Part shown: positions 1 through 64,000 of the stretch, one piece after another
Position numbering within the stretch: position 1 is the stretch's first letter
How the letters are laid out: the number at the start of each line of letters is the position of its first letter
DNA from: Argyresthia goedartella
Lineage: Eukaryota; Arthropoda; Insecta; Lepidoptera; Argyresthiidae
DNA: 64,000 nucleotides
Direction of reading: 5' to 3'
NCBI GenBank assembly: GCA_949825045.1
Contig: OX463813.1
Coordinates: 5,890,001 to 5,954,000 of the forward strand
Position numbers and translations under genes: made by a program
The notes under the pieces: model-generated
The model's database searches: none
What the model saw: the letters and a program-made list of their open reading frames with translations, nothing else
Told to the model about the DNA's origin: nothing

Positions 1-914
1 TTAAGTATGAGTTTTTCAAATATTTTGCTAAGCGTTGGTAGTATCGATATGGGTCTAAAATTGGTGGGGTCTGATGTACTACCAGCTTTGAATAAAGGTA
101 TAACTTTACTTAGTTTCATCAAGTCAGGAAACACACCATTATCTATACATTGATTAAATATACAACAAAGGTGAGGTGCAATACAATCTACAATGGAACT
201 AATAATTTTTACTGATAGACCATGGGCGTCAGCTGTCTTTTTCATTTCCAGGGATTTAAACGCTTTTACATTGTCTTCATTATTTACGTGCCTAAATTTA
301 AAATCTGTTTTACATTCCTCAAAGTTTTGTTTAAGTATAGATTCAGCAGCAGCGGGAGATGAATTTAAAGACTTGGTTGTTGAAACTGGAATGTCCGTAA
401 AGAAATTTTCGAAAGCTTTTGCTACTTCTAGGTCTGTACTTAGCAATTGATTATCTATCTTAAGCTTGAAGTTATTATGTGTAGCTTTGGCCTTTCCAGT
501 CTCTCTGTTTATAATTTGCCAAGTCGTTTTCATTACATTGCTACTAGATTCAATTTTGTTTTTAATGAAATTAGATTTAGCTACGGCACAAACGCGTTTA
601 AACATTTTTGAATAACTACGAACATAATCTAGAAAGGCCGTATTTTTGTTATATGATTTCTCTTCATAGAGTTCATATAATCTTCGTCTGCTCCTATGAA
701 TTCCAACTGTCGCCCAATCACTAAACAAAGCTTTGTTATTAACTTTTATAGTTTTTGATTTAAATACCGTATCATATTCATTTTTGACAAGGTTAAATAC
801 TGAGTTGTACAACAAATTTGGATCGTCACTGTATGGTATTTCCCATAGTTTATCTAAAATATTATTCCTGTAGTGTTCAAGCCGAGTGTCACTAACGGGC
901 ACACATGTAATATC
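1..914 (-). CDS. LINE family D ORF2: linker and N-terminal reverse transcriptase (partial)
   Basis: The minus-strand frame stays open from about 914 to the window edge and matches the N-terminal half of the 26732-28321 protein almost residue for residue. It includes the conserved RT entry block around FRPISILPTLSKIFEKL. It is in the same frame as the endonuclease upstream and is separated from it only by one stop codon (TAG) at the end of 915-1568. The catalytic FADD motif would lie outside the window. This is a recent copy with little decay. Confidence 0.85.
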
Positions 915-1568
915 CTATTTTTGGTCCTTTCTTATTTTAATATTGAATATACCTATCTGACCAGAGTGATCAGAGGTTAATTTATTGATGACCGATTTGA
1001 AAATGGGCGTAATGTTAGTAAATATATTGTCAATGCAGGCAGCAGATGTTGCAATAATTCTAGTAGGCTCCAAAAACAGATAGTTCATGTTGTGACATAA
1101 AAATAAAGATTTTAATCTAGTACAAATATTATTATCCTCTAACAGATTAACATTAAAATCACCACAAATTATAAAAAAAATGTTTTTATCGCTGATTTTA
1201 ATCAACACTTCATCCATTTTCTTTTCGAATAAATCAAAGGATGAATCTGGTGGTCTGTATACGCTCATTACAATAAGTTGTTCAAGTTCAATACAGGCTA
1301 TTTCCATGGTACGCTCAACAGACAGGCTCACTATGTCAACTCGTTCCTTATATTTAAAACTATTATTTACAAGTATTAAGGAGCCACCGCGATCAGCTGT
1401 TTTTCTGTTGAACGAACTAGCAACGTGGTGGTTATTAAAGTTGAACATGAACTGATAACTCTTTAAAAAGTGCTCTGTTATACATAAAATATCAATATTA
1501 TTACAGTTCATGAATAACTCAATTTCCAGTTCTTTACTTAACATGCCCTGTATATTTTGATGAAACAC
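915..1568 (-). CDS. LINE family D ORF2: AP-like endonuclease domain
   Basis: Nicks target DNA during retrotransposition. Visible motifs, in order: HQNIQG near the start, ITEH (metal-binding glutamate), VYRPP, CGDFNVN and a terminal SDHSG, which are the hallmark blocks of the exo-endo-phosphatase fold. The frame is open upstream of 1568, so the true start is earlier; a GTG at 1568 is not a likely start. A single in-frame stop separates it from RT, so ORF2 is otherwise continuous. Confidence 0.88.
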   Translation of the reverse strand: MFHQNIQGMLSKELEIELFMNCNNIDILCITEHFLKSYQFMFNFNNHHVASSFNRKTADRGGSLILVNNSFKYKERVDIVSLSVERTMEIACIELEQLIVMSVYRPPDSSFDLFEKKMDEVLIKISDKNIFFIICGDFNVNLLEDNNICTRLKSLFLCHNMNYLFLEPTRIIATSAACIDNIFTNITPIFKSVINKLTSDHSGQIGIFNIKIRKDQK

Positions 1569-1690
1569 GTTTAAAATATTCTTACTTATACATTTTTCAT
1601 TACTAGTAACTTGATTTAATGGGCAAGATGAAGGTATATTTATACAAATATTAATATTACTGCCAGAGTTACTCTCTGTTGTCCTATGGG

Positions 1691-2110
1691 TTAATTTAAA
1701 GAGTTTGGAACAGATTCCAAGGAGTACATGTCATTATTATTACACTGCTCAATAGAAGCAGGCTTTTCATTAGTCAAAAACTTGACTGAGTTCAAAATAA
1801 AATAAGATAGTGACTGTGCTATCTGTTTTGTATAAAACCTAGATAGGTAATACCTATCCTTAGTCAAATAAAAATATTTTCCAATACAAATATTGGTGTC
1901 TATGAAATGAAATTTTTCAGTATGACGACATGTCAATGTGTGTATAAATGTATAATAATCATGTCTTATATGATTTTCATGTTGTGACAAAGATTGACTG
2001 AAGGGAAACGCAAACAAGATTATTCTATCTACATTTTGTAAAGAATTTAATTTGGAAAAGTATTTAGTAATTAGTTTTTTAGATACATTTTTCCTTCTAC
2101 CAATTAAAAT
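1691..2110 (-). pseudogene. LINE family D ORF1 C-terminal segment, degenerate SGNH-esterase-like
   Basis: Continues the ORF1 protein in a different frame from 2097-3275. It reads as a beta-strand/loop alternation (DRIILFAFPFSQ, then HIRHDYYTFIH) ending in a DRYYLSRFYTKQIA helix, where SGNH esterases of CR1-type ORF1 proteins carry their last catalytic block. The ORF1 stop at about 2097 is followed directly by this frame, so one frameshift separates the halves. Catalytic residues look replaced, so activity is doubtful. The esterase assignment is inference. Confidence 0.5.
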
Positions 2111-3275
2111 GGGTGGTTGGTTCTAAAAACTGCGATGACAACACTTTGTTTAATATTTGTGAATATGTGGCGCCAGGCATGCAGTTATTTAATATTGCCT
2201 GGCCCACGCGCTGACTAAGTTGTAAACCCATATTTTTTCCAATTTCATCGCTGTACATTATATACCTATCCTTTGTCCGAGAGAAGGAGGCGTTATTGAT
2301 AACACTATTAGTACTCAAGTCGACTGACGGCGGCGCCTGGGTCAGTATCAGCTGTTCGGCCGGCTGCTCGGCGGGACACACGGTCGGCACGGAACAGTCC
2401 GCTGGAGCTTGTTTACAATCACAGATGTGATTGTCGGTCAAAGATATGAAAGTGTCATAATTAGACTTACACGTCTCCAACAAACTATTCATAGCCGACA
2501 CATGTTCCTTAATTTCGTATTGTGCTGACTCATATTTACGTGTAATACTTTGTAATGATGAGTTTAAAATATGCATATCTGACTGGAGTCGCCGTGTGTC
2601 ACATTCGTACTTTTCTGTAGTTTTTTCCAAACATAATCTACAATCATCGATTTCCTTAATTAATTCGACACGTTCCTTGCTACAATTTACATTTTTACAA
2701 AATATTTTATTTCTATTAGCTAGTTTTTGTGTTTTTTTTGTATAATTATTCAATTTAACATATTTCTTTAATTTATTTTTACCACAGCTCATAGTGGTTA
2801 CTGATTGCGATCTATTAGGACTATCACACGTGAGATCACAAGCTGTTAGGTCAATAGTTGGTATGCCAGTTTGGCTCATGACCTCATTATAGAAGGCCCT
2901 GGTTGTAGCACTGTCTCGCTGTTCCTCCCGCTCGCTGAAAATTTGAAGCTCGTGGTGTGCCTCTGCAAGCTTTTGTTCAAGTGATTTTATGTGTTGCAAT
3001 GCTACGTGGTGGACATCATGACACTTGTAAAATGAGTCGACTTGGTGTTGTAGTTCATCTCTCTGGGCACTGAGATCCTGGCATTGGATGTCCAACTCAC
3101 TGAGCTCTTCTTTTAGCGCCGAATTTTCCTTAATTTGCTTTTCTATCTCCTCTTCACACTCATCTCGCTCTCGTAGAAGTATTTCACAAAGCTCTTGGCT
3201 CTTCTTGAGCTCCAGCAAGGTCGCTTTCAGCTTCAACTCCACATCGCGTGTGCTCATCTTGCTTCGGGTCAGCAT
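2097..3275 (-). CDS. LINE family D ORF1, coiled-coil protein
   Basis: A 392-residue ORF starting at an ATG at 3273-3275. Residues about 8-125 are a long charged heptad-rich coiled coil (runs of E, K, L and Q). The middle is basic with several Cys, and a second coiled coil lies around 200-265. The C-terminus has SDEIGKNMGLQL and PGATYSQI, which correspond in position to the GDS and PGA blocks opening an SGNH domain, although GDS is changed to SDE. Probably an RNA-binding or oligomerising ORF1 protein. No zinc knuckle is seen. Confidence 0.75.
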   Translation of the reverse strand: MLTRSKMSTRDVELKLKATLLELKKSQELCEILLRERDECEEEIEKQIKENSALKEELSELDIQCQDLSAQRDELQHQVDSFYKCHDVHHVALQHIKSLEQKLAEAHHELQIFSEREEQRDSATTRAFYNEVMSQTGIPTIDLTACDLTCDSPNRSQSVTTMSCGKNKLKKYVKLNNYTKKTQKLANRNKIFCKNVNCSKERVELIKEIDDCRLCLEKTTEKYECDTRRLQSDMHILNSSLQSITRKYESAQYEIKEHVSAMNSLLETCKSNYDTFISLTDNHICDCKQAPADCSVPTVCPAEQPAEQLILTQAPPSVDLSTNSVINNASFSRTKDRYIMYSDEIGKNMGLQLSQRVGQAILNNCMPGATYSQILNKVLSSQFLEPTTHFNW

Positions 3276-3290
3276 TGCACCCTTTTTCGC

Positions 3291-3719
3291 CTGAAAAAAA
3301 AACCGCGAATAGGTGTCAGTGTATGACCGGGTGGAATACTAGCGAACACTAGGGAGTTTATTGCACAATGAAGGTGTTAAGTGTGTGTTTTTGTTGAATG
3401 TGGCAGAATGTTGCGTCTTCAACTTTGCTTCCGCTTTTGCCAAGTAAAGAGAGACAAAACGGTACCTGAGTGAGTGTACGGCAAGTGTTTCACTTATATG
3501 AAGGTTTGTTTAGTTTTTTACGGGTGTGAAAGGTGAGATTATTGATATAAATACAGAAATAAAACGATACTTCCCCCGTTTACGTCGTTGCTATTTGAAC
3601 TGATTTTGACAGTTCAATCGGCCGGTACAATCGGTCTTGTTTTTTCCAAAGCTTGTATGTTTGCACAGCTGTTTCTTATCTACACATTATTTAATCACTA
3701 ATTACTACTTAAATTAAGT
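3291..3719. other. No gene seen; probable LINE 5' leader and flank
   Basis: Between the LINE ORF1 start and the Tc1 remnant there is no convincing ORF. By position it may contain the LINE 5' untranslated/promoter region. I cannot place the exact 5' end. Confidence 0.4.
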
Positions 3720-4678
3720 TTACTCGTGCAGAAAAGCAATTTTGACTAATTTAATTGAAATAAAAACTGCAGAGCTGTTTACATCGTCAGCTATTCGGTC
3801 TGGGGTTCGGTGGGGGTCCAATTGGTCCCACATATGCTCTATTGGATTTAAATCCGGACTATACGCTGGCCATGGTAGGACACGAATATGGGAGTCATCC
3901 AGTACAGTCTGAGTGGCCCGAGCTGTGTGTGGGCGGGCATTGTCATGCATTAACCAGAACCCTGGCCCCACTCTCTGTGAGAATGGAATTACATGAGGCC
4001 TGATGACTTCATCGATGTACCGTTGTGCAGTTACTGTGCCTTGATTTAAGAAAACCAGCTCAGTTTTGTATGTAAGCTAATCCCAGCCCAAACCATCACA
4101 CTAGGACCTCCAAAGCGGTCAATTTCCTTGATGCAGACATCGGAAAATCTCTCACCCTGTCGTCTCCATACTCTGATCCGCCGATTATCACTACAAAGCT
4201 TCACTTTACACTCATCTGTGAAGAGCACCATACCCCATTGATTCATGCTCCAATCTGAATGTTCGCGGCAAAAACTTAAACGATTTCCACGTTGAACCCT
4301 AGATAAAGGAATTCGTACTACTCGGCATCTGGACCTTTGCTGGTCTTCATGCAGTCGATTACGTATCGTTTGGTCACTAACACGAGTCCCCGTTGTCAAC
4401 CGTAGGCGATTTTGTAACTTACGTGCCGTCACAGAGCGCTCTCGACGGGCACTCAATCGGATGTAGCGATCCTCTTGTGCCGCAGTCGCTCGCACCCTGC
4501 CCGATCCAGGCCTTCTTGCAACACTGCCAGTCTCTTAGAACCGATCCCACACATTTTGGATGGCTCGGCGAGAGAAACCCAACGAAATAGCTACAGACCG
4601 CTGTGAATGACCTTCAGCAATCAATGTAACGGCTCTGGTGGCAGTAATGGTATCCATATGCCTTCGTTGACGTGGCAT
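3720..4678 (-). pseudogene. Tc1-type DD34E transposase, decayed
   Basis: Starts with an ATG at 4678 (MPRQRRHMDT). An N-terminal helix-turn-helix region (SQRSVAISLGFSRRAIQNVW) is followed by an in-frame stop, then ITVSDQTIRNRL-type second HTH sequence. Catalytic residues are visible as LFTDECKV (first D), MHDNARPHTA (second D) and DLNPIEHMWDQL (E). A frameshift occurs near 4050 and the C-terminus is shortened. Terminal inverted repeats could not be delimited by eye. Inactive as it stands. Confidence 0.9.
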
Positions 4679-4994
4679 TATTAACAAAAGATGTTAAAAG
4701 AAACAAAAGATGGACAGAAATAGTTTTTTAACAGAATAAAATTGTGATTCCATCTGAAATGAATTTGACCTGAAACTCGTTTTTTTTATTTGCTTCAATT
4801 TCTGGCCAGCTGTAAGACTTAAACACCAGCATTAAAGAGGTTGGATACTGAAGGAGGCCGGACATCATTAATTAGTCACTTATTAATTAGTTTACATCTA
4901 AAAATTTACTCAAAAACAGAAATATGTAAGTGGCCCTTATTTTCTTTTGAGTAGCTAACGTAGCTAGACAATTTATTTTCAAAAATATATTGTA
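4679..4994. other. No gene seen
   Basis: AT-rich flank of the Tc1 remnant with short ttaattag palindromes near 4866-4895, possibly part of an element end. No ORF or RNA gene supported. Confidence 0.4.
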
Positions 4995-5243
4995 CTTGCT
5001 GATCCCCGCAACTTCATCTGCGTGCTCATAGGAATTATCATTAATCGAGATAACGTTACCCTTCTTCTGGTGCAGTCGGATAAAAAGTATCCTATATGTT
5101 AATTTAGCTCATAAACTACCTCTGTGCTAAATTACATTTAAATCCGTTCAGCCGTTTTAGCGTGATTGAGGCACAAACACAAAAACATCTAAACATCCAA
5201 ACATCATAACATCGCTACTTTCACATTTATAATATTAGTTAGA
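4995..5243 (+). repeat. RTE/SINE-type dispersed tail
   Basis: Opens with ccccgcaacttcatctgcgt, continues through ataaaaagtatcctatatgt and ccgttcagccgttttagcgt, and ends cacatttataatattag. This is the recognisable tail of a very common lepidopteran RTE-associated repeat. Immediately after it (5243-5272) is a scrap matching LINE family D copy 3 (around 28740). Confidence 0.75.
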
Positions 5244-5474
5244 TGTACGCAAGAACCTCACAACATTTTGCAAAGTCAGCAGGTAACTATGATAATTATA
5301 CTGCATAGGATTAATTGTTATCGCTCTTTCAGATAAAGCAATCGTTTTTATTGTAAAATATGTAGTTCAGGACTTATCGAAAGAAATACTGCTTAGGGTA
5401 CTGCGGTGGGCGTTGTGATGTAGAACTTGGCCTACCCTCAGGGTAGAATTGATCATTATGTATCAGTCACGTAA

Positions 5475-5893
5475 TAGTAGTTTATGTGACTGCTAGATGA
5501 TGGAGGGCATTTATACTCGAGAGTGGGTTTATGAAACGAGCCGAAGGCGAGTTTCATAATAATATAACTCGAGAGTTTTAATGCCTAATTATGTACAGTT
5601 ACATACACTAGTTTATTTACACACATAGCATAAGCTCTCTTTGATGCGTTCAGGAACCGCATGTTTGACCGGCAACTTCACAGACAAACTAGGGGCGGCA
5701 CGCAGGCGGGCGTCGGCGTTCGAAATTTGAATGTCATAATATGTAGAAAAAATACACATTATGGTCATAATATATCAATATTCCGATAAGAAATGAGTTT
5801 TTACCAAGTAGTACATGATTATGCTGGTCGTAACGTGCGGTTTTTGGAAGCAGTAAAGAGGGTTTATGATACGTGTGTAGATAAAACAAAAAC
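5475..5893 (+). repeat. MITE-like repeat family M1, copy 1
   Basis: Shares long stretches with 38060-38520 and, inverted, with 22625-22905: the tactcgagag blocks, atgcctaattatgtacagtt, ttcaggaaccgcatgtttga and tgatacgtgtgtagataaaa. It ends within 5 bp of the exon 3 donor of gene A, so the intron begins almost directly with the element. It has no coding capacity. Confidence 0.75.
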
Positions 5894-5897
5894 ATAC

Positions 5898-6059
5898 CGG
5901 AGATCCAGTGCAGTTGACCTTGTTGTATTTAAGTTTAAACTTCTTGAGTACTAACGCAACGATGGAACTCGTGCATGGAAGTTCATCAATTAAAAAATCT
6001 CTCTTTCTTTCGATAAATCGGTTGCTAATATTAGTCACTCGGTATCCTGCCAATCGAAA
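5898..6059 (-). CDS. Gene A exon 3 (secreted protein paralogue)
   Basis: A 162-bp exon of 54 codons, phase 0 at both ends. On the minus strand it is preceded by a polypyrimidine acceptor (TTCTTTTTTCAG) and followed by a GTATGT donor. The peptide runs from FRLAGYRVTNISNRF to NKVNCTGSP, with cysteines at exon positions 29 and 50. It aligns without gaps to gene B exon 3 (41630-41791), with matching exon length and cysteine positions. Real and homologous with high confidence; function not recognised. Confidence 0.85.
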
Positions 6060-6215
6060 CTGAAAAAAGAAGATGACGTTAAGGCTAAGAACGTTAAAAA
6101 TAAATAAAATAATCCTTATTTCAGACTCTTATACGTATCCATCATATACAATTTGCATACGTTCTCAAAGGCCTTAAATTTCGTTTTTTAATTCGTAATA
6201 TAATATATTCCCTCG

Positions 6216-6857
6216 AGGCACATCGGCACCCTACTCGACGGAGCCACTCTGACACTTGCCGTCTGCCGGCGACTCGGCGTGAGGACGAATCAACCCCATC
6301 GTTGCCGTTGTGGTGCAAGGGTGGACCAATTCGGTCACCACGGCCTCTCCTGTCAGCGCAGCGCTGGCCGGTGGTCTCGTCATGCCAGCCTGAATGACGT
6401 CATTCGCCGAGCCCTTGCCAGTTGTGGCGTGCCAGACATCCTCGAACCCAATGGCCTGCCACATGACGATGGCAAGCGGCCTGATAGAATGACGCTCATT
6501 TCCTGGCAGAACGTGAGGTCGCTGATTTGGTATGCGACGTGCGTAGACACGTTGGCACCATGTCACCTACCGGCGATCTCAGCAGCGGCAGCTGCAGAGG
6601 GTCTCAAACGACGGAAATATGCCGCCATAGGCGACAAATTTGTATTCATCCCGTTAAGCGTGGAGACCCTCGGGCCGTGGGGCCCTGACGCTCGACGAGT
6701 CCAGACATATCTAAGCGACTCGTCGAAGCTTCAGGAGACCGTAGAGCTGGCACCTACCTCGCTCAACGTATCAGTTTAGCGATACAGCAAGGAAATGGTG
6801 CCAGTATATTGGGCACCTTGCCGCCCGGTAGTGATCTTGGGATTTTTTTAAATTTAG
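6216..6857 (+). pseudogene. Mobile-element protein C-terminus with CxCG and PD-(D/E)xK-like blocks
   Basis: Reads HRCRCGARVDQFGHHGLSCQ (metal-binding Cys/His cluster), then SAGRWSRH, LNDVIRRAL, GLPHDDGKRPDRMTLISW and a VETLGPWG block. After a frameshift near 6740 it ends with [19 protein letters not shown]. This is the conserved C-terminus of a widespread RT-associated animal mobile-element protein. The DGKRPD...W spacing resembles a restriction-endonuclease-like core, but the usual WD after the strand reads WY here. It is a fragment: the N-terminal RT part is absent. Confidence 0.6.
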
Positions 6858-7093
6858 TATAGGTTTTAGGTTAAGTTACATTATTAAGCTTATTATGAAA
6901 ATATTTATTAATCATTAATGTGTATATAAATGTCTTTGATAACAATTAAATATTCTAACTGTGAACCAATACAGTTAAAAAAAAAATATGTGTTATGATA
7001 AATTTATCATGATATGATAAATTTTAACGAAACAAGCATATTTTTTAGATAATAATAAACATTTTTTCAATTAAATAATATTACTAAACTTAC
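6858..7093. other. No gene seen
   Basis: Very AT-rich intronic sequence of gene A between exons 2 and 3. Confidence 0.5.
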
Positions 7094-7255
7094 CATTACT
7101 GGAGGGGTCGGCTTTTCTATAGTAAAGCTCAAGTTGGCGTAATTTTTCCCATGGTCTTTGTACACACTAAGTGACGGTTTAATCATGTTTTCATGGTCGA
7201 GAGTGTTGTTTTTCGGTATACATTCATTGGCGTATATAATCTCCGGTGTCATTCG
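7094..7255 (-). CDS. Gene A exon 2 (secreted protein paralogue)
   Basis: A 162-bp exon of 54 codons, phase 0 at both ends. Acceptor ATATTTTTAG before CGA ATG ACA; donor GTAAGT after CCA GTA ATG. The peptide includes PEIIYANECIPKNN and NLSFTIEKPTPPVM. It parallels gene B exon 2 (58266-58427): same length, the Y-A-[NE]-[EK]-C-x-P-x-N-N motif with Cys at position 12, and the DKPTP/EKPTP end. An NLS sequon suits a secreted protein. Confidence 0.85.
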
Positions 7256-7271
7256 CTAAAAATATGCATAT

Positions 7272-7689
7272 TTCACCGTAAGATAGTCAAAACCGTTAGT
7301 TGATATACTAGCGCGATAGTTGATCAACTATTGACAGATAGTAAACTAGACCGACAGGGTTTACAATTTACGTTTCTTTTGTACTTACATGTCAACCTAA
7401 CACGAAGACTATTCGGGGAATTCGCTGCGCTTGCCCCCTCTAGTCTTCACCTAAGCTACCGCATTGTTTGCCCTGGTATTTCGTTTGCAATTCAAGTTTA
7501 AACCAGTTTCCTATTTAACGGTTTTAACCGTTAGTTTATCAACTAACGCGTCATATAGTAAACAGTACGCTACAGTTTACTATCTATCGAAAGTTGACCA
7601 ACTAACGAGAAAAAAAACGTTAGTTGACCAGCTAACGAGAAAAAAAATGTTAGTTTATCAACTAACGGTTTTGACAATATTACGGTGAC
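7272..7689. repeat. MITE family M2, copy 1
   Basis: Terminal inverted repeats: tcaccgtaagatagtcaaaa on the left and ttttgacaatattacggtga on the right, with internal ttagttgatcaact motifs repeated. A second copy is at 14694-15010. It lies in intron 1 of gene A, only 17 bp upstream of the exon 2 acceptor. Non-coding. A similar internal segment recurs near 22360-22450. Confidence 0.85.
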
Positions 7690-7893
7690 ATATACATAAA
7701 AGTTTAAAAGCATCAAACATTGCAATTATGTAAATACCATATATTTGTGTCAAATATAATTTATATACACGAGAACATTCGCCAGTAAGAAAAGTACTAA
7801 TCCAAGATAAATATTAAAATTTTATGCGATATTAGTCAATAATATGTAGTTACTTGTAATTATTTTATTATAAGTATGCATTTCGTAACTCAC

Positions 7894-7977
7894 TCTCACA
7901 CTAAAGACAAAAGCAAGACACGATAAAAGTATTACACATTTTAATAACAACGTATAAAACATTTTGATCAACGCCAT
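7894..7977 (-). CDS. Gene A exon 1 (start and signal peptide)
   Basis: ATG at 7975-7977 opens 28 codons, ending at a GTGAGT donor in phase 0. The peptide MALIKMFYTLLLKCVILLSC and the following LAFVFS form a hydrophobic secretory signal with small residues before the exon end. A second in-frame Met at position 6 is an alternative start. A nearby GTGAGA (also phase 0, two codons earlier) is an alternative donor. The matching phase and the position upstream of exon 2 support the assignment. Confidence 0.72.
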
Positions 7978-8030
7978 AGAAATAGAAGGAAACTGAATAT
8001 TGACTCACTTAATAAAAATATTTTAGTTAT
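7978..8030 (-). promoter_or_regulatory. Candidate gene A core promoter
   Basis: On the minus strand TCAGT (7992-7996), the arthropod initiator consensus, lies about 15-18 bp before the ATG, with an AT-rich ATATTTTTATT block about 20-25 bp further upstream. The implied leader is very short. The 0.8-kb M3 element begins about 90 bp upstream of the initiator. Confidence 0.35.
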
Positions 8031-8086
8031 AGAAAATTGCGTATTAATTACATAAGTTTTTTATTGAGTGTCCTGATGATCTAATA

Positions 8087-8896
8087 CAGGGTGTTTTATA
8101 AACCGATGCAAAGCCTTAAAAAATATAGTTCAGACCATTTAAAATAACTTAGGCCAAATGTATATTAGTCAAAGTGTTACCGTTTCGTTTTTATCTATGT
8201 TTTATTGTTTTTGAAGAAAAAACGCAGAATTTTACAATAAATCAGTAATTATTGCAATTCTGAACCATAATTGATTTAATTTTTCCATAATTTATAAAAA
8301 TCTGGGATTTGAGACATGGAGTTTACTTTGGAAGTGCTAGAAAATATCCTCTTCTTTTAAGCAAGGCATTTTTGATTACATTGTTTGTAAAAATCAGAGG
8401 AGATTTTTGTATTAAATACTTTTAAGAACATGCCTGGCAATTGTTCTTCATTTTAAGATATCACATACAAAGGCATCTCTAAAATTATTGAAATCAGGAC
8501 CTCTGAACCAAATTCAGGGAGAAAATTATCTTCCTTTATTTTTTTCCTCAAATTGGTTGCATCAAACAAACAAAAAATGTCATGAAACATTAAATTATCA
8601 CGTCTGCGAGAGAAATTAGGTTTCATCCAAAATAACTTAAGGCACTGCCTGTCTTTCCTGTCAAATTACTCGCATATGGGATACATTAGGATAATTTCGT
8701 AGATGAGATATTATGTTGTCTGTAAAAGAGCATCCTATTGATTGATTAGTTTAAATTGGCGACGAACCCATTCAAACTCTTACATTGTTTCTCAAGTTGA
8801 AACTTCCAAAAAAATATACGTTAAAACTGAGATATGAGAGAGAATGGTCTGAACTATCTTCGTTTTAAGGCTTTGCATCTATCTACCAAACACCAT
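8087..8896. repeat. Inverted-repeat element family M3, copy 1
   Basis: Ends are inverted repeats (gggtgttttataaaccgatg on the left; catctatctaccaaacaccat on the right), with aaagccttaaaa / ttttaaggctttgc and a gttcagacc / ggtctgaac inner pair. A diverged second copy occupies about 35330-36129. There is no ORF. The element is just upstream of gene A. Confidence 0.75.
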
Positions 8897-9299
8897 GTAT
8901 ATTATCTATGTTTATTTTTTTCCATAATTACGTATATTTTTATTATGTATATTGTTGCTTGTTATCTATTTAAATACATCTCTATGAATCTCGGAAGTCC
9001 GCAATGAAAACAGATTAAATATGCATCAATAATCCATTATGTTTTGAAATATTTTAAAAAACCTGGTCTGAGGGCACTAAATTACTTTATATACAGAAAT
9101 ACTAAGTATAGTATACCCATGCAAATGCCTCATGTCATAGTATATTGTGTCCATACTCCTGTACTAAATTATCAATCTCGTACACTGGGTCAAGTTTATT
9201 TTGTTTTACCAAAAACAACAACATACTTTTGATACCTTTGGTAGGGTAGGCAATATTATTTTATGCAAGCCATCCTGCAATTTATTTTTTTCTATTAAC
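8897..9299. other. No gene seen
   Basis: AT-rich spacer. A 62-codon plus-strand ORF at 9044 has no recognisable features. Confidence 0.4.
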
Positions 9300-10182
9300 C
9301 GAGCTTGGAGGTTTTCTTAATTTGGCTAGAATGATATCTTGATTTGTCCATGACTATACAGATGGGTTCATTTAGATTTGGTAATAATTTATTCGATACC
9401 CATTTTTTTAAATAAACTTTATTCGTGGCATCCCGGAAATCTACTTTTTTGTTCATTTTCGTTATATGTTAACAAAGCATTCGGGTCGAACCCAGTCGTG
9501 CCACCACAATGAACAATTATATATCTTTTTCCTGTATCTACGGATTTAGATACGCCGGGCTCATTTTCACTTTGCCAACATTTTGCATGATTGAGCGAAG
9601 TATGAATATAACTTTCATCAAGGTATAGAACAGGCATACCACTCTTCCTTACATATTTGACTTCATGTAGGTACCTGTCCCTCCATGCCAATATATCATG
9701 TCGCTCCATAAGTTCTGTCCTTTGATTTCTACATTTTTATATTTATAACCTAATTTGTGTAACAGTAAACGAAGATATTCTCTGCCATTAACAAAATTTA
9801 TGGATAATTTAAGAGCTGCAAGCAGCTGTTTCAAACTCAGTACTTCTTTTCGGACAGCATAAATTGATTTTCTTTTTGGTTTTAGGTTTATTTTTCTTAG
9901 GCGTAGAAAATACAGCTGAAGTCCCACCTTTGATTGTATTTTCATCACGGAAGATCGGGACATGCCTAAAATACAGCAAAATATTTTACTTACAAATAGT
10001 TACAATTTAGCCAATTCACATTGACCATACTATATGACATACCTACCATTCATGTTGAGAACAAGGCTGGTAATGTTATTTAGAGGAATAGTGTCCAATC
10101 CTTCAGACTTTATAGCCGATAAATATTTCGATAGATTGTGAATAACTTTTTTAATGCCACTCTTAATAGTTTTCGGCATTTT
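9300..10182 (-). pseudogene. IS630/Tc1-related DDE transposase, decayed, with possible intron
   Basis: The N-terminus at about 10182 reads MPKTIKSGIKKVIHNLSKYL. A GTAGGT donor near 10048 and a TATTTTAG acceptor near 9968 suggest a short intron before SRSSVMKIQSK. Catalytic blocks are PVLYLDESYIHTSLNHAKCW (first D), then RYIIVHCGGTTGFDPNALL, then after a break ICIVMDKSRYHSSQIKK (second D). Frameshifts occur near 9700 and 9430 and the third acidic residue is missing. Non-functional. Confidence 0.8.
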
Positions 10183-10539
10183 CACTCACAAAACACAAGA
10201 AATATACCATACACAATCGACGCCCCAATTTGACAGTAATCGACACAGATGACATTAATTACTTTTTAAAGAGAGTGTTGCAAGTTGAATAAAATAGTTT
10301 CATAGGTTTTCCGCAACATTGCGATGTTTTTATATTCTTGGTTTGGCTTTACACATCTATTTATTTCGTAGCAACAGCAGGACAGTTTAATTTAAATATA
10401 CCTTCAGCATGTGAAATGTTAGTGTCCTGTACGAATTTGTATATATAAACATTGTTATTAAAAGTAATACATAATTTATTCAACATTTTGTCTATACTCT
10501 ATGTTATCATCAAATCAGGGGACAAATATTTTTTTTCCA
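10183..10539. other. No gene seen
   Basis: AT-rich spacer without a supported feature. Confidence 0.4.
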
Positions 10540-10760
10540 ATTGTAGACCGATAGCAGCCTTCAATCACTCAAATACTAGAGAAAATAATTAACTCAAAAT
10601 CTGGAGATGTTCAAGCTCTCTAAATATCAATTTGGCTTTAGAAAAAATAAATCTGCAGACGACGCTGTCACACAACTTATTTCACATATTGTCTCTAACA
10701 TTGATAGTTATAACAAATGCTTAAGCATATTTTTAGATTTGGCGAAAGCCTTCTTTTTTT
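10540..10760 (+). pseudogene. LINE reverse transcriptase scrap
   Basis: An RPIA entry block, then in another frame QFGFRKNKSADDAVTQLISH and CLSIFLDLAKAF, the RT palm motif A region. About 70 codons remain, followed by an A-rich stretch. Jockey/CR1-like. Confidence 0.8.
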
Positions 10761-10915
10761 TAACAAAAAAAAATAAAAAAACTTACAAACTAGCAAGCTT
10801 ATGCAGTTTGACTGCAGGAACAACATTCTCAATACCATAAAATTTGTACTGTGTGTTAAATATACACCTTAACAACTTACACAATCTTCTTTTTTTGGTT
10901 ACATTCCTTATATTA

Positions 10916-11469
10916 GTGGCCAAGACGAGACCAGGCTCGCACTCTCAAAAAGTTATCAGACCTTATGTAGAACCAAGCTTCTAACTCTACCCGCCCTAAC
11001 TATACAAGCCCTTACTTAACGAACCTACACCTTAGTCAAAATATGTGGCTTGGCCGTTTTGCTGCAGTCACATGGGCGTAAGGTGAAAAATAAATTCACT
11101 GCTCATTACTTTTCTGTTATAGAATAGTTTTGTAGCAATGAGTATAGTTCTTGTAGGTGCAAATTAACAAATCTATCACGTTTTTACACTATTAATTTTT
11201 ACTATAAGAACTATTGTATAGAATAAAAGTAACGAACAGTGAATATTTTTTTCTCCTTACGCCCATCCCCTGTGATGAAAGGGAAACGGCCAAGCCACAT
11301 ATTTTGACTAAAGTATAGAGTTTTTTAAAGGTAGGGTTAGAGGCTTGTAGAGTTAGAAGCTTGGCCAGAGCCAAGCTTCTAACTCTACAAGCAAAAAAGT
11401 TATCAGATCTCATGCAGACATGAGATCTGATAACTTTTTCGAGTGCGAGCCAAGACTCGTCTTGGCCAC
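10916..11469. repeat. Fold-back element, near-complete palindrome
   Basis: The left end gtggccaagacgagaccagg is matched by the right end gagccaagactcgtcttggccac in inverse orientation. Pairing continues inward through aaaaagttatcaga, caagcttctaactctac, tatgtggcttggccgttt and cttacgcccat. Nearly the whole 550 bp can fold into one stem. No ORF. Confidence 0.85.
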
Positions 11470-11859
11470 ATTATACATGAAAATGTTTTTGGTGGTTTCA
11501 CTTCTTTTTGTAAGTTGCCTAAGACAATTTTTTTTTATTTTGTCCATTTTGTGTTTCTTTTTTTAGGGTGTGTTTCTTGCACATCAGAGGAGCCTTTTTT
11601 ATAGCCACTCTCATTCTTTGCCCTTTTCGATTCGTTATATATGTTCTTGGAATCGGGATTCAGCATTGTCATTTCTGTTTTAGACTTGATTCTGCGATTG
11701 CGGTTCAAGTTGACATCTAGCCACCTAATTGTCGTCTAGCTATCAGTGGCATACCATAGGATAGCCAACAACTTATCACTGGCCTCTAATGCACGGCACT
11801 CGCGCTTTCACAATATTCTTAGCCCGTTGTTCGGGTACACATTAGGTGTTTTGCGCGCG

Positions 11860-12010
11860 CTTAATTCTATCCCCTAATTTAAATCGTGTGGGGTGATTTA
11901 CTAAAAATCCTAAAATAAGTGTTTTATTATTTATAACAAGGAGACCCTCTATCAATTTTCATCAAAATTTACGGAAGTCTTATACAAACTTTTATCCCCT
12001 AGTTTAAGTT
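11860..12010 (+). repeat. Dispersed repeat block (also at 12720-12900)
   Basis: The tatcccctaatttaaa, gggtgatttactaaaaatcc, ggaagtcttatacaaact and tcccctagtttaag blocks are repeated at 12720-12900. A third related module at 13480-13560 (accaaatttcagctttgtag, gtgagtgagtcagtgacgaa) belongs to the same widespread lepidopteran repeat type. Confidence 0.65.
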
Positions 12011-12174
12011 TTAGATTTGTTTTGTCGTTTGTGTACTAATTTACGAAGTACATAAGTTATTTGTATAATTACTATTCTGAAACCTGACGAGAGCCCTATT
12101 CCCTATTTTGAGGGGTCAAGGAATGTTTTTTTAAAGCCTGAAACACCTTTTTTTTCTTATTTGTAATATAGTAA

Positions 12175-12620
12175 AACGCAAGCTCATGGACATGTGCATT
12201 CTTCCCATCCTTACCTACGGAGCCCAAACCTGGTCTTTGACTGACGCGCAAAGGTTCATTCTCGGGGTTTGCCAGAGAAAAATGGAGCGCAGTATACTCG
12301 GTGTTCGGCTTTTAGACCGGATCCGGAATACAGAGCTGCGCTCCCGAACAAAGATAATAGATGTAGCTCAGAAGGCTGCCCAACTAAAATGGGACTAGGC
12401 CGGCCATGTTGCTCGGATGCTGCCGAATAGCTGGGCTAAGAGAGCCACAGACTGGCTCCCAGAAAATGCAAAGAGAAAGCGTGGCCGACCCAGGAAGAGA
12501 TGGAGTGATGAGTTGGGTCTATGGGACAAGGAGTGGAGGGAGACCGCTCAGGATCGGATAGAGTGGAAGAGGGGGAGAGAGGCCTTTGCCCAGCAGTGGG
12601 ACATGGTAGGCTCGTAATAA
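12175..12620 (+). pseudogene. RTE-type LINE, C-terminal end
   Basis: ILPILTYGAQTWSLTDAQ, RKMERSILGVRLLDRIRN, RTKIIDVAQKAAQLKW, an in-frame stop, AGHVARMLPNSW, KRGRPRKRWSDEL and EAFAQQWDMVGS form the canonical C-terminus of insect RTE/craft LINEs downstream of the RT catalytic core. It is 5'-truncated and ends in a TAA trinucleotide repeat (12615-12641), typical of RTE tails. Confidence 0.9.
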
Positions 12621-12641
12621 TAATAATAATAATAATAATAT
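12615..12641 (+). repeat. (TAA)n tail
   Basis: About nine TAA/ATA units directly following the LINE C-terminus; the probable 3' tail of the RTE copy. Confidence 0.9.
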
Positions 12642-12899
12642 ACTATGATAAGAAGTCTGTATGCTTGCATAATTTTCAGATATCTAGCATGATATTCTGT
12701 TTATATGGAAAAACGAATTCAAATTTCCATCCCCTAATTTAAAGGGTGAGGGGTGATTTACTTAAAATCCTGAAATATGTAATTCATTATTTATAACAAA
12801 GAGTCCCTATATAATTTTCCAGACTTCTAGCATCAAAATTTGCGGAAGTCTCATACAAACTTCCATCCCCTAGTTTAAGGGGTTCGGGGGTAAAATTTC

Positions 12900-13430
12900 C
12901 AAGTTTTAATTTTTGTTGTTGTTTGTGTGCTATGGCCAAAGACGCATTCAACAATAAAAAACACCTGTTTAAAGTAAGAATATTAGCGAATATTCGTAAG
13001 CGGTTAATTAAGCTGGAACATTGCGTTATATGGCAGCAAAACCTGGACCATGACACAACGAGACCGAAAGAGATTGGAAGAGTTCGAGATGTGGTGTTGG
13101 AGAAGGATGGAAAGAGTCAGCTGGAAAGGAAAAGCAACGAGAAGGTGTTGCAGTTGGTTGGGAAAAAAAGATCTTTGTTGAAAACTATTGAGAATAGAAG
13201 AGGGAAGATGCTGGGACACCTGATACGGCACGAATATATAGCTTGGAGAAAGTTGTCCTCCAAACTATACTGGAAGGTCAAATAGAGGGAAGAAGGAAGA
13301 GAGGTAGACCACGGAGAACCTACATGGAGCAAGTGAAGGAGAAGAAATGTAGTGTCGTATCAGGACGTCAAGGAGAAGGCGATGTGTAGAAGTTCATGGA
13401 AGGAACTCCACCGACAAGAGCGTAGCTCTT
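12900..13430 (+). pseudogene. LINE C-terminal fragment, decayed
   Basis: AMAKDAFNNKKHLF, RKRLIKLEHCVIWQQNLDHD, a NEKVLQLVGKKRSLLKTIE helix, RRGKMLGHLIRHEY, then after a stop GRRGRPRRTYMEQVK. This is the C-terminal region of a craft-type LINE. The block expected as YGAETWTLR is altered. Stops interrupt it. Confidence 0.7.
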
Positions 13431-13720
13431 AAATAATAAATGAATGTTGTTTTTGTACTAATGCTACTATACTACATACCAAATTTCAGCTTTGTAGTAC
13501 TTGGGGAAGTTCCTAGGAATTTTGATGATCATTAGTGAGTGAGTCAGTGACGAAATCGGGGTATTTTAGGTATCAATAAAATCTAAAGTATAAGAGCTAG
13601 AGTCTATTTAAACTTTATATGTATATTAAACCCACTACTGACATCATGTACATTCCGCTCAACTGCTATAATCCAAACCTAAGTTGTAAGGGTTAAAATA
13701 TTCGACGAAACGTTAGTTAG

Positions 13721-14180
13721 TGAAAAAGGTAGGTAGTGCCCTTGCGCTTCGCTTGCTCATCTTGGCGGGGGCACTGCCGTTCTCCCAGACTTATGTTTAA
13801 CAGTAATAGGAAGTACTTTACAAATTTTATCTAATTTTCTATAATCACCTTTACATTTATTTTTAGTTTTTTGTTTACTATTAATTTCAAAAATCTGATT
13901 TGGTTCAATCTTTTCAAAGTTTGTTTTGAAAGTATTCATAGCAGTCTGGGGCTTTACCTTATATGGAGTCAACTAAGCACCTATATTAACATTTTGGAGT
14001 TGCAGAAGTAAGTTAAGTTTGTTACATAATTAATCTATATGGACTGACCAGGAAAAGCTCTCAACTACTTTCATACCTAAGTATTTGACACAATTATTTC
14101 TCTCTATATGTTTACAATGATAATTCGATAATGATTTTGTCACTATAATTCTAAAAAAATAAGAATTTAAAGGCATTCAT
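13721..14180 (-). other. Probable LINE remnant, no intact gene
   Basis: Minus-strand reading gives KYLGMKVVESFSWSVHI around 14040-14085 (the RT-distal YLG block of LINEs) and a 71-codon ORF at 13757-13972 rich in K and N. Probably scraps of one LINE, but continuity is not clear. Confidence 0.4.
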
Positions 14181-14189
14181 GGTGTTTCT

Positions 14190-15520
14190 CTGGCACTGTT
14201 CAAGAGTTATCTGACCATAAGATCTCAAATAGTGACGGTTTATCTAGTGACGAGGAGAAATAGACTTCGTAGTGCCATAGGGAAGCATCCTCGGGCCTAC
14301 CCTTTTCCTAATTTATATTGATGACATCTCCAACATCGATATTGACCATGCTTTTATTATTACATATGCGGATGATCCTGTAATCTCGTTCACTGCTAAT
14401 AATTGGCAGGACGTTAATCGGCACGCTGAAGAAGGATTCCTACTCGTAACCAAATGGCTTGGTAAAAAATTACCTACAGTAAATAAAATGAAAACCAAGG
14501 TGTGTCACATAGTATGAATTCCATTAAGCATTAAAGCAAACACACAGCCTGACACGGGCATGCTCAATATAAAAGCACACTCTTGTACAATGCGTACTGA
14601 TTGAGACTGCTATCAGTTAGAGATAGTCTCCTCAATACGATACCTGGGTGTCATAATTGAGAAGCATTTAGACTGGGTTAACCATATAGATGTCACCGTG
14701 AGATAATCAAAACCTTTAGTTGATCAACTATCGACAGATGGTAAACCAGAACGACAGGGTTTTGAATTTACGTTTCTTTTTTTCTTACATGTCAACCTAA
14801 CACGAAGCTACCGCATTTAGCTACCGCAGTGTTTGATTTGGTATTTCGTTTACTATTTAACGCTTTTAGCCGTTAGTTTATCAAGTAACGCGTCATATAT
14901 GTTACTATAGTAAGCAATACGCTACAGTTTACTCTCTGTCGATAGTTGACCACCTAACGAGAAAAAAACGTTAGTTTATCAACTAACTGTTTTGACAATC
15001 TTACGGTGACATGTACACTTGACATCCGGAAAAATTAGAAAACTCTTCCGTATCTTTAGGAACCTACGCTTCTTAGTTAATATATACTGCTCAAAAGTAT
15101 TTACTACGCGGTCTGTCAATCTGTGGCCACATTTGGTATCTTGGCTTGGGATGGTTGCTCGAAAACAATACTACTTCCTTTCGAAAGATCCCAATGAGAC
15201 AATTTGTATAAACTGACAGAAGTATTATCCAATAGTCAACTATTCATATTAAATATCATCACTTGTCAACTCAGAAATATAGCAAGTTTTGATTCTACGC
15301 TTAGACGACAAGATAAAGTTCATAAAAAAACCCACTACCGTACACGTTTTGCTCAAAGGTTTCTCATTTTCCTTGGCCCACTTTTTTAAAACAGGCTTAA
15401 TTCAGTACTGAATATAAGAAATCTTCAAACCCATCATTGTAATATTAAATTAGTCTCCCACCTTCTGACCTTAAACTACAACAACACGGAATCACTTCTC
15501 GAAACTGTAAGATAGCTGAT
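14190..15520 (+). pseudogene. LINE RT fragment, split by an M2 MITE
   Basis: The left part has LIYIDDISN and IITYADDPVIS (RT catalytic YADD), a KWLGKKLPTVNKMKTK thumb-like block and IRYLGVIIEKHLDWVNHI. The M2 element then intervenes (14694-15010), after which the same protein continues as IRKLFRIFRNLRFLVNIYCS and SQLFILNIITCQL. Many stops. Jockey/CR1-like. Confidence 0.8.
14694..15010. repeat. MITE family M2, copy 2
   Basis: tcaccgtgagataatcaaaa on the left and ttttgacaatcttacggtga on the right; internal blocks match copy 1 at 7272-7689. It is inserted inside a LINE reading frame, which dates it as younger than that LINE. It lacks the ~90-bp internal segment present in copy 1. Confidence 0.85.
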
Positions 15521-15818
15521 CTATGTTGCTCACCTAGATAATGTTGTCTCTTGTCTCTTCTCTTTGCTTTAACATCTACTCGTGTACACCCACTGATACA
15601 CAGCGAGGGTCCAGTTACCCAAGTACTTCAACAGTGATCTCAAGATATCATATAGTCACAGGGTTGGGTGAGTGGGCACTCACTTTACATAAACACACAC
15701 CCATGGCGGTACATACCGCAAGTCGATAGGCACAGTTTTTGGTGGCAACAAATATAATGATCACCAAAATATTTTTTTCCTACCCAAAATTGATATATTT
15801 TTGGATCAGGTTTATTAC
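15521..15818. other. No gene seen
   Basis: Spacer between the LINE remnant and the gypsy LTR; no feature supported. Confidence 0.4.
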
Positions 15819-16271
15819 TTAAAAAAAAACATTTATTTTAACCTAAAAAGAACATCTCGTCATTTAATTAATTATGAAAACAATTTGACAAACAAACTAA
15901 CAAAGGAACACAATCGACACATAAACTAAAGAAAAACACTAGAAAGGGTTCGCCAAAACGATATCAGATCACACCGGCGTCTCGTAGTATGTCCGCGCGC
16001 AGCGACGGTTGGCGAAGGAAAAGAGACCCGGGGTTTTTTTTTTTTGTTGGAGGGGAAAAAAATGGAATTACCCATGCCCAGGAGTCAGACCTCCCTGCTA
16101 TGTCCGGGTCCCCACATATTGAGCGGGCATCAGCTCGTGTGGTATACGGACTAAAAACAACCCCTTTGTTTTTAGTCCGTATACCACACGAGCTGATGCC
16201 CGCTTAATAAGAGAGACCCGGGTAGGCTCCGCGCTGGCTTTTATACCCGCGGTGGCACCTCATCCCTTACA
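15819..16271 (-). repeat. 3' LTR of minus-strand gypsy element G1
   Basis: 15819-16032 is a direct repeat of 20375-20587, and the part right of the insert (16212-16246) matches 22293-22326. On the minus strand it begins TGTAAGGGATGAGG (16271 leftwards) after a purine-rich tract, carries TATAAAAGCC about 25 bp in, and has an AATAAA near its other end. The exact inner terminus is uncertain. A 179-bp insert lies at 16033-16211. Confidence 0.7.
16033..16211 (-). mobile_element. Short retroposed insert in the G1 3' LTR
   Basis: Flanked by an 11-bp duplication AGAGACCCGGG (16022-16032 and 16212-16222). It starts with a poly-T run (a poly-A tail on the minus strand) and contains an inverted repeat: gcgggcatcagctcgtgtgg before and ccacacgagctgatgcccgc after a short loop. 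No ORF. Its tail-side junction is at the same LTR nucleotide as the LINE in the other LTR. Confidence 0.75.
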
Positions 16272-16284
16272 CGGCCTCTCCTGA

Positions 16285-16482
16285 CTATGCGTCGCCCCCG
16301 ACGGCATCTGACAGATCTGGCAGGCTGTCTCTCGTAACACCAGATGGTCCAGCTGCTTGATGTAGCTCTGCAATCCCGTCATGGGCGGTCGGCGAGCTCA
16401 CTGTGGGATTATCTTGATGGCTGGCAATGGTATCATCCACCGTAGAATCGTCATCTGTAATTCGAGGGACACATGAGAACAT
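16285..16482 (-). pseudogene. G1 pol C-terminal tail
   Basis: An acidic, Ser/Thr-rich peptide ending SGVTRDSLPDLSDAVGGDA and a stop 14 bp before the LTR start. Its position suits the end of a gypsy polyprotein. It is separated from the integrase core by the 16483-17023 segment. Confidence 0.5.
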
Positions 16483-17023
16483 TGTTTACAATTTATTAGG
16501 CTCTGCCTATTTCTTACATTCATCTATCTCTCAAGGCCTCCTTTCAGCAACCAAACACAACGGTCTATTGATTCATAAAACACCAATATACTTTCTTAGT
16601 ATTTCATGAATTATTGTTATCACTTAGCTAGCACACATCTCAATCTCATTGTACAACACACATTTTAGTTATCTTTCTCATGGATCCTTGTCATTCGTCA
16701 CGCAGATTCACGCTATCATGCAGGGCAAACATCCCGCAGTTTGTTTGCCGGTGGGTACGTCCCGCAGTCCGTCCTCTACATGAACAATAGACACATGTGT
16801 AGGGCGAGCATCCCGCAGTCTACTCGCCTACAGGTACGTCCCGCAGTCCGTCCTCTATACATGGGTGGCAAGGCCATTCTTCGTGGGGCTGGTCAGGCAC
16901 CCCGCAGTTTGCCTGACGTAGAATGTCCCGTAGTCCGTCTACTGCCGCACTCGTTAGACACCCCGCAGTTTGTCTAACATAGAACATCCCGCAGTCTGTT
17001 CTATCAACAGAGTACCAGTGCAC
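16483..17023. other. Non-coding segment interrupting G1 pol, carrying the hairpin array
   Basis: Lies where the second half of integrase should be. The left ~240 bp is plain AT-rich sequence; the right ~290 bp is the hairpin array. Reading frames here do not resemble integrase, so this is either an insertion with a deletion or a replaced segment. Confidence 0.6.
16724..17004. repeat. Tandem array of eight hairpins with constant loop and variable stems
   Basis: Each unit has a loop close to YCCCGCAGTY flanked by inverted arms that differ between units: GGCAAAC/GTTTGCC (16724-16749), GTAG(G)GCGAG/CTCGCCTAC (16799-16831), GTCAGGCA/TGCCTGAC (16892-16917), GTAGA/TCTAC (16918-16942), GTTAGACA/TGTCTAAC (16953-16978) and ATAGAACA/TGTTCTAT (16979-17004). 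Two weaker units (16754-16774 and 16833-16853) share GGTACG/CGTCC with a bulge. Hairpins come in abutting pairs separated by 10-40 bp. No family recognised. Confidence 0.9.
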
Positions 17024-17971
17024 TCACGAGAGGAGTGTGAACTTTGTAAAAGCGTCTACCACTAGGAGTACGAACTTGTAGCCATTAGACTCCGGGAGAG
17101 GACCCAATGCATCAAGGTGAATTACTGAGAAAGTTGTATCTGGCTTTTCCCATGAGGTTATAAACTGGTGTGGAGCCCTAGGTACCCGTTTTTTTTGAGA
17201 GGCATACGAGACAGTGATCGAGGTACTTCCTAACGAACTGTCGTAATCCTGGGAACCAAAATTGACGTAATATGAGGTCAACAGTTTTTTCGTATCCTAC
17301 GTGATCATGTTCGTCGTGAAAAACGCGTAACAGGCTAAGTCGATGGCCTCGAGGGATGTAACATAGAAGTCTAGGTTTTTGCTCGCCCACAACAGTATAC
17401 TTGTAGTATAGGAGGTCGTTTTGTTGAATGTAACGATTTGGGTCTAAGTTGCCGTCGTTAACGACGTTCGTTGAATAAGGGTGTTGGTCTCCCCGTCTGC
17501 CGCTTGAGCGATTTGAGCCCAATTGCGTGGCCTAGTGATATTGTTGACTTCGCGTGGGGGATTACGGCTCAGATAGTCTGCATGCGACATCATAACACCC
17601 TTACGATACACTATGTCAAAGGTAAAGTCTTGGAGGTAGACCCACCAACGCGCTACCCTCGGGAGCAAATCCTTTTTACGCTCAGTGGATTTGAGGGCAT
17701 TACAAACTGTTATAACTTTTAACTGAATTCCGATTAAGTAGTGTCTGAAGTTCTGTAATGCCTTCACAACCGCTAACGTCTCTAACTTGTATGAGTGATA
17801 GCGAGTTTCTGCTCCTTGCGTTACTTTACTGAAGTACGCAACCACTCTTTTATTGCCGTTATCACGATTTTGCAAGAGGACTGCCCCGTATCCTATACTA
17901 CTTGCATCTGTGTGCACTTCAGTCGGGAGTTTAGGGTCAAAGATCGATAATATGGGTTCGTTTGTTAGCAA
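17024..17971 (-). pseudogene. G1 pol: RNase H and N-terminal integrase
   Basis: RNase H reads VHTDASSIGYGAVLLQ, YHSYKLETLAVVKAL and DIVYRKGVMMSHADYLSR. It is followed by LLCYIPRGHRLSLLRVFHDE, HVGYEKTVDLI and CLVCLSKK (an HHCC-type zinc-binding integrase N-terminus). The start of the integrase core is FSVIHLDALGPLPESNGYKF and VVDAFTKFTLL. A frameshift falls near 17200 and the core stops at 17024, so the second catalytic Asp and Glu are missing. Confidence 0.88.
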
Positions 17972-18119
17972 AGCAATGATTTCTTGGCGGACCTTTTTGT
18001 TCCGGACCCCATTTGAATGCGACGTCCTTTTTGGTGAGACGGGAAATGCACAGTGTCCTAGATGCGTATCCCTCTATGTATTTACGGAAATATCCGGCTA
18101 AACCTAGGAACTGCCTGAC

Positions 18120-19235
18120 TTACTTGACACTGGCTGGTAAAGGTGAGTCTACTATTGCCTTGATTTTATGTGGGCTTGGCTTGACCTGACCCTGACTGAT
18201 GATACGGCCTAGGTATTCAACCTCGGTGGTTAAGAACACGCACTTTCGTAGGTTTATCGAAAATCCCACCTCGGTTAGAGTTGTCAGTACTTCAGGCAGC
18301 AAATGAATGGCCTCCTCTATCGTACTGCTCATGATTAGCATGTCGTCTATGTAGAACAGGACCTTCCCGACGTCAATGAACTTCTTAAGGGTCTTATTTA
18401 TGATTCTTTGATAGACAATTGGCGAGTTAGATAGGCCATAGGGCATTTTTAAGTATTCGTAGTGACCTTCCGGGGTCACAAATCCCGTGCGATGGATTGA
18501 CGCTGGATCGATCCTGATCTGATGAAACCCGGTCACCATATCGAGCGATGAGTACCGTGTTATGTTCGTGTCACCTAACCGGTCGATATGATCATCTATG
18601 AGGGGGAGCGGGTACCTGTCTTTAACGGTTATTCGGTTGAGTGCACGGTAATCGACGCACACTCAGTCGGAGCCGTCTTTTTTCTTAACTAATATTATTG
18701 GGCTGGAGTATTCCGATTCCGATTCCCTAATGATACCTTTCTCCAAAAGATCGTTGACGATTTCGCGGACTTTAAGTTTCTCGGCTAGTGAAAGTTTGTA
18801 GGGTCGGTAGGCTACAGGTTCGTTACTAGTAAGATTAATATGCATCTCGCCAGTGCTGACAGTAGAAGGGGCGGTTCCAGTTATAAAAAAGTCAGCAAAA
18901 CCGTCAATGACCTGTAAAATGGATTCTCTTTCTACACCCTGAAGAGGCGTTACGATGTCGTCAAGTTTATTGGAGTACATTTTGAAAACATTGGACACTT
19001 TTGTCGTTGAATGCGTGAGGTATTGTTGATCTTTGGTACGGACATATGTTATGCCATCCTTATTTAGGATGTCCGTACCAACTATTATTGGGGTAGACAT
19101 GTAAATTCCTGGTACAACGACAAAATCGGCTTCAATAGAAATATTGCTAAATTCCACTGTAAGTGTTACGTACGACTGTCCTATAATTTCATGGTTACCG
19201 AGTCCCTTCAACGTACAATTGGTAGGTCTTGTCAA
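18120..19235 (-). pseudogene. G1 pol: protease end and reverse transcriptase
   Basis: The 18663-19235 part contains a protease-like IIVGTDIL block, then the RT lead-in KGIIRESESEYSSPIILVKK. A stop at 18660 follows KKDGSD where the family has DGSWRFCVDYR. RT continues as CVDYRALNRITVKDRYPLPL, GFHQIRID, LKMPYGLSNSP and catalytic FYIDDMLI, then YLGRIISQGQVKP. A second stop (about 18120) ends it before RNase H. Confidence 0.92.
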
Positions 19236-19399
19236 ACAGGTAAATATTTAAGTACATCAGACGATACCAACGATAGGTTGAGAGCCCCGCTATCAATTAA
19301 TACGTCGACAGGAATGCCCTGGACTACGGCCGTTGTTATGTCATTGTGGCGTTCAGACCCCGTGTGGTCACGGCAAAGGTTGACGCTGCGCGAGTCTAG

Positions 19400-20041
19400 T
19401 CATGCCCTCTGCTTGGCAAAACACACGCTATCCGTGTGGCCGGGCCTCTTGCAGAACGCGCAGATTACTTGCGATTGTGGGACACTCGTAGACAGTTTTG
19501 GTCTTTTTGAGCAGTTACATGCTTTATGACCGCTTTGACCACAATTATAACATTTGAGAGAGGGGCCTGCGTGTTCTGCCGGGCGTTTTATGGATGGTGG
19601 GTAGATTGATATTTTTGCGGCGGGTTTATCGGGTTTTGGTTTAACATGTATAGACAAGAACGACACTAAGTTCTCACTCGTGAGATCGGCATTCGCGGCT
19701 GCAGCCCTTACTTGCGCGTCATCGATACCGCGAATTACGATTTAGGTCATAAGTTCGTCACTTAGCCCTTTGACTATGCGTAGGCGGAGGATGGTTCGTC
19801 ATGCGTATTCCGTGTATGTTTTATATTTATTAGAGGTTGAATTCATTGCATCGAACAATATATTTGCGTAGTCTAGTTTCCGCGGGCAGAGAGGTTGGAA
19901 TTCACGTTTGAAACTAGTCCAGCACCGATCAGCTGTAACCCAGTCGTTTAACCAGGTTTTGGCATCTCCTTTTAAGCAATTCGCCACACGAGACAAACAC
20001 TCTTTGTCCTCCCACCGGTTGGCTTTTCGGGCGCGGTCCAC
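19400..20041 (-). pseudogene. G1 gag: capsid and two zinc knuckles
   Basis: 19799-20041 encodes a capsid-like segment (NCLKGDAKTWLNDW, SFKREFQPLCP). 19400-19666 carries two CCHC knuckles: CYNCGQSGHKACNC and CAFCKRPGHTDSVC. The segments lie in broken frames, and a stop near 19744 separates them. Gag reads directly towards protease at 19235, as in gypsy elements. Confidence 0.85.
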
Positions 20042-20374
20042 CTCATCGCACCATGCGTCAATATCATGAATCGCGGGATCAAAGTTTGAGACGTAATAGT
20101 TGTGCGTGCGAATGGGATTGATGGAGTGGATCGCGGCTACAATTGCCTGCGTGGCAGACGAGGTGGCTGGTTCCGACGGCGGAACTGGGGTAGAAGTGAA
20201 TTAATTTTCTATCGACTCTAGTGGCGACAAAATAGTATCCAAAGTTCTGTCCCTAACGACGGGGTTTTCATGGCATGTTCGCGGTGCGGCAGGTGTACGT
20301 GTCGTCGAAAAACGCGGCGGTGTTACTAGGGATCGCGTTCGGTATCGCGATTGAACGACAGTAAAAATAACAGT
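20042..20374 (-). other. G1 leader and gag 5' region
   Basis: Between gag and the 5' LTR. It is GC-richer than the surroundings with broken frames. I could not identify a primer binding site by eye. Confidence 0.4.
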
Positions 20375-20896
20375 TTAAAAAAAAACATTTATTTAAACCA
20401 TAAAAAATATCTCGTCATTTAATTAATTATGAAAACAATTTGACAAACAAACTAACAAAGGAACACAATCGACACATAAACTAAAGAAAAACACTAGAAA
20501 AGGTTCACCAAAACGATATCAGATCACACCAGCGTCTCGTAGTATGTCCGCGTGCAGCGACGGTTGGCGAAGGAAAAGAGACCCGGGCTTGGTGATCTTC
20601 TTACACCCCTTCCAGGGTGCGGGGTTGCGGTCCCGGGGCAATGGCCCCCTTCCGCGGAGTCTTCCGCTGGCCGTGACTACGGCCAGGTCATTGGGTGGCT
20701 GAGGTGTTCTTCGGGTTGTGTGGCCTCAATCCAGTGGTGCTGCCGGCTCGGCAACCAGGTCTCGGTGTAGGCGGCGACGGTCAGGCGGGCGCGCGTGGTA
20801 TGGCGCCAGGTCTCGCACGAGCGGGTGTTGAGAGCCATCCGCTCGTGCGAACATATTCGTTGCTAGCCTCTGGACGAACTTGTCCAGTGACTCCAA

Positions 20897-21919
20897 TCAT
20901 AAGTCCCTTGCGATCGTTGCGTTTCTCACGTAGCGAGGCGCGCCGACGATGGTACGCAAGGAGAGGTTTTCTTGGGCCCGGAGTCTCTTCTTGTTGGACT
21001 CCGAGCAGAGGGCGTACCATGCCGGCGAGGCATACGTGAGGCGGGACCTGATGTACGTTTTATAGATCCCGAGCTTCGACCGCAGGGGGAGGCCGGAGTC
21101 CAGGAGTGGACGAAGTTTTGCCCGTGCAGCCCGGACCTGGTTTACGACGTTGTCGACGTGCGTCTTCATCGTGAGCCGGCGGTCTATGGTGACCCCCAGA
21201 TACTTCACTTGGTGCAGCCACCCAATGTCCTTCCCTTGGAGTTGGAGTGGTGGTGGCAGATTGCTCTGGCCGGTGATCATCGCCTGCGTCTTCCCGACGT
21301 TGACGGAGAACCTCCATTTGGCCAGCCATTTAGGCAGGGTGTCCAGCGTGCGTTGCATTTTGACGGCGGCGTGGGGTGCTTTGTAGGACGACGCATAGTA
21401 TGCTGCGTCGTCAGCGAAGAGGGCCAGCTGTACACCAGTGCCAACTGAGATGTCATCCGTGTATCGGGAGTAGCAGGCGGGTGAAAGACAGGAACCTTGT
21501 GGGACGCCGGCTTCGATGGGGCGGGCTTCTGACACGGCGTCTTCCACTACCACTCTGTAGTGGCGACTCCGTAGGAACGAGGCCACGACGCGGGTGATTC
21601 GTCGTGGAGCTTGGGACGTCGACAGCTTGTACAGCAACCCCTCGTGCCATACTCTGTCGAACGCCTTCTCCATGTCCAGGAGTACTGCGACGGTGTATTC
21701 TTTCTTATTCCGACAGACCGTCATGTCGTTCAGTACCCTGGTGAGCTGGAGCGTCGTCGGATGCTCTGGCTTGAAGCCGAACTGTTCCGGGCGAGCTTGG
21801 ATGTGTGGCAGCAGTCTTCCTAGCAGCAGCTTCTCAAACACCTTTGACATGGTGCTCAGGAGGGTGATGGGCCGATAGCTCTCGGGCTTCTTGACATTCT
21901 TGCCCGGCTTGGGGAGCAT
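20897..21919 (-). CDS. J1 reverse transcriptase
   Basis: A 340-residue open frame. Blocks in order: ESYRPITLLSTMSKVFEKLL, PEQFGFKPEHPTTLQL, VAVLLDMEKAFDRVWHEGLL, EAGVPQGSCLSPACYSRYTD, the catalytic LFADDAAYYA, KWRFSVNVGKTQAMI and VKYLGVTIDRRLTM, then the C-terminal SRLTYASPAWYAL and RAQENLSLRTIVGAPRYVRN. A stop at about 21920 separates it from upstream RT sequence (21932-22171, KPRKAPGADRITNMALR), and a frameshift near 20895 cuts the C-terminus. Confidence 0.92.
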   Translation of the reverse strand: MLPKPGKNVKKPESYRPITLLSTMSKVFEKLLLGRLLPHIQARPEQFGFKPEHPTTLQLTRVLNDMTVCRNKKEYTVAVLLDMEKAFDRVWHEGLLYKLSTSQAPRRITRVVASFLRSRHYRVVVEDAVSEARPIEAGVPQGSCLSPACYSRYTDDISVGTGVQLALFADDAAYYASSYKAPHAAVKMQRTLDTLPKWLAKWRFSVNVGKTQAMITGQSNLPPPLQLQGKDIGWLHQVKYLGVTIDRRLTMKTHVDNVVNQVRAARAKLRPLLDSGLPLRSKLGIYKTYIRSRLTYASPAWYALCSESNKKRLRAQENLSLRTIVGAPRYVRNATIARDL

Positions 21920-21931
21920 AATGACCAGGCC

Positions 21932-22171
21932 TTACTTCCATGTAGTAGAGAAGTGCCCCGTGCACATGATGCCGTTAAACAGGCGCGTCATAGCCGCCAC
22001 AGTCGGTGGCGGCAAGTTGCGCAGCGCCATGTTGGTGATTCGGTCTGCGCCCGGGGCTTTCCTGGGCTTGGTGCGCCTGATCGTTCGCAGGACTTGGCCG
22101 GGCGAGAAGAAGATGCGGTCCTCTTCAGGAGCTATCGGCGTCGCGAAGTAGTGCCGCAGGTGTTCCTCCAC
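21932..22171 (-). pseudogene. J1 ORF2 segment upstream of RT
   Basis: LRTIRRTKPRKAPGADRITN and LFNGIMCTGHFSTTWK are the RT fingers lead-in of Jockey LINEs. It is in frame with the RT apart from one stop codon. Confidence 0.85.
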
Positions 22172-22326
22172 TGCTGCTACGTGTTCGGCGTCGTCGGTGG
22201 GGTTCGGCTTGAACTGCCTCTCCAGGCATTCGGCGAAAATTTCAGCTCGGTCTTTTGCTCTGAATCTCGGGAAGCCGTGAGAGAGAAGGAAAAGAGACCC
22301 GGGTAGGCTCCGCGCTGGCTTTTATA

Positions 22327-22624
22327 TGAATGAACACCAAAAGTTGCAAAAAATATCAGGGCAAAATACTGCGGTAGCTTAGGTGAAGGTTAAAGGGGGT
22401 GAGTGAAGCGAAGCCCTCTTTATCCTTCGTGTAAGGTTGAACATGTAAGAACAACAAAAATACTTAAAACATAAACTTAAGTACACAAAACATAAAAAAA
22501 AGTTTGGGGATCATTTATCCAAACACAATTTGGTGGACATGCATCCAATTTGGCAGTCATTTCTAATTTATTGGTAAGCGTTTAAACACAAGCCATATTA
22601 AACTACTTAAAAACTAATTCGTTA
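22327..22624. other. Repeat scraps, no gene
   Basis: Includes an M2-like internal segment around 22360-22450 (gcggtagcttaggtgaaggt, ttcgtgtaaggttgaacatg). No ORF. Confidence 0.5.
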
Positions 22625-22905
22625 GCTGAATATTGATACATTATGCCCATAATGTATACATTTTCGGCAAATGATGACATTCAAATTTCGAACGCCCGCC
22701 TGCGTGCCGCCCCTAGTTTGTCTGTCAAGTTGGTACAACTAAACAAGCGAAACAAGAGCAGAGCAATGATCAATGCCACCATGCCGGTCGAACATGCGGT
22801 TCCTGAACACATAAAAGAGAGCTTATGATATGTGTATAGATAAACTAATATGTAACTGTACATAATAAGACATCAGTCACATAAACTACTATTATGATAC
22901 GTGTA
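22625..22905 (-). repeat. MITE-like repeat family M1, copy 2 (inverted)
   Basis: Inverse-orientation match to 5475-5893 and 38060-38520: gcggttcctgaacacataaa, atgtaactgtacataataag, tcaaatttcgaacgcccgcc. It ends just before the LINE tail at 22910. Confidence 0.75.
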
Positions 22906-23153
22906 TTGTAAAATCAAATCAAAATCAAAATCAAAAATCATTTATTTCCATAGGATGTTGTTACATCACTTAGATCCGTCATTAATTTTTTTTGGGTGAG
23001 TTCACTAACCCAATGGCGGAATCTGTGGAGAAGAGCTCACCGAAGAAACTCCACAGTCGTCGCATCTTTTGCGTTTCCTTTTTTAAATAAAATATTGTCA
23101 AATTACAAAATGAATGCTAATTATATATCGAAACAGCCTGTTACTCAAACAAT

Positions 23154-23627
23154 CTATTCCCATGGACATCTGTCCTCTAAGTAATCAGATATCCTGTAGT
23201 AACCTTTTTTATACAATTTCTGTTTTATTATTATTTTAAACTTGTCTAAAGGTAAGTTTTTAATATCAGTAGGGACCTTATTGTAATAGCGTATACAATT
23301 GCCTTTAAAAGAATTACTAATTTTATGTAGTCGGCTTACATAAGCAACCAACTTGTCTTTATTTCTAGTATTAAAATTGTGTATATCACTGTACTTCTGA
23401 AAATTAGTTATATTTCTTTTTACATACACAAGATTGTCATAGATATATTGAGACACAAATGTCAGAATATTGATTTCTTTAAACTTTTCCCTCAGTGACA
23501 CTCTAGGCCCTAATCTATAAATTGCACGAACAGCCCGTTTCTGCAGAATAAATATACTATTAGCATTCGCAGCGTGACCCCACAATAAAATACCATAGGT
23601 CATTAGACTATGAAAGTAACTAAAGTA
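23154..23627 (-). CDS. LINE family D copy 2, RT C-terminal part
   Basis: YFSYFHSLMTYGILLWGHAA, FILQKRAVRAIYRL and CIRYYNKVPTDIKNLPLDKF form the typical C-terminal connection domain of CR1/Jockey-like RTs, ending DRCPWE and a stop. It parallels 28432-28965. Its frame runs into the LTR element at 23628, where a few foreign codons replace the upstream protein. Confidence 0.88.
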   Translation of the reverse strand, partial: YFSYFHSLMTYGILLWGHAANANSIFILQKRAVRAIYRLGPRVSLREKFKEINILTFVSQYIYDNLVYVKRNITNFQKYSDIHNFNTRNKDKLVAYVSRLHKISNSFKGNCIRYYNKVPTDIKNLPLDKFKIIIKQKLYKKGYYRISDYLEDRCPWE

Positions 23628-24501
23628 TGAAACAGTGAGACTAACCTGACCAAAAGAGATTATTGGCAGGCTCAAGATACATTTATTAATCACAGGGTCG
23701 TGAGTCGAATATTGGTGATATAGTTGAAACGCTGGATAGGGACTCGCCGGGAATTTGTAGATTTCAGCTCCTTGGTAGACTCAATCCAACTGGTCCACTT
23801 CTCCAGACGTCAACAAGTGATTATGCGGTAGCGCCAGGAGGATATTATTCCTCGGCGTGGAACCGATTCAGAGCTCCTTTAGCGCCAGGAGGATATTACT
23901 CCTCGGCGTGGAACCGATTCAGAGCTCCGTTAGCGCCAGGAGGATATTACTCCTCGGCGTGGAACCCTGGAAAGAGGCCAGTGTGAATGATAGGAATACA
24001 AAAGCGCTACAGCGCCCAGCTATCAGGCGACGGCTCCCCACACGGAGACTTCCGACGAGGGCCCTAGGGTAATTAGGATCTAAGAGTGCCGCAGTCCAAT
24101 AGACACTGTATAGAAAAGGGAAATACATAGAGAGTATAAAATACACGAAAATAAGAAAGACTAACTACGAACCAATGCTTACCCATGGATTGGGGATAGT
24201 AGGGAAGTTTCATATCAACTACTGCACTTTACAGCAACTAAACATTCAGCTCCATTACAGTACTAAAAGGAATAACAGTACTAAAGGGACTAGCCCATCG
24301 CCGCAACTAAAGGCGTGACTTAAAAATTATTGATGCAGCAGATACAACCTCACGTTTCAGAGCTCAAACAATGTCTGCGTCAAAAAAAACAATCAGCTGC
24401 CAGACGAGATTCCAGACCCGAATTTCCGAATTTCTATAGTTGTACTTTTTATCTGGCTAATCCGCCAGTAGCCAATATGGTCAAAGAGGTAGTACGTTAC
24501 A
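23628..24501 (-). repeat. N1 3' LTR
   Basis: 874 bp. It contains a 51-bp unit repeated 2.7 times (23829-23965), each with a hairpin CGCCAGGAG-GATATTA-CTCCTCGGCG (one bulged C; the first unit has ATTATT in the loop). It differs from the other LTR by a 2-bp indel near the start and a few substitutions. Confidence 0.92.
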
Positions 24502-25851
24502 TACCCGTCTTGTTTGGGTAGGATTTTACCTGATAAAATCCGCTAAGATACTAACTAAACTAAACTAACTTACCAAATTAACTACTTAAGATAAAATTCT
24601 CTAAAGCTCGCCATCTACAATGTCAGAGAAATATATAACTAACAGTCTAGCTCAACTACATACAAACATCACACATTCGTACCAACAATCAGACATCAGA
24701 ATTCATACTAAGTTCATACAAGAGTTCACACTAACATCGTGTAAACACAGCCTTACACACAGGGTGCCATTATTATAGCCAAATGCACACCCAGACTAAC
24801 TGTCAGAAGTTGAAAAATAAGCAAGATCCCTTGAACTAAAATAAGAACCTTAGTACATAAACGCCCCGGTAGCTTAGCTACTATCGTAACGCAGAATAAC
24901 GCAGAATAACACCATGAGGGGCAGCTCCCTCAAGTGTTCAAGACTTCCTGCACCGTTAGTGGGTACAGAAAATAATAATAGAGTAGAATATCTATTCTAC
25001 AACAAAGAGTTAAAAAGTAGAGAATTATAGTTCAAGAGGCCATAAGCTAAATTAACAGACATTGCAGAGTAACGTTACACAATAAAGAACTTTTACATAG
25101 CTGTAGATATAGATGGTTTTTAGAATACAAGGGTCAAAATACTTATTACATACATAAAGGAATCGTTAACTACTATTGAATAAGACAGAACGCTGTCGCA
25201 GCCTATCTTCAGACAGAAGGTGCTCTCAGACAGACACAGATCGCTCGGCACAAGTACAAGCGCTAAAGAGTTAGTATTTAGTTAAAAACTAACAAACAGA
25301 CCGTCCGATTCAGCCTTATTTAGCGACAGATATTTTATAGGAAACGTCATGTTTACTACCTATCTAGCAAACTGTACAAATTTACATGAAAGTAAGCAGA
25401 GTACACGACTAACGCCCGGTTTCTGGTACAAAATCAAGCCATTGATCTACCGTTTTGACAGCTGAAATTGATAAAGTACTGTCAACAACAGATTAAATGT
25501 ACGAGAAATCGGCCGTTAAACACTAACCTTATTTATTATTTAATAGTCCGAAAAGTTTCCCTACTAAAATCTTCACAATTTATTAATTTATTTTTCGTAC
25601 TGAGAATTTGGAGGAAAATATTTATCAACAATTATAATATGACAACGGCCGTCAGACTGCGACCATAAATAATGTAGAAATGAGGTAGGTACCCAGATAA
25701 ACGATCAAATATACTCCTGTCAGACAAAAATAAACACAACAAAATATACAAGCTACGAAAGAAATCTAGCGTTCTACGGCGCTCTTATGGCCTAACTACT
25801 CTGACCAGACATAAAACTCTATCACCAATATTCCCTTAATCCGGGCGCCAT
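24502..25851 (-). other. N1 internal region, non-coding
   Basis: No ORF above about 66 codons and no capsid, RT or integrase motifs. The primer-binding site TGGCGCCCGG lies at its right end. A clear polypurine tract next to 24501 is not obvious. Confidence 0.75.
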
Positions 25852-26727
25852 TGAAACAGTTAGACTCTAACCTGACCAAAAGAGATTATTGGCAGGCTCA
25901 AGATACATTTATTAATCACAGGGTCGTGAGTCGAATATTGGTGATATAGTTGAAACGCTGGATAGGGACTCGCCGGGAATTTGTAGATTTCAGCTCCTTG
26001 GTAGACTCAATCCAACTGGTCCACTTCTCCAGACGTCAACAAGTGATTATGCGGTAGCGCCAGGAGGATATTATTCCTCGGCGTGGAACCGATTCAGAGC
26101 TCCGTTAGCGCCAGGAGGATATTACTCCTCGGCGTGGAACCGATTCAGAGCTCCGTTAGCGCCAGGAGGATATTACTCCTCGGCGTGGAACCCTGGAAAG
26201 AGACCAGTGTGAATGATAGGAATACAAAAGCGCTACAGCGCCCAGCTATCAGGCGACGGCTCCCCACACGGAGACTTCCGACGAGGGCCCTAGGGTAATT
26301 AGGATCTAAGAGTGCCGCAGTCCAATAGACACTGTATAGAAAAGGGAAATACATAGAGAGTATAAAATACACGAAAATAAGAAAGACTAACTACGAACCA
26401 ATGCTTACCCATGGATTGGGGATAGTAGGGAAGTTTCATATCAACTACTGCACTTTACAGCAACTAAACATTCAGGTCCATTACAGTACTAAAAGGAATA
26501 ACAGTACTAAAGGGACTAGCCCATCGCCGCAACTAAAGGCGTGACTTAAAAATTATTGATGCAGCAGATACAACCTCACGTTTCAGAGCTCAAACAATGT
26601 CTGCGTCAAAAAAAACAATCAGCTGCCAGACGAGATTCCAGACCCGAATTTCCGAATTTCTATAGTTGTACTTTTTATCTGGCTAATCCGCCAGTAGCCA
26701 ATATGGTCAAAGAGGTAGTACGTTACA
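25852..26727 (-). repeat. N1 5' LTR
   Basis: 876 bp. The same three hairpin-bearing 51-bp units are at 26055-26191. The right terminus is tacgttaca followed by AGTA. The high identity to the other LTR implies recent insertion. Confidence 0.92.
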
Positions 26728-26731
26728 AGTA

Positions 26732-28321
26732 GACTAGTCTAGCGGTGTCTACGTCGGTAAGAGCTCTAATTTTTTTAACTGCGAACGCTGCCGAACTCAG
26801 TCTGTTCGACAATTTATTTATATGAGGATCCCATTGTAGTTTGGCGTCTAAAGTAATGCCCAAAAAGACAGTCGACTGCACAAGGTCCAATCTCTGTCCT
26901 TTTATAAATATGTCTGTAGTTACCGGATTCACATTGGGTAACACGAATTTAATACATTTAGTTTTCTTTTCATTAAGTAAAAAATTGTTAACAGTAAACC
27001 AGTTCACTATACTAGAGATAGCATTGTTTACCTCGTCATAATTTGATTGCTGTCTTTTAACTTTAAATATCAAAGAAGTATCATCGGCAAACAATACTAA
27101 TCCATGTTTTGCTTTAACAAGGTAAGGTAAATCATTAATATATACTAAAAACAAGAAAGGACCAAGAATTGAACCTTGCGGTACGCCCATACTTATTGAA
27201 GACCCAGGTGATCTTTTCCCATTAACATCGACCATCTGAACCCTATCTGTTAGATATGACTCCAGAAGGCCAAGTGCCTGATCTTTTACACCATAATGGC
27301 GTAACTTCCTGACAAGAGTGTCATGATGGACGCAATCAAAAGCCTTGGATAGATCGCAGAAGACACCTATTGCATCCATTGCGTCTTCCCAGGCATCAAA
27401 AATATTGTCGATTAGTTCAACACCAGCATCGGCTGTTGAACGACCCTTTGTGAAACCAAACTGAGCAATATGAATTAAATTATTGAGATAAAAATGACTT
27501 TGAAATTGATTAAGTATGAGTTTTTCAAATATTTTGCTAAGCGTTGGTAGTATCGATATGGGTCTAAAATTGGTGGGGTCTGATGTACTACCAGCTTTGA
27601 ATAAAGGTATAACTTTACTTAGTTTCATCAAGTCAGGAAACACACCATTATCTATACATTGATTAAATATACAACAAAGGTGACGTGCAATACAATCTAC
27701 AATGGAACTAATAATTTTTACTGATAGACCATGGGCGTCAGCTGTCTTTTTCATTTCCAGGGATTTAAACGCTTTTACAATGTCTTCATTATTTACGTGC
27801 CTAAATTTAAAATCTGTTTTACAATCCAAGTTTTGTTTAAGTATAGATTCAGCAGCAGCGGGAGATGAATTTAAAGACTTGGTTGTTGAAACTGGAATGT
27901 CCGTAAAGAAATTTTCGAAAGCTTTTGCTACTTCTAGGTCTGTACTTAGCAATTGATTATCTAACTTAAGCTTGAAGTTATTATGTGTAGCTTTGGCCTT
28001 TCCAGTCTCTCTGTTTATAATTTGCCAAGTCGTTTTCATTACATTGCTACTAGATTCAATTTTGTGTTTAATGAAATTAGATTTAGCTACAGCACAAACG
28101 CGTTTAAACATTTTTGAATAACTACGAACATAATCTAGAAAGGCCGTATTTTTGTTATATGATTTCTCTTCATAGAGTTCATATAATCTTCGTCTGCTCC
28201 TATGAATTCCAACTGTCGCCCAATCACTAAACAAAGCTTTGTTATTAACTTTTATAGTTTTTGATTTAAATACCGTATCATATTCATTTTTGACAAGGTT
28301 AAATACTGAGTTGTACAACAC
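26732..28321 (-). CDS. LINE family D copy 2, reverse transcriptase
   Basis: An open frame of about 530 residues (the 26723-26731 end of the frame is LTR plus duplication). Order: linker SDWATVGIHRSRRRLYELYE; fingers FRPISILPTLSKIFEKLILN; QFGFTKGRSTADAGVELIDN; motif A GVFCDLSKAFDCVHHDTLV; motif B GVPQGSILGPFLFLVYINDL; catalytic VLFADDTSLIF; and VFLGITLDAKLQWDPHINKL. No stops, so this is a young copy. A plausible source of RT in trans, but its C-terminus is severed by N1. Confidence 0.94.
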
Positions 28322-29243
28322 TCACTTCCAAATGTCAGGCAAGTTGAGACCAGTATAGTCTTAGACAACAGCACGTTAGAATTAGTAAATTATAAGAAGT
28401 TTCTTGGAATAACCATTGATAGCAAATTGCAGTGGGGTCGCACATAGATACATTAGCTGGTAAATTAAGTTCTGCGGCTTACAATGTTAGGAACATCAGA
28501 CAAAGCACGGATGTGGCTACATCTAGGCTAGTATATTTTAGTTACTTTCATAGTGTCATGTCCTATGGTATCTTGCTGTGGGGGAAAGCAGCGAATATTC
28601 AAGCTATTTTTATTTTACAGAAAAGAGCTATTCGAGCAATTTATAATTTAAAACAAACAGACTCCTTAAGAGAGCTTTTTAAAGTAATTGACATACTAAC
28701 TGTAGCTAGTCAATTTATTTTTGAAAATATAATGTATGTACGCAAGAACCTTACAACATTTTCCAAACTTAGCGATAGCTGTAATGTTAACCTAAGAAAT
28801 AATCACAGACAATGTGCGCCCCGATTTAGACTCGCGAAGGTTATAAATTTTTTCAAGGGTCAGTGCATTCTCTACTATAATAAGATACCTCTGGAGATTT
28901 TGAAATTGCCATTTGAGCAATTTAAAAAGCATGTTAAAGCGACTTTGTCGAAAAAGGGATATTAAAATGTTCAAGATACTTAAATGACAGTACTGTATGG
29001 GGTTAATCTAGCCTGTTAATAATTTTTTAAATAATTATTCCTGCTTATTAATCATAATAATTAAATTTTTAATTTTTGTAATAGTTAAGCTAAACCTATT
29101 TTTAAAAGAGATCTAAAAATCAATCTGTGGGTGTTTCTACGCCCTTCTTCTCCTACAGTGGTCTAATGTAGAGAAGAGGCAAAAAATGACGTTTGCTAAG
29201 TATATGTAAATATCTACAGTAATAAAGTACTTTGACTTTGACA
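28321..29243 (+). pseudogene. LINE family D, copy 3 (C-terminus and tail, plus strand)
   Basis: Begins in the YKKFLGITIDSKLQWG block, then after a frameshift STDVATSRLVYFSYFHSVMS, YGILLWGKAAN, FILQKRAIRAIYNLKQTDSL and CILYYNKIPLEILKLPFEQF. It is followed by a 3' UTR ending tactttgactttgac. It is a different subfamily from copies 1 and 2 and abuts copy 2 head to head at 28320/28321. Confidence 0.88.
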
Positions 29244-29388
29244 CCAAATCATTTACGGGAACTTCCAGAACAAATCTTTATTGGTTACAATATTTTCACT
29301 TTCGGCACAAAAAAAGATAAAATCACATAGATAGAGGTTGGATGAATAGAAGAAAACTGTTTGTCACTCACCTTATCGAGAAATACGG

Positions 29389-29472
29389 TCACAATGAAAT
29401 ATTTTCCTCGAGCATACAATACGCCGGAACCGAAACAATGGCCGCTATAAATACGAATAGGAAAATAATCAT
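29389..29472 (-). CDS. Orphan signal-peptide ORF / first-exon candidate
   Basis: ATG at 29470-29472 opens MIIFLFVFIAAIVSVPAYC, a textbook secretory signal, followed by MLEENISL and a stop. A strong GTGAGT donor lies 17 bp beyond the stop (last exon base 29372), but joining to it needs a different frame. It may be a pseudogenised first exon of a third paralogue or an unrelated gene. No downstream exon was found. Confidence 0.3.
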   Translation of the reverse strand: MIIFLFVFIAAIVSVPAYCMLEENISL

Positions 29473-30500
29473 GTCTGTGCAGTGGTATTTTTGATGAGAA
29501 CAAAATACGATTATAAGTACTTCACTACCGCTTTAGTGTTCTCTATTCACAGTTTTTTGTACAACGATCGAACGTAACTAATCGAGCATTTCTTAATACT
29601 CGATTTCGAGCGCAAACGGCAGCCCTTTTTAGAACTCACACGCGATTAGGCGTAGATCATAGTTTGCCCTGCTTAGGACTAACGCGTGCGAGCTGGGATT
29701 TTTAATAATATGAATACATAGAAACACATTTAGCTTTGTCATGCATGAGCCCACATCAGTTATATTGCATTGAACTGTCACTGGTATGGTGGAAAACCGG
29801 ACGACAGTGTGACCCATTAAGTAATTTCCTTTGCAATTTAATCTAAGATGTATGTTAGAGTTTGGGGTTTATGTATGCCAACCAATCGCAGTGACTCATT
29901 CTTCAGCATCGTCTCGTTAGCCTCTACACCTTAGTTTTGCAGCCAAGAAATCAATTCTAATTTACGGTTACTCGAAGTTGGCGCTTCATGTTTTTGTACC
30001 GAGTGGTATGATGCGTTCTCCATTACGATGGCTTGCGGCTCATTGAAATCGTCGAGAAGATAGAAAAACCACGAATATTTTTTTATCAAAATTTATTTAC
30101 TTTTTTGATATTTAGTTGTCTTTACAGATTTGAATGCCGGTATATAATTATAAAACGGTAAGAAACCTGATGTCATCCCAGCATGAGTAATTTGCAATTA
30201 TTACAATCTTTATCCTTTTCCTTCGGGCATGTGATTGGTGGATTGGGCTGTATCGTCAGTCCCAAATCTTGAAACACCACTTTATCCTAGTTATTTTTTT
30301 TTATTAAAAAAAAATGCTCAAATATTACGTAATATATGTAATATTTGTGTATAGTAGGGTACGGTGTCTCTCTTCGGCTTGACTTCAAGTTCTTAAATAT
30401 AATTTTATTCTTGATATTGTATTTAATTGTCATTTTTCAAATGTTTTATTTAATTGTAATTAAAAACGTGGCATGCTTTTAATAATAATTAAACAAGAAT
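29473..30500. other. No gene seen
   Basis: AT-rich sequence; the first part could be the flank or promoter of the 29472 ORF. No ORF or RNA gene supported. Confidence 0.4.
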
Positions 30501-30587
30501 ATGTGTGTGTGTGTGCGTGTGCGCGTGCGTGCGTGCGTGCGTGCCTGCGTGCGTCCTGCGTGCGTGTGTGTGTGTGTATGTGTGTGT

Positions 30588-30630
<43 letters not shown>
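30501..30630 (+). repeat. GT/GC-rich microsatellite
   Basis: (GT)n with an interior of GTGC/GCGT units, about 130 bp. ORFs across it are artefacts. Confidence 0.95.
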
Positions 30631-30631
<1 letters not shown>

Positions 30632-30955
30632 TGAGTATTTAGCCGTTCAAGTAAGTGTGGCAAACAAGTTCTCTGTTTTCACAAAGTTGAGTTGCAAAAG
30701 GTACTTCGTGATTGTTCTAATGCATTCGCTCCTATTTAAGATTCAATAAACTGATAGCTTTGCTGACTCTGTTATAAATGAAGTCCCCATTTTCGATATA
30801 TCTTTTGTACCAAAGCATGTTCTTGATGGTGGTAGATTGAAGATCAGGTCTTTTCTCCTTTTTTTGTGAGTTTTCATCCACATTAGCCGATGTGATATTT
30901 GTGTGCTGTTAGATGATAATTGATTTAATATAAAATTGTCTTTTTGTCAGCACAG

Positions 30956-31180
30956 AACACTCCTTATACAAGTTCTCGGTGGGATATAATCTGAGTTTGA
31001 AGTAACGCCCTCTGAGCTCGTTCCAGTTGCATCAGATGTGTCATCGGGGCTGCTCCCCATGCAGAGATGCAGTATGTCAGTACTGATTGCACCAGGGCCC
31101 CATATAACATAACAAGAGTGTCTGAGCTGACAACGTGTCTCCAAATATAAATTTGCGAGTTCTTGTGTGGAAACACTTTC
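30956..31180 (-). pseudogene. LINE RT C-terminal scrap
   Basis: VMLYGALVQSVLTYCISAWG followed by AAPMTHLMQLERAQRALLQ, the C-terminal RT region of CR1/Jockey-type LINEs. Truncated on both sides; it ends at the inverted-repeat element starting at 31181. Confidence 0.85.
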
Positions 31181-31523
31181 TAGGAAAAACTTCATGTTAC
31201 TGTACTAACTGACACTGAATTGGCAAAAAATGAATAAAACACACATATATATGTGGGTATACCCTAGTACACAATGTTGTTATTGAGTTTATTGTTGTTA
31301 TGTTGTGTTTCTGTGTTGTTTGAGGGAAATGTTTATATCGAATGTAATGCATATAAAAATACAAAAAAAACCTGCTAGTTTATCTTCTGATTTATTATGA
31401 GATGAGATATGAGCGTATTCTTTTCCTTATAAAATAAAGGTATATACTAGGGTATATGTGTGTTTTTTATTCATTTTTTGCCAATTCAATGTCAATTAGT
31501 ACAGTAACATGAAGTTTTTCCTA
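31181..31523. repeat. MITE with ~85-bp terminal inverted repeats
   Basis: Left: taggaaaaacttcatgttac ... cactgaattggcaaaaaatg. The right end reads the same inverted (cattttttgccaattcaatg ... gtaacatgaagtttttccta). The spacer is about 170 bp. No ORF. Confidence 0.88.
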
Positions 31524-32096
31524 TGTAGCGCTATGAAAATTCTCTGGGCAAAAAAGCCATGTTAGCCACCGAATCAGGAAATAGCGACACCTGATATTGT
31601 TTTTACTAATAATTATCTAAAATCTGAGATACAATTCTTCTGCGCCGGGACTGGGGCAATTTTGGCGGACGGGACGCAGCAAATGTTCTCAGCGTTGCTA
31701 ATTCACCTCTTGTAATTTATCCATAAATATGGTTTCGAATTTCAGCGGCGTCAAAATCGCCAATTTTTGTGACTGGAGAATGTTTATATCTTTTTTAATT
31801 TGGCGACGATAGTTTTTGTTGTCCCCCATCAACGTCAGCTGATTGATTTATCATACTTTTCTTGGCTGATACGAGTTACTGTAGCTTTAAGTGCATCCGC
31901 AACTCTGTCTCCTATACATTTCACCGTGGCAAAATACGGAGCTTGATAGGCCTGATTTTGGTGACTGCTGACACAGGGAGCATGCAATCTCTTACCGACT
32001 TAAGAGCCATTTATTAAACAAGAGTTTCGGTAAACTGAGGTTTGGACAATTTATAATTTACATCTGTTACTGGAATTTTCGACTGCCAGATAAATG
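31524..32096. other. No gene seen
   Basis: No supported feature. Confidence 0.4.
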
Positions 32097-32187
32097 TACA
32101 ATAAAGTATATGACCCTGCTAAGAAAATATACTTTATGGATATACAATAAAGTATGTAACCCTGCTAAGAAAATATACTTTATGGAG
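32097..32187 (+). repeat. 46-bp tandem duplication with internal palindrome
   Basis: Two copies (32097-32142 and 32143-32187). Each contains ataaagtat...atactttat, a potential 9-bp stem with a ~25-nt loop. Confidence 0.85.
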
Positions 32188-32661
32188 CTTTAATCCAATA
32201 TAGTTCAGTTATGTTAAGGCTACATAGTTGGTCGAGTGGATCGGGGAGGATGCGAGATATGGAGAGCATCAAACTCTCAGTTTCACTGTCTGTTTCTGGG
32301 ATATGATATATCTGACTCAAGGCCTTCCTGATTCGTCCCGGTTATATGCAGATTCAATCCAAAATCCGGGTTCTTTTCCATAGTACTCAATGAAATGTTT
32401 GGAAGAATATTTCCAGGTTTATATGGGTCGGGCGACTTTCTTCTTTCTTAATTCATATGTGAATGCGCCGTGGAGTAGATATGTGCATTAGTAACACATC
32501 CAGTGGTTTTTAATTAAAATTTAAATTAAGATCGTGAACTTTTCAATATCTTGGATGACTTCTACCGTTCTCAAAAATATATCTCAAGAGCACGTTTAGA
32601 TAAACGCTCATTCGCTACATAGCTATTGCTATCTTGCAGTAGCTATAGAGCGGAATGAGCA

Positions 32662-32782
32662 TAAGGCCTTCCGCACACAGAACTACTCGAAGGCGACTCG
32701 AGTCTGATACGTATAATCGCAAATCCTACGCATCGCTCTAAACAACGCCGCCATAAAATTTAGTTGTGTGTGGAAGGCCTAA
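32662..32782. repeat. Short MITE (~120 bp)
   Basis: Terminal repeats taaggccttccgcacacaga and tagttgtgtgtggaaggcct in inverse orientation, about 25 bp with few mismatches. Confidence 0.8.
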
Positions 32783-32923
32783 GATTCTTGCCGTGTTATT
32801 CTATTATTTGAAGGTCAGAATTAGTATGAAAACACAATTTCAATTTAAGTATTTATGGTTGATTTATTATCAATGTAACTTTACAATTAATATTATACGT
32901 GTAGTAAAAATATCAACAAGCTT

Positions 32924-33025
32924 TCATATAACTATAGAAATATTTAGCTGCCTTGAAAGAAAAAAGTAACTGCTAGGCAGGAGAGCATCCCTTTGGCAGA
33001 GAATGATTCTATTTCGAACATGTAC
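32924..33025 (-). CDS. Candidate terminal exon, low confidence
   Basis: A strong acceptor (TTTTTATTTGCAG on the minus strand) is followed in phase 0 by 33 codons, starting VHVRNRIILCQRDALLPSSY, and a stop. Phase and strand suit a last exon of the gene A/B family (compare exon 4 of gene B), but similarity is too weak to decide. Could be chance. Confidence 0.22.
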   Translation of the reverse strand, partial: VHVRNRIILCQRDALLPSSYFFLSRQLNISIVI

Positions 33026-33110
33026 CTGCAAATAAAAACCTCCGATTCATTAATTGAATAAATAATGGCTTTGCATTATTTATTATGCTACACAAATTGT
33101 TGAATGCTAA

Positions 33111-34085
33111 ATCAGACTGCTGCTCAACTTCCCATTATGACAAGGTTCACAATGACAAGTTCCCTTTTTGTCAATTTCCAAATTCGACTTTCCATATTGA
33201 CAACTTCAACATTTTACTTCGGAGGAGAGAGAAGGTTGGAAAGATTAGTTGGAAAGTGTCCTAGAGTCATGAAACTTTGTACAGGGGTTGCTTATTCTAG
33301 CTTCACTGGTATAGGCTCTCAGTCAGTATTAACGCTTTAATAAGTTTTATTTTGTTTCTTATCAACCGATATTCTTAAATAAAAAATTAAAAAGTAATAA
33401 TAAATGAACATATTATCAGATTTGATCTCAAACAATCTGATCACAGTCAATATCATGATTAGATTCCAATGCAATTTTATTCGGAAAATGGTGAAAATTT
33501 GCTATCTTGGAATGCAATACGGATCCTTAATTCGTTATGAAAAACCTAAAAAGTTAAAAACCATTTGCAAAACTTAAAGAAATAGACCCTTAATTTGTTA
33601 TGTGAAACTCAAAAAACTTGAAAATCGTACCCATATTTTAAAACTTTAATTATGTGTGAACGCCCCCTTGGAATGCAAAATGGAACCTAATTTCACATTG
33701 GAAATTTAAAAATACGAAATTAAGAAAAGCTATAGCACACTGACTATTTTACATTTACAAGAGAGTGGCAACGCCAAAAAAAACGTGGAAACAATTGACC
33801 GTGACTAGATAAAAATCACTGACCATGTGATCCGTTGATAATGACTAGCGTTGTATAGAAGTCAGTTTTGACAAAAAGCAGCTCAAAATAGCTTACGTTT
33901 GTTTCGGGGTTAAAGTAATTTTTAGGTTAAATGGGTTATCGCCCTTGACTCAAACACAAAATTTTATCGAATTGAGAAGTTGTCTTAATAGAAAATTGTC
34001 GACCTGGGAAGTAGTCCAAGTGGGAAGTTGTCAATATGAAAACTTGTCATTATGCAAGGTGCATAATCATAATGGGCAGTAAGAA
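33111..34085. repeat. DNA element with clustered subterminal repeats
   Basis: Left: cttcccattatgacaaggtt, acaatgacaagttccc, ccatattgacaacttc. Right, inverted: gggaagttgtcaatatgaaa, acttgtcattatgcaaggtg, ataatggg. The same TTGTCAnnATG / CATnnTGACAA motif occurs at least six times near the ends. No transposase. Non-autonomous DNA transposon inferred. Confidence 0.65.
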
Positions 34086-34104
34086 TATGTAATAGAATAT
34101 ATGT

Positions 34105-34165
34105 TATAGCACACACTCACACAACAACACACACACACACACACTCTCACACACACACAACAAGT
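34105..34165 (+). repeat. CA microsatellite
   Basis: Interrupted (CA)n run with CAA and CTC interruptions. Confidence 0.9.
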
Positions 34166-34334
34166 AATAGCAACAAAGTAGGTTTCAGATCAAGTGTGAC
34201 GTTGGTGTTGTTGAAGGGCCCGGACTCAGCATAATAATAAAATTAGACTCAAAATTTTGCATGTCACCAGGTGGTCCATATGAAGCAGCATTATAGGTGT
34301 GTTTATAATATTACTAACTATTATTACATAAATA

Positions 34335-34600
34335 AATGTAGCCCATTAATGTCCCCACCGAGGGGCACATGTCTTTACCCAGATTCGAGTAAGATTAAGC
34401 CGTACTCCACCACGCTGGCTCAGTGCGGGTTGGTGGAGGGGTTTTACGACCACTACCACGTAGCGATAGTAGCCGGACCCTACAGCATAACGTGTCATCC
34501 GAAACACTGAACGTCCGATACTGTACATAAGATAAATTAATTATCTTATTGTTACTTGGTTAGGTTTCAAACCTGAATCTCCTGTGTGAGAAGTTTTTTA
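34335..34600 (-). repeat. SINE S1, copy 1
   Basis: Shares ccccaccgaggggcac, ggtggaggggttttacgacc, gtagcgatagtagccg and a tRNA-like head (reading leftwards from ~34600) with 58470-58720. The B box is degraded (tttcaaacctgaatc). A further scrap is at 41864-41896. Confidence 0.75.
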
Positions 34601-35329
34601 AAGACACCAATAATATTTATAATAGGGTGAAAACAATGTATGGGCCCTGGAAGAAAACTGCCTTCAATCCTGGAGATAGCTCATTTTATATAAAGTAAAC
34701 ATACTTTTATTTTTTAAAAGAAACAATTATTGCATTCAAAGATTTTCTAAAATATTTTTCTCTGGGAAAATTGTTCATAATGGCGGTAACTATCATTCCC
34801 TAAAATATGGTCAACTAATTAAATGTCACCTTGTATATATGTATATTAAGTTTGGTTAGGGTTATGTAAATAATGTCTCGTATGCTACTGATTGTATTCA
34901 TCCTCAATAAAACACATCCTATCTTATCATGTAAATCTAACATCTAGGAATATCACGCTTTTGAAAAAAAATACCAATTACAACACGATTATTTCACAAG
35001 AACTGTTTTTTAATGCGGGTTGGCTTGTTTAACCTCTCAAGGCCCCAAGGCATCATATGATGCCAAATCCCCATTATAGATTTTGATTTTCTTTTCCATG
35101 GCAAAAGATTCAAAATCGCGATGCCCCAAAAAACCTCGAGCATTGAGAAGTTAACCCTAAGGAGGAGAATGGAGACCTAAAGGAGAATGCAATCTCTTTC
35201 CAAACCACTTTTTTCAGAAAAAAAAAAAACAAAGAAATGACAACTGACAGCTGTCAAAATTCGACTTTGAGGTAATAGACGTAAATACGAATGTATCACA
35301 GACTTGCAAAATTTACTATACAGCATCGA

Positions 35330-36129
35330 ACAGCAGCAGAACTATTTAGTTTAAATTTATGTCAGCCAAAGTCTTTCAGTGACATTTTCATCGATTTTTT
35401 ATCGATGTTATATTGTTTTTAACGAAAAAACCCAGAAGTTACAGTTGATCGGTAATAATTGCTATTTGAAACAATAATTGATTAATTTTTCATTAATTTC
35501 TAATTAAGTAGGTACTGTTTAAGTAATCAAACAAAACTTGTTCTAGGCATCTGTCTTAAACTGTCATCTAGACATGTTTTTATAGTCCTTTTGACCGCTT
35601 AATGAATGGACTGACCCGAAATGGATCGTTATTTTCAACCTTATTGCTTGGTAATAAAATTCAAGACCTATGAAACCATATATGGGTTAGTATGCAGTAA
35701 ATGGTTAAAGTGCTGGAAAATTAACTCTGCTTAACCTTTCGAGCTACCTGGTTATGAGCCATCGCATTTTGAACCTGATAACATTTTAATAAAGTTCACC
35801 AGGACATACGGAGTGAGCATACATTTTTTTCTCCCCAAAAAAAAAATGTGAAGGTTTTTATGTGCGAACGTTTTTTAAATTCCCTATTGTTCTATCTTTT
35901 GAGAAATTATTTACAAAAAAACTCTTAAATTATTGAAATTGCCTCTGAACCTAATTGAGGAAGAAAAAATCCTCCTCTAATTTTTTCTTCAGATTGGTGG
36001 CGTACTTGTTAGAAAATTTCAGCTTTCCTGGATAAAAACGAAACGGTAAGACTTTGACTGACATAAATGTGGCCTTAATGTTTCTAAATGGTCTTATACT
36101 ATCTTCGTTTTAAGGCTTCAAACACCCTG
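35330..36129. repeat. Inverted-repeat element family M3, copy 2
   Basis: Diverged match to 8087-8896 (ttttatcgatgttatattgt, aacaataattgatta, tcagattggtgg, and the terminus tatcttcgttttaaggctt then caaacaccctg). It ends 5 bp from the stop codon of gene B, so the gene B 3' UTR and polyadenylation signal probably lie within it. Confidence 0.65.
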
Positions 36130-36134
36130 AATAT

Positions 36135-36260
36135 TTATAAAAATGAATCACTGCGCGTTAGTTTCACTAAAACTCCAAATATGTACCATTTAAAATTCGC
36201 TCCGGCGTTTTTGTAGTAACGATAAAAATCTTCGATATTTATCCGTGGGCTGTAGTGTCC
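36135..36260 (-). CDS. Gene B exon 4 (terminal)
   Basis: Acceptor TTTATTTTCAG, then GGA CAC TAC in phase 0; 41 codons and a TAA (36135-36137). The peptide contains GHYSPRINIEDFYRYYKN and ANFKWYIFGVLVKLTRSD. Joined to exon 3 ending NCTGLP, it forms a C-x4-G-x-Y pattern followed by an FKW block, as in the last strand of many insect secreted lipid-binding-like domains. The intron from exon 3 is 5.4 kb of repeats. It could instead end a different paralogue. Confidence 0.7.
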   Translation of the reverse strand, partial: GHYSPRINIEDFYRYYKNAGANFKWYIFGVLVKLTRSDSFL

Positions 36261-36723
36261 CTGAAAATAAACAAAATATAAATCTTAGTTTTGATTAAAA
36301 AAACAAAGACTCTAAACGTCACCCTTTTTCCATACAGGGTGGCAGAGGCACAGTTATGCCCTCGTCTATTTATTTATTTATATTTGTAACAATACGCTCG
36401 ACTCAGGGAAGATAGTTTACGTATCGCTTGTGATTAAAATTGGTTTTTAATTTTCCGTCGCATAATATTGATTCACAAATTGCCGTGTTCAAGTTGTCCT
36501 GATATAACTGCAACGCGCGGACATGCCCGGCTGGTCCAGGAATGCGCGTGCGCCGCGTGCTGACTGCCAGATATTGGGAACGCGGCAGCAAGCGAAGGAA
36601 CTAAGGCCACAATACAATGATTTGTAGGTATATTTAGCGGTTATTTTATTGCATTAGTGTCATGTAAATAACCGCCCCTGAGTACAAAATAACACACAAG
36701 TATTACAATATGGGGTACAGGTT

Positions 36724-36948
36724 GACATTTAATTAGCTGAATTTGGGGAATTATAGTACCCATAATTATAAACAACTTTCTCCAAGAAACATATGGTCGC
36801 AAACGAAAAAAAATATTAAGTCTCCCATAGTAACTTGTAATCAGCTTATAGGGTCAGTGTACTTTTAATTGCGACCATATGTTTCTTGGGGAAAGTTGTT
36901 ATTCATCGTTATCATTCCCCAAAATATGTTCAGCTAATTAAATGTTAT
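36724..36948. repeat. Fold-back MITE
   Basis: tgacatttaattagctgaat on the left pairs with ttcagctaattaaatgttat on the right. Inner arms aactttctccaagaaacata / tatgtttcttggggaaagtt. A related end occurs near 34740-34845. Confidence 0.85.
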
Positions 36949-36972
36949 GTTAAAAATATGTTACAATGAGAA

Positions 36973-37117
36973 TAAGGCTCTGTTTCAATTACAATTTTAT
37001 CGAGAAGATAAGTCCTATTGAACAGAAAAAATGTTCAATGTTGTACGTAAAATGTCAGATTTATCTGTTCAATAATACTTATCTTCTCGATAAAATTTTA
37101 ATTGAAACAGGGCCTTA
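36973..37117. repeat. Short MITE (145 bp)
   Basis: taaggctctgtttcaattac...tattgaacag on the left and ctgttcaata...aattgaaacagggcctta on the right, about 55 bp paired. Confidence 0.88.
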
Positions 37118-37678
37118 ATATTGTATTAAAATATATAAACTAATTTAATATAAGTTCTTAACCCATACTTGGAATTCAAAATATATAATTGTCAAAATGT
37201 CTAATGGTAGGATTGAAGTTCATATAAGCTTGGCATGCATAACGCTCAAATTGATAAACGTATAAATAAAAGTGGGAAAACAGCGATACAGTATTTTCTC
37301 AGCTTAAATTTATTAAGAATCATGCTCACACATTTCGGTAATATAAAAATATTTTGACCTAGAAACAGAAATTAAACCTCAGAACTGAAATCCTCCTATC
37401 CTAAAACCTAAAAAAGTGGTATAGATTTTTTTCTAATATTGGGTACTTACCTATGAAATTGGCGAATTTTTCTTACAGATTCGGGAATTCATCATTCGAG
37501 TAATTCAATAGCTATTTCCAGTTTTTTTTATTGTTTTAAAATTAATTTCAATATTTTCCATCTACTTATTAAAATTTCTTTTAATTTTCAGTTTGATAAC
37601 TAAAATGTTATCTTCAAAATCAGTGCCTCCTAAATGTCATCAATTTTAATGATAATATTCGTAATATTTTTTTACAGC

Positions 37679-37906
37679 TGCCACTTTTCAAAAAATATAT
37701 AAAATTTTCTGTTAGCTAAATGTTGTGTCATTCATACACTCAAAGTTTATAAAATTTGGATCTGTCATTCCTAAAGAAAATACAAAAATGGTTGCCACTT
37801 TTCAAAAAATATATAAAATTTTCTGTTAGCTAAATGTTGTGTCATTCATACACTCAAAGTTTATAAAATTTGGATCTGTCATTCCTAAAGAAAATACAAA
37901 AATGGT
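37679..37906 (+). repeat. Perfect 114-bp tandem duplication
   Basis: Copies 37679-37792 and 37793-37906 look identical by eye (tgccacttttcaaaaaatat ... aaatacaaaaatggt), so the duplication is recent or homogenised. Confidence 0.92.
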
Positions 37907-38059
37907 TGTACTGAAAATTGAGTTAACTTCAATTTCTCCATACAAAACGCCAATTTCATAGCAATTTAAAAAACCGCCCATCTTTTAAAAAGGTTAGTAT
38001 TTAATCGCACATCAAAAATACTGATGTGCACAGCAAAAAAAGGATCAGCAAAAACACTT

Positions 38060-38520
38060 TTTATGTTTTATAGTTGTTTATGTGACTGCTACATAATGGA
38101 GGGCATTAATACTCGAGAGTGGGTTCATAATAATATCACTCGAGAGTTTTAATGCCTAATTATGTACAGTTACATACACTATTTTATCTACACACATATC
38201 ATAAGCTCTCTTTAATGTGTTCAGGAACCGCATGTTTGACCGGCATTGTGGCAATGATAATTGCTCTGCAGTTGTTTAGCTTGTTCTGTAGTACCAACTT
38301 CACAGACAAGACAAACCAGGCGGGCGTCGGCGTTCGAAATTTCAATGTCATAATATGTAGAAAAATTACACATTATGGTCATAATGTACAAATTTTCAGA
38401 TAAGAAATGACTTTTTACCAAATACTTTTACATTATGCTGGTCTTAACGTGCGGTTTTTAGAAGCAGTAAAGAGAGTTCATGGTACTTGTGTAGATAAAA
38501 TATTTTATCTACACACGTAT
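38060..38520 (+). repeat. MITE-like repeat family M1, copy 3
   Basis: Direct match to 5475-5893, including tactcgagagtgggttcata, atgcctaattatgtacagtt, ggaaccgcatgtttgaccgg and ggtttttagaagcagtaaag. Confidence 0.8.
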
Positions 38521-38649
38521 CATAAACAGCTATTAGAAACGCAACGAAAAGTGATTTGGCCGAACACCTAATACCGAGTATTCAGCGCAAATATGCACAT
38601 ACCGTAAAAGCACGTGAGAGTTCGCGAAACTTCAGACTACAGAACTTAA

Positions 38650-39110
38650 GGGATATGTTTCTCATAAGTTATGTTCATTACAGCTTTTGTGTTTTCTTAT
38701 TTATTTATTTTTTGTAAAATGTTATTTTGAGACATCTTACTGGTACTTATAGATACGATGTTAAAATATTGTTATTAGATTAGATTATTTCTTTATTGTA
38801 CATTGTGGCAAAAAAAACAGGAAAATTGAAAAAATGCACAAGTCATTTTCGTGAGCGGGTGCTGCTTGGGGGGACTGGTCCAGTTTGGTTTCTCATAAGT
38901 TATGTTCATTACAGCATTTTTTCGTTCTTATTTCTTTCTTTCTTTCTTTCTTTCTTTCTTTTTTTTGTAAAATTGTTATTTTGAGACATCTTATTGGCAG
39001 TTATATAGGTTGATACGATAGTACAGTATTGTCATTAGATTAGATTATTTTCAATCTTTATTATTAATGATTATTTAATTGATTTTATTGTACATTGTGG
39101 TAGATAAAAA
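38650..39110 (+). repeat. Imperfect direct repeat with TTTC microsatellite
   Basis: tctcataagttatgttcattacag ... attttgagacatctta ... agattagattatttc ... attgtacattgtgg occurs at 38659-38807 and again at 38890-39100. The second copy carries a (TTTC)n run at 38935-38962. Confidence 0.8.
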
Positions 39111-40214
39111 TTATAAGGACAAAAAGTTCCAACAATTCCAACCCCGTAGAGTTTCTTGGTACTATCTTCTCTGATGGGTCCATTTCCGAAGCACTGGTAT
39201 AGTTAATGGAATTTCCTTTCCTGTGCGAAATTCAGCCATGAATCGAAAGGGAAATTTACTTTTTTAAACTCAAACCACAATCAGTTACTCATCAGTTTAG
39301 TCGATCATAATTAATTTATTTTTCTCCATGTACAAGTGTCTGACTTGTAAAAGTGCATTATTTTTGCTTACTTACCCCTCGAGCACACTTGGGTACTGAA
39401 GTACCCAAAAACCCGTTTTAGGTTCTAAATTTTATTACCATGGCATAAGGCATAAAATCGTGAACCCTCGAAAAAAACGAGGGGTTACGATAAAATATTT
39501 GAGTTTGAGTTTGAGTTAGAGTTAGAGTCAGATTAGGTATGGATGAATTGGCTGTATGGTCGAAGGACTGGCCTGTTCAGATGGACGAAGAATATATATA
39601 AAAAATGGCACTTGTTTCGTTAGAAGTATTTTGAACGAAAACAAAAATGCTTGAAATAATTGAAAATATTTTTTTTTACAGATTTATTAACCTTTTCTCT
39701 GTTTATTAAAAAATAAAGTTAATTATAACGTTATTTTTTACGTGTAAAAAGCTTTTAAAATCAGTGAGCTTTTAAAAAGCCTTTCCCGTCACTTAATCTA
39801 TAAATTTAAACCCTATCAAAAATTCATATAGTCATCTAAGAAGTTTTACTTCAAATATACTTTTCAAGGTACTTTTATATGTAGCGAGAAACAGATTCGT
39901 TGCAAACCCGTTTATATGAATTCCCGAGCTAATCTTGTCAAGACACGCATACTTTCTCATTGTTTCTGTCAGTTTCAATGGCTTGTAATTTGCTGTTTAT
40001 TGTCATTTTAGTTACCTTCGCGGTAGTTTTTTAAAACATATTGTAGCCCTATATTTTAACTAGGTTCGTATAGTTCCTTCGCAACGAAAAGTCTAACGCA
40101 GTAATTTGTTTTAACTGTCATAAAACCAGAGCATTATCGAAACGTTTCGGTTTGAGAGTTGCCGTACTACGATTTTTTTGGTAAAATAACTTCTCGAAAA
40201 AAGAAGAAAGGTTT
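39111..40214. other. No gene seen
   Basis: AT-rich intronic sequence of gene B. Contains short GAGTTT/GAGTTA iterations near 39502. Confidence 0.4.
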
Positions 40215-40865
40215 CTATCGTATTAAAAAACCGGATCGAAATGGGTTACAGTTACTACTTTGATCCCATTTTGCATCAATGATTTGTCCAACGAACGTTT
40301 GGTTCTGCACCAACAAACCTAATATATTTTTGATGATGTAAACTCCGTTTTGTTTTTGTCGGGAAAATTGACAGTTCGGAATTTTTGTCGTTGGAGGTGG
40401 TCGCCCGCCTTCTAGAAAAACTGGTGGGCTCGTGGTTATATAATACGGAGATTTCGCCTGAGGGGCTTTCTGTTATCTCCAGAGTTGGTGGCAGGCAGCT
40501 CACGATGAACGGTTGTAAGATAAGTTAAGTTTGTAAGGAGTTAGGTTAAGCCCGGCCACCGAAGATCGGACCCTTTATTTTTATTGATAACCTGTTAATA
40601 AGTCATCACTTTAAGCACCAGTTATTTTTTTGATTGCAAGGGACTTCCCAACCTAAGAAATTAAAAGGTTACAATGTTTCGTTGATACTTGTCCAATTTT
40701 ATTTTCACTTTTTTTTTCACAATTTACTTTTCTTACGTAATTATTGGGATTCGAGAGATGAGAGATGGGGAATAAAACTTTCAAATTATTTTCCACGTAG
40801 TGAGCGCTAATTGTCTGAGAACAACACAGAATATGTCAGCAAAGATTTTCTTGAATTCGAGGTTA

Positions 40866-41505
40866 CAAATGAAGTAAGTAAAGCTACTTTAAAAACAGAG
40901 TTTCGTTAAGAGGTAACAAATGAGTCACTGAGTTAGCAAGTGAAGCATGTTGAAGCAAAGAGATTCGTTATGAGGCTACAAATGAATCACTAAGTTAGTG
41001 AGTAAAGTAACTTTAAGCAAAGACTTTCGTTATTGGGTTACAAATGAATCACTAAGTTAGTGAGTAAAGTAACTTTAAGCAAGGAGTTTCGTTATAGGGT
41101 TACAAAGGAATCACTGAGTTAGTGAGTAAAGTAACTTTAAGCAAGGAGTTTCGTTACGAGGTGACAAATGAATCACTGAGTTAGTGAGTAAAGTAACTTT
41201 AAGCAAGGAGTTTCGTTATGGGGTTACAAATGAATCACTGAGTTAGTGAGTAAAGTAACTTTAAGCAAAGAGTTTTGTTATGGGGGTTACAAATGAATCA
41301 CTGAGTTAGTGAGTAAAGTAACTTTGAGCAAGGAGTTTCGTTATGAGGTTACAAATGAATCACTGAGTTAGTGGGTAAAGTATCTTTAAGCAAGGAGTTT
41401 CGTTATGAGGCTACAAATGAATCAATGAGTTAGGGATTAAAGTAACTTTAAACAAGAAGTTCGTTATGAGGTAACAAATGAGTCACTGAATTAGTGAGTA
41501 AAGTC
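40866..41505 (+). repeat. 62-bp minisatellite, about ten copies
   Basis: Unit: ttacaaatgaatcactgagt, tagtgagtaaagtaacttta, agcaaggagtttcgttatga, gg. The period is 62 bp exactly over the central copies (starts at 40977, 41039, 41101, 41163, 41225). The outer copies are more diverged. The array lies in gene B intron 3 and ends ~120 bp from the exon 3 donor. Confidence 0.93.
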
Positions 41506-41629
41506 TCCGACTCACAGTGTCCTCTACCAAAAAGTTGGGATGGGGAAGATAAACATCAATTTGAAAGGTGAGTTTGGTTATGATGTTGATGACGGAGACT
41601 ATGACGATAATGCAGACGATGATACTTAC

Positions 41630-41791
41630 CGGCAAGCCAGTGCAATTGGACTTGACGTAGTTGACCTTTAATTTCTTTAGCATCAACTCCGCTATTGGGT
41701 TCGTGCAATGAATGTTATCGACAATGAAATCCATCTTTCGATCAGAACCTCTTCTTTCCAAGTTAAACAAGCGAAATCCTCGGATTCGGAA
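41630..41791 (-). CDS. Gene B exon 3
   Basis: A 162-bp exon of 54 codons, phase 0 at both ends; acceptor TGTTTTCAG, donor GTAAGT. The peptide runs from FRIRGFRLFNLERRG through DNIHCTNPIAELMLKKLKV to SNCTGLP. Cys positions 29 and 50 equal those of gene A exon 3, and [DE]-x(2)-x-C-T-x(3)-A is shared. The D-x2-C-x2-NPIA-x-L-x-LK-x-L pattern resembles the DUF1091-type core of insect secreted proteins (inference). Confidence 0.87.
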
Positions 41792-42362
41792 CTGAAAACA
41801 TTTACAGAGTTTTCATTAGCTTACCAAATTATTTAACTTATCTATTTATTCATTAAAGCGTAAGTGGTGGAGTATGGCTCAATCTTACTCGTAAAGCCCG
41901 TGATCCTCGGTTATAATCATAAGTTTGTCGTGGATAAAGCTTTTCCAGATGAATGTTGTGTGTAGTGTAGTTCTGTTAATTGATTGTTGATTACATTTGA
42001 GACGTCAAGCGCTGTCAAACAGTGCTTGAGCGTGGTCCGCCCTTGGTCTGTGCTGATTTTGTTTATGGCCACACTGACGGAAACGTCAAAGTATGAACGC
42101 AGCCTTCAGTATGGTTTGACAGGTGGGAAGTAATAATGGAACGCGGCGATAAAGACCATAAATACAGAGGCGGGTGGCCATGTTGGGTTTTGATTGAAAA
42201 ACGGTGTCGAACGGACGCAAGGGCGGAACTCGCTACGTCTTTTCTAATCGTATCGTATAAGATCGATCGCTATTGTAAATGAGTTGTAAATTGCGTGGGG
42301 TAACTCAATAATTATAAGGAAGATTGCACAAAGACGAGTTTCTATCTTTCATCCGAAACAAG

Positions 42363-42464
42363 ATGTCGGACTGTGACGAAGCCGAGGATGAATATGGTTC
42401 GCCGCCGCCCTCTCCAACGCTACCTCCTTCAAGTTTATTTCAATACACAGTCTACTATAATTAA
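42363..42464 (+). CDS. Orphan first-exon-like ORF (plus strand)
   Basis: Preceded by ~240 bp of comparatively CpG-rich sequence, an ATG in a favourable context (acaagATGTCG) opens MSDCDEAEDEYGSPPPSPTL and PPSSLFQ: acidic then Pro/Ser-rich, like the start of a nuclear regulator. The frame then runs into the tail of a LINE at about 42455 and stops. No donor was found, so it may be a truncated or captured first exon. Not recognised. Confidence 0.33.
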   Translation: MSDCDEAEDEYGSPPPSPTLPPSSLFQYTVYYN

Positions 42465-42928
42465 TTTATTTATTTATTTATTTAATATACAAGTACGACA
42501 TTACAGGTATACACCCAATGCGCTGTACAAAGTCAAATATTTATACAATGTCAGTATCAATTTAGGTAAGTCGATTTCACAGGTAGGGAACAAAGGGTAC
42601 AAATTCGTAGAAAATACTACATATTAAATTACATTAAACATTAAATTCAGGTCAAATTCAAATAGTATTAAACATTATTAGGTATGTCAAGGGTACTGAA
42701 ATAAAATGTCAATGCAAAAAATAATAATAATAATTCCAAGACAACACTTTCACTCCTTCATCTCGCAGAACCTGCCACATTCTCGCACAATATGCCTCCA
42801 CTCATCACCAAACAGATCAGTCAATGGTGCTGCTGCCAGCAGAGCATTGAGGCTATCCCGCGCCCTCACACGCCGCGTACCGATAAGCACGGCGCAGTCA
42901 CTGTCACCTCGCAACAATCGACACACAG

Positions 42929-43837
42929 TCAGAAGCTGCTCAGTGTTACGTCTGACCTCGTTTGACCTGAGTTGTATCCGAGTAAACCCAATATAAAAGC
43001 GGATGGATGAAGATAAGAGTAGTATCCAAATTTCCTCTTAAATAGGTATCGTAGGAAAGCTTTGTGTACCTTCTCGAGCAAAAGTATGTAGGAGCTTTCG
43101 TGCGGATTCCAAACCACCGAGCTAGATTCAAGTTTGGTTCTCACTAGGGCCATATAGAGAAGCTGGACCACACCCAGGTTATGGAATCCCTTACTATTTC
43201 GTATAACAAAACCCGATCTTTTGAAGCATTCTTTGGCCAATGTGCTCATATGCTCATGGAATGTAAGTTTAGGGTCGAACGTAACACCGAGGTCCCTAAT
43301 CAAATACACTCGAGTCAAAGACTCCGTACCGAGTGTATATATCGCGCTTATAGGATGAGAGTAGTGCGTAAAGGACATTACATAGCACTTGGCAGTATTA
43401 AAGAGGAGTTTGTTATTCACACTCCACCTATGAACCGCGTCTAGATCGTCCTGCAGCAAACTACAATCATCCTCTGAACTCACAGGAAGTATCAGTTTCA
43501 GATCGTCCGCATACAGAAGGCAATTGGCTTGTTTAAGCTCTAATTCCAGGTCATTTATCATAATGATAAATAACAACGGACCCAGAATAGACCCTTGGCT
43601 AACGCCCGACCGTGTATGGTACGGCTGGGACTCAAAACAGCCGTGTCGCACATATTGCTGGCGGTTCTTGAGGTAGTCAGCGAAGAAATTCTTTATGTCC
43701 CTACTGGAAATATGTGAAACTTGTATGTGATTAGCAGTGCGCGAGTCATCAGAACTGTTTACCAGAACTGGATCGAGCGCTGGCTCATCAAACGTCTGAG
43801 AAGTAGTTTGCAAATGCGGCTGCTGCTTCCTCACCAA
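42929..43837 (-). pseudogene. LINE K reverse transcriptase C-terminal two thirds
   Basis: FFADYLKNRQQYVRHG, GVSQGSILGPLLFIIMINDL (motif B), CLLYADDLKLI (catalytic), VHRWSVNNKLLFNTAKCYVM and IRDLGVTFDPKLTFHEHM, then the C-terminal YMALVRTKLESSSVVWNPHE. The frame is open but lacks the fingers and motif A, because the upstream portion is a shifted sequence. Confidence 0.92.
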
Positions 43838-44022
43838 CGCATTCCCGGCCCCGATGCGTGACCCGAGGTCGAAACCCCCCTTCGATCGTAGGCCACTTAC
43901 ATATTACTAATATGGCTTTCTATACTACTCATGTGGTTGGCGTAGGCTGTATCTACGCGACACTTGAGGTTGGCTCTTAGCTCGCTGAATGAGACGTAAT
44001 CAGCCGGCCTCCTCCTCGTTTT

Positions 44023-44830
44023 TCATTCACGGTGGAGTATGGCCTTCGTGGCCAAGTCCCTTATTATGTCACCAGTGAACCACACCGGGTATCTCCTTTT
44101 AGGCTTGGTTGGTCTGGTCTTCTTCGGGATACAGTTGTTGAAGACTTCGTAAATGGAATCGTAGAAGCGACCGACTACCGTCTCTACATCAGTAGCTTCG
44201 AGAACACTGTCCCAATATATGCTACACATGAGTTCGTACAGGACTGCGTGATTGCCCTTGGCAAAGTTTCAGTCATTGCGACCTCCAATGTTGCTGGGAT
44301 ACAAACGGCCGGATCGCTGGCCAGCACTCTGCGCATACAACACGGGCACAATGACGTCGAGAGGCGGGTGGTAGGCGTCAGTACCTGGCACCAGGCTTCC
44401 TGACACGGAAGCGCGCACAGTTACGTCACGCACACTCTCCGGCAGTAACACCACATCAAGCACGCCACTATGATCATTCTTCACTTCATTAGTCTTATAC
44501 ATACCAAATAGACTTAGAAAATAACAATAATAGTTAAGTGTTGCAACTGAAGCACTGTTCTTATTGAGGTCTCCTAGAATAATTAATGTACCGTTCACTT
44601 GGGCCACATTTTCCTCTGTATTCGTAAACCAGTTCATATACTCGGCGTCCTTATCCGCCTGGGTGATTTTCTTCTTGTTTTTATTCCTGCTGGGATCTAT
44701 GTAAACTACACAGACGGTAACCGTCACTACCCCAACAGTCACAGTCGCCCAGAGATCTTCACCGTTCGGCGTTTCAAGGTCGCGGCGCCGTCTCAGTGTG
44801 AAGCCAGGACGCGGCGAGCAGCACGCCTCC
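44023..44830 (-). pseudogene. LINE K endonuclease and linker
   Basis: Endonuclease blocks CVVYIDPS, GTLIILGDLNKNSA and the C-terminal DAYHPPLDVIVPV are in 44269-44830. The linker is CIPKKTRPTKPKRRYPVWF at 44023-44229 in another frame. The N-terminal catalytic Asn/Glu blocks are missing. Confidence 0.82.
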
Positions 44831-44849
44831 GCACGCGGTAGCGCGGTCG

Positions 44850-45870
44850 GTATGCATTTGATTGATTGATGCAAGTTGTAAATGATGGAACTGTACTGAT
44901 TGTACGGGAAAAACTTTCTTAATTTCATTAATTTTAACAACAATTCGCTCAAACAATAAAATTGCACTCGCACTTGCTTCACCAGGCATAGCAGCTACAT
45001 TACTAGAAAGTGGTGAAACAGCCTATTCAGCGCTTTAATTGCCGTTGAATACCTATGCAAAGCAAGGAAACTCCCATTTGCAACATATCAAAGAAATCTG
45101 CAATGGCAAAGGTTTTGCAGCAATGTAAATTAATCATATGGGATGAATGCACGATGGCTCATAAAAAGTCTCTGGAGGCTCCTAAGCTTCTGTATTTTAA
45201 TTTTCGACGAAGAACAGGGCTGTTTGAAGCGTCTGTGTGCTGTGTGTGTATTTAGATCGTACATTGCAAGATCTGCGAAACAATGTTTTTTTAAAGGGTT
45301 TATGGCTTGGTAACGAGTCCTTTAAGCCAAGTCTTTTGGTTGTCTATATCCAATGATTTTCACTAAATTTCACTTAACTTGTACAGTTATATCTTTTCAA
45401 ATCTGTTGAAATAAAACACTGTACGTTTTTTAACAAATCACTTAGGCAGCGGGAGGAATCATTTGGTAGAATTTCACTTAGTTCACTAGCAAGTATTAGT
45501 CTTTGAATTGTAAATTTTTAACATTTGAAAATGAGATGTTCAACGTCTACTTGAGGAGAATAGCATTCTCTTGATTCGGTGGTGCCATGATATTGTTAGC
45601 TGGACATTTTCGTCAGACGTTGCCAGTAATACCACGGTCAACGCCAGCTGATGAACTGAATGCATGTTTAAAGTGCTCAGTTTTATGGAAACACGTAAAA
45701 ATGCTAAATTTGAACAAGAATATGCGTGTCGAGTTACAAAATGACCGATCTGGAGTGATATTTTCAAAATAAATTACTGACATAGGTAATGGAAAATTAA
45801 CTCTAGACGTGTGAAGAAAATACAGCGTCATTGAGAGTTTGATCCCAATGAAACTGAAAATATTACGAAT
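44850..45870 (+). pseudogene. Helitron helicase fragment, broken
   Basis: TGKTFLISLILTTIRSNNKI (Walker A), ALALASPGIAATLLESGETA, CNISKKSAMAKVL, KLIIWDECTMAHKKSLEA (Walker B), DRTLQDLRNNVF, then MILLAGHFRQTLPVIPRST, ADELNACLKCSVLW, LNKNMRV and DIGNGKLTLD. These are SF1 helicase motifs I-III of animal Helitrons. Two non-homologous stretches (about 45180-45252 and 45295-45588) interrupt it. No Rep domain or termini seen. Confidence 0.88.
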
Positions 45871-46079
45871 ATAAAAATAAATATGAATAATTTATAAATA
45901 TACAAACTTCAGATGCGTTTTTAACCTTAACCCATATATTATATATGAAAATTGTTAATATTTTGTCAACATAGGTACATATTTTTAACAATTTATAATA
46001 ATTTTATGTATTTAAACTTGTTTAAGTACACATTAATACATTTGACCCTGTGGAACTCTCCAACTTACAGGCTGTGTGC

Positions 46080-46330
46080 TACTCGTGAAATCAGCTACCT
46101 TCACGCATTGCGTTCTACCCGTTAGGTAATTTCTAAATAGATACAGCAAAAGCTCCTACTCCTACAGTTTCCAATTTATTTACAAGTAGATCCTTCGAGA
46201 GAGAGTCGAATGCCTTGGCCAAATCAAGGAATATACCCAAACATTGCTTTACATCATCTAGGTTTTTTGCAACGTAATTTGTGAGTTCGTGTACGGCCAA
46301 GGATTCTCCGTCAAGACACCATCTTTTTTC
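46080..46330 (-). pseudogene. LINE RT motif A scrap
   Basis: The minus strand reads CLGIFLDLAKAFDSLSKDLL, followed by VNKLETVGV and a C-terminal LPNGQNAM-like piece. Decayed RT palm. Confidence 0.75.
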
Positions 46331-46586
46331 AAGAAGACAGTGACAGTGGGGACTTCAATGGGCTACGACTAGTTGTTATTTATTAATTAAAACAACTTTT
46401 CACATTAATATAAATCACGTTCTAACTGTGATAGAAAACGTTGTGAGGAATCCTTCAAATCCGATGGCGCTAGCCCCCTGTCACGCATCCAGCAAAATGG
46501 AGTTTTAGATAACCGGCTGAACGTAGACACAACTGTGCTTCTGATCACCCCGTATGGGAAATTTCGTGCAACTTTTAACCGCTAGA

Positions 46587-46657
46587 CTGTCACGCGGACA
46601 CATTTTGACCGATGCAAAATACCCCAGTCTGTCACGCGGACACATTTTGACCGATGC
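46587..46657 (+). repeat. 29-bp direct repeat, period 42
   Basis: ctgtcacgcggacacattttgaccgatgc occurs at 46587-46615 and 46629-46657, separated by 13 bp. Confidence 0.9.
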
Positions 46658-47343
46658 GTAATAGGCGGTAAATAAGGACCGTTATTTAATCAAAGCGTTT
46701 GTCTATCTTGCTCAAACTTCCACTAAACGTTGCCGAAAGAAGGAGAAAGGCATAACATCCTTTGTTTCTACTCTAAAGCAAGCATTAGTGGTTGACCGAG
46801 GCAATGAAATATCGCGCCGTCAGTCACGTGCCAGCGCTTATTGAGTGGTGGTGTGGTTGTGGTGATTGCTTTCCAGGATTATTGTATGGGGAGGCATGTT
46901 ATTGTTATTTATTTATGTGCGATAACGTATTTAGATGTAAATAAACTACAAAAATGCTATATTTTTTCCATTTTTCATTTTATTCTACAATAATTGGAAA
47001 AAAAAAATAAAAAAATAGATTTAAAATTAAAATTAAAATTAAAATATATTGCTAGGCAAAACTGGACTATTCTTTTTAATCCGGTAGCTTATTTAAAAGC
47101 TATTCCAACGATATAACTTTCTTAGAGAGCTCCCATAGAAAAAATAGAGATATCGTCATTTTAATGAAACGGGACGTTAGCGGGCGGAGTTCGCGTGCGA
47201 CCCCGTGACAGACGCGGCCATTTTGCATTTTTGGGTTTGACAGTACAGAGGATATACAGGATGAGGAAATAACAGATATACACTTTATTACTCGACTGCG
47301 CCAGAAGGACTACTTTTCGATTATATGTATATTTCTTTGGCAC
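46658..47343. other. No gene seen
   Basis: Flank of the provirus; poly-A/T runs and AAAATT iterations near 47020-47045. Confidence 0.4.
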
Positions 47344-47611
47344 TGTTATACCCCACTTCAGTAACCCTTTTGGCCTACACTACTTTAATTCTGTCTCTTC
47401 ATCAAATTCGCTTCTAGACCGATATTCTTATACCAACCAACGCCAGTCTACGTCGGTCACTCCAAGGGTTAAGACCTTTCCCTTTAAAACATTTTCATAC
47501 TTACTTTAATTGTCTATAATTAACAGTCTAAATTTCAAAAATAAAACTATTAACTTTTATTGACTTTTACTTTTTTTTAAATAAAACGTTCTGACGCGGC
47601 CCGTCATAACA
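47344..47611 (+). repeat. E1 5' LTR
   Basis: 268 bp. taccccacttcagtaaccct, ctacactactttaattctgt and a final gcccgtcataaca. Matches 57121-57402 with scattered differences and a small insertion (gtgtgttttaaagggaaagg) present only in the 3' copy. Confidence 0.93.
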
Positions 47612-48237
47612 TTTGGTGGCAGCGTAAAGGGATTTCAAAAAGTGATAATCGATCCCTGGTGAAACGTCTCCGTTTAAACACTGTTTTCTCCTTTTAAACT
47701 CTGTTTTAAGAAGTGCTGACTGTGCAAAGTCTTGTGACCCGTGGCTCAACTCTGTTTCACTCCGTGTTTCGTCTCCGTCTCTACACTGCGTCCAGCTTGG
47801 GGTGGCAAACCCTCGAGCTCTTAATAATTGTGTCTCCGTTTCATCACAGCGTCAGGTTTTGGGTAGTGAACCCTTGAACTCGTCACCCTGCCTCCATTTC
47901 TCCACTGCGTTAAACCTTGGGAAGACGTATCTCCACTTCGTTGTAGACCTTGCAAACCGCAAAGGTTTACCGTCACTGCAAATTCGCCGTAGGCGAGCTG
48001 TAACTATAAGTTCTTCGTGTCGCGATTTTGGAGAAGGACCATGATAACAAGTATTGTTATTGCATGCATGTAAGTGTTTTGACTTATAACTCTTGTGAAC
48101 GTGACAATTGAATCCAGTTGCAAGTGCAGTGATTATATTACGCTGAGTTCTAACTTTTATCGCCCACCGTGTTGGTCGATATTATTGTTCGTGCATTAAT
48201 TAACTTTGTCTTAATTTTATGTACATGATACCTTGTT

Positions 48238-49277
48238 ATGACTGAAGATAAGAATACAAGCGAGTCGCTTCCTCTGAATAATACAAGCGAGTCCTCCTTA
48301 TGCTGAATAATCCAAGTACGAGTAAAACCACCGTAATTACAATGTCGTCAATTGATTTAAACATTTTAATTAAATTTGTGCCTAAATTCGATGGCACTAG
48401 GGAAAAACTTAATGCATTCCTGAATAACTGTACAAATGCTATTAAATTAGCATCTTTATCGCAGCAAGATGTGCTCTTTAGATACATACTAAGTCAATTA
48501 GAAGGGCGCGCTGATGCCGCGTGCTCTATTAAAGAGTTCGAAAACTGGACTCAATTAGAACAGTTTTTAAAAGCCCAGTTCGGTGTATGTAAACACTACG
48601 TTCATTTATTGTCAGATTTACAGGATTGCCGACAAAGTAATGAGACTGTCAACCAATTCGCTCTGCGTTTAGAGTCTTGTCTGGCTCAGTTGTTGACTGA
48701 AATCAACATTAGCATTCCCACTAAAAAGAAAGGCGAATTGGCTGGCATGCTCGCAGCAATAAGAGACCTTGCTATGTATATATTTGTGATAGGATTAAAA
48801 CCTAAGCTTTCTATGGTTGTAAGATGTCAAAATCCGAAAACCCTGAACGAAGCTATTAATCTAGCCGTTTCTGAAGAGAAGTTACTTTAAAGTGTTTTCA
48901 ATAGGGGTCATGCCGCAAATGGTCCCCACACTCAGATTCGTTCACCGTGGCAGAAAAAGAAAGAGGATCATTTTAAACCACAGGTCCATGCTATGTCCAC
49001 TTCCACTGCGTCTCCACAAAGAGCGTCCTCTTCAAAGAATTATGATTCCCAAAATCTTTCTTGCAAATATTGCAAATCAATTGGTGACAGTATTGACCAA
49101 TGTATAAAGTTAGCTCATAAAAAGAAGAATGAAAACGCTTCTTCCAAGAATCCTAGAGCCTCTGTCCATTATGCCGGTGAAGACACCACCGACAACGCGT
49201 CATGTCAAAATGACAATGACATCAATCAGTCTAACGACTGTACTGACGATGATGATTGCAATTGCGATTTAAACTAA
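48238..49277 (+). pseudogene. E1 gag
   Basis: An ATG at 48238 gives a short frame ending after SESSLC. A shifted frame at 48300-48890 encodes a capsid-like domain (IKFVPKFDGTREKLNAFLNN, WTQLEQFLKAQFG, VNQFALRLESCL). Downstream, CKYCKSIGDSIDQC looks like a zinc knuckle lacking the usual His, followed by an acidic tail. Two frameshifts. Typical order for insect gypsy gag. Confidence 0.85.
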
Positions 49278-49344
49278 AACCGGTCCCGAGTAGACGTCGC
49301 ACGGGATCTGCAAATATACAAGCCGGCGTCTTAAACTTTAAAAA

Positions 49345-49790
49345 CACCGAGTCTAACACTGCGTCCAAAACTGAGTCTAACACTGCGCCCAACACTGCGT
49401 CACACACTGAGTCTAACACTGCGTCCAACACTGAGTCTAACACTGCGTCCAACACTGCGTCACACACTGAGTCCAACACTGCATCATCACACACTGAGTC
49501 CAACACTGCGTCACACACTGAGTCTAACACTGCGTCCGACACTGCGTCACACACTGAGTCTAACACTGCGCCCAACACTGCGTAACACACTGAGCCTAAC
49601 ACTGCGTCCAACACTGAGTCTAACACTGCGTCCGACACTGCGTCACACACTGAGTCCAACACTGCGTCAAACACTGAGTTCACCACTGCGTCACACACTG
49701 AGTCGAACACTGAGTCCCATACTAAGTCCAATACCAAGTCACACACTAAACACAACACTGCGTCAACCACTGCGTCCCACACCAAGACCA
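49345..49790 (+). repeat. Minisatellite (12-bp units) in the gag-pol junction
   Basis: Roughly 35 units of the aacactgcgtcc / cacactgagtct type, coding Asn-Thr-Ala-Ser and His-Thr-Glu-Ser tetrapeptides in the + frame until a stop near 49585. The antisense strand also has a long open frame, an artefact of the repeat. Confidence 0.93.
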
Positions 49791-50040
49791 CTGACCCAAA
49801 CATCTTTGAGATTTCGTCTAACACCTCGAAAAGATACCTACCTCACGTCTCGTTGAGAACAAAATCGTCCAAGCGAAAACTCTTGTTTTTGGTCGGTTAC
49901 TGGCCCATCCTTCAGTCTCATCAAGAAAAGTTCTATAGACTCCATGCCAGATTTAACGAAGAAAGTAACTAAATTCAAAGGCATTGATAATGTTGAATCA
50001 TCGACAGCGTTAGGTCACTTTCAATAAGAAATGTTCCCTG

Positions 50041-50861
50041 ACGTTGTGGATGATGTGTTTTTACCCTATGATGGTATTATGGGTAATGACTTGTTAAAAC
50101 ACCATGAATGTAGTATCGACTAATGTAGTCAATACTACATTCAGCAGCACACTCAATCTCAAAACCATCATCTTGAAAATGAGATTCTATGATCCCGTCT
50201 ATACTATACCCCCTCGCACCGAAACTGTGATTGAATGTCCCATTTCCGATCCTGCACTAACAGAGGGGCTAATACTTGACAAACACCCTTCCGAACACTT
50301 ACTCATTGCAAACTGTTTGGTCAAGGTTAAAGAAAATTCAAAAGTAAATATCACGGTTGTGAAAATTTCAGAAAAACCTGTTACTGTGAACTCCAATCTC
50401 GTGTTGCGAATTATTCCTGTAAATTTATATAATACATGTGGACCTCACCCAAATCCATGACCAAGAAACATGATTCGGTAAATACGAGTCATATAAAAAA
50501 ATACTTCGATTAAATACACCGAACACACGAAGTTCTTAAACAAGTACGTACTTCACACCTAAATAACGAAAAAGATCCCTCCGCGAAATCTGTTCAGATT
50601 TTTCCGACATTTTTCATCTCCCTGGAGAAAAACTGACACATACTTATGCCATCAGTCATGAGATTAAGACATCTACTAATGTTCCTATCCACACAAAAAC
50701 TTATAGATTCCCGGAATGCCATGAAAAAGAAGTGGAAACCCAAATGAATAAAATGTTGAGTGAAGGTATCATTAAACTTTTAATGTCCCCTTGGTCTACC
50801 CCTATTTGGATAGTCCCGAAGAAACTAGACGCCTCTGGATAACGCAAATGGCGTGTAGTCA
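50041..50861 (+). pseudogene. E1 pol: protease end and RT start
   Basis: YDGIMGNDLL (end of a retroviral-type protease) precedes 50104-50460, a connecting region (YDPVYTIPPRTETVIECPIS, LILDKHPSEHLL). After frameshifts the RT fingers appear as KEVETQMNKMLSEGIIK, PWSTPIWIVPKKLDASG, a stop and RKWRVVIDF. At 50862 the sequence passes into a foreign LINE segment before the catalytic core. Confidence 0.82.
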
Positions 50862-50899
50862 TTGATTTTTTTGATTGATGAAATTTGTTTAAGTTCTAG

Positions 50900-51400
50900 T
50901 TTCGCTTCGGTCAACCAGGATTCTGAAATGCAAATCGCTTGGTATGAGGAGTCCTCTTCTACGAGGGCTTCTAGTATGTGATGTTTGTTGTTTATGCTCT
51001 GGATATTCTGAAATAGTATTTTGATGTTAATTGGTTGCTCCTTGTTGTATTTAGTGTTGGATGTTGTTTCTTGCGAGTTAGATTCGGTTTCTTTATTTTT
51101 TTTAATAGAATATTTTTTAATAGATATATTCCGATCGGGTGCTTGCAATTCATTTACGAAAATTATGAATAGTGTTTTTGTAGACAGGTAGCTCAGTATA
51201 GGCAATTGTTTCATTTCTATTTGGAACAGCGGTAGTTGGGAAGTTACTGTCAGGTGTGTGTTTTTTCCCGTTTATGATGAGCTCGTTATCGATGATGTTT
51301 GCCCTTTGTCCGTTTTTTCGTGCATCAATCAGAATATTGATGAGCATTTTCCTCTGTTCTCGGGCGTTCTCGTCTCAATAAGTAGATATTTTTAGTCCTG
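50900..51400 (-). pseudogene. LINE P endonuclease N-terminus
   Basis: IKILFQNIQSINNKHHILEA and YQAICISESWLTEAKLE are the opening strands of an AP-like endonuclease with Asn and Glu catalytic positions. It is truncated at 50862, losing the GDFN and SDH blocks. Confidence 0.8.
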
Positions 51401-51748
51401 TGCTCCTGAAGAAACTACGATTTTTCAGTACGTTTTCGGTGGTCCTCTTGCTCGAGAACTCAATCATAAGTGGTCCCTTTTTACCTAACCTCCTCTATGT
51501 ATCTTTCCAGATTTATACTTAACACGTCGTGAAATATGTGTAAAATTCTCTCATAGAGTTGTTGCTCGTTTTCCCAAGGATCACTACGTAACCCATATAG
51601 AACATTTTTTTTCTGTATGGCTATGTTAGTGTTAGTGTTGTGGTAGACTGGATTTGTCTCGGCCGGTTGGCAAACATGTCGGGTTTTTACTTGTTGTGTG
51701 AGAGTTATTAATTCGGATTCTAAATGAGTTTTTTTCGCTGTAGTTCAT

Positions 51749-52333
51749 CTATGTGGTTGTTTGCAGTATGTGGGCTTTTTGTGTTTCAGTCAAAGTCGTA
51801 AGAGTTAGTTGGATATAATTTTGGAATTTAGATATAGCCATTGATATTTCTGATTTCGTGATATTTTTGAAATCAAGAATTATTGAGGTTTTAATTGTCT
51901 CCAGTTTCTTGTCTAGTAGTGCTTCAAATTGTTGGTATGTTATGGTTGCCGAATCTGTTTGTGTGTCCCCGAGAACGCTTGTGTCATCATCGTCGAAGGT
52001 GTTGGAGGATGGCACATGGTGATGCTGACCTCTCTTCCTCAAGGTGATGTTTGAAATACCGTCAGATACGGAGTTATTATCTTCAGGTTGGTCGAGTAAT
52101 TGTGCACGAACAGGTGTCTTTGTATTGTCTCTTTTGGGCATATTACAGCGGCATATTTAGCATTTCCAAGATTTTTTTTTTGTGATCGACATAGTATATT
52201 CCTATCTTTGAATAGATATATTTGCGCAGTCCAGGTCGTAATTTTCCTTGCATTTGGAACAGCAGAGGAATGTTCTATTAGTTATGGTTTGTAGACATCC
52301 TGCACAAGTCAGTAAGATCTTCGTGGATGCCAT
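51749..52333 (-). pseudogene. LINE P ORF1 with PHD-like finger
   Basis: An ATG at about 52333 opens a Cys-rich segment (CAGCLQTITNRTFLCCSKC, NYDLDCAN) and, after a stop, WKCxICRCNMPKRDN: a C4-x-C3 PHD/RING-like pattern seen in ORF1 of several lepidopteran LINEs. The 51749-52141 frame then continues with NTFDDDDTSVLG and a coiled coil (EALLDKKLETIKTSII). Confidence 0.72.
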
Positions 52334-52854
52334 ATCTGTTTTTACTTGTGACTGAAACTTTATCTCATGACACCCTCTATTGGCGAGTAGCGTCTATTTA
52401 CCAATATTAACTATGCACACGCGCTCTAGTGGTGAGTAGCGTCCTTTTATTTTGGTCCTTTAGTTTACTAGATGAAGCTACTTAACGTATCGATGGATGT
52501 TTACAGTCATTTAAATATTACTTTTTTGGCCTTTTCCTGTAATTGTACTCTATTTGTTGTTTTAAGCGTTGTCTTTGTCGATAACACTTTGTTTATGAGT
52601 AACTTTGCACGACACTCTGCTTTATTTTTGAATTTAGTTAAGTAACCGCCAATTTCCATTTATGCCAAAATATAACACAAATTATTCTATAAAAGTTCAC
52701 AAAAACACTGTTATAGCTGATTGTCCTTGGTTGCACATTTTTACGCTGGTTTTACGTTGGTAAGTCACTTAGAAATATGATTAGTTAATATTTTGATCGG
52801 GAGCCGTTTCGAATGTTTGTTTACTTGACGGCGCCCTCTGGCGAAAAAAAAACT

Positions 52855-53530
52855 CATATCTCGGTCACCTTATAACAGAAAAGGGCGAAAAACCAAATCC
52901 AGATAAGATCAAGGCCGTTACTGATTTTCCCACACCCAAATATCCCAAAGACATTAAATCTTTCCTAGGACTTGTTTCCTATTACCGTCGCTTTATCGCA
53001 GATTTCTCAAAGATCGCCAAATCTCTCACTTCTCTCCTGAAAAAGGATGTTCCATTCAAATGGGAAAACCAACAACAAATTGCATTCGACTCGCTGAAAC
53101 AAAAACTCGTCTGTGCCCCGATACTGAAATTTCCCGACTTCAGTCAGCCTTTCTTACTATTAATTGACGCGTCGAATTACGCCATTGGCGCCGTTCTTTC
53201 CCAGGGCACTCTTGGAAAAGACAATCTAATTGCCTACGCATCTAGAACACTCAATAAAAATGAAATCAACTACAGCACTACTGAAAAAGAATTATTGGCA
53301 ATCATTTTCGCATGCAAAACCTTCAGACCATACAAATGGACGTAAATTCCTAATAGTAACAGATCGTAGACCACTTAAATGGTTTTTCAACCATAAAGAC
53401 CCAAGCAGCAAAATGCAACGATGGCGTTTGCTCCTCGAAGAATTTGACTACGAAATTGTCTATCTTAAAGGAAAGCTCAACTCTGTAGCGGATGCGCTAT
53501 CCCGATTCCCCGTGAACACGGTAAATACTT
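52855..53530 (+). pseudogene. E1 pol: RT C-terminus and RNase H
   Basis: Resumes at HLITEKGEKPNPDKIKAV, then IKSFLGLVSYYRRFIADFSK (RT thumb/connection), LLLIDASNYAIGAVLSQGTL and YSTTEKELLAIIFACKTFRP (RNase H catalytic positions). After a frameshift it continues FLIVTDRRPLKWF and DYEIVYLKGKLNSVADALSR. The RT YxDD region is absent. Confidence 0.92.
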
Positions 53531-55246
53531 CAGATTCAGATGAAGATCTAGTTGATCTTGGTCCCCTAGACTTGAGCCCGTACAATGATAACCTCAGCTC
53601 AGACTTTGATGCTCTCAATGTGCCATCACCCCCTCAGGAAGAGAATAACCCAGGTTTTTCCCCAACTGAACCTATAGACCCATTACCCACCTTAGATGGT
53701 TTACACCAACAAGAATATCCCCATTTCCTCAAGTCAATAACCGACAAAAACAAAAACTTCAATACAGACTTGAAAGAGCATAACGCTAGCCTGACGAAAA
53801 GTGGCTGTAAAACAATTCTTGTCCCAAAGTCCATCGACCTCGATGAGTCTGATACAGGAAATCCTTCGTAATTTGGACAATCCTGATCAACTGATTCAAG
53901 GCGAGAAACAGTTGTATTCATTTCACAAAATCGAAGCAAACAACAAGATATTCTATATCTTGTTCACTAAGGTCCATCACTTAGACGAATGTTCTTTTCC
54001 CGAAATCTTCAACACTCTGAAAGCAGTTAGGAATGAACTATTAATCCAATCCACCCAAACAACTGAAATTGGCATATCAGACTTAAAGAACCCATTCGAC
54101 GAACACTCCTTCATCAAAATATACAACATACTTAACTACCTGTTCCATTGTACCAATATTGTTGTTAATATCTATCACAATATCATGTACCCATCCTTGA
54201 GCAAAATTAACAAAATTCTCCAAGAGAATCACGATTTACCTGTTGTCGGACACTTAGATGCTGTCAGAATGTTGAAAAGGATCCAAGAGAAATATTACTG
54301 GAAAGGCATGCGCAGTGATGTTGAAAACTATGTGAAACAATGTGCATCTTGTCAACAGAACAAATCTCTTAGGAAAACTAATAGAGCTCCTATGCAAATC
54401 ATATCCACATCGACATCTCCTTTTCAACGTGTGGCATTGGACATTGTCGGACTAATGCCGGAGTCTGGCTCCGCTAAACTCAGATTCATCCTAACTATAC
54501 AAGATGACCTCACAAAATTTTCTGTTGCTTACCCCATCCGCAGCACAACCAGTGAAGAAACAAGTTATTGTCTTATTCACTTCATCTCCTTATTTGGAAT
54601 ACCCAAGATCATACTAACAGACCAAGGCACTAATTTCACGGCAGATTTGTTTAAGAAAATATTTGATTTCTTAAAAATTAAACAATAATGGTCTTCTCCA
54701 TATCACCCTCAGACCCAAGGTGCACTTGAACGAAGCCATTCCACCTTGAAAGAATATCTCAAATCTTTTATTAATGAACACCAAGATGATTGATCCCATT
54801 ATGTTTAGACTGCAATGCTGTCACACAATACCAGCACACACTGCACTACGAACTACACTCTATACAAACTGTTATTTGTTCACAAACCGCATCTTCCAGA
54901 TTCCATTAGCAGTACTCCACCTGATGCGTCATATCCCGAATATGTGAAAATGTTACAACATAGATTACAACATTCCAGACAAAAAGCTATAGAAAATATG
55001 AACAGGTCTAAGGAAAACTCTAAATCATATTATGACAACCGCACCCGTCCTATTCAATATAAAGTAGGTGACTTTGTCTATCTTAAGAATCACTTACGTC
55101 TCAAGAAAGCTTTATCACCAATTTGGAAAGGCCTTTATAAAGTGGTGAAAATACATGGCAATAATACTTTATCCCTCTTAATCAACCGTAAACACATAAA
55201 ACATCACTATGATGAAGTAAAACTGGCCCACTCTGAAAAACTTTAA
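53531..55246 (+). pseudogene. E1 pol: integrase
   Basis: A spacer-like segment precedes integrase (the frame at 53801 overlaps the end of 53230-53871). HHCC zinc domain: VVGHLDAVRMLKRIQEKYYW and CASCQQNK. Core: FQRVALDIVGLMPESGSAKL (D), KIILTDQGTNFTADLFKKIF (D), a stop, SPYHPQTQGALERSHSTLKE (E). The C-terminal GPY/F-type module has YKVGDFVYLKNHL and SPIWKGLYKVV. All three catalytic acids are present but two stops and one frameshift intervene. Confidence 0.92.
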
Positions 55247-55290
55247 ATAGGTACATAATAAAACAAAAAGGACTTATTTTCAGGCTGCTA

Positions 55291-57058
55291 ATGCCGCTCT
55301 CAACCATAGCGATGCCTACTGAAGATTTCATTGAACCCCTGCACAATAGCCCCGGACTTTACTTCGATCCTGTCGGCACATTGAAACTCATGAATGACTA
55401 CCTCCACGTTGTCATCCCTATAGACATCAAGAACCTTAAACCTCATATAGATAACATCAATAGTGTTTTCGGAACAGCTCGATATTTGTGTTAACAGAGT
55501 GACGCTCTGGAAGATGTAGAATGTCACAATATCATCCAACCTCTTAAGACTCTATAAGATGGTGTTGTGAGAGACTATGGCTCTATATCTCACTTTATTC
55601 CCACAAGATCTAAAAGATCCGCCTGGTTTTCAGGAGTAGGCACTATTCTAAAACACGTTTTTGGCACGATGGACGATAACGATACCGAGTAATTATAACA
55701 ACGCCATTCAGAACTTACAAAATAATAATAAACAATTGATATCTTTAATGAATGTGAACATTATAATGTTCACAGCAGCAATTTCGAAAGTCAATGAAAC
55801 TATCCACAAAATGAAGGTCATCTGAATGACGCTGTTGATACACTAGTTTCATCTTTAAAAAATGTTACAGATGAAACACATTATTTGTAGTTTAGAACCA
55901 GGTTAACTAATGTTTTTAGTGTTCTTCATGCCAATCTATTTTCTCTGACCTTTCAATTAGAGGATATTACTAACTCTATTTTATTCTCAAAAACAAACAT
56001 CCTTCATTCTGCAGTTATCACTCCGACTGAACTGTATAATGATCTTGTATCTAGTATTAAGTACTTACCTAAGTTAAGAGAGTTTCCAACTCCTTTAGAT
56101 TTAAGTAACATTAATATCATCACTAATTTGTCAGAACTGCTATCTTAGACTCTAAGTTGATTTTTGTTTTAAGAATACCTTTAGTTTATCAAATCGAATA
56201 AGATTTCTATAAAACCATTCCAATACCACACGACACAGAAAAACCAAACAGCTACGCTATGATAATACCTACAAAATGATACATTGCACTCAGCAAGGAT
56301 AAATCAAACTATTTTAGTTTTAATGACTTAAATAACTGTAAACATGTTCTAAAACATGCCTACATGTGTGACTTACCTAGCACATTCTCTTCAGTTGTAG
56401 ACCCGATATGTGAAATAGAAATAATTACTAAAGTTGTCAAAACACTTCCATCCCAATGAAAAACAAAGATTTTGAATGGTAAAATAGGTATTTGGCAAAA
56501 TATTAACCATAACAAATGGATCTATGTTTAATCTGAACTAACTGAGATAACCCTCGACTGCGAATCATATGTTCGAGAACTTACGATATCCGGTACGCCA
56601 CAGTGCATTGCCTTTTGCAAAAATATTAAACTATTTTCCCAATCCGATATTGTGGTAAATGTAAGTAGGATTAGTTCAGATTTTAATCTTATTAATGATA
56701 GTTGCTGTAATATTAATACCTTTCAAAGGTACAATTTCATGTACCCATACTAAATATTTTTAATGTAAACCTTGAAAACATTCGAAATTATGAAGATTCC
56801 TCCGAGGAAACTGTTAAGAAATTAGATGCTCTTTTGGATAACTATAACGTTGTTTCCAATCATGCCAGTTTTCCAATTATTACTCTTATTGTGTTAGTCT
56901 TAATTTTTATTTATATTGTGTATTATTTTTGTAATGGGAAATGTCTTACTCTAATCTCAATCAAATCATATACAGTAGCAACAGTCCCTGAACCCGAAAC
57001 ATCTGACTCTAATAATGATCAAGACCCCATTCCTCTACCGCGTCTCAGAATTGATTAA
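55291..57058 (+). pseudogene. E1 env-like (insect fusion-protein type) relic
   Basis: The N-terminal frame at 55291 is followed by breaks. A furin-like site RSKR lies near 55616, immediately before a hydrophobic Gly-containing stretch, as in errantivirus and baculovirus F-type proteins. The 3' end (56834-57058) encodes a single membrane-spanning segment (IITLIVLVLIFIYIVYYF) and a cytoplasmic tail. Multiple stops and frameshifts in between make it non-functional. Identification rests on position, cleavage site and membrane anchor. Confidence 0.72.
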
Positions 57059-57120
57059 TTTTGTCTTATGCCCTCGTAAACTTACTTTTCTACCCCTAAG
57101 TTTACTCTTATTCGGGAGGC

Positions 57121-57402
57121 TGTTATATATACCCCACTTCAGTTACCCTTTTGGCCTACACTACTTTAATTCTGTCTCTTCATCAAATTCGCTTCTAGAC
57201 CGATATTCTAATACCAACCAACGCCAGTCTACGTCGGTCACTCCAAGGGTGTGTGTTTTAAAGGGAAAGGTCTTACCCTTCAAAACATCTTCATACTTAC
57301 TTTAATTGTCAATAATTAACAGTCTAACTTTCAAAAATAAAACTATTAACTTTTATAGACTTTTTTTTTTTAAAAAACCTTCTGACTCGGCGCGTCATAA
57401 CA
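57121..57402 (+). repeat. E1 3' LTR
   Basis: 282 bp, TGTTATATATACCCC...CGTCATAACA, preceded by a purine-rich cgggaggc tract and followed by the GCAC duplication. Confidence 0.93.
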
Positions 57403-58060
57403 GCACGCTATGTAGCCTAAACGCCTTGATTGATTGAATCTAATGACACCCTTCATTAGATTCGTCGCAACTGTTAAAGTGACATTGGGTATTTAAAAAA
57501 AGGCCGATTTTTGGTGAGATGTATATGTCTTAAAACTATTATTTTTTAAATCCATCGAGGTCTAAGGTCTTTCGTCAGAATCGTCCGTGGAGAAGTCTTC
57601 TTTTAATTCCGTATTGTTGAGAACGTCGCCTGGTAGACAATGTGGGTTTTTTGGCTACACTTTGACGATCAGTTTCAATATTCTGATCCAACAAGCCCTT
57701 CTGATACGACGAGGAACTGCGTTATCTATTACTATGCCATGTAGCTTATAGTTATTCACGAAATGGAAGTGATTTCTACGAAAAATTGCCCGGAATTTTC
57801 ATGGAGTTTCCGCAATTCATGATGATGAGGCTGAGTAGAACGTTTTTAATAGTTAAAACACGTTGTTCAGTCGTAAAACTCTCAATAACAAATTTGCCGA
57901 ATCAAACAAAATATTTTTCATGACACAACTGTCATATTTGCCGCCTAAACAAAATGGCGGCTACAAAAAGTTGTATTCATGTGTTGTGTGTTGCCCACCC
58001 TGCATTCATATCCACAGTTCATGAGGTTCAGCCCGGTGACGGCAGTTAGTAATAGGGTCC
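57403..58060 (-). other. Possible transposase scrap, otherwise no gene
   Basis: Around 57570-57720 the minus strand reads SVAKKPTLSTRRRSQQYGIK, reminiscent of the HTH of mariner-like transposases, with stops on both sides. The remainder has no supported feature. Confidence 0.3.
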
Positions 58061-58079
58061 CGATTGTCCCCCTCCGGAT

Positions 58080-58250
58080 ACGGAACCCTAAAACTGTCAT
58101 CTTACCTCTGTGGCGCTGCGCTTGTAGCTCTGCCTATCGTGGATGATTATATGTGTGTGATGTCTCTGTTTCTGGTTACCATGACACAGGGTATCCTAGT
58201 GTGGGGCCAGAAGCCATGTATGTGCTTGTATATTTTATGTTTATACTTAC
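58080..58250 (+). repeat. SINE S2, copy 1 (promoter partly deleted)
   Basis: acctctgtggcgctgcgctt, gtagctctgcctatcgtgga, ggatgattatatgtgtgtga, ggccagaagccatgtatgtg. Compared with 61824 and 63776 it lacks the ggtcccgggttcgaatcccg segment, so the B box is gone. Confidence 0.75.
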
Positions 58251-58265
58251 CTATTCTGCATTTAC

Positions 58266-58427
58266 CTTAAACTGCGGCGTTGGCTTGTCGACGTTAAAAG
58301 TGATATTTAGGTACTGCTTGACACGATCCTTATAAAGATTGACTGTTGCGATCACTCTATACTCCTTGTCTATGGATCCGTTGTTCGGGGGACACTTCTC
58401 GGCGTATAAGAGCTTTGGTTTTTGTTG
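58266..58427 (-). CDS. Gene B exon 2
   Basis: A 162-bp exon of 54 codons, phase 0 at both ends; acceptor AATCTCTTTTCAG, donor GTAAAT. The peptide includes PKLLYAEKCPPNNGSIDKEY and YLNITFNVDKPTPQFK. Cys is at position 12 as in gene A, followed by CPPNN/CIPKNN and the same [DE]KPTP terminus. The NIT sequon fits secretion. Intron 2 (to 41791) spans 16.5 kb and contains the E1 provirus, a Helitron and a LINE. Confidence 0.87.
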
Positions 58428-58469
58428 CTGAAAAGAGATTTCATTACATAAACTTTTTTCTAAATTAGC

Positions 58470-58720
58470 CTATAAATGTCCCCACCTAGGGGCACAGTGG
58501 CTAGCTCAGTGCCGGTTGATGGAGGGGTTTTACGACCGTAGAAGCGTAGCGATAGTAGCCGTGACCTACAGCTCAACGTGTTATCCGGAACACTGATCAT
58601 CTGATAATGTACTTAAGATAAAATAAAATAAAATAATTATCTCGTTCGTTCATGGTCAGGATTCGAACCTGCTTCTCCTGTGTGAGAAGCAAGCGTAAAA
58701 CCTATTAGACATTATATAAT
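58470..58720 (-). repeat. SINE S1, copy 2
   Basis: tRNA-like head on the right (minus strand): the B box GGTTCGAATCC is intact in tcaggattcgaacctgcttc. The body (gtccccacctaggggcac, gatggaggggttttacgacc, gtagcgatagtagcc) matches 34335-34600. A short AAATA repeat is at 58620-58635. Confidence 0.82.
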
Positions 58721-58879
58721 TACATAGACATCACATAAACATAACTTAACATAACATAGCGTCACGTCTTTTCTCATACGGGCTGGAAGAGTCCTAGTGG
58801 TGCCAGTTCGGCCGGTTCAGCCAGTTATGAAAATCTCTCACTTGATAACGCTGTTTATTGTTTATTTAAATCTTTTGCT

Positions 58880-60430
58880 ATCATAAACATCTGAACCAAA
58901 ATTTTTGTTGTTCTTCTTTTCGTGTGGAAGCCTTAAACAGGAAATAAAATATTATACTATATGTTTCCAAAAATAAGCCACCGCTATGGCATTCGCCGAT
59001 GCTTTTATAAGATCCTCCTCGTGACATTTGGAACCATCCGGGCAAGTTTTTAGATGGTCCGTTGTTTGATCCGCCCCGCATTTGCACAGGGAGCTCAAAG
59101 TTTTGGTCATTTTCCCCCATTTCTGTAGGTTATCCTTCGTTCGGGCGACACCCGCACACAGTCGGTTGAGCGCTTTCCAAACCATTCACTCCTGTGGACC
59201 ACCAGGAGGAAAAAGTTCTGTCGGTCTCACAAAGCCGTTGAGATGTTGGGCGCAGCCTCTCCACTTCCTCGGCCACGTTCTTTCGGCCTTTCCCCTGAGG
59301 GGATCTCATTGGTGGTGAAACTCGCCCGTGATTTGAGGCGCTGTTGTAGAGGAATGTCATGGAGAGGATGACGAGGATCTTAAAGCTGTCTCCATCGTCC
59401 ATTGGCCGTGGCCGTCTCCCTTAGGTTAAATGGTGGTGCTTTACCGGCGAGGAGGTGCACTTTTTCAGTCGGTGTAGGCTTTAGGCAGCCGGTGAACAGA
59501 CGCCATGTTTCGTCGAGAGCCACGTCCACCTGACCGGTGTGCGTGGAGTTTTTTCACACAGGGCATGCATATTCCGCTGCCGAGTAGCTTAGAGCTAGCA
59601 CTGTTGTTCATTGACCCCCATGTGCTTCCCACCATGATGCGTCGGACCATGTTGTTTTGTGTGCTGACCTTAATTTTGGTGTTAATACAATGCTGCCTAT
59701 ATGTAAGTGCTCTGTCCACTATTTGGGTGTGGATGTGTGGATTTTCGCTGTAAGTCTGCGATGGCTGACCGTGTCGCACGCTGCCGTTGGATCCACGAAG
59801 GCCACTACGGCAATCAGTTCCTTCTCGTACCCGTCCTCTATATGCTGAGTTAGGTTGAAGATTTGGACTGTACATGATTTTCCTGCGCGATTTTTTCAAC
59901 AACAAGCTGGGTTTGTTGTTGAAAAATTTAATTTTCTAATGTGTTGATTATTCTGTTCAAGATAAGCCGCTCATAGATCTTAAATAAGTGGCAGAGAAGG
60001 TATATGGGTCAATAGCTCTAAGGATCGTCAGGCGATTTTCCTGTCTTGAACAAAGCTACTACATAGATCATCACCAGCTTTTCGGTATGTTTATAACACT
60101 GGAGCAATTCATTGGAGGATTCATCAATTCGAGTAGCCAGACTCTTACTTTTAGTCCAAACTTCTTGATCCGTACTTATATCATCGATACCTGCCGCTTT
60201 GCCATTCTTGAGGTTGTTCAAAGATTTATAGAGTTCTGCGGCATTGAAGGTTGATTTAAGGTGTTTGACCTCTTCGTTTTATGTCTTCAATAGAGGAACA
60301 TGGCGGCAGCCTGATGATGATTTTACCATTAGACCAGTAGTTGGTGGGTGATTTTATTAGCGGATACGTTACAGTGTAACTCAGCTTTGATGGGGTCGTT
60401 GTTTAGCTTCCATATGAAGGACCATATTTT
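58880..60430 (-). pseudogene. LINE RT, heavily decayed
   Basis: NLKNGKAAGIDDIS (RT lead-in, ~60200), then a YLGV-type block and LTYRQHCINTKIKVSTQNNM, then near the end WKALNRLCAGVARTKDNLQKW and CKCGADQTTDHLKTC, a C-terminal Cys/His cluster typical of some LINE RTs. Spread over three frames with many stops. Confidence 0.75.
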
Positions 60431-60574
60431 TTTTTGCTATTGTGTCTTCCGAAGTTATACCTCCGCCAGAAAGGAGCTGTTCTTGGTTTGACGGCAGATG
60501 AAACTTGGCACATGATAGGTCGATGTTGCGTTCCCGGATTAGGGGGAAGCACTGATTTTGCATCATCATCTAAG

Positions 60575-60995
60575 TCATCTCACGCACCCCTTCTGGGGCG
60601 TGGGGAGTCGGGGTCAGGTCGACGGACCTCTTCCCGAAGAATCGCCTCTGTCCACTCCTGTGGACAGGTCATCGGATGGCCCCTGCGGGCGGTGGTCTTC
60701 ATGTGGCGCTGGTATGCAGTGGGTGATCGCCGGCTAGGCAACCAGGTCGCGTGGCAGGTGGCGGCGGTCGGGCGGGCGCGCGTGGTGCGGCGCCAGTTTG
60801 GCGATGTGCGGAAGATGTGACGCATCCGCACGCGCGAACATGCCCTTCGCCAGCCTCTGGACAAACTGGTCCACGGTTTCCCATCTTAGGTCCCTCTGGA
60901 TTGTCGCGTTCCTCACGTAGCGGGGGGCGCCGACGATGGTACGCAGAGAGAGGTTCTCTTGGGCTCGGAGTCTCCGTTTGAGATTTTGCATATTG
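60575..60995 (-). pseudogene. Jockey-like LINE J1, 3' fragment
   Basis: RLRAQENLSLRTIVGAPRYV and RNATIQRDLRWETVDQFVQR match the C-terminus of the RT at 20897-21919 closely. The 3' end has the same GAAGGGGTG(C/T) element, followed by a GATGAT run. It is 5'-truncated at ~60995. Confidence 0.88.
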
Positions 60996-61079
60996 ATGTG
61001 GATGCTTATATAAGGTCAGGGTTATAGCCACTTTTCCAGCGACCTCTGTTGAAGGAAGTTGGTAATTTTGGGTCATGTT

Positions 61080-61464
61080 TAAGCGCCAGATTATTAGAAT
61101 CAGCCCACTCTTCTAACCTGTCGCCATTGGTATCGCGAGTAAAGTTTTAAAATTTTAATGTTAAAGTTATATTTAACAAATTCTTATTTTTAGCGTTGTA
61201 ATTTTATACGTAAAAAGATCCTTTGTTTACCTGTAAGTAGATGAATATCTACTAGAATTAATTATGGAAATATTGTATCATCTGTTGGCAAACCAAACTA
61301 AATAAATAAATAAATATTCATTCATTAGGATTTCAATTGTTAAACCTGGTTAACCTAGTTACTCAATACTCTTTTTTCTGCATGACAGGGCACTAGCTTA
61401 TCGACATAGCTATGAAGATACGAAGGTTTCTTCAGTTAGAAAAAATATTCAACATAATACTCAC
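61080..61464. other. No gene seen
   Basis: Start of gene B intron 1; AT-rich with aaataaataaata near 61300. Confidence 0.4.
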
Positions 61465-61530
61465 CTCTCCACAGTAAACCAAAGAAATAAGAAACAAACA
61501 AAAGACGCCATTTATCAAAACCTCAGACAT
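61465..61530 (-). CDS. Gene B exon 1 (start and signal peptide)
   Basis: ATG at 61528-61530 (context acaaaATG) opens MSEVLINGVFCLFLISLVYC-GE, a short secretory signal, ending at a GTGAGT donor in phase 0, which matches the exon 2 acceptor phase. An in-frame ATG 33 bp upstream could extend it by 11 residues; the shorter form has the better signal-peptide shape. The equivalent gene A exon also ends at GTGAGT in phase 0. Confidence 0.75.
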
Positions 61531-61823
61531 TTTGTAAAATATTTTACCTATAGGTATATACATTTTGAAAATATATGCAGCAGTGATCATAAAATACCTA
61601 CACTTACATGCACATTACTAAACATTATAAAAGCAATAAAATGGAAACAAATTGCTTTTAATTTCGTAACAGCAAATCATCTTTTAATTTTGGTTAGTAT
61701 TGTCATTCTGTTTGATATAAATTACCATCACTCTAAGGTAGTTACTACACGGCGGAGTTAACTCGATGACGTCATAGCGTCCGTTACTGTCCTACTGACG
61801 CGTCGAGGGCGAGAGCGAGCGAG
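61531..61823. other. Gene B upstream region
   Basis: Contains AT-rich blocks (cattataaaagcaataaaat at about 61625-61643, giving a minus-strand TTTTATAATG). No clear TCAGT initiator. Promoter not resolved. Confidence 0.3.
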
Positions 61824-62010
61824 AGACGACCTCTGTGGCACTGTGGTTGTGGCTCTGCCTACCATTCGAGATGTCCCGGGTTGGATTCCCGGCTAGGGAA
61901 ACAGAAAAAAAAAGTCTTGGATGTCTATAAGTGTGGCGTGTGAGCGTATGAATGTGGGGCAGCAATGTATGTGCCTGTATGTAAATGTTTATATTTTTTT
62001 GTCTATAGAG
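61824..62010 (+). repeat. SINE S2, copy 2
   Basis: acgacctctgtggcactgtg, gtggctctgcctaccattcg, agatgtcccgggttggattc (B box GGTTGGATTCC, degraded), ccggctagggaaacagaaaa. The body continues gtcttggatgtctataagtg. Confidence 0.8.
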
Positions 62011-62139
62011 AAGGAGGGAAAACGCTTTCCTTGCGGGTGCCAAGGTAACTTCAGGCGTAGTATAGTCATTTACAAACTTACGGTAGACTTAAATTTACAA
62101 AATGAGTTAAATCCCTTCATAATGAGTTAAAATTTTGAC

Positions 62140-62330
62140 GACCCGAATGGCCGAGTCGGCAGTGACCCTGCCTAAGAAGCCTAAGAGTCCCGGGTTCGAG
62201 TCCCGGTGGGGGCAAATATTTGTTTGACGAGAACGGATGTTTGTAGCATAGTAATGGTTGTTTATTTATCTAAGTATAACATTTATTTATATAAGTATGT
62301 GTATCGTTGTCTAGTACCTAAGACACAGGG
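62140..62330 (+). repeat. tRNA-derived SINE S3
   Basis: The head resembles a tRNA: A box TGGCCGAGTCGG (62150-62161) and B box GGTTCGAGTCC (62194-62204), 5'-flanking acgacccgaa and 3' cggtgggggc. The arms pair only roughly, so it is SINE-like rather than a functional tRNA. The body has tataagtatgtgtatcgttg and acacagggtaggcagagcca. Confidence 0.82.
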
Positions 62331-63439
62331 TAGGCAGAGCCACAAGACCAGCAGGAGTAGGTACAGTATGATTATTTTAACTTAAACGCTCGACACTTCC
62401 CAGTTTAAGTCGCTGAAGTTCGGCACAGAGGCGTATCATGAAGAAAGGAAAGAAAATAAGGAAACATCTGAAACAGTTAATTAATTAACCATAAAAAAGC
62501 CGAGAATTGTCGAGTGATGAAGACAAAATAATCGTACTGTTCCCAAGTACGAACAACAAAAACAAAACTCCCAGTCACAAGTAAACGCGACATTATAATA
62601 TTCGCACGCCCTTGACCCAAAAAAAAACGCAAAGTAAACGCACGAAAGCGAAATCCGCGATAAAAATTCATAACCTGTAATACACATCAGGCCAAATAAA
62701 AGTATAGGAGATTGAAATGAAACACATGGGGGCAGGTATACGGAGTCCCCAGGGTAAGGGGCTAATAACGACCTCTTTAGACATTGGCCTCCGTTGACGA
62801 GATGTCTTGTAGGCCGGGAGGTTTTAAAAAAGTATCCCTTCTCGTGGCGGGCGCCATTTTGAAAAATTACGCTCAACCGGCAAGGGGGCTACGTGGGTGG
62901 TCCCCGCGGGCTGTTGCCTGCTCCTACTAAAACGTCGCTCACGGCGTTTTATTGTATGAAAAGGATAGGAACCTAAATATTATTAGAATTGCCATGAAAC
63001 ATGAAGTTATCATTCCTGACTTCATGTCTATCGGTGTATCATAACGCCGATTTTCCCGTGAGGGGAAAAATACAGTAGCTTTAATTTGGAATACTTCAAA
63101 CCACACAATTATCTTTCTGCGGGCAACTATGGTCCCTTTTTTTTTTTTTTTTTCTCTCTCATTTTTTTAGTACCATAGATGAACCTCAAGCGCTTAGATA
63201 CATGCTGAAATCCAATAATCCTACAATTATGAGGTATTTTTTTCCATTTAATGATAGTTGGAAACATCGTGAGGCAACTATGGTCCAACAAACAATAATT
63301 AGATTGCGAATTTCCGAATACCGTTTAATATATCCTAAGCTCAGACAAACCACTACTCGTAATAAGCCGTTCAATCTTTAGAAATGAAACGGTGAATGTA
63401 GTCGTATCGTACCAAACTTAAAATTTCGATATTTTAGAC
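62331..63439. other. No gene seen
   Basis: Includes a GC-richer stretch at 62730-62950. The minus-strand 131-codon frame at 62481-62876 has no recognisable domain. Repeated caactatggtcc words at 63125 and 63280 suggest repeat-derived sequence. Confidence 0.4.
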
Positions 63440-63640
63440 CACAACTACGAGTTTCTTGGATTTGGTACCCAAAGGGTGCCTAATACTAAGTCTCTGATGT
63501 CCGTCCGTCTGTCTGTTTGTCTATTCATCAGCGGGCAGTATCTTAAGAACGATTTTAGGTTGAGAGTTGAAATATTCATACAATGTGTATTTCTGCTAGA
63601 GCACTAAATAATGAAATACACGAAATTTTATTAATAAAAG
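63440..63640 (+). repeat. Common insect dispersed repeat
   Basis: ttggtacccaaagggtgcct, tgatgtccgtccgtctgtct, agtatcttaagaacgatttt, gagttgaaatattcatacaa: a familiar widespread repeat in lepidopteran introns. Confidence 0.65.
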
Positions 63641-63775
63641 GGGTCCCTATGTAAGACAGTGTTTGGCTAATCCTGCGAATAATTAGTTATTAATATCACG
63701 GGGAATTTCTTAAGGCCTGAAAAACTACATCAAATACGTCCTTTATGCAATACTGCAGACTAAATATGTTGTATT

Positions 63776-63960
63776 TGATGACCTCTGTGGCATTTCGGTT
63801 CGAGGTACTGCCTCCCAAGCGAGAGGTCCCGGGTTCGAATCCCGGCTGGGGAGGAAGAAAACATATTCCCCAGGTCTTGGATGTTTATATGTGTGTGACG
63901 TCGCTGTTTATGGTTCCTACGACACATAGTTTCTTAGCCTATGGCCAGAAGCAATTTATA
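63776..63960 (+). repeat. SINE S2, copy 3 (best preserved)
   Basis: acctctgtggcatttcggtt, gcctcccaagcgagaggtcc, cgggttcgaatcccggctgg. The B box GGTTCGAATCC is perfect. The body has aggtcttggatgtttatatg and tggccagaagcaatttatag. The A box is weak. Confidence 0.83.
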
Positions 63961-64000
63961 GATTGACAGAAAAACCTAGGCCTAGGGGGATTCCTGACAG

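Follow-up and report, generated by a model that had tools for sequence, protein, structure and literature searches.

Retroviral packaging signals (psi, e.g. that of murine leukaemia virus) comprise several stem-loops with a shared loop motif, are intronic and occur only in unspliced genomic RNA; the known ones sit near the 5′ end. Constitutive transport elements of the Mason-Pfizer type and the RNA transport element are structured, lie near the 3′ end and are found in RNA that leaves the nucleus unspliced. The Su(Hw) insulator of gypsy is a case of repeated short sites in an LTR element. The hairpin array described here, located in a 64,000-nucleotide stretch of Argyresthia goedartella DNA (hereafter, the window), is similar to psi in that stem-loops with a shared loop lie within an intron and would be limited to unspliced RNA, but differs from it in the number of copies (up to eight or more), in the loop, in its location near the 3′ end of pol instead of the 5′ leader, and in being known from sequence. 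Compared to the constitutive and RNA transport elements, it consists of many independent short hairpins with variable stems and a different motif, whereas the Su(Hw) insulator differs from it in being made up of DNA sites without covarying flanks.

In the LTR retrotransposon BARE, the RNA pool that is packaged differs from the spliced one, and a parasitic subfamily uses the particles of its partner (PMC3735527). BARE is similar to the element analyzed here in being an LTR retrotransposon with spliced RNA; however, BARE splicing favours Gag-only RNA, and its abstract describes no hairpin array (PMC3735527). The LTR element Cer1/CERV must export intron-containing genomic RNA, and an element-encoded protein made from spliced RNA does so; here too, in contrast to the present element, the abstract describes no array (PMC10309623). 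In yeast Ty3, RNA packaging relies on untranslated regions or POL sequences, so that a 3′ location is not unheard of (PMC4974528). A search of open-licence papers found no report of an array of the kind described below.

Eight hairpins with a constant loop and variable arms

An earlier note, made from the letters of the window, had placed eight units with one loop and complementary arms at 16724..17004. All eight were found there, as minus-strand hairpins in which the loop is constant and the arms differ in matched pairs: each unit's own arms together form 50 of 64 possible Watson-Crick pairs, whereas foreign arms average 3.5 of 8, and 6 of 40,320 re-dealings of the arms reach 50. The loop given in the note, YCCCGCAGTY, is indeed constant, but the relevant strand is the minus strand, so that the loop is RACUGCGGGR. 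In the minus-strand RNA, the eight loops conform to R-A-C-U-N-C-G-G-G-R, with UGCG in seven units and UACG in one (16926-16935); a C(UNCG)G cap is present in all eight (seven UGCG, one UACG). The seven exact occurrences of YCCCGCAGTY and the one with a single change (TCCCGTAGTC, 16926) all fall inside 265 bases, and the entire window contains 16 loop matches with at most one mismatch, compared to 5.7 expected. The sole change in the loop core, that in u6, hits the N of UNCG, a coincidence with random odds of one in eight. The units are as follows.

16724..16749, minus strand: hairpin u1, 8 bp, loop AACTGCGGGA
16752..16777, minus strand: hairpin u2, weak, 5 bp with a bulge, loop GACTGCGGGA
16799..16832, minus strand: hairpin u3, core 16803-16828, stem extended, loop GACTGCGGGA
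16831..16856, minus strand: hairpin u4, weak, a near-copy of u2
16892..16917, minus strand: hairpin u5, 8 bp, loop AACTGCGGGG
16918..16942, minus strand: hairpin u6, weak, one base lost, loop GACTACGGGA
16953..16978, minus strand: hairpin u7, 8 bp, loop AACTGCGGGG
16979..17004, minus strand: hairpin u8, 8 bp, loop GACTGCGGGA, adjoining u7

Five stems are strong (u1, u3, u5, u7 and u8) and three are weak (u2, u4 and u6). The ungapped 8-bp arms are perfect in u1, u5, u7 and u8, and u3 has seven Watson-Crick pairs and one G.U; u2 and u4 resemble each other closely, with 5-6 bp and a bulge, and u6 is short of one base. At the position of u6, most of the listed paralogs have GACTGCGGGA, compared to GACTACGGGA in the window.

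RNA folding of the region is biased towards the minus strand (z = −4.6, with none of 200 shuffles as stable; for the plus strand, z = −1.2, 22 of 200). When folded in a 621-nt context, u1, u3, u5, u7 and u8 form as drawn with high probability; u2 is predicted to pair with u4 (hairpin probability 0.05), and u6 forms only partly. A covariance model built from the eight units recovers these units in the window at E values between 1e-8 and 0.0014 (next match, E = 0.059), and the region has no Rfam match by gathering score or at E ≤ 1. Kissing between loops was considered, given that CUGCGG self-pairs with two G.U and that u4 and u2 are paired in the whole-region fold; the CUACGG of u6 breaks this pairing, and kissing is not relied on here.

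Covariation of the arms

In the alignment of the eight units, which are related by duplication so that covariation counts do not represent independent events, 85.9% of the cells are paired and 16 are double-changed, compared to 68.6% and 7.2, respectively, in shuffled alignments (0 of 500 reach either value); slid registers give 21-47% paired. Coarser measures were not decisive, with two-sided changes in 7 pairs vs 4.9 (reached by 39 of 500 shuffles) and 11 further pair types vs 11.8 (413 of 500). When only the strong units u1, u3, u5 and u7 were included, all 36 cells were paired and two-sided changes were found in five of the nine pairs (3.0 when shuffled; 20 of 500 reach the observed value); the pair-type count in this four-unit test does not stand out (458 of 500 shuffles reach it).

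The dimers of the array are duplicates of each other, 16719-16778 and 16798-16857 being 82% identical and 16889-16938 and 16950-16999 80% identical, so the arms have diverged after ordinary duplication while pairing was kept. The suggestion in the earlier note that the arms had been replaced rather than duplicated is thus not borne out.

Covariation also bears on whether the array acts as DNA, that is, as sites for a DNA-binding protein resembling those of Su(Hw) in gypsy, with dyad symmetry arising by chance or for the sake of a dimer. The repeated constant core within a gypsy-group element, the sharing of the module by several elements and the folding of the minus strand as single-stranded DNA, which is better than that of shuffles (z = −2.7), are all compatible with such sites. 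However, a DNA site needs no matched changes in otherwise free flanks, RNA folding is strand-biased, and the array lies inside an intron of pol in the sense direction (see below), so we regard this explanation as very improbable.

The host element

The earlier note knew of no family resembling the array. Rather than being free-standing, the array is part of the pol-terminal intron of an LTR retrotransposon, a broken Ty3/gypsy element on the sense strand of which the array lies. The element has LTRs, a polypurine tract and the order reverse transcriptase, RNase H, integrase, the first two domains being recognized by Pfam and the third by comparison with relatives.

15819..16271, minus strand: 3′ LTR, starting with TGTAAGGG, interrupted by other DNA, with a foldback in it, at about 16036-16208 (LTR comparison)
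16275..16282, minus strand: polypurine tract AGGAGAGG preceding the 3′ LTR (by eye)
16285..16454, minus strand: last exon of pol, ending ...LPDLSDAVGGDA and stop (from sequence)
16455..17027, minus strand: phase-1 intron of pol, 573 nt, which holds the array; donor GTGAGT (17027-17022), acceptor TTACAG with its end at 16455
17028..17029, no strand: junction of a deletion of about 750 bp, the rest of integrase being gone (748-753 bp in the 6 paralogs measured)
17029..17443, minus strand: integrase, its 5′ part with a frameshift, covering the zinc-binding part and the beginning of the core (comparison with relatives)
17444..18073, minus strand: RNase H (Pfam)
18120..18662, minus strand: reverse transcriptase (Pfam)
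20375..20590, minus strand: part of the 5′ LTR, 95% identical to 15819-16035

The 5′ LTR has a 37-nt continuation at 22290-22326, past an inserted non-LTR element. The foldback in the DNA that interrupts the 3′ LTR (16104-16222) has 57-nt arms (88%) and a 5-nt spacer, and like text (TTAGTCCGTATACCACACGAGCTGATGCCCGCT) is found in locus L330. Elsewhere in the window, a non-LTR reverse transcriptase fragment is present twice, at 1-814 and 27510-28320, with 99% identity across 814 bp, and 49231-49856 is a long low-complexity repeat with an open frame on either strand (DAVLDSVCDAV / TLSLTLRPTLR).

Of the 29 other loci read, 15 have a pol that matches the window as far as 17029 or close to it, and the six paralogs measured have 748-753 bp of extra integrase between that point and the array. 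The copy in the window has therefore suffered a deletion, and the proper place of the array is 3′ of integrase. The additional integrase of about 750 bp before the array in the paralogs also rules out a nested insertion of the array into integrase, and an initial placement in the 3′ untranslated region was superseded by the intron. The deletion stops one base short of the splice donor, and the end of the removed piece, TTTTTTGAG, resembles a splice acceptor; removal by cryptic splicing was considered, but the removed piece starts with AT, not GT, in the six copies read, which makes an ordinary deletion likelier.

The named protein relatives of the element come from Parnassius (3), Pieris (1), the gall wasp Belonocnema (1) and the fungus Smittium (1), and the Ty3/gypsy clade that carries the array is probably lepidopteran; no relative turned up when viral contigs were scanned with its RNase H piece. 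The host genome (G000, 1.1 Gb) contains at least 61 matches to the array region (the best 40 of 67 candidates were scored), the copy numbers given here being lower bounds for this one genome. Family A, to which the window copy belongs, has moved recently, with one A copy having LTRs that are 99.6% identical.

The intron at the end of pol and its retention

The intron is located right before the last exon of pol, and the first hairpin lies about 20 nt from the splice donor. In family A, the exon ends with TTTTTTGAGC, followed by GTGAGT and the array, and then by AATTACAG and the exon encoding ...LPDLSDAVGGDA. The exon end is TTTTTTGAGC/GTGAGT and the acceptor side TTGATTCACAG in family B, and the corresponding sequences in family C are TTTTTTGAAC/GTGAGT and TTTTTATAG. 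In all three families, the GTGAGT donor and an in-frame acceptor give phase 1 and leave the tail open; the donor is damaged in some A copies (TTGAGT in L278 and L300, ATGAGT in L292). A separate open frame of 65 aa, which comes from a different sequence source, matches the last exon at 86%.

From a protein search in which the pol end of family C was the query and the best 150 of 1290 candidates were scored, 40 places were read downstream, in stretches that were 901 nt long for 20 places and 301 nt long for the other 20. The intron is kept in 39 of these 40 sampled pol ends, to which the count of intron losses pertains. A GT[G/A]AG donor is present in 38 of them, L368 has the mutated donor GTGGGT with the intron sequence kept, and L348 shows a precise loss: exon continues straight into exon, to the base, and the array is absent too. 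L348 and L347 agree in 59 of the 60 bases compared at the 5′ exon end; further on, the last exon of L348 contains an indel. L348 looks like the expected product of reverse-transcribed spliced RNA, which shows that the intron can apparently be spliced; copies of such origin appear to be few in the sample of 40. The GT-AG ends, the kept phase, the in-frame exon join and the intron-less copy are, at the sequence level, those of a spliceosomal intron. Among the 19 long stretches with the intron, a clear in-frame acceptor is found in 10 (L347, L349, L352, L358, L359 and L362-L366) and a doubtful one in 3 (L350, L353 and L355); in 6, there is none within reach, and some of these stretches may end too early.

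Related arrays with the same and with different loops

Family C is more distant and has other arms with the same loop core as A. Its array consists of up to three hairpins (three in L330 and L349, and likewise in L347), with single changes in some copies.

Family C hairpin h1: CGTCGACA.CACTGCGGGG.TGTCGACA
Family C hairpin h2, with a bulge: AGAGGACG.TACTGCGGGA.CGATCCTA
Family C hairpin h3: CGGTAACA.TACTGCGGGA.TGTTACCC

There are three hairpins in L342, with the loop of h1 damaged, and two in L341; 13 shorter stretches of the family C type (L367-L378 and L380) have three loop cores in 8 cases and two in 5. When the five strong A units were combined with C h1 and h3, each from two copies (A u2, u4, u6 and C h2 being left out), 90.0% of the cells were paired compared to 66.6% in shuffled alignments, and 24 were double-changed compared to 7.2, with transversions at pairs 3 and 4. 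By the coarser measures, 2 of 500 shuffles (pairs) and 104 of 500 (pair types) reach the observed values. The outer loop positions form C-G and U-A pairs in C and have G.A, A.G or A.A facing each other in A; given this variation between the families, the constant part is A-C-U-N-C-G-G-G.

In L350, L351 and L379, ACTGCGAG takes the place of the loop core, and the arms of L351, GTCAGGTA/TACCTGAC, represent a paired change compared to u5. A strict C(UNCG)G cap fails in L350 and L351 (ACTGCGAG), in h1 of L330 (ATTGCGGG) and in unit E3 of family E (TGTTGTGAAC). Family E (L358, L359, L362, L363 and L366) carries, in the same intron, six units with a different constant loop, (T)TGTTGCGAAC, and arms such as GTTAAGCA/TGCTTAAC, AAAAGACA/TGTCTTTT and GGGGGACA/TGTCTCTC. 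In L358, with one doubtful seventh unit left out, 97.9% of the cells are paired compared to 80.4% when shuffled, and 10 are double-changed compared to 3.5; 13 of 500 shuffles (pairs) and 98 of 500 (pair types) reach the observed coarser measures. Permutation of the E arms with the doubtful unit included gave a weaker result (54 of 5040 reach the observed value). A 330-nt part of the family E intron folds at z = −5.8, and its minimum-energy fold pairs some units together. Across families, the minimum-energy folds of whole arrays miss some units, namely, u2 with u4, L330 h2 and h3, and several E units.

In family F (L356, L357 and L364), the arms CACGTTA/TAATGTG and CGTGAAA/TTTCGCG surround TGCGA[AC]CTTTAA[AG]GAGCCTC, with weaker units in between. 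Altogether, a constant-loop array is found in 12 of the 20 long stretches, the intron itself is missing from L348, and the remaining 7 of the 19 stretches with the intron have no recognized array (L352, L353, L354, L355, L360, L361 and L365). In L381-L383, which are of the L352 type, the donor is kept and the loop core is absent; together with the 7 stretches, these cases indicate that the array is not required for intron retention in every family. The same intron contains long hairpins in 187-nt tandem units in L353 and L355, where the arms lack this kind of variation, and 57-nt tandem units in L360.

Among the 59 distinct hairpins from A, B, C and diverged copies, there are 121 double-changed cells compared to 52 when shuffled, with 101 of 500 (pairs) and 230 of 500 (pair types) shuffles reaching the coarser measures; these counts come from a 96-row alignment fitted to the model and so lean towards structure. 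Scans of viral and bacterial collections with two- and three-loop patterns gave no hairpin-array loci among the matches listed. In 276 viral and bacterial records with 465 loop matches, five matches, in three records, had at least 6 of 8 Watson-Crick arm pairs, none of them as part of an array.

Covariation within the array of the window, in comparison with the distant family C and in family E with its other loop supports constraint on the hairpin structure, in agreement with the selection envisaged in the earlier note; the other possibility that the note had raised, a mechanism that writes hairpins, is not needed, though conceivable.

The main rival to a packaging role (see Discussion) is an element of export or retention, without any part in packaging: a host protein bound to the hairpins would export the unspliced RNA, or the folded array would slow splicing. 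The array is intronic, sense-stranded, multi-loop and near the donor, and the intron is kept in 39 of 40 pol ends, all of which would fit, as would the requirement of Cer1 unspliced RNA for an export factor (PMC10309623). However, where families differ in their loops they would require different readers, for which an element-encoded partner is a better fit than one host export factor; we consider control of export or splicing possible but rather unlikely.

Apparent exchange, amplification and conservation of the array

Identity between A and the B elements (L295, L297, L298 and others) is 95-98% across the array and about 40-100 nt beside it, and the remainder of the A and B elements does not align at the DNA level; the simplest reading is that arrays have been exchanged between A and B elements. 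Beside this array, the B elements have a second, diverged one that comes with an exon end and donor of its own, located downstream in L295, L297 and L298 and upstream in L281 and L282. L310, an A copy, and L307, a B copy, both have ATCAGAAGTGGGATA just inside the 5′ LTR, as if one replication machinery served both. At L280/L302 (G000:C31:13181024-13182612), the array has grown in tandem steps of 166 nt to 31 loop motifs. The genome contains at least 214 loop pairs compared to at least 36 for the reversed pattern, a count that includes an unrelated 30-bp satellite on C5. This tandem satellite (G000:C5:26601189-26602000) contains ACTGCGGG and, by its layout, is unrelated to the hairpins.

Between A and diverged copies, ungapped identity in the array is 91% for L301, 88% for L300 and L304, and 89% for L305, compared to 83-84% (L301) and 82-83% (L305) in pol, 73-77% in the rest of the intron and 73-76% in the last exon (L301). 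Between two A subfamilies, it is 95.7% in the array, 93.0% in pol, 87.5% in the last exon and 86.8% in the rest of the intron. Of the four segments compared, the array is thus the most conserved, ahead of the coding sequence. With gaps counted, the contrast for the array is larger, though some copies stop inside the intron.

Both amplification and conservation are relevant to the possibility that the arms were written rather than selected, with template switching in hairpins during reverse transcription copying arm from arm, to no function. Perfect arms beside decayed units, and the active duplication evident in the growth to 31 loop motifs at the C31 locus, would be accounted for in this manner. 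However, template switching would invert loops too, and none was found on the opposite strand (30 loci, both strands, with strands having at least two matches reported); furthermore, the array is better conserved than pol and the other segments compared, and at least two families have different constant loops. Such an origin of the arms therefore appears improbable.

Discussion

The intron of pol holds an array of hairpins that has been retained through transposition. We put at roughly even chances the reading that this array is a cis-acting RNA element of a Ty3/gypsy clade that marks unspliced genomic RNA for packaging. We rank packaging first on account of several features of the array, which lies in an intron and on the sense strand, is repeated, has a constant loop, is specific to families and can apparently be exchanged between elements. 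Its intronic location would confine it to unspliced genomic RNA, as is the case for packaging signals; its position, 3′ of integrase, is not at the 5′ end where such signals lie. In a typical unit, a helix of about 8 bp would be followed by an A.G mismatch and closed by a C(UNCG)G cap. A cap that is kept on a helix free to change while pairing would be expected if a protein reads the loops on a multi-copy hairpin scaffold. The Gag of the element itself or a host factor would bind the loops and select unspliced RNA for packaging and reverse transcription, and such selection would account for the survival of the intron through most rounds of transposition. We infer loop binding, packaging and the identity of the reader from these features. 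Against the packaging reading, L348 apparently shows that spliced RNA can be copied.

A broader and more tentative proposal is that of a clade-wide, fast-evolving module for RNA recognition. Under this proposal, the constant-loop, variable-stem array that each family has of its own in this intron would serve as a loop code for its own Gag; arrays would be exchangeable, as between A and B, and amplifiable, as in the case of the 31 loop motifs, and a swappable array would set both packaging specificity and intron retention.

That an intron should survive in an element that transposes through RNA would be paradoxical if unspliced RNA were not singled out, and the array is a concrete and testable candidate for the feature that singles it out. 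Natural controls are at hand in the families with other loops or none, the intron-less copy, the amplified array and the apparent exchange between families. The array could thus show how retrotransposons outside yeast choose their genomic RNA.
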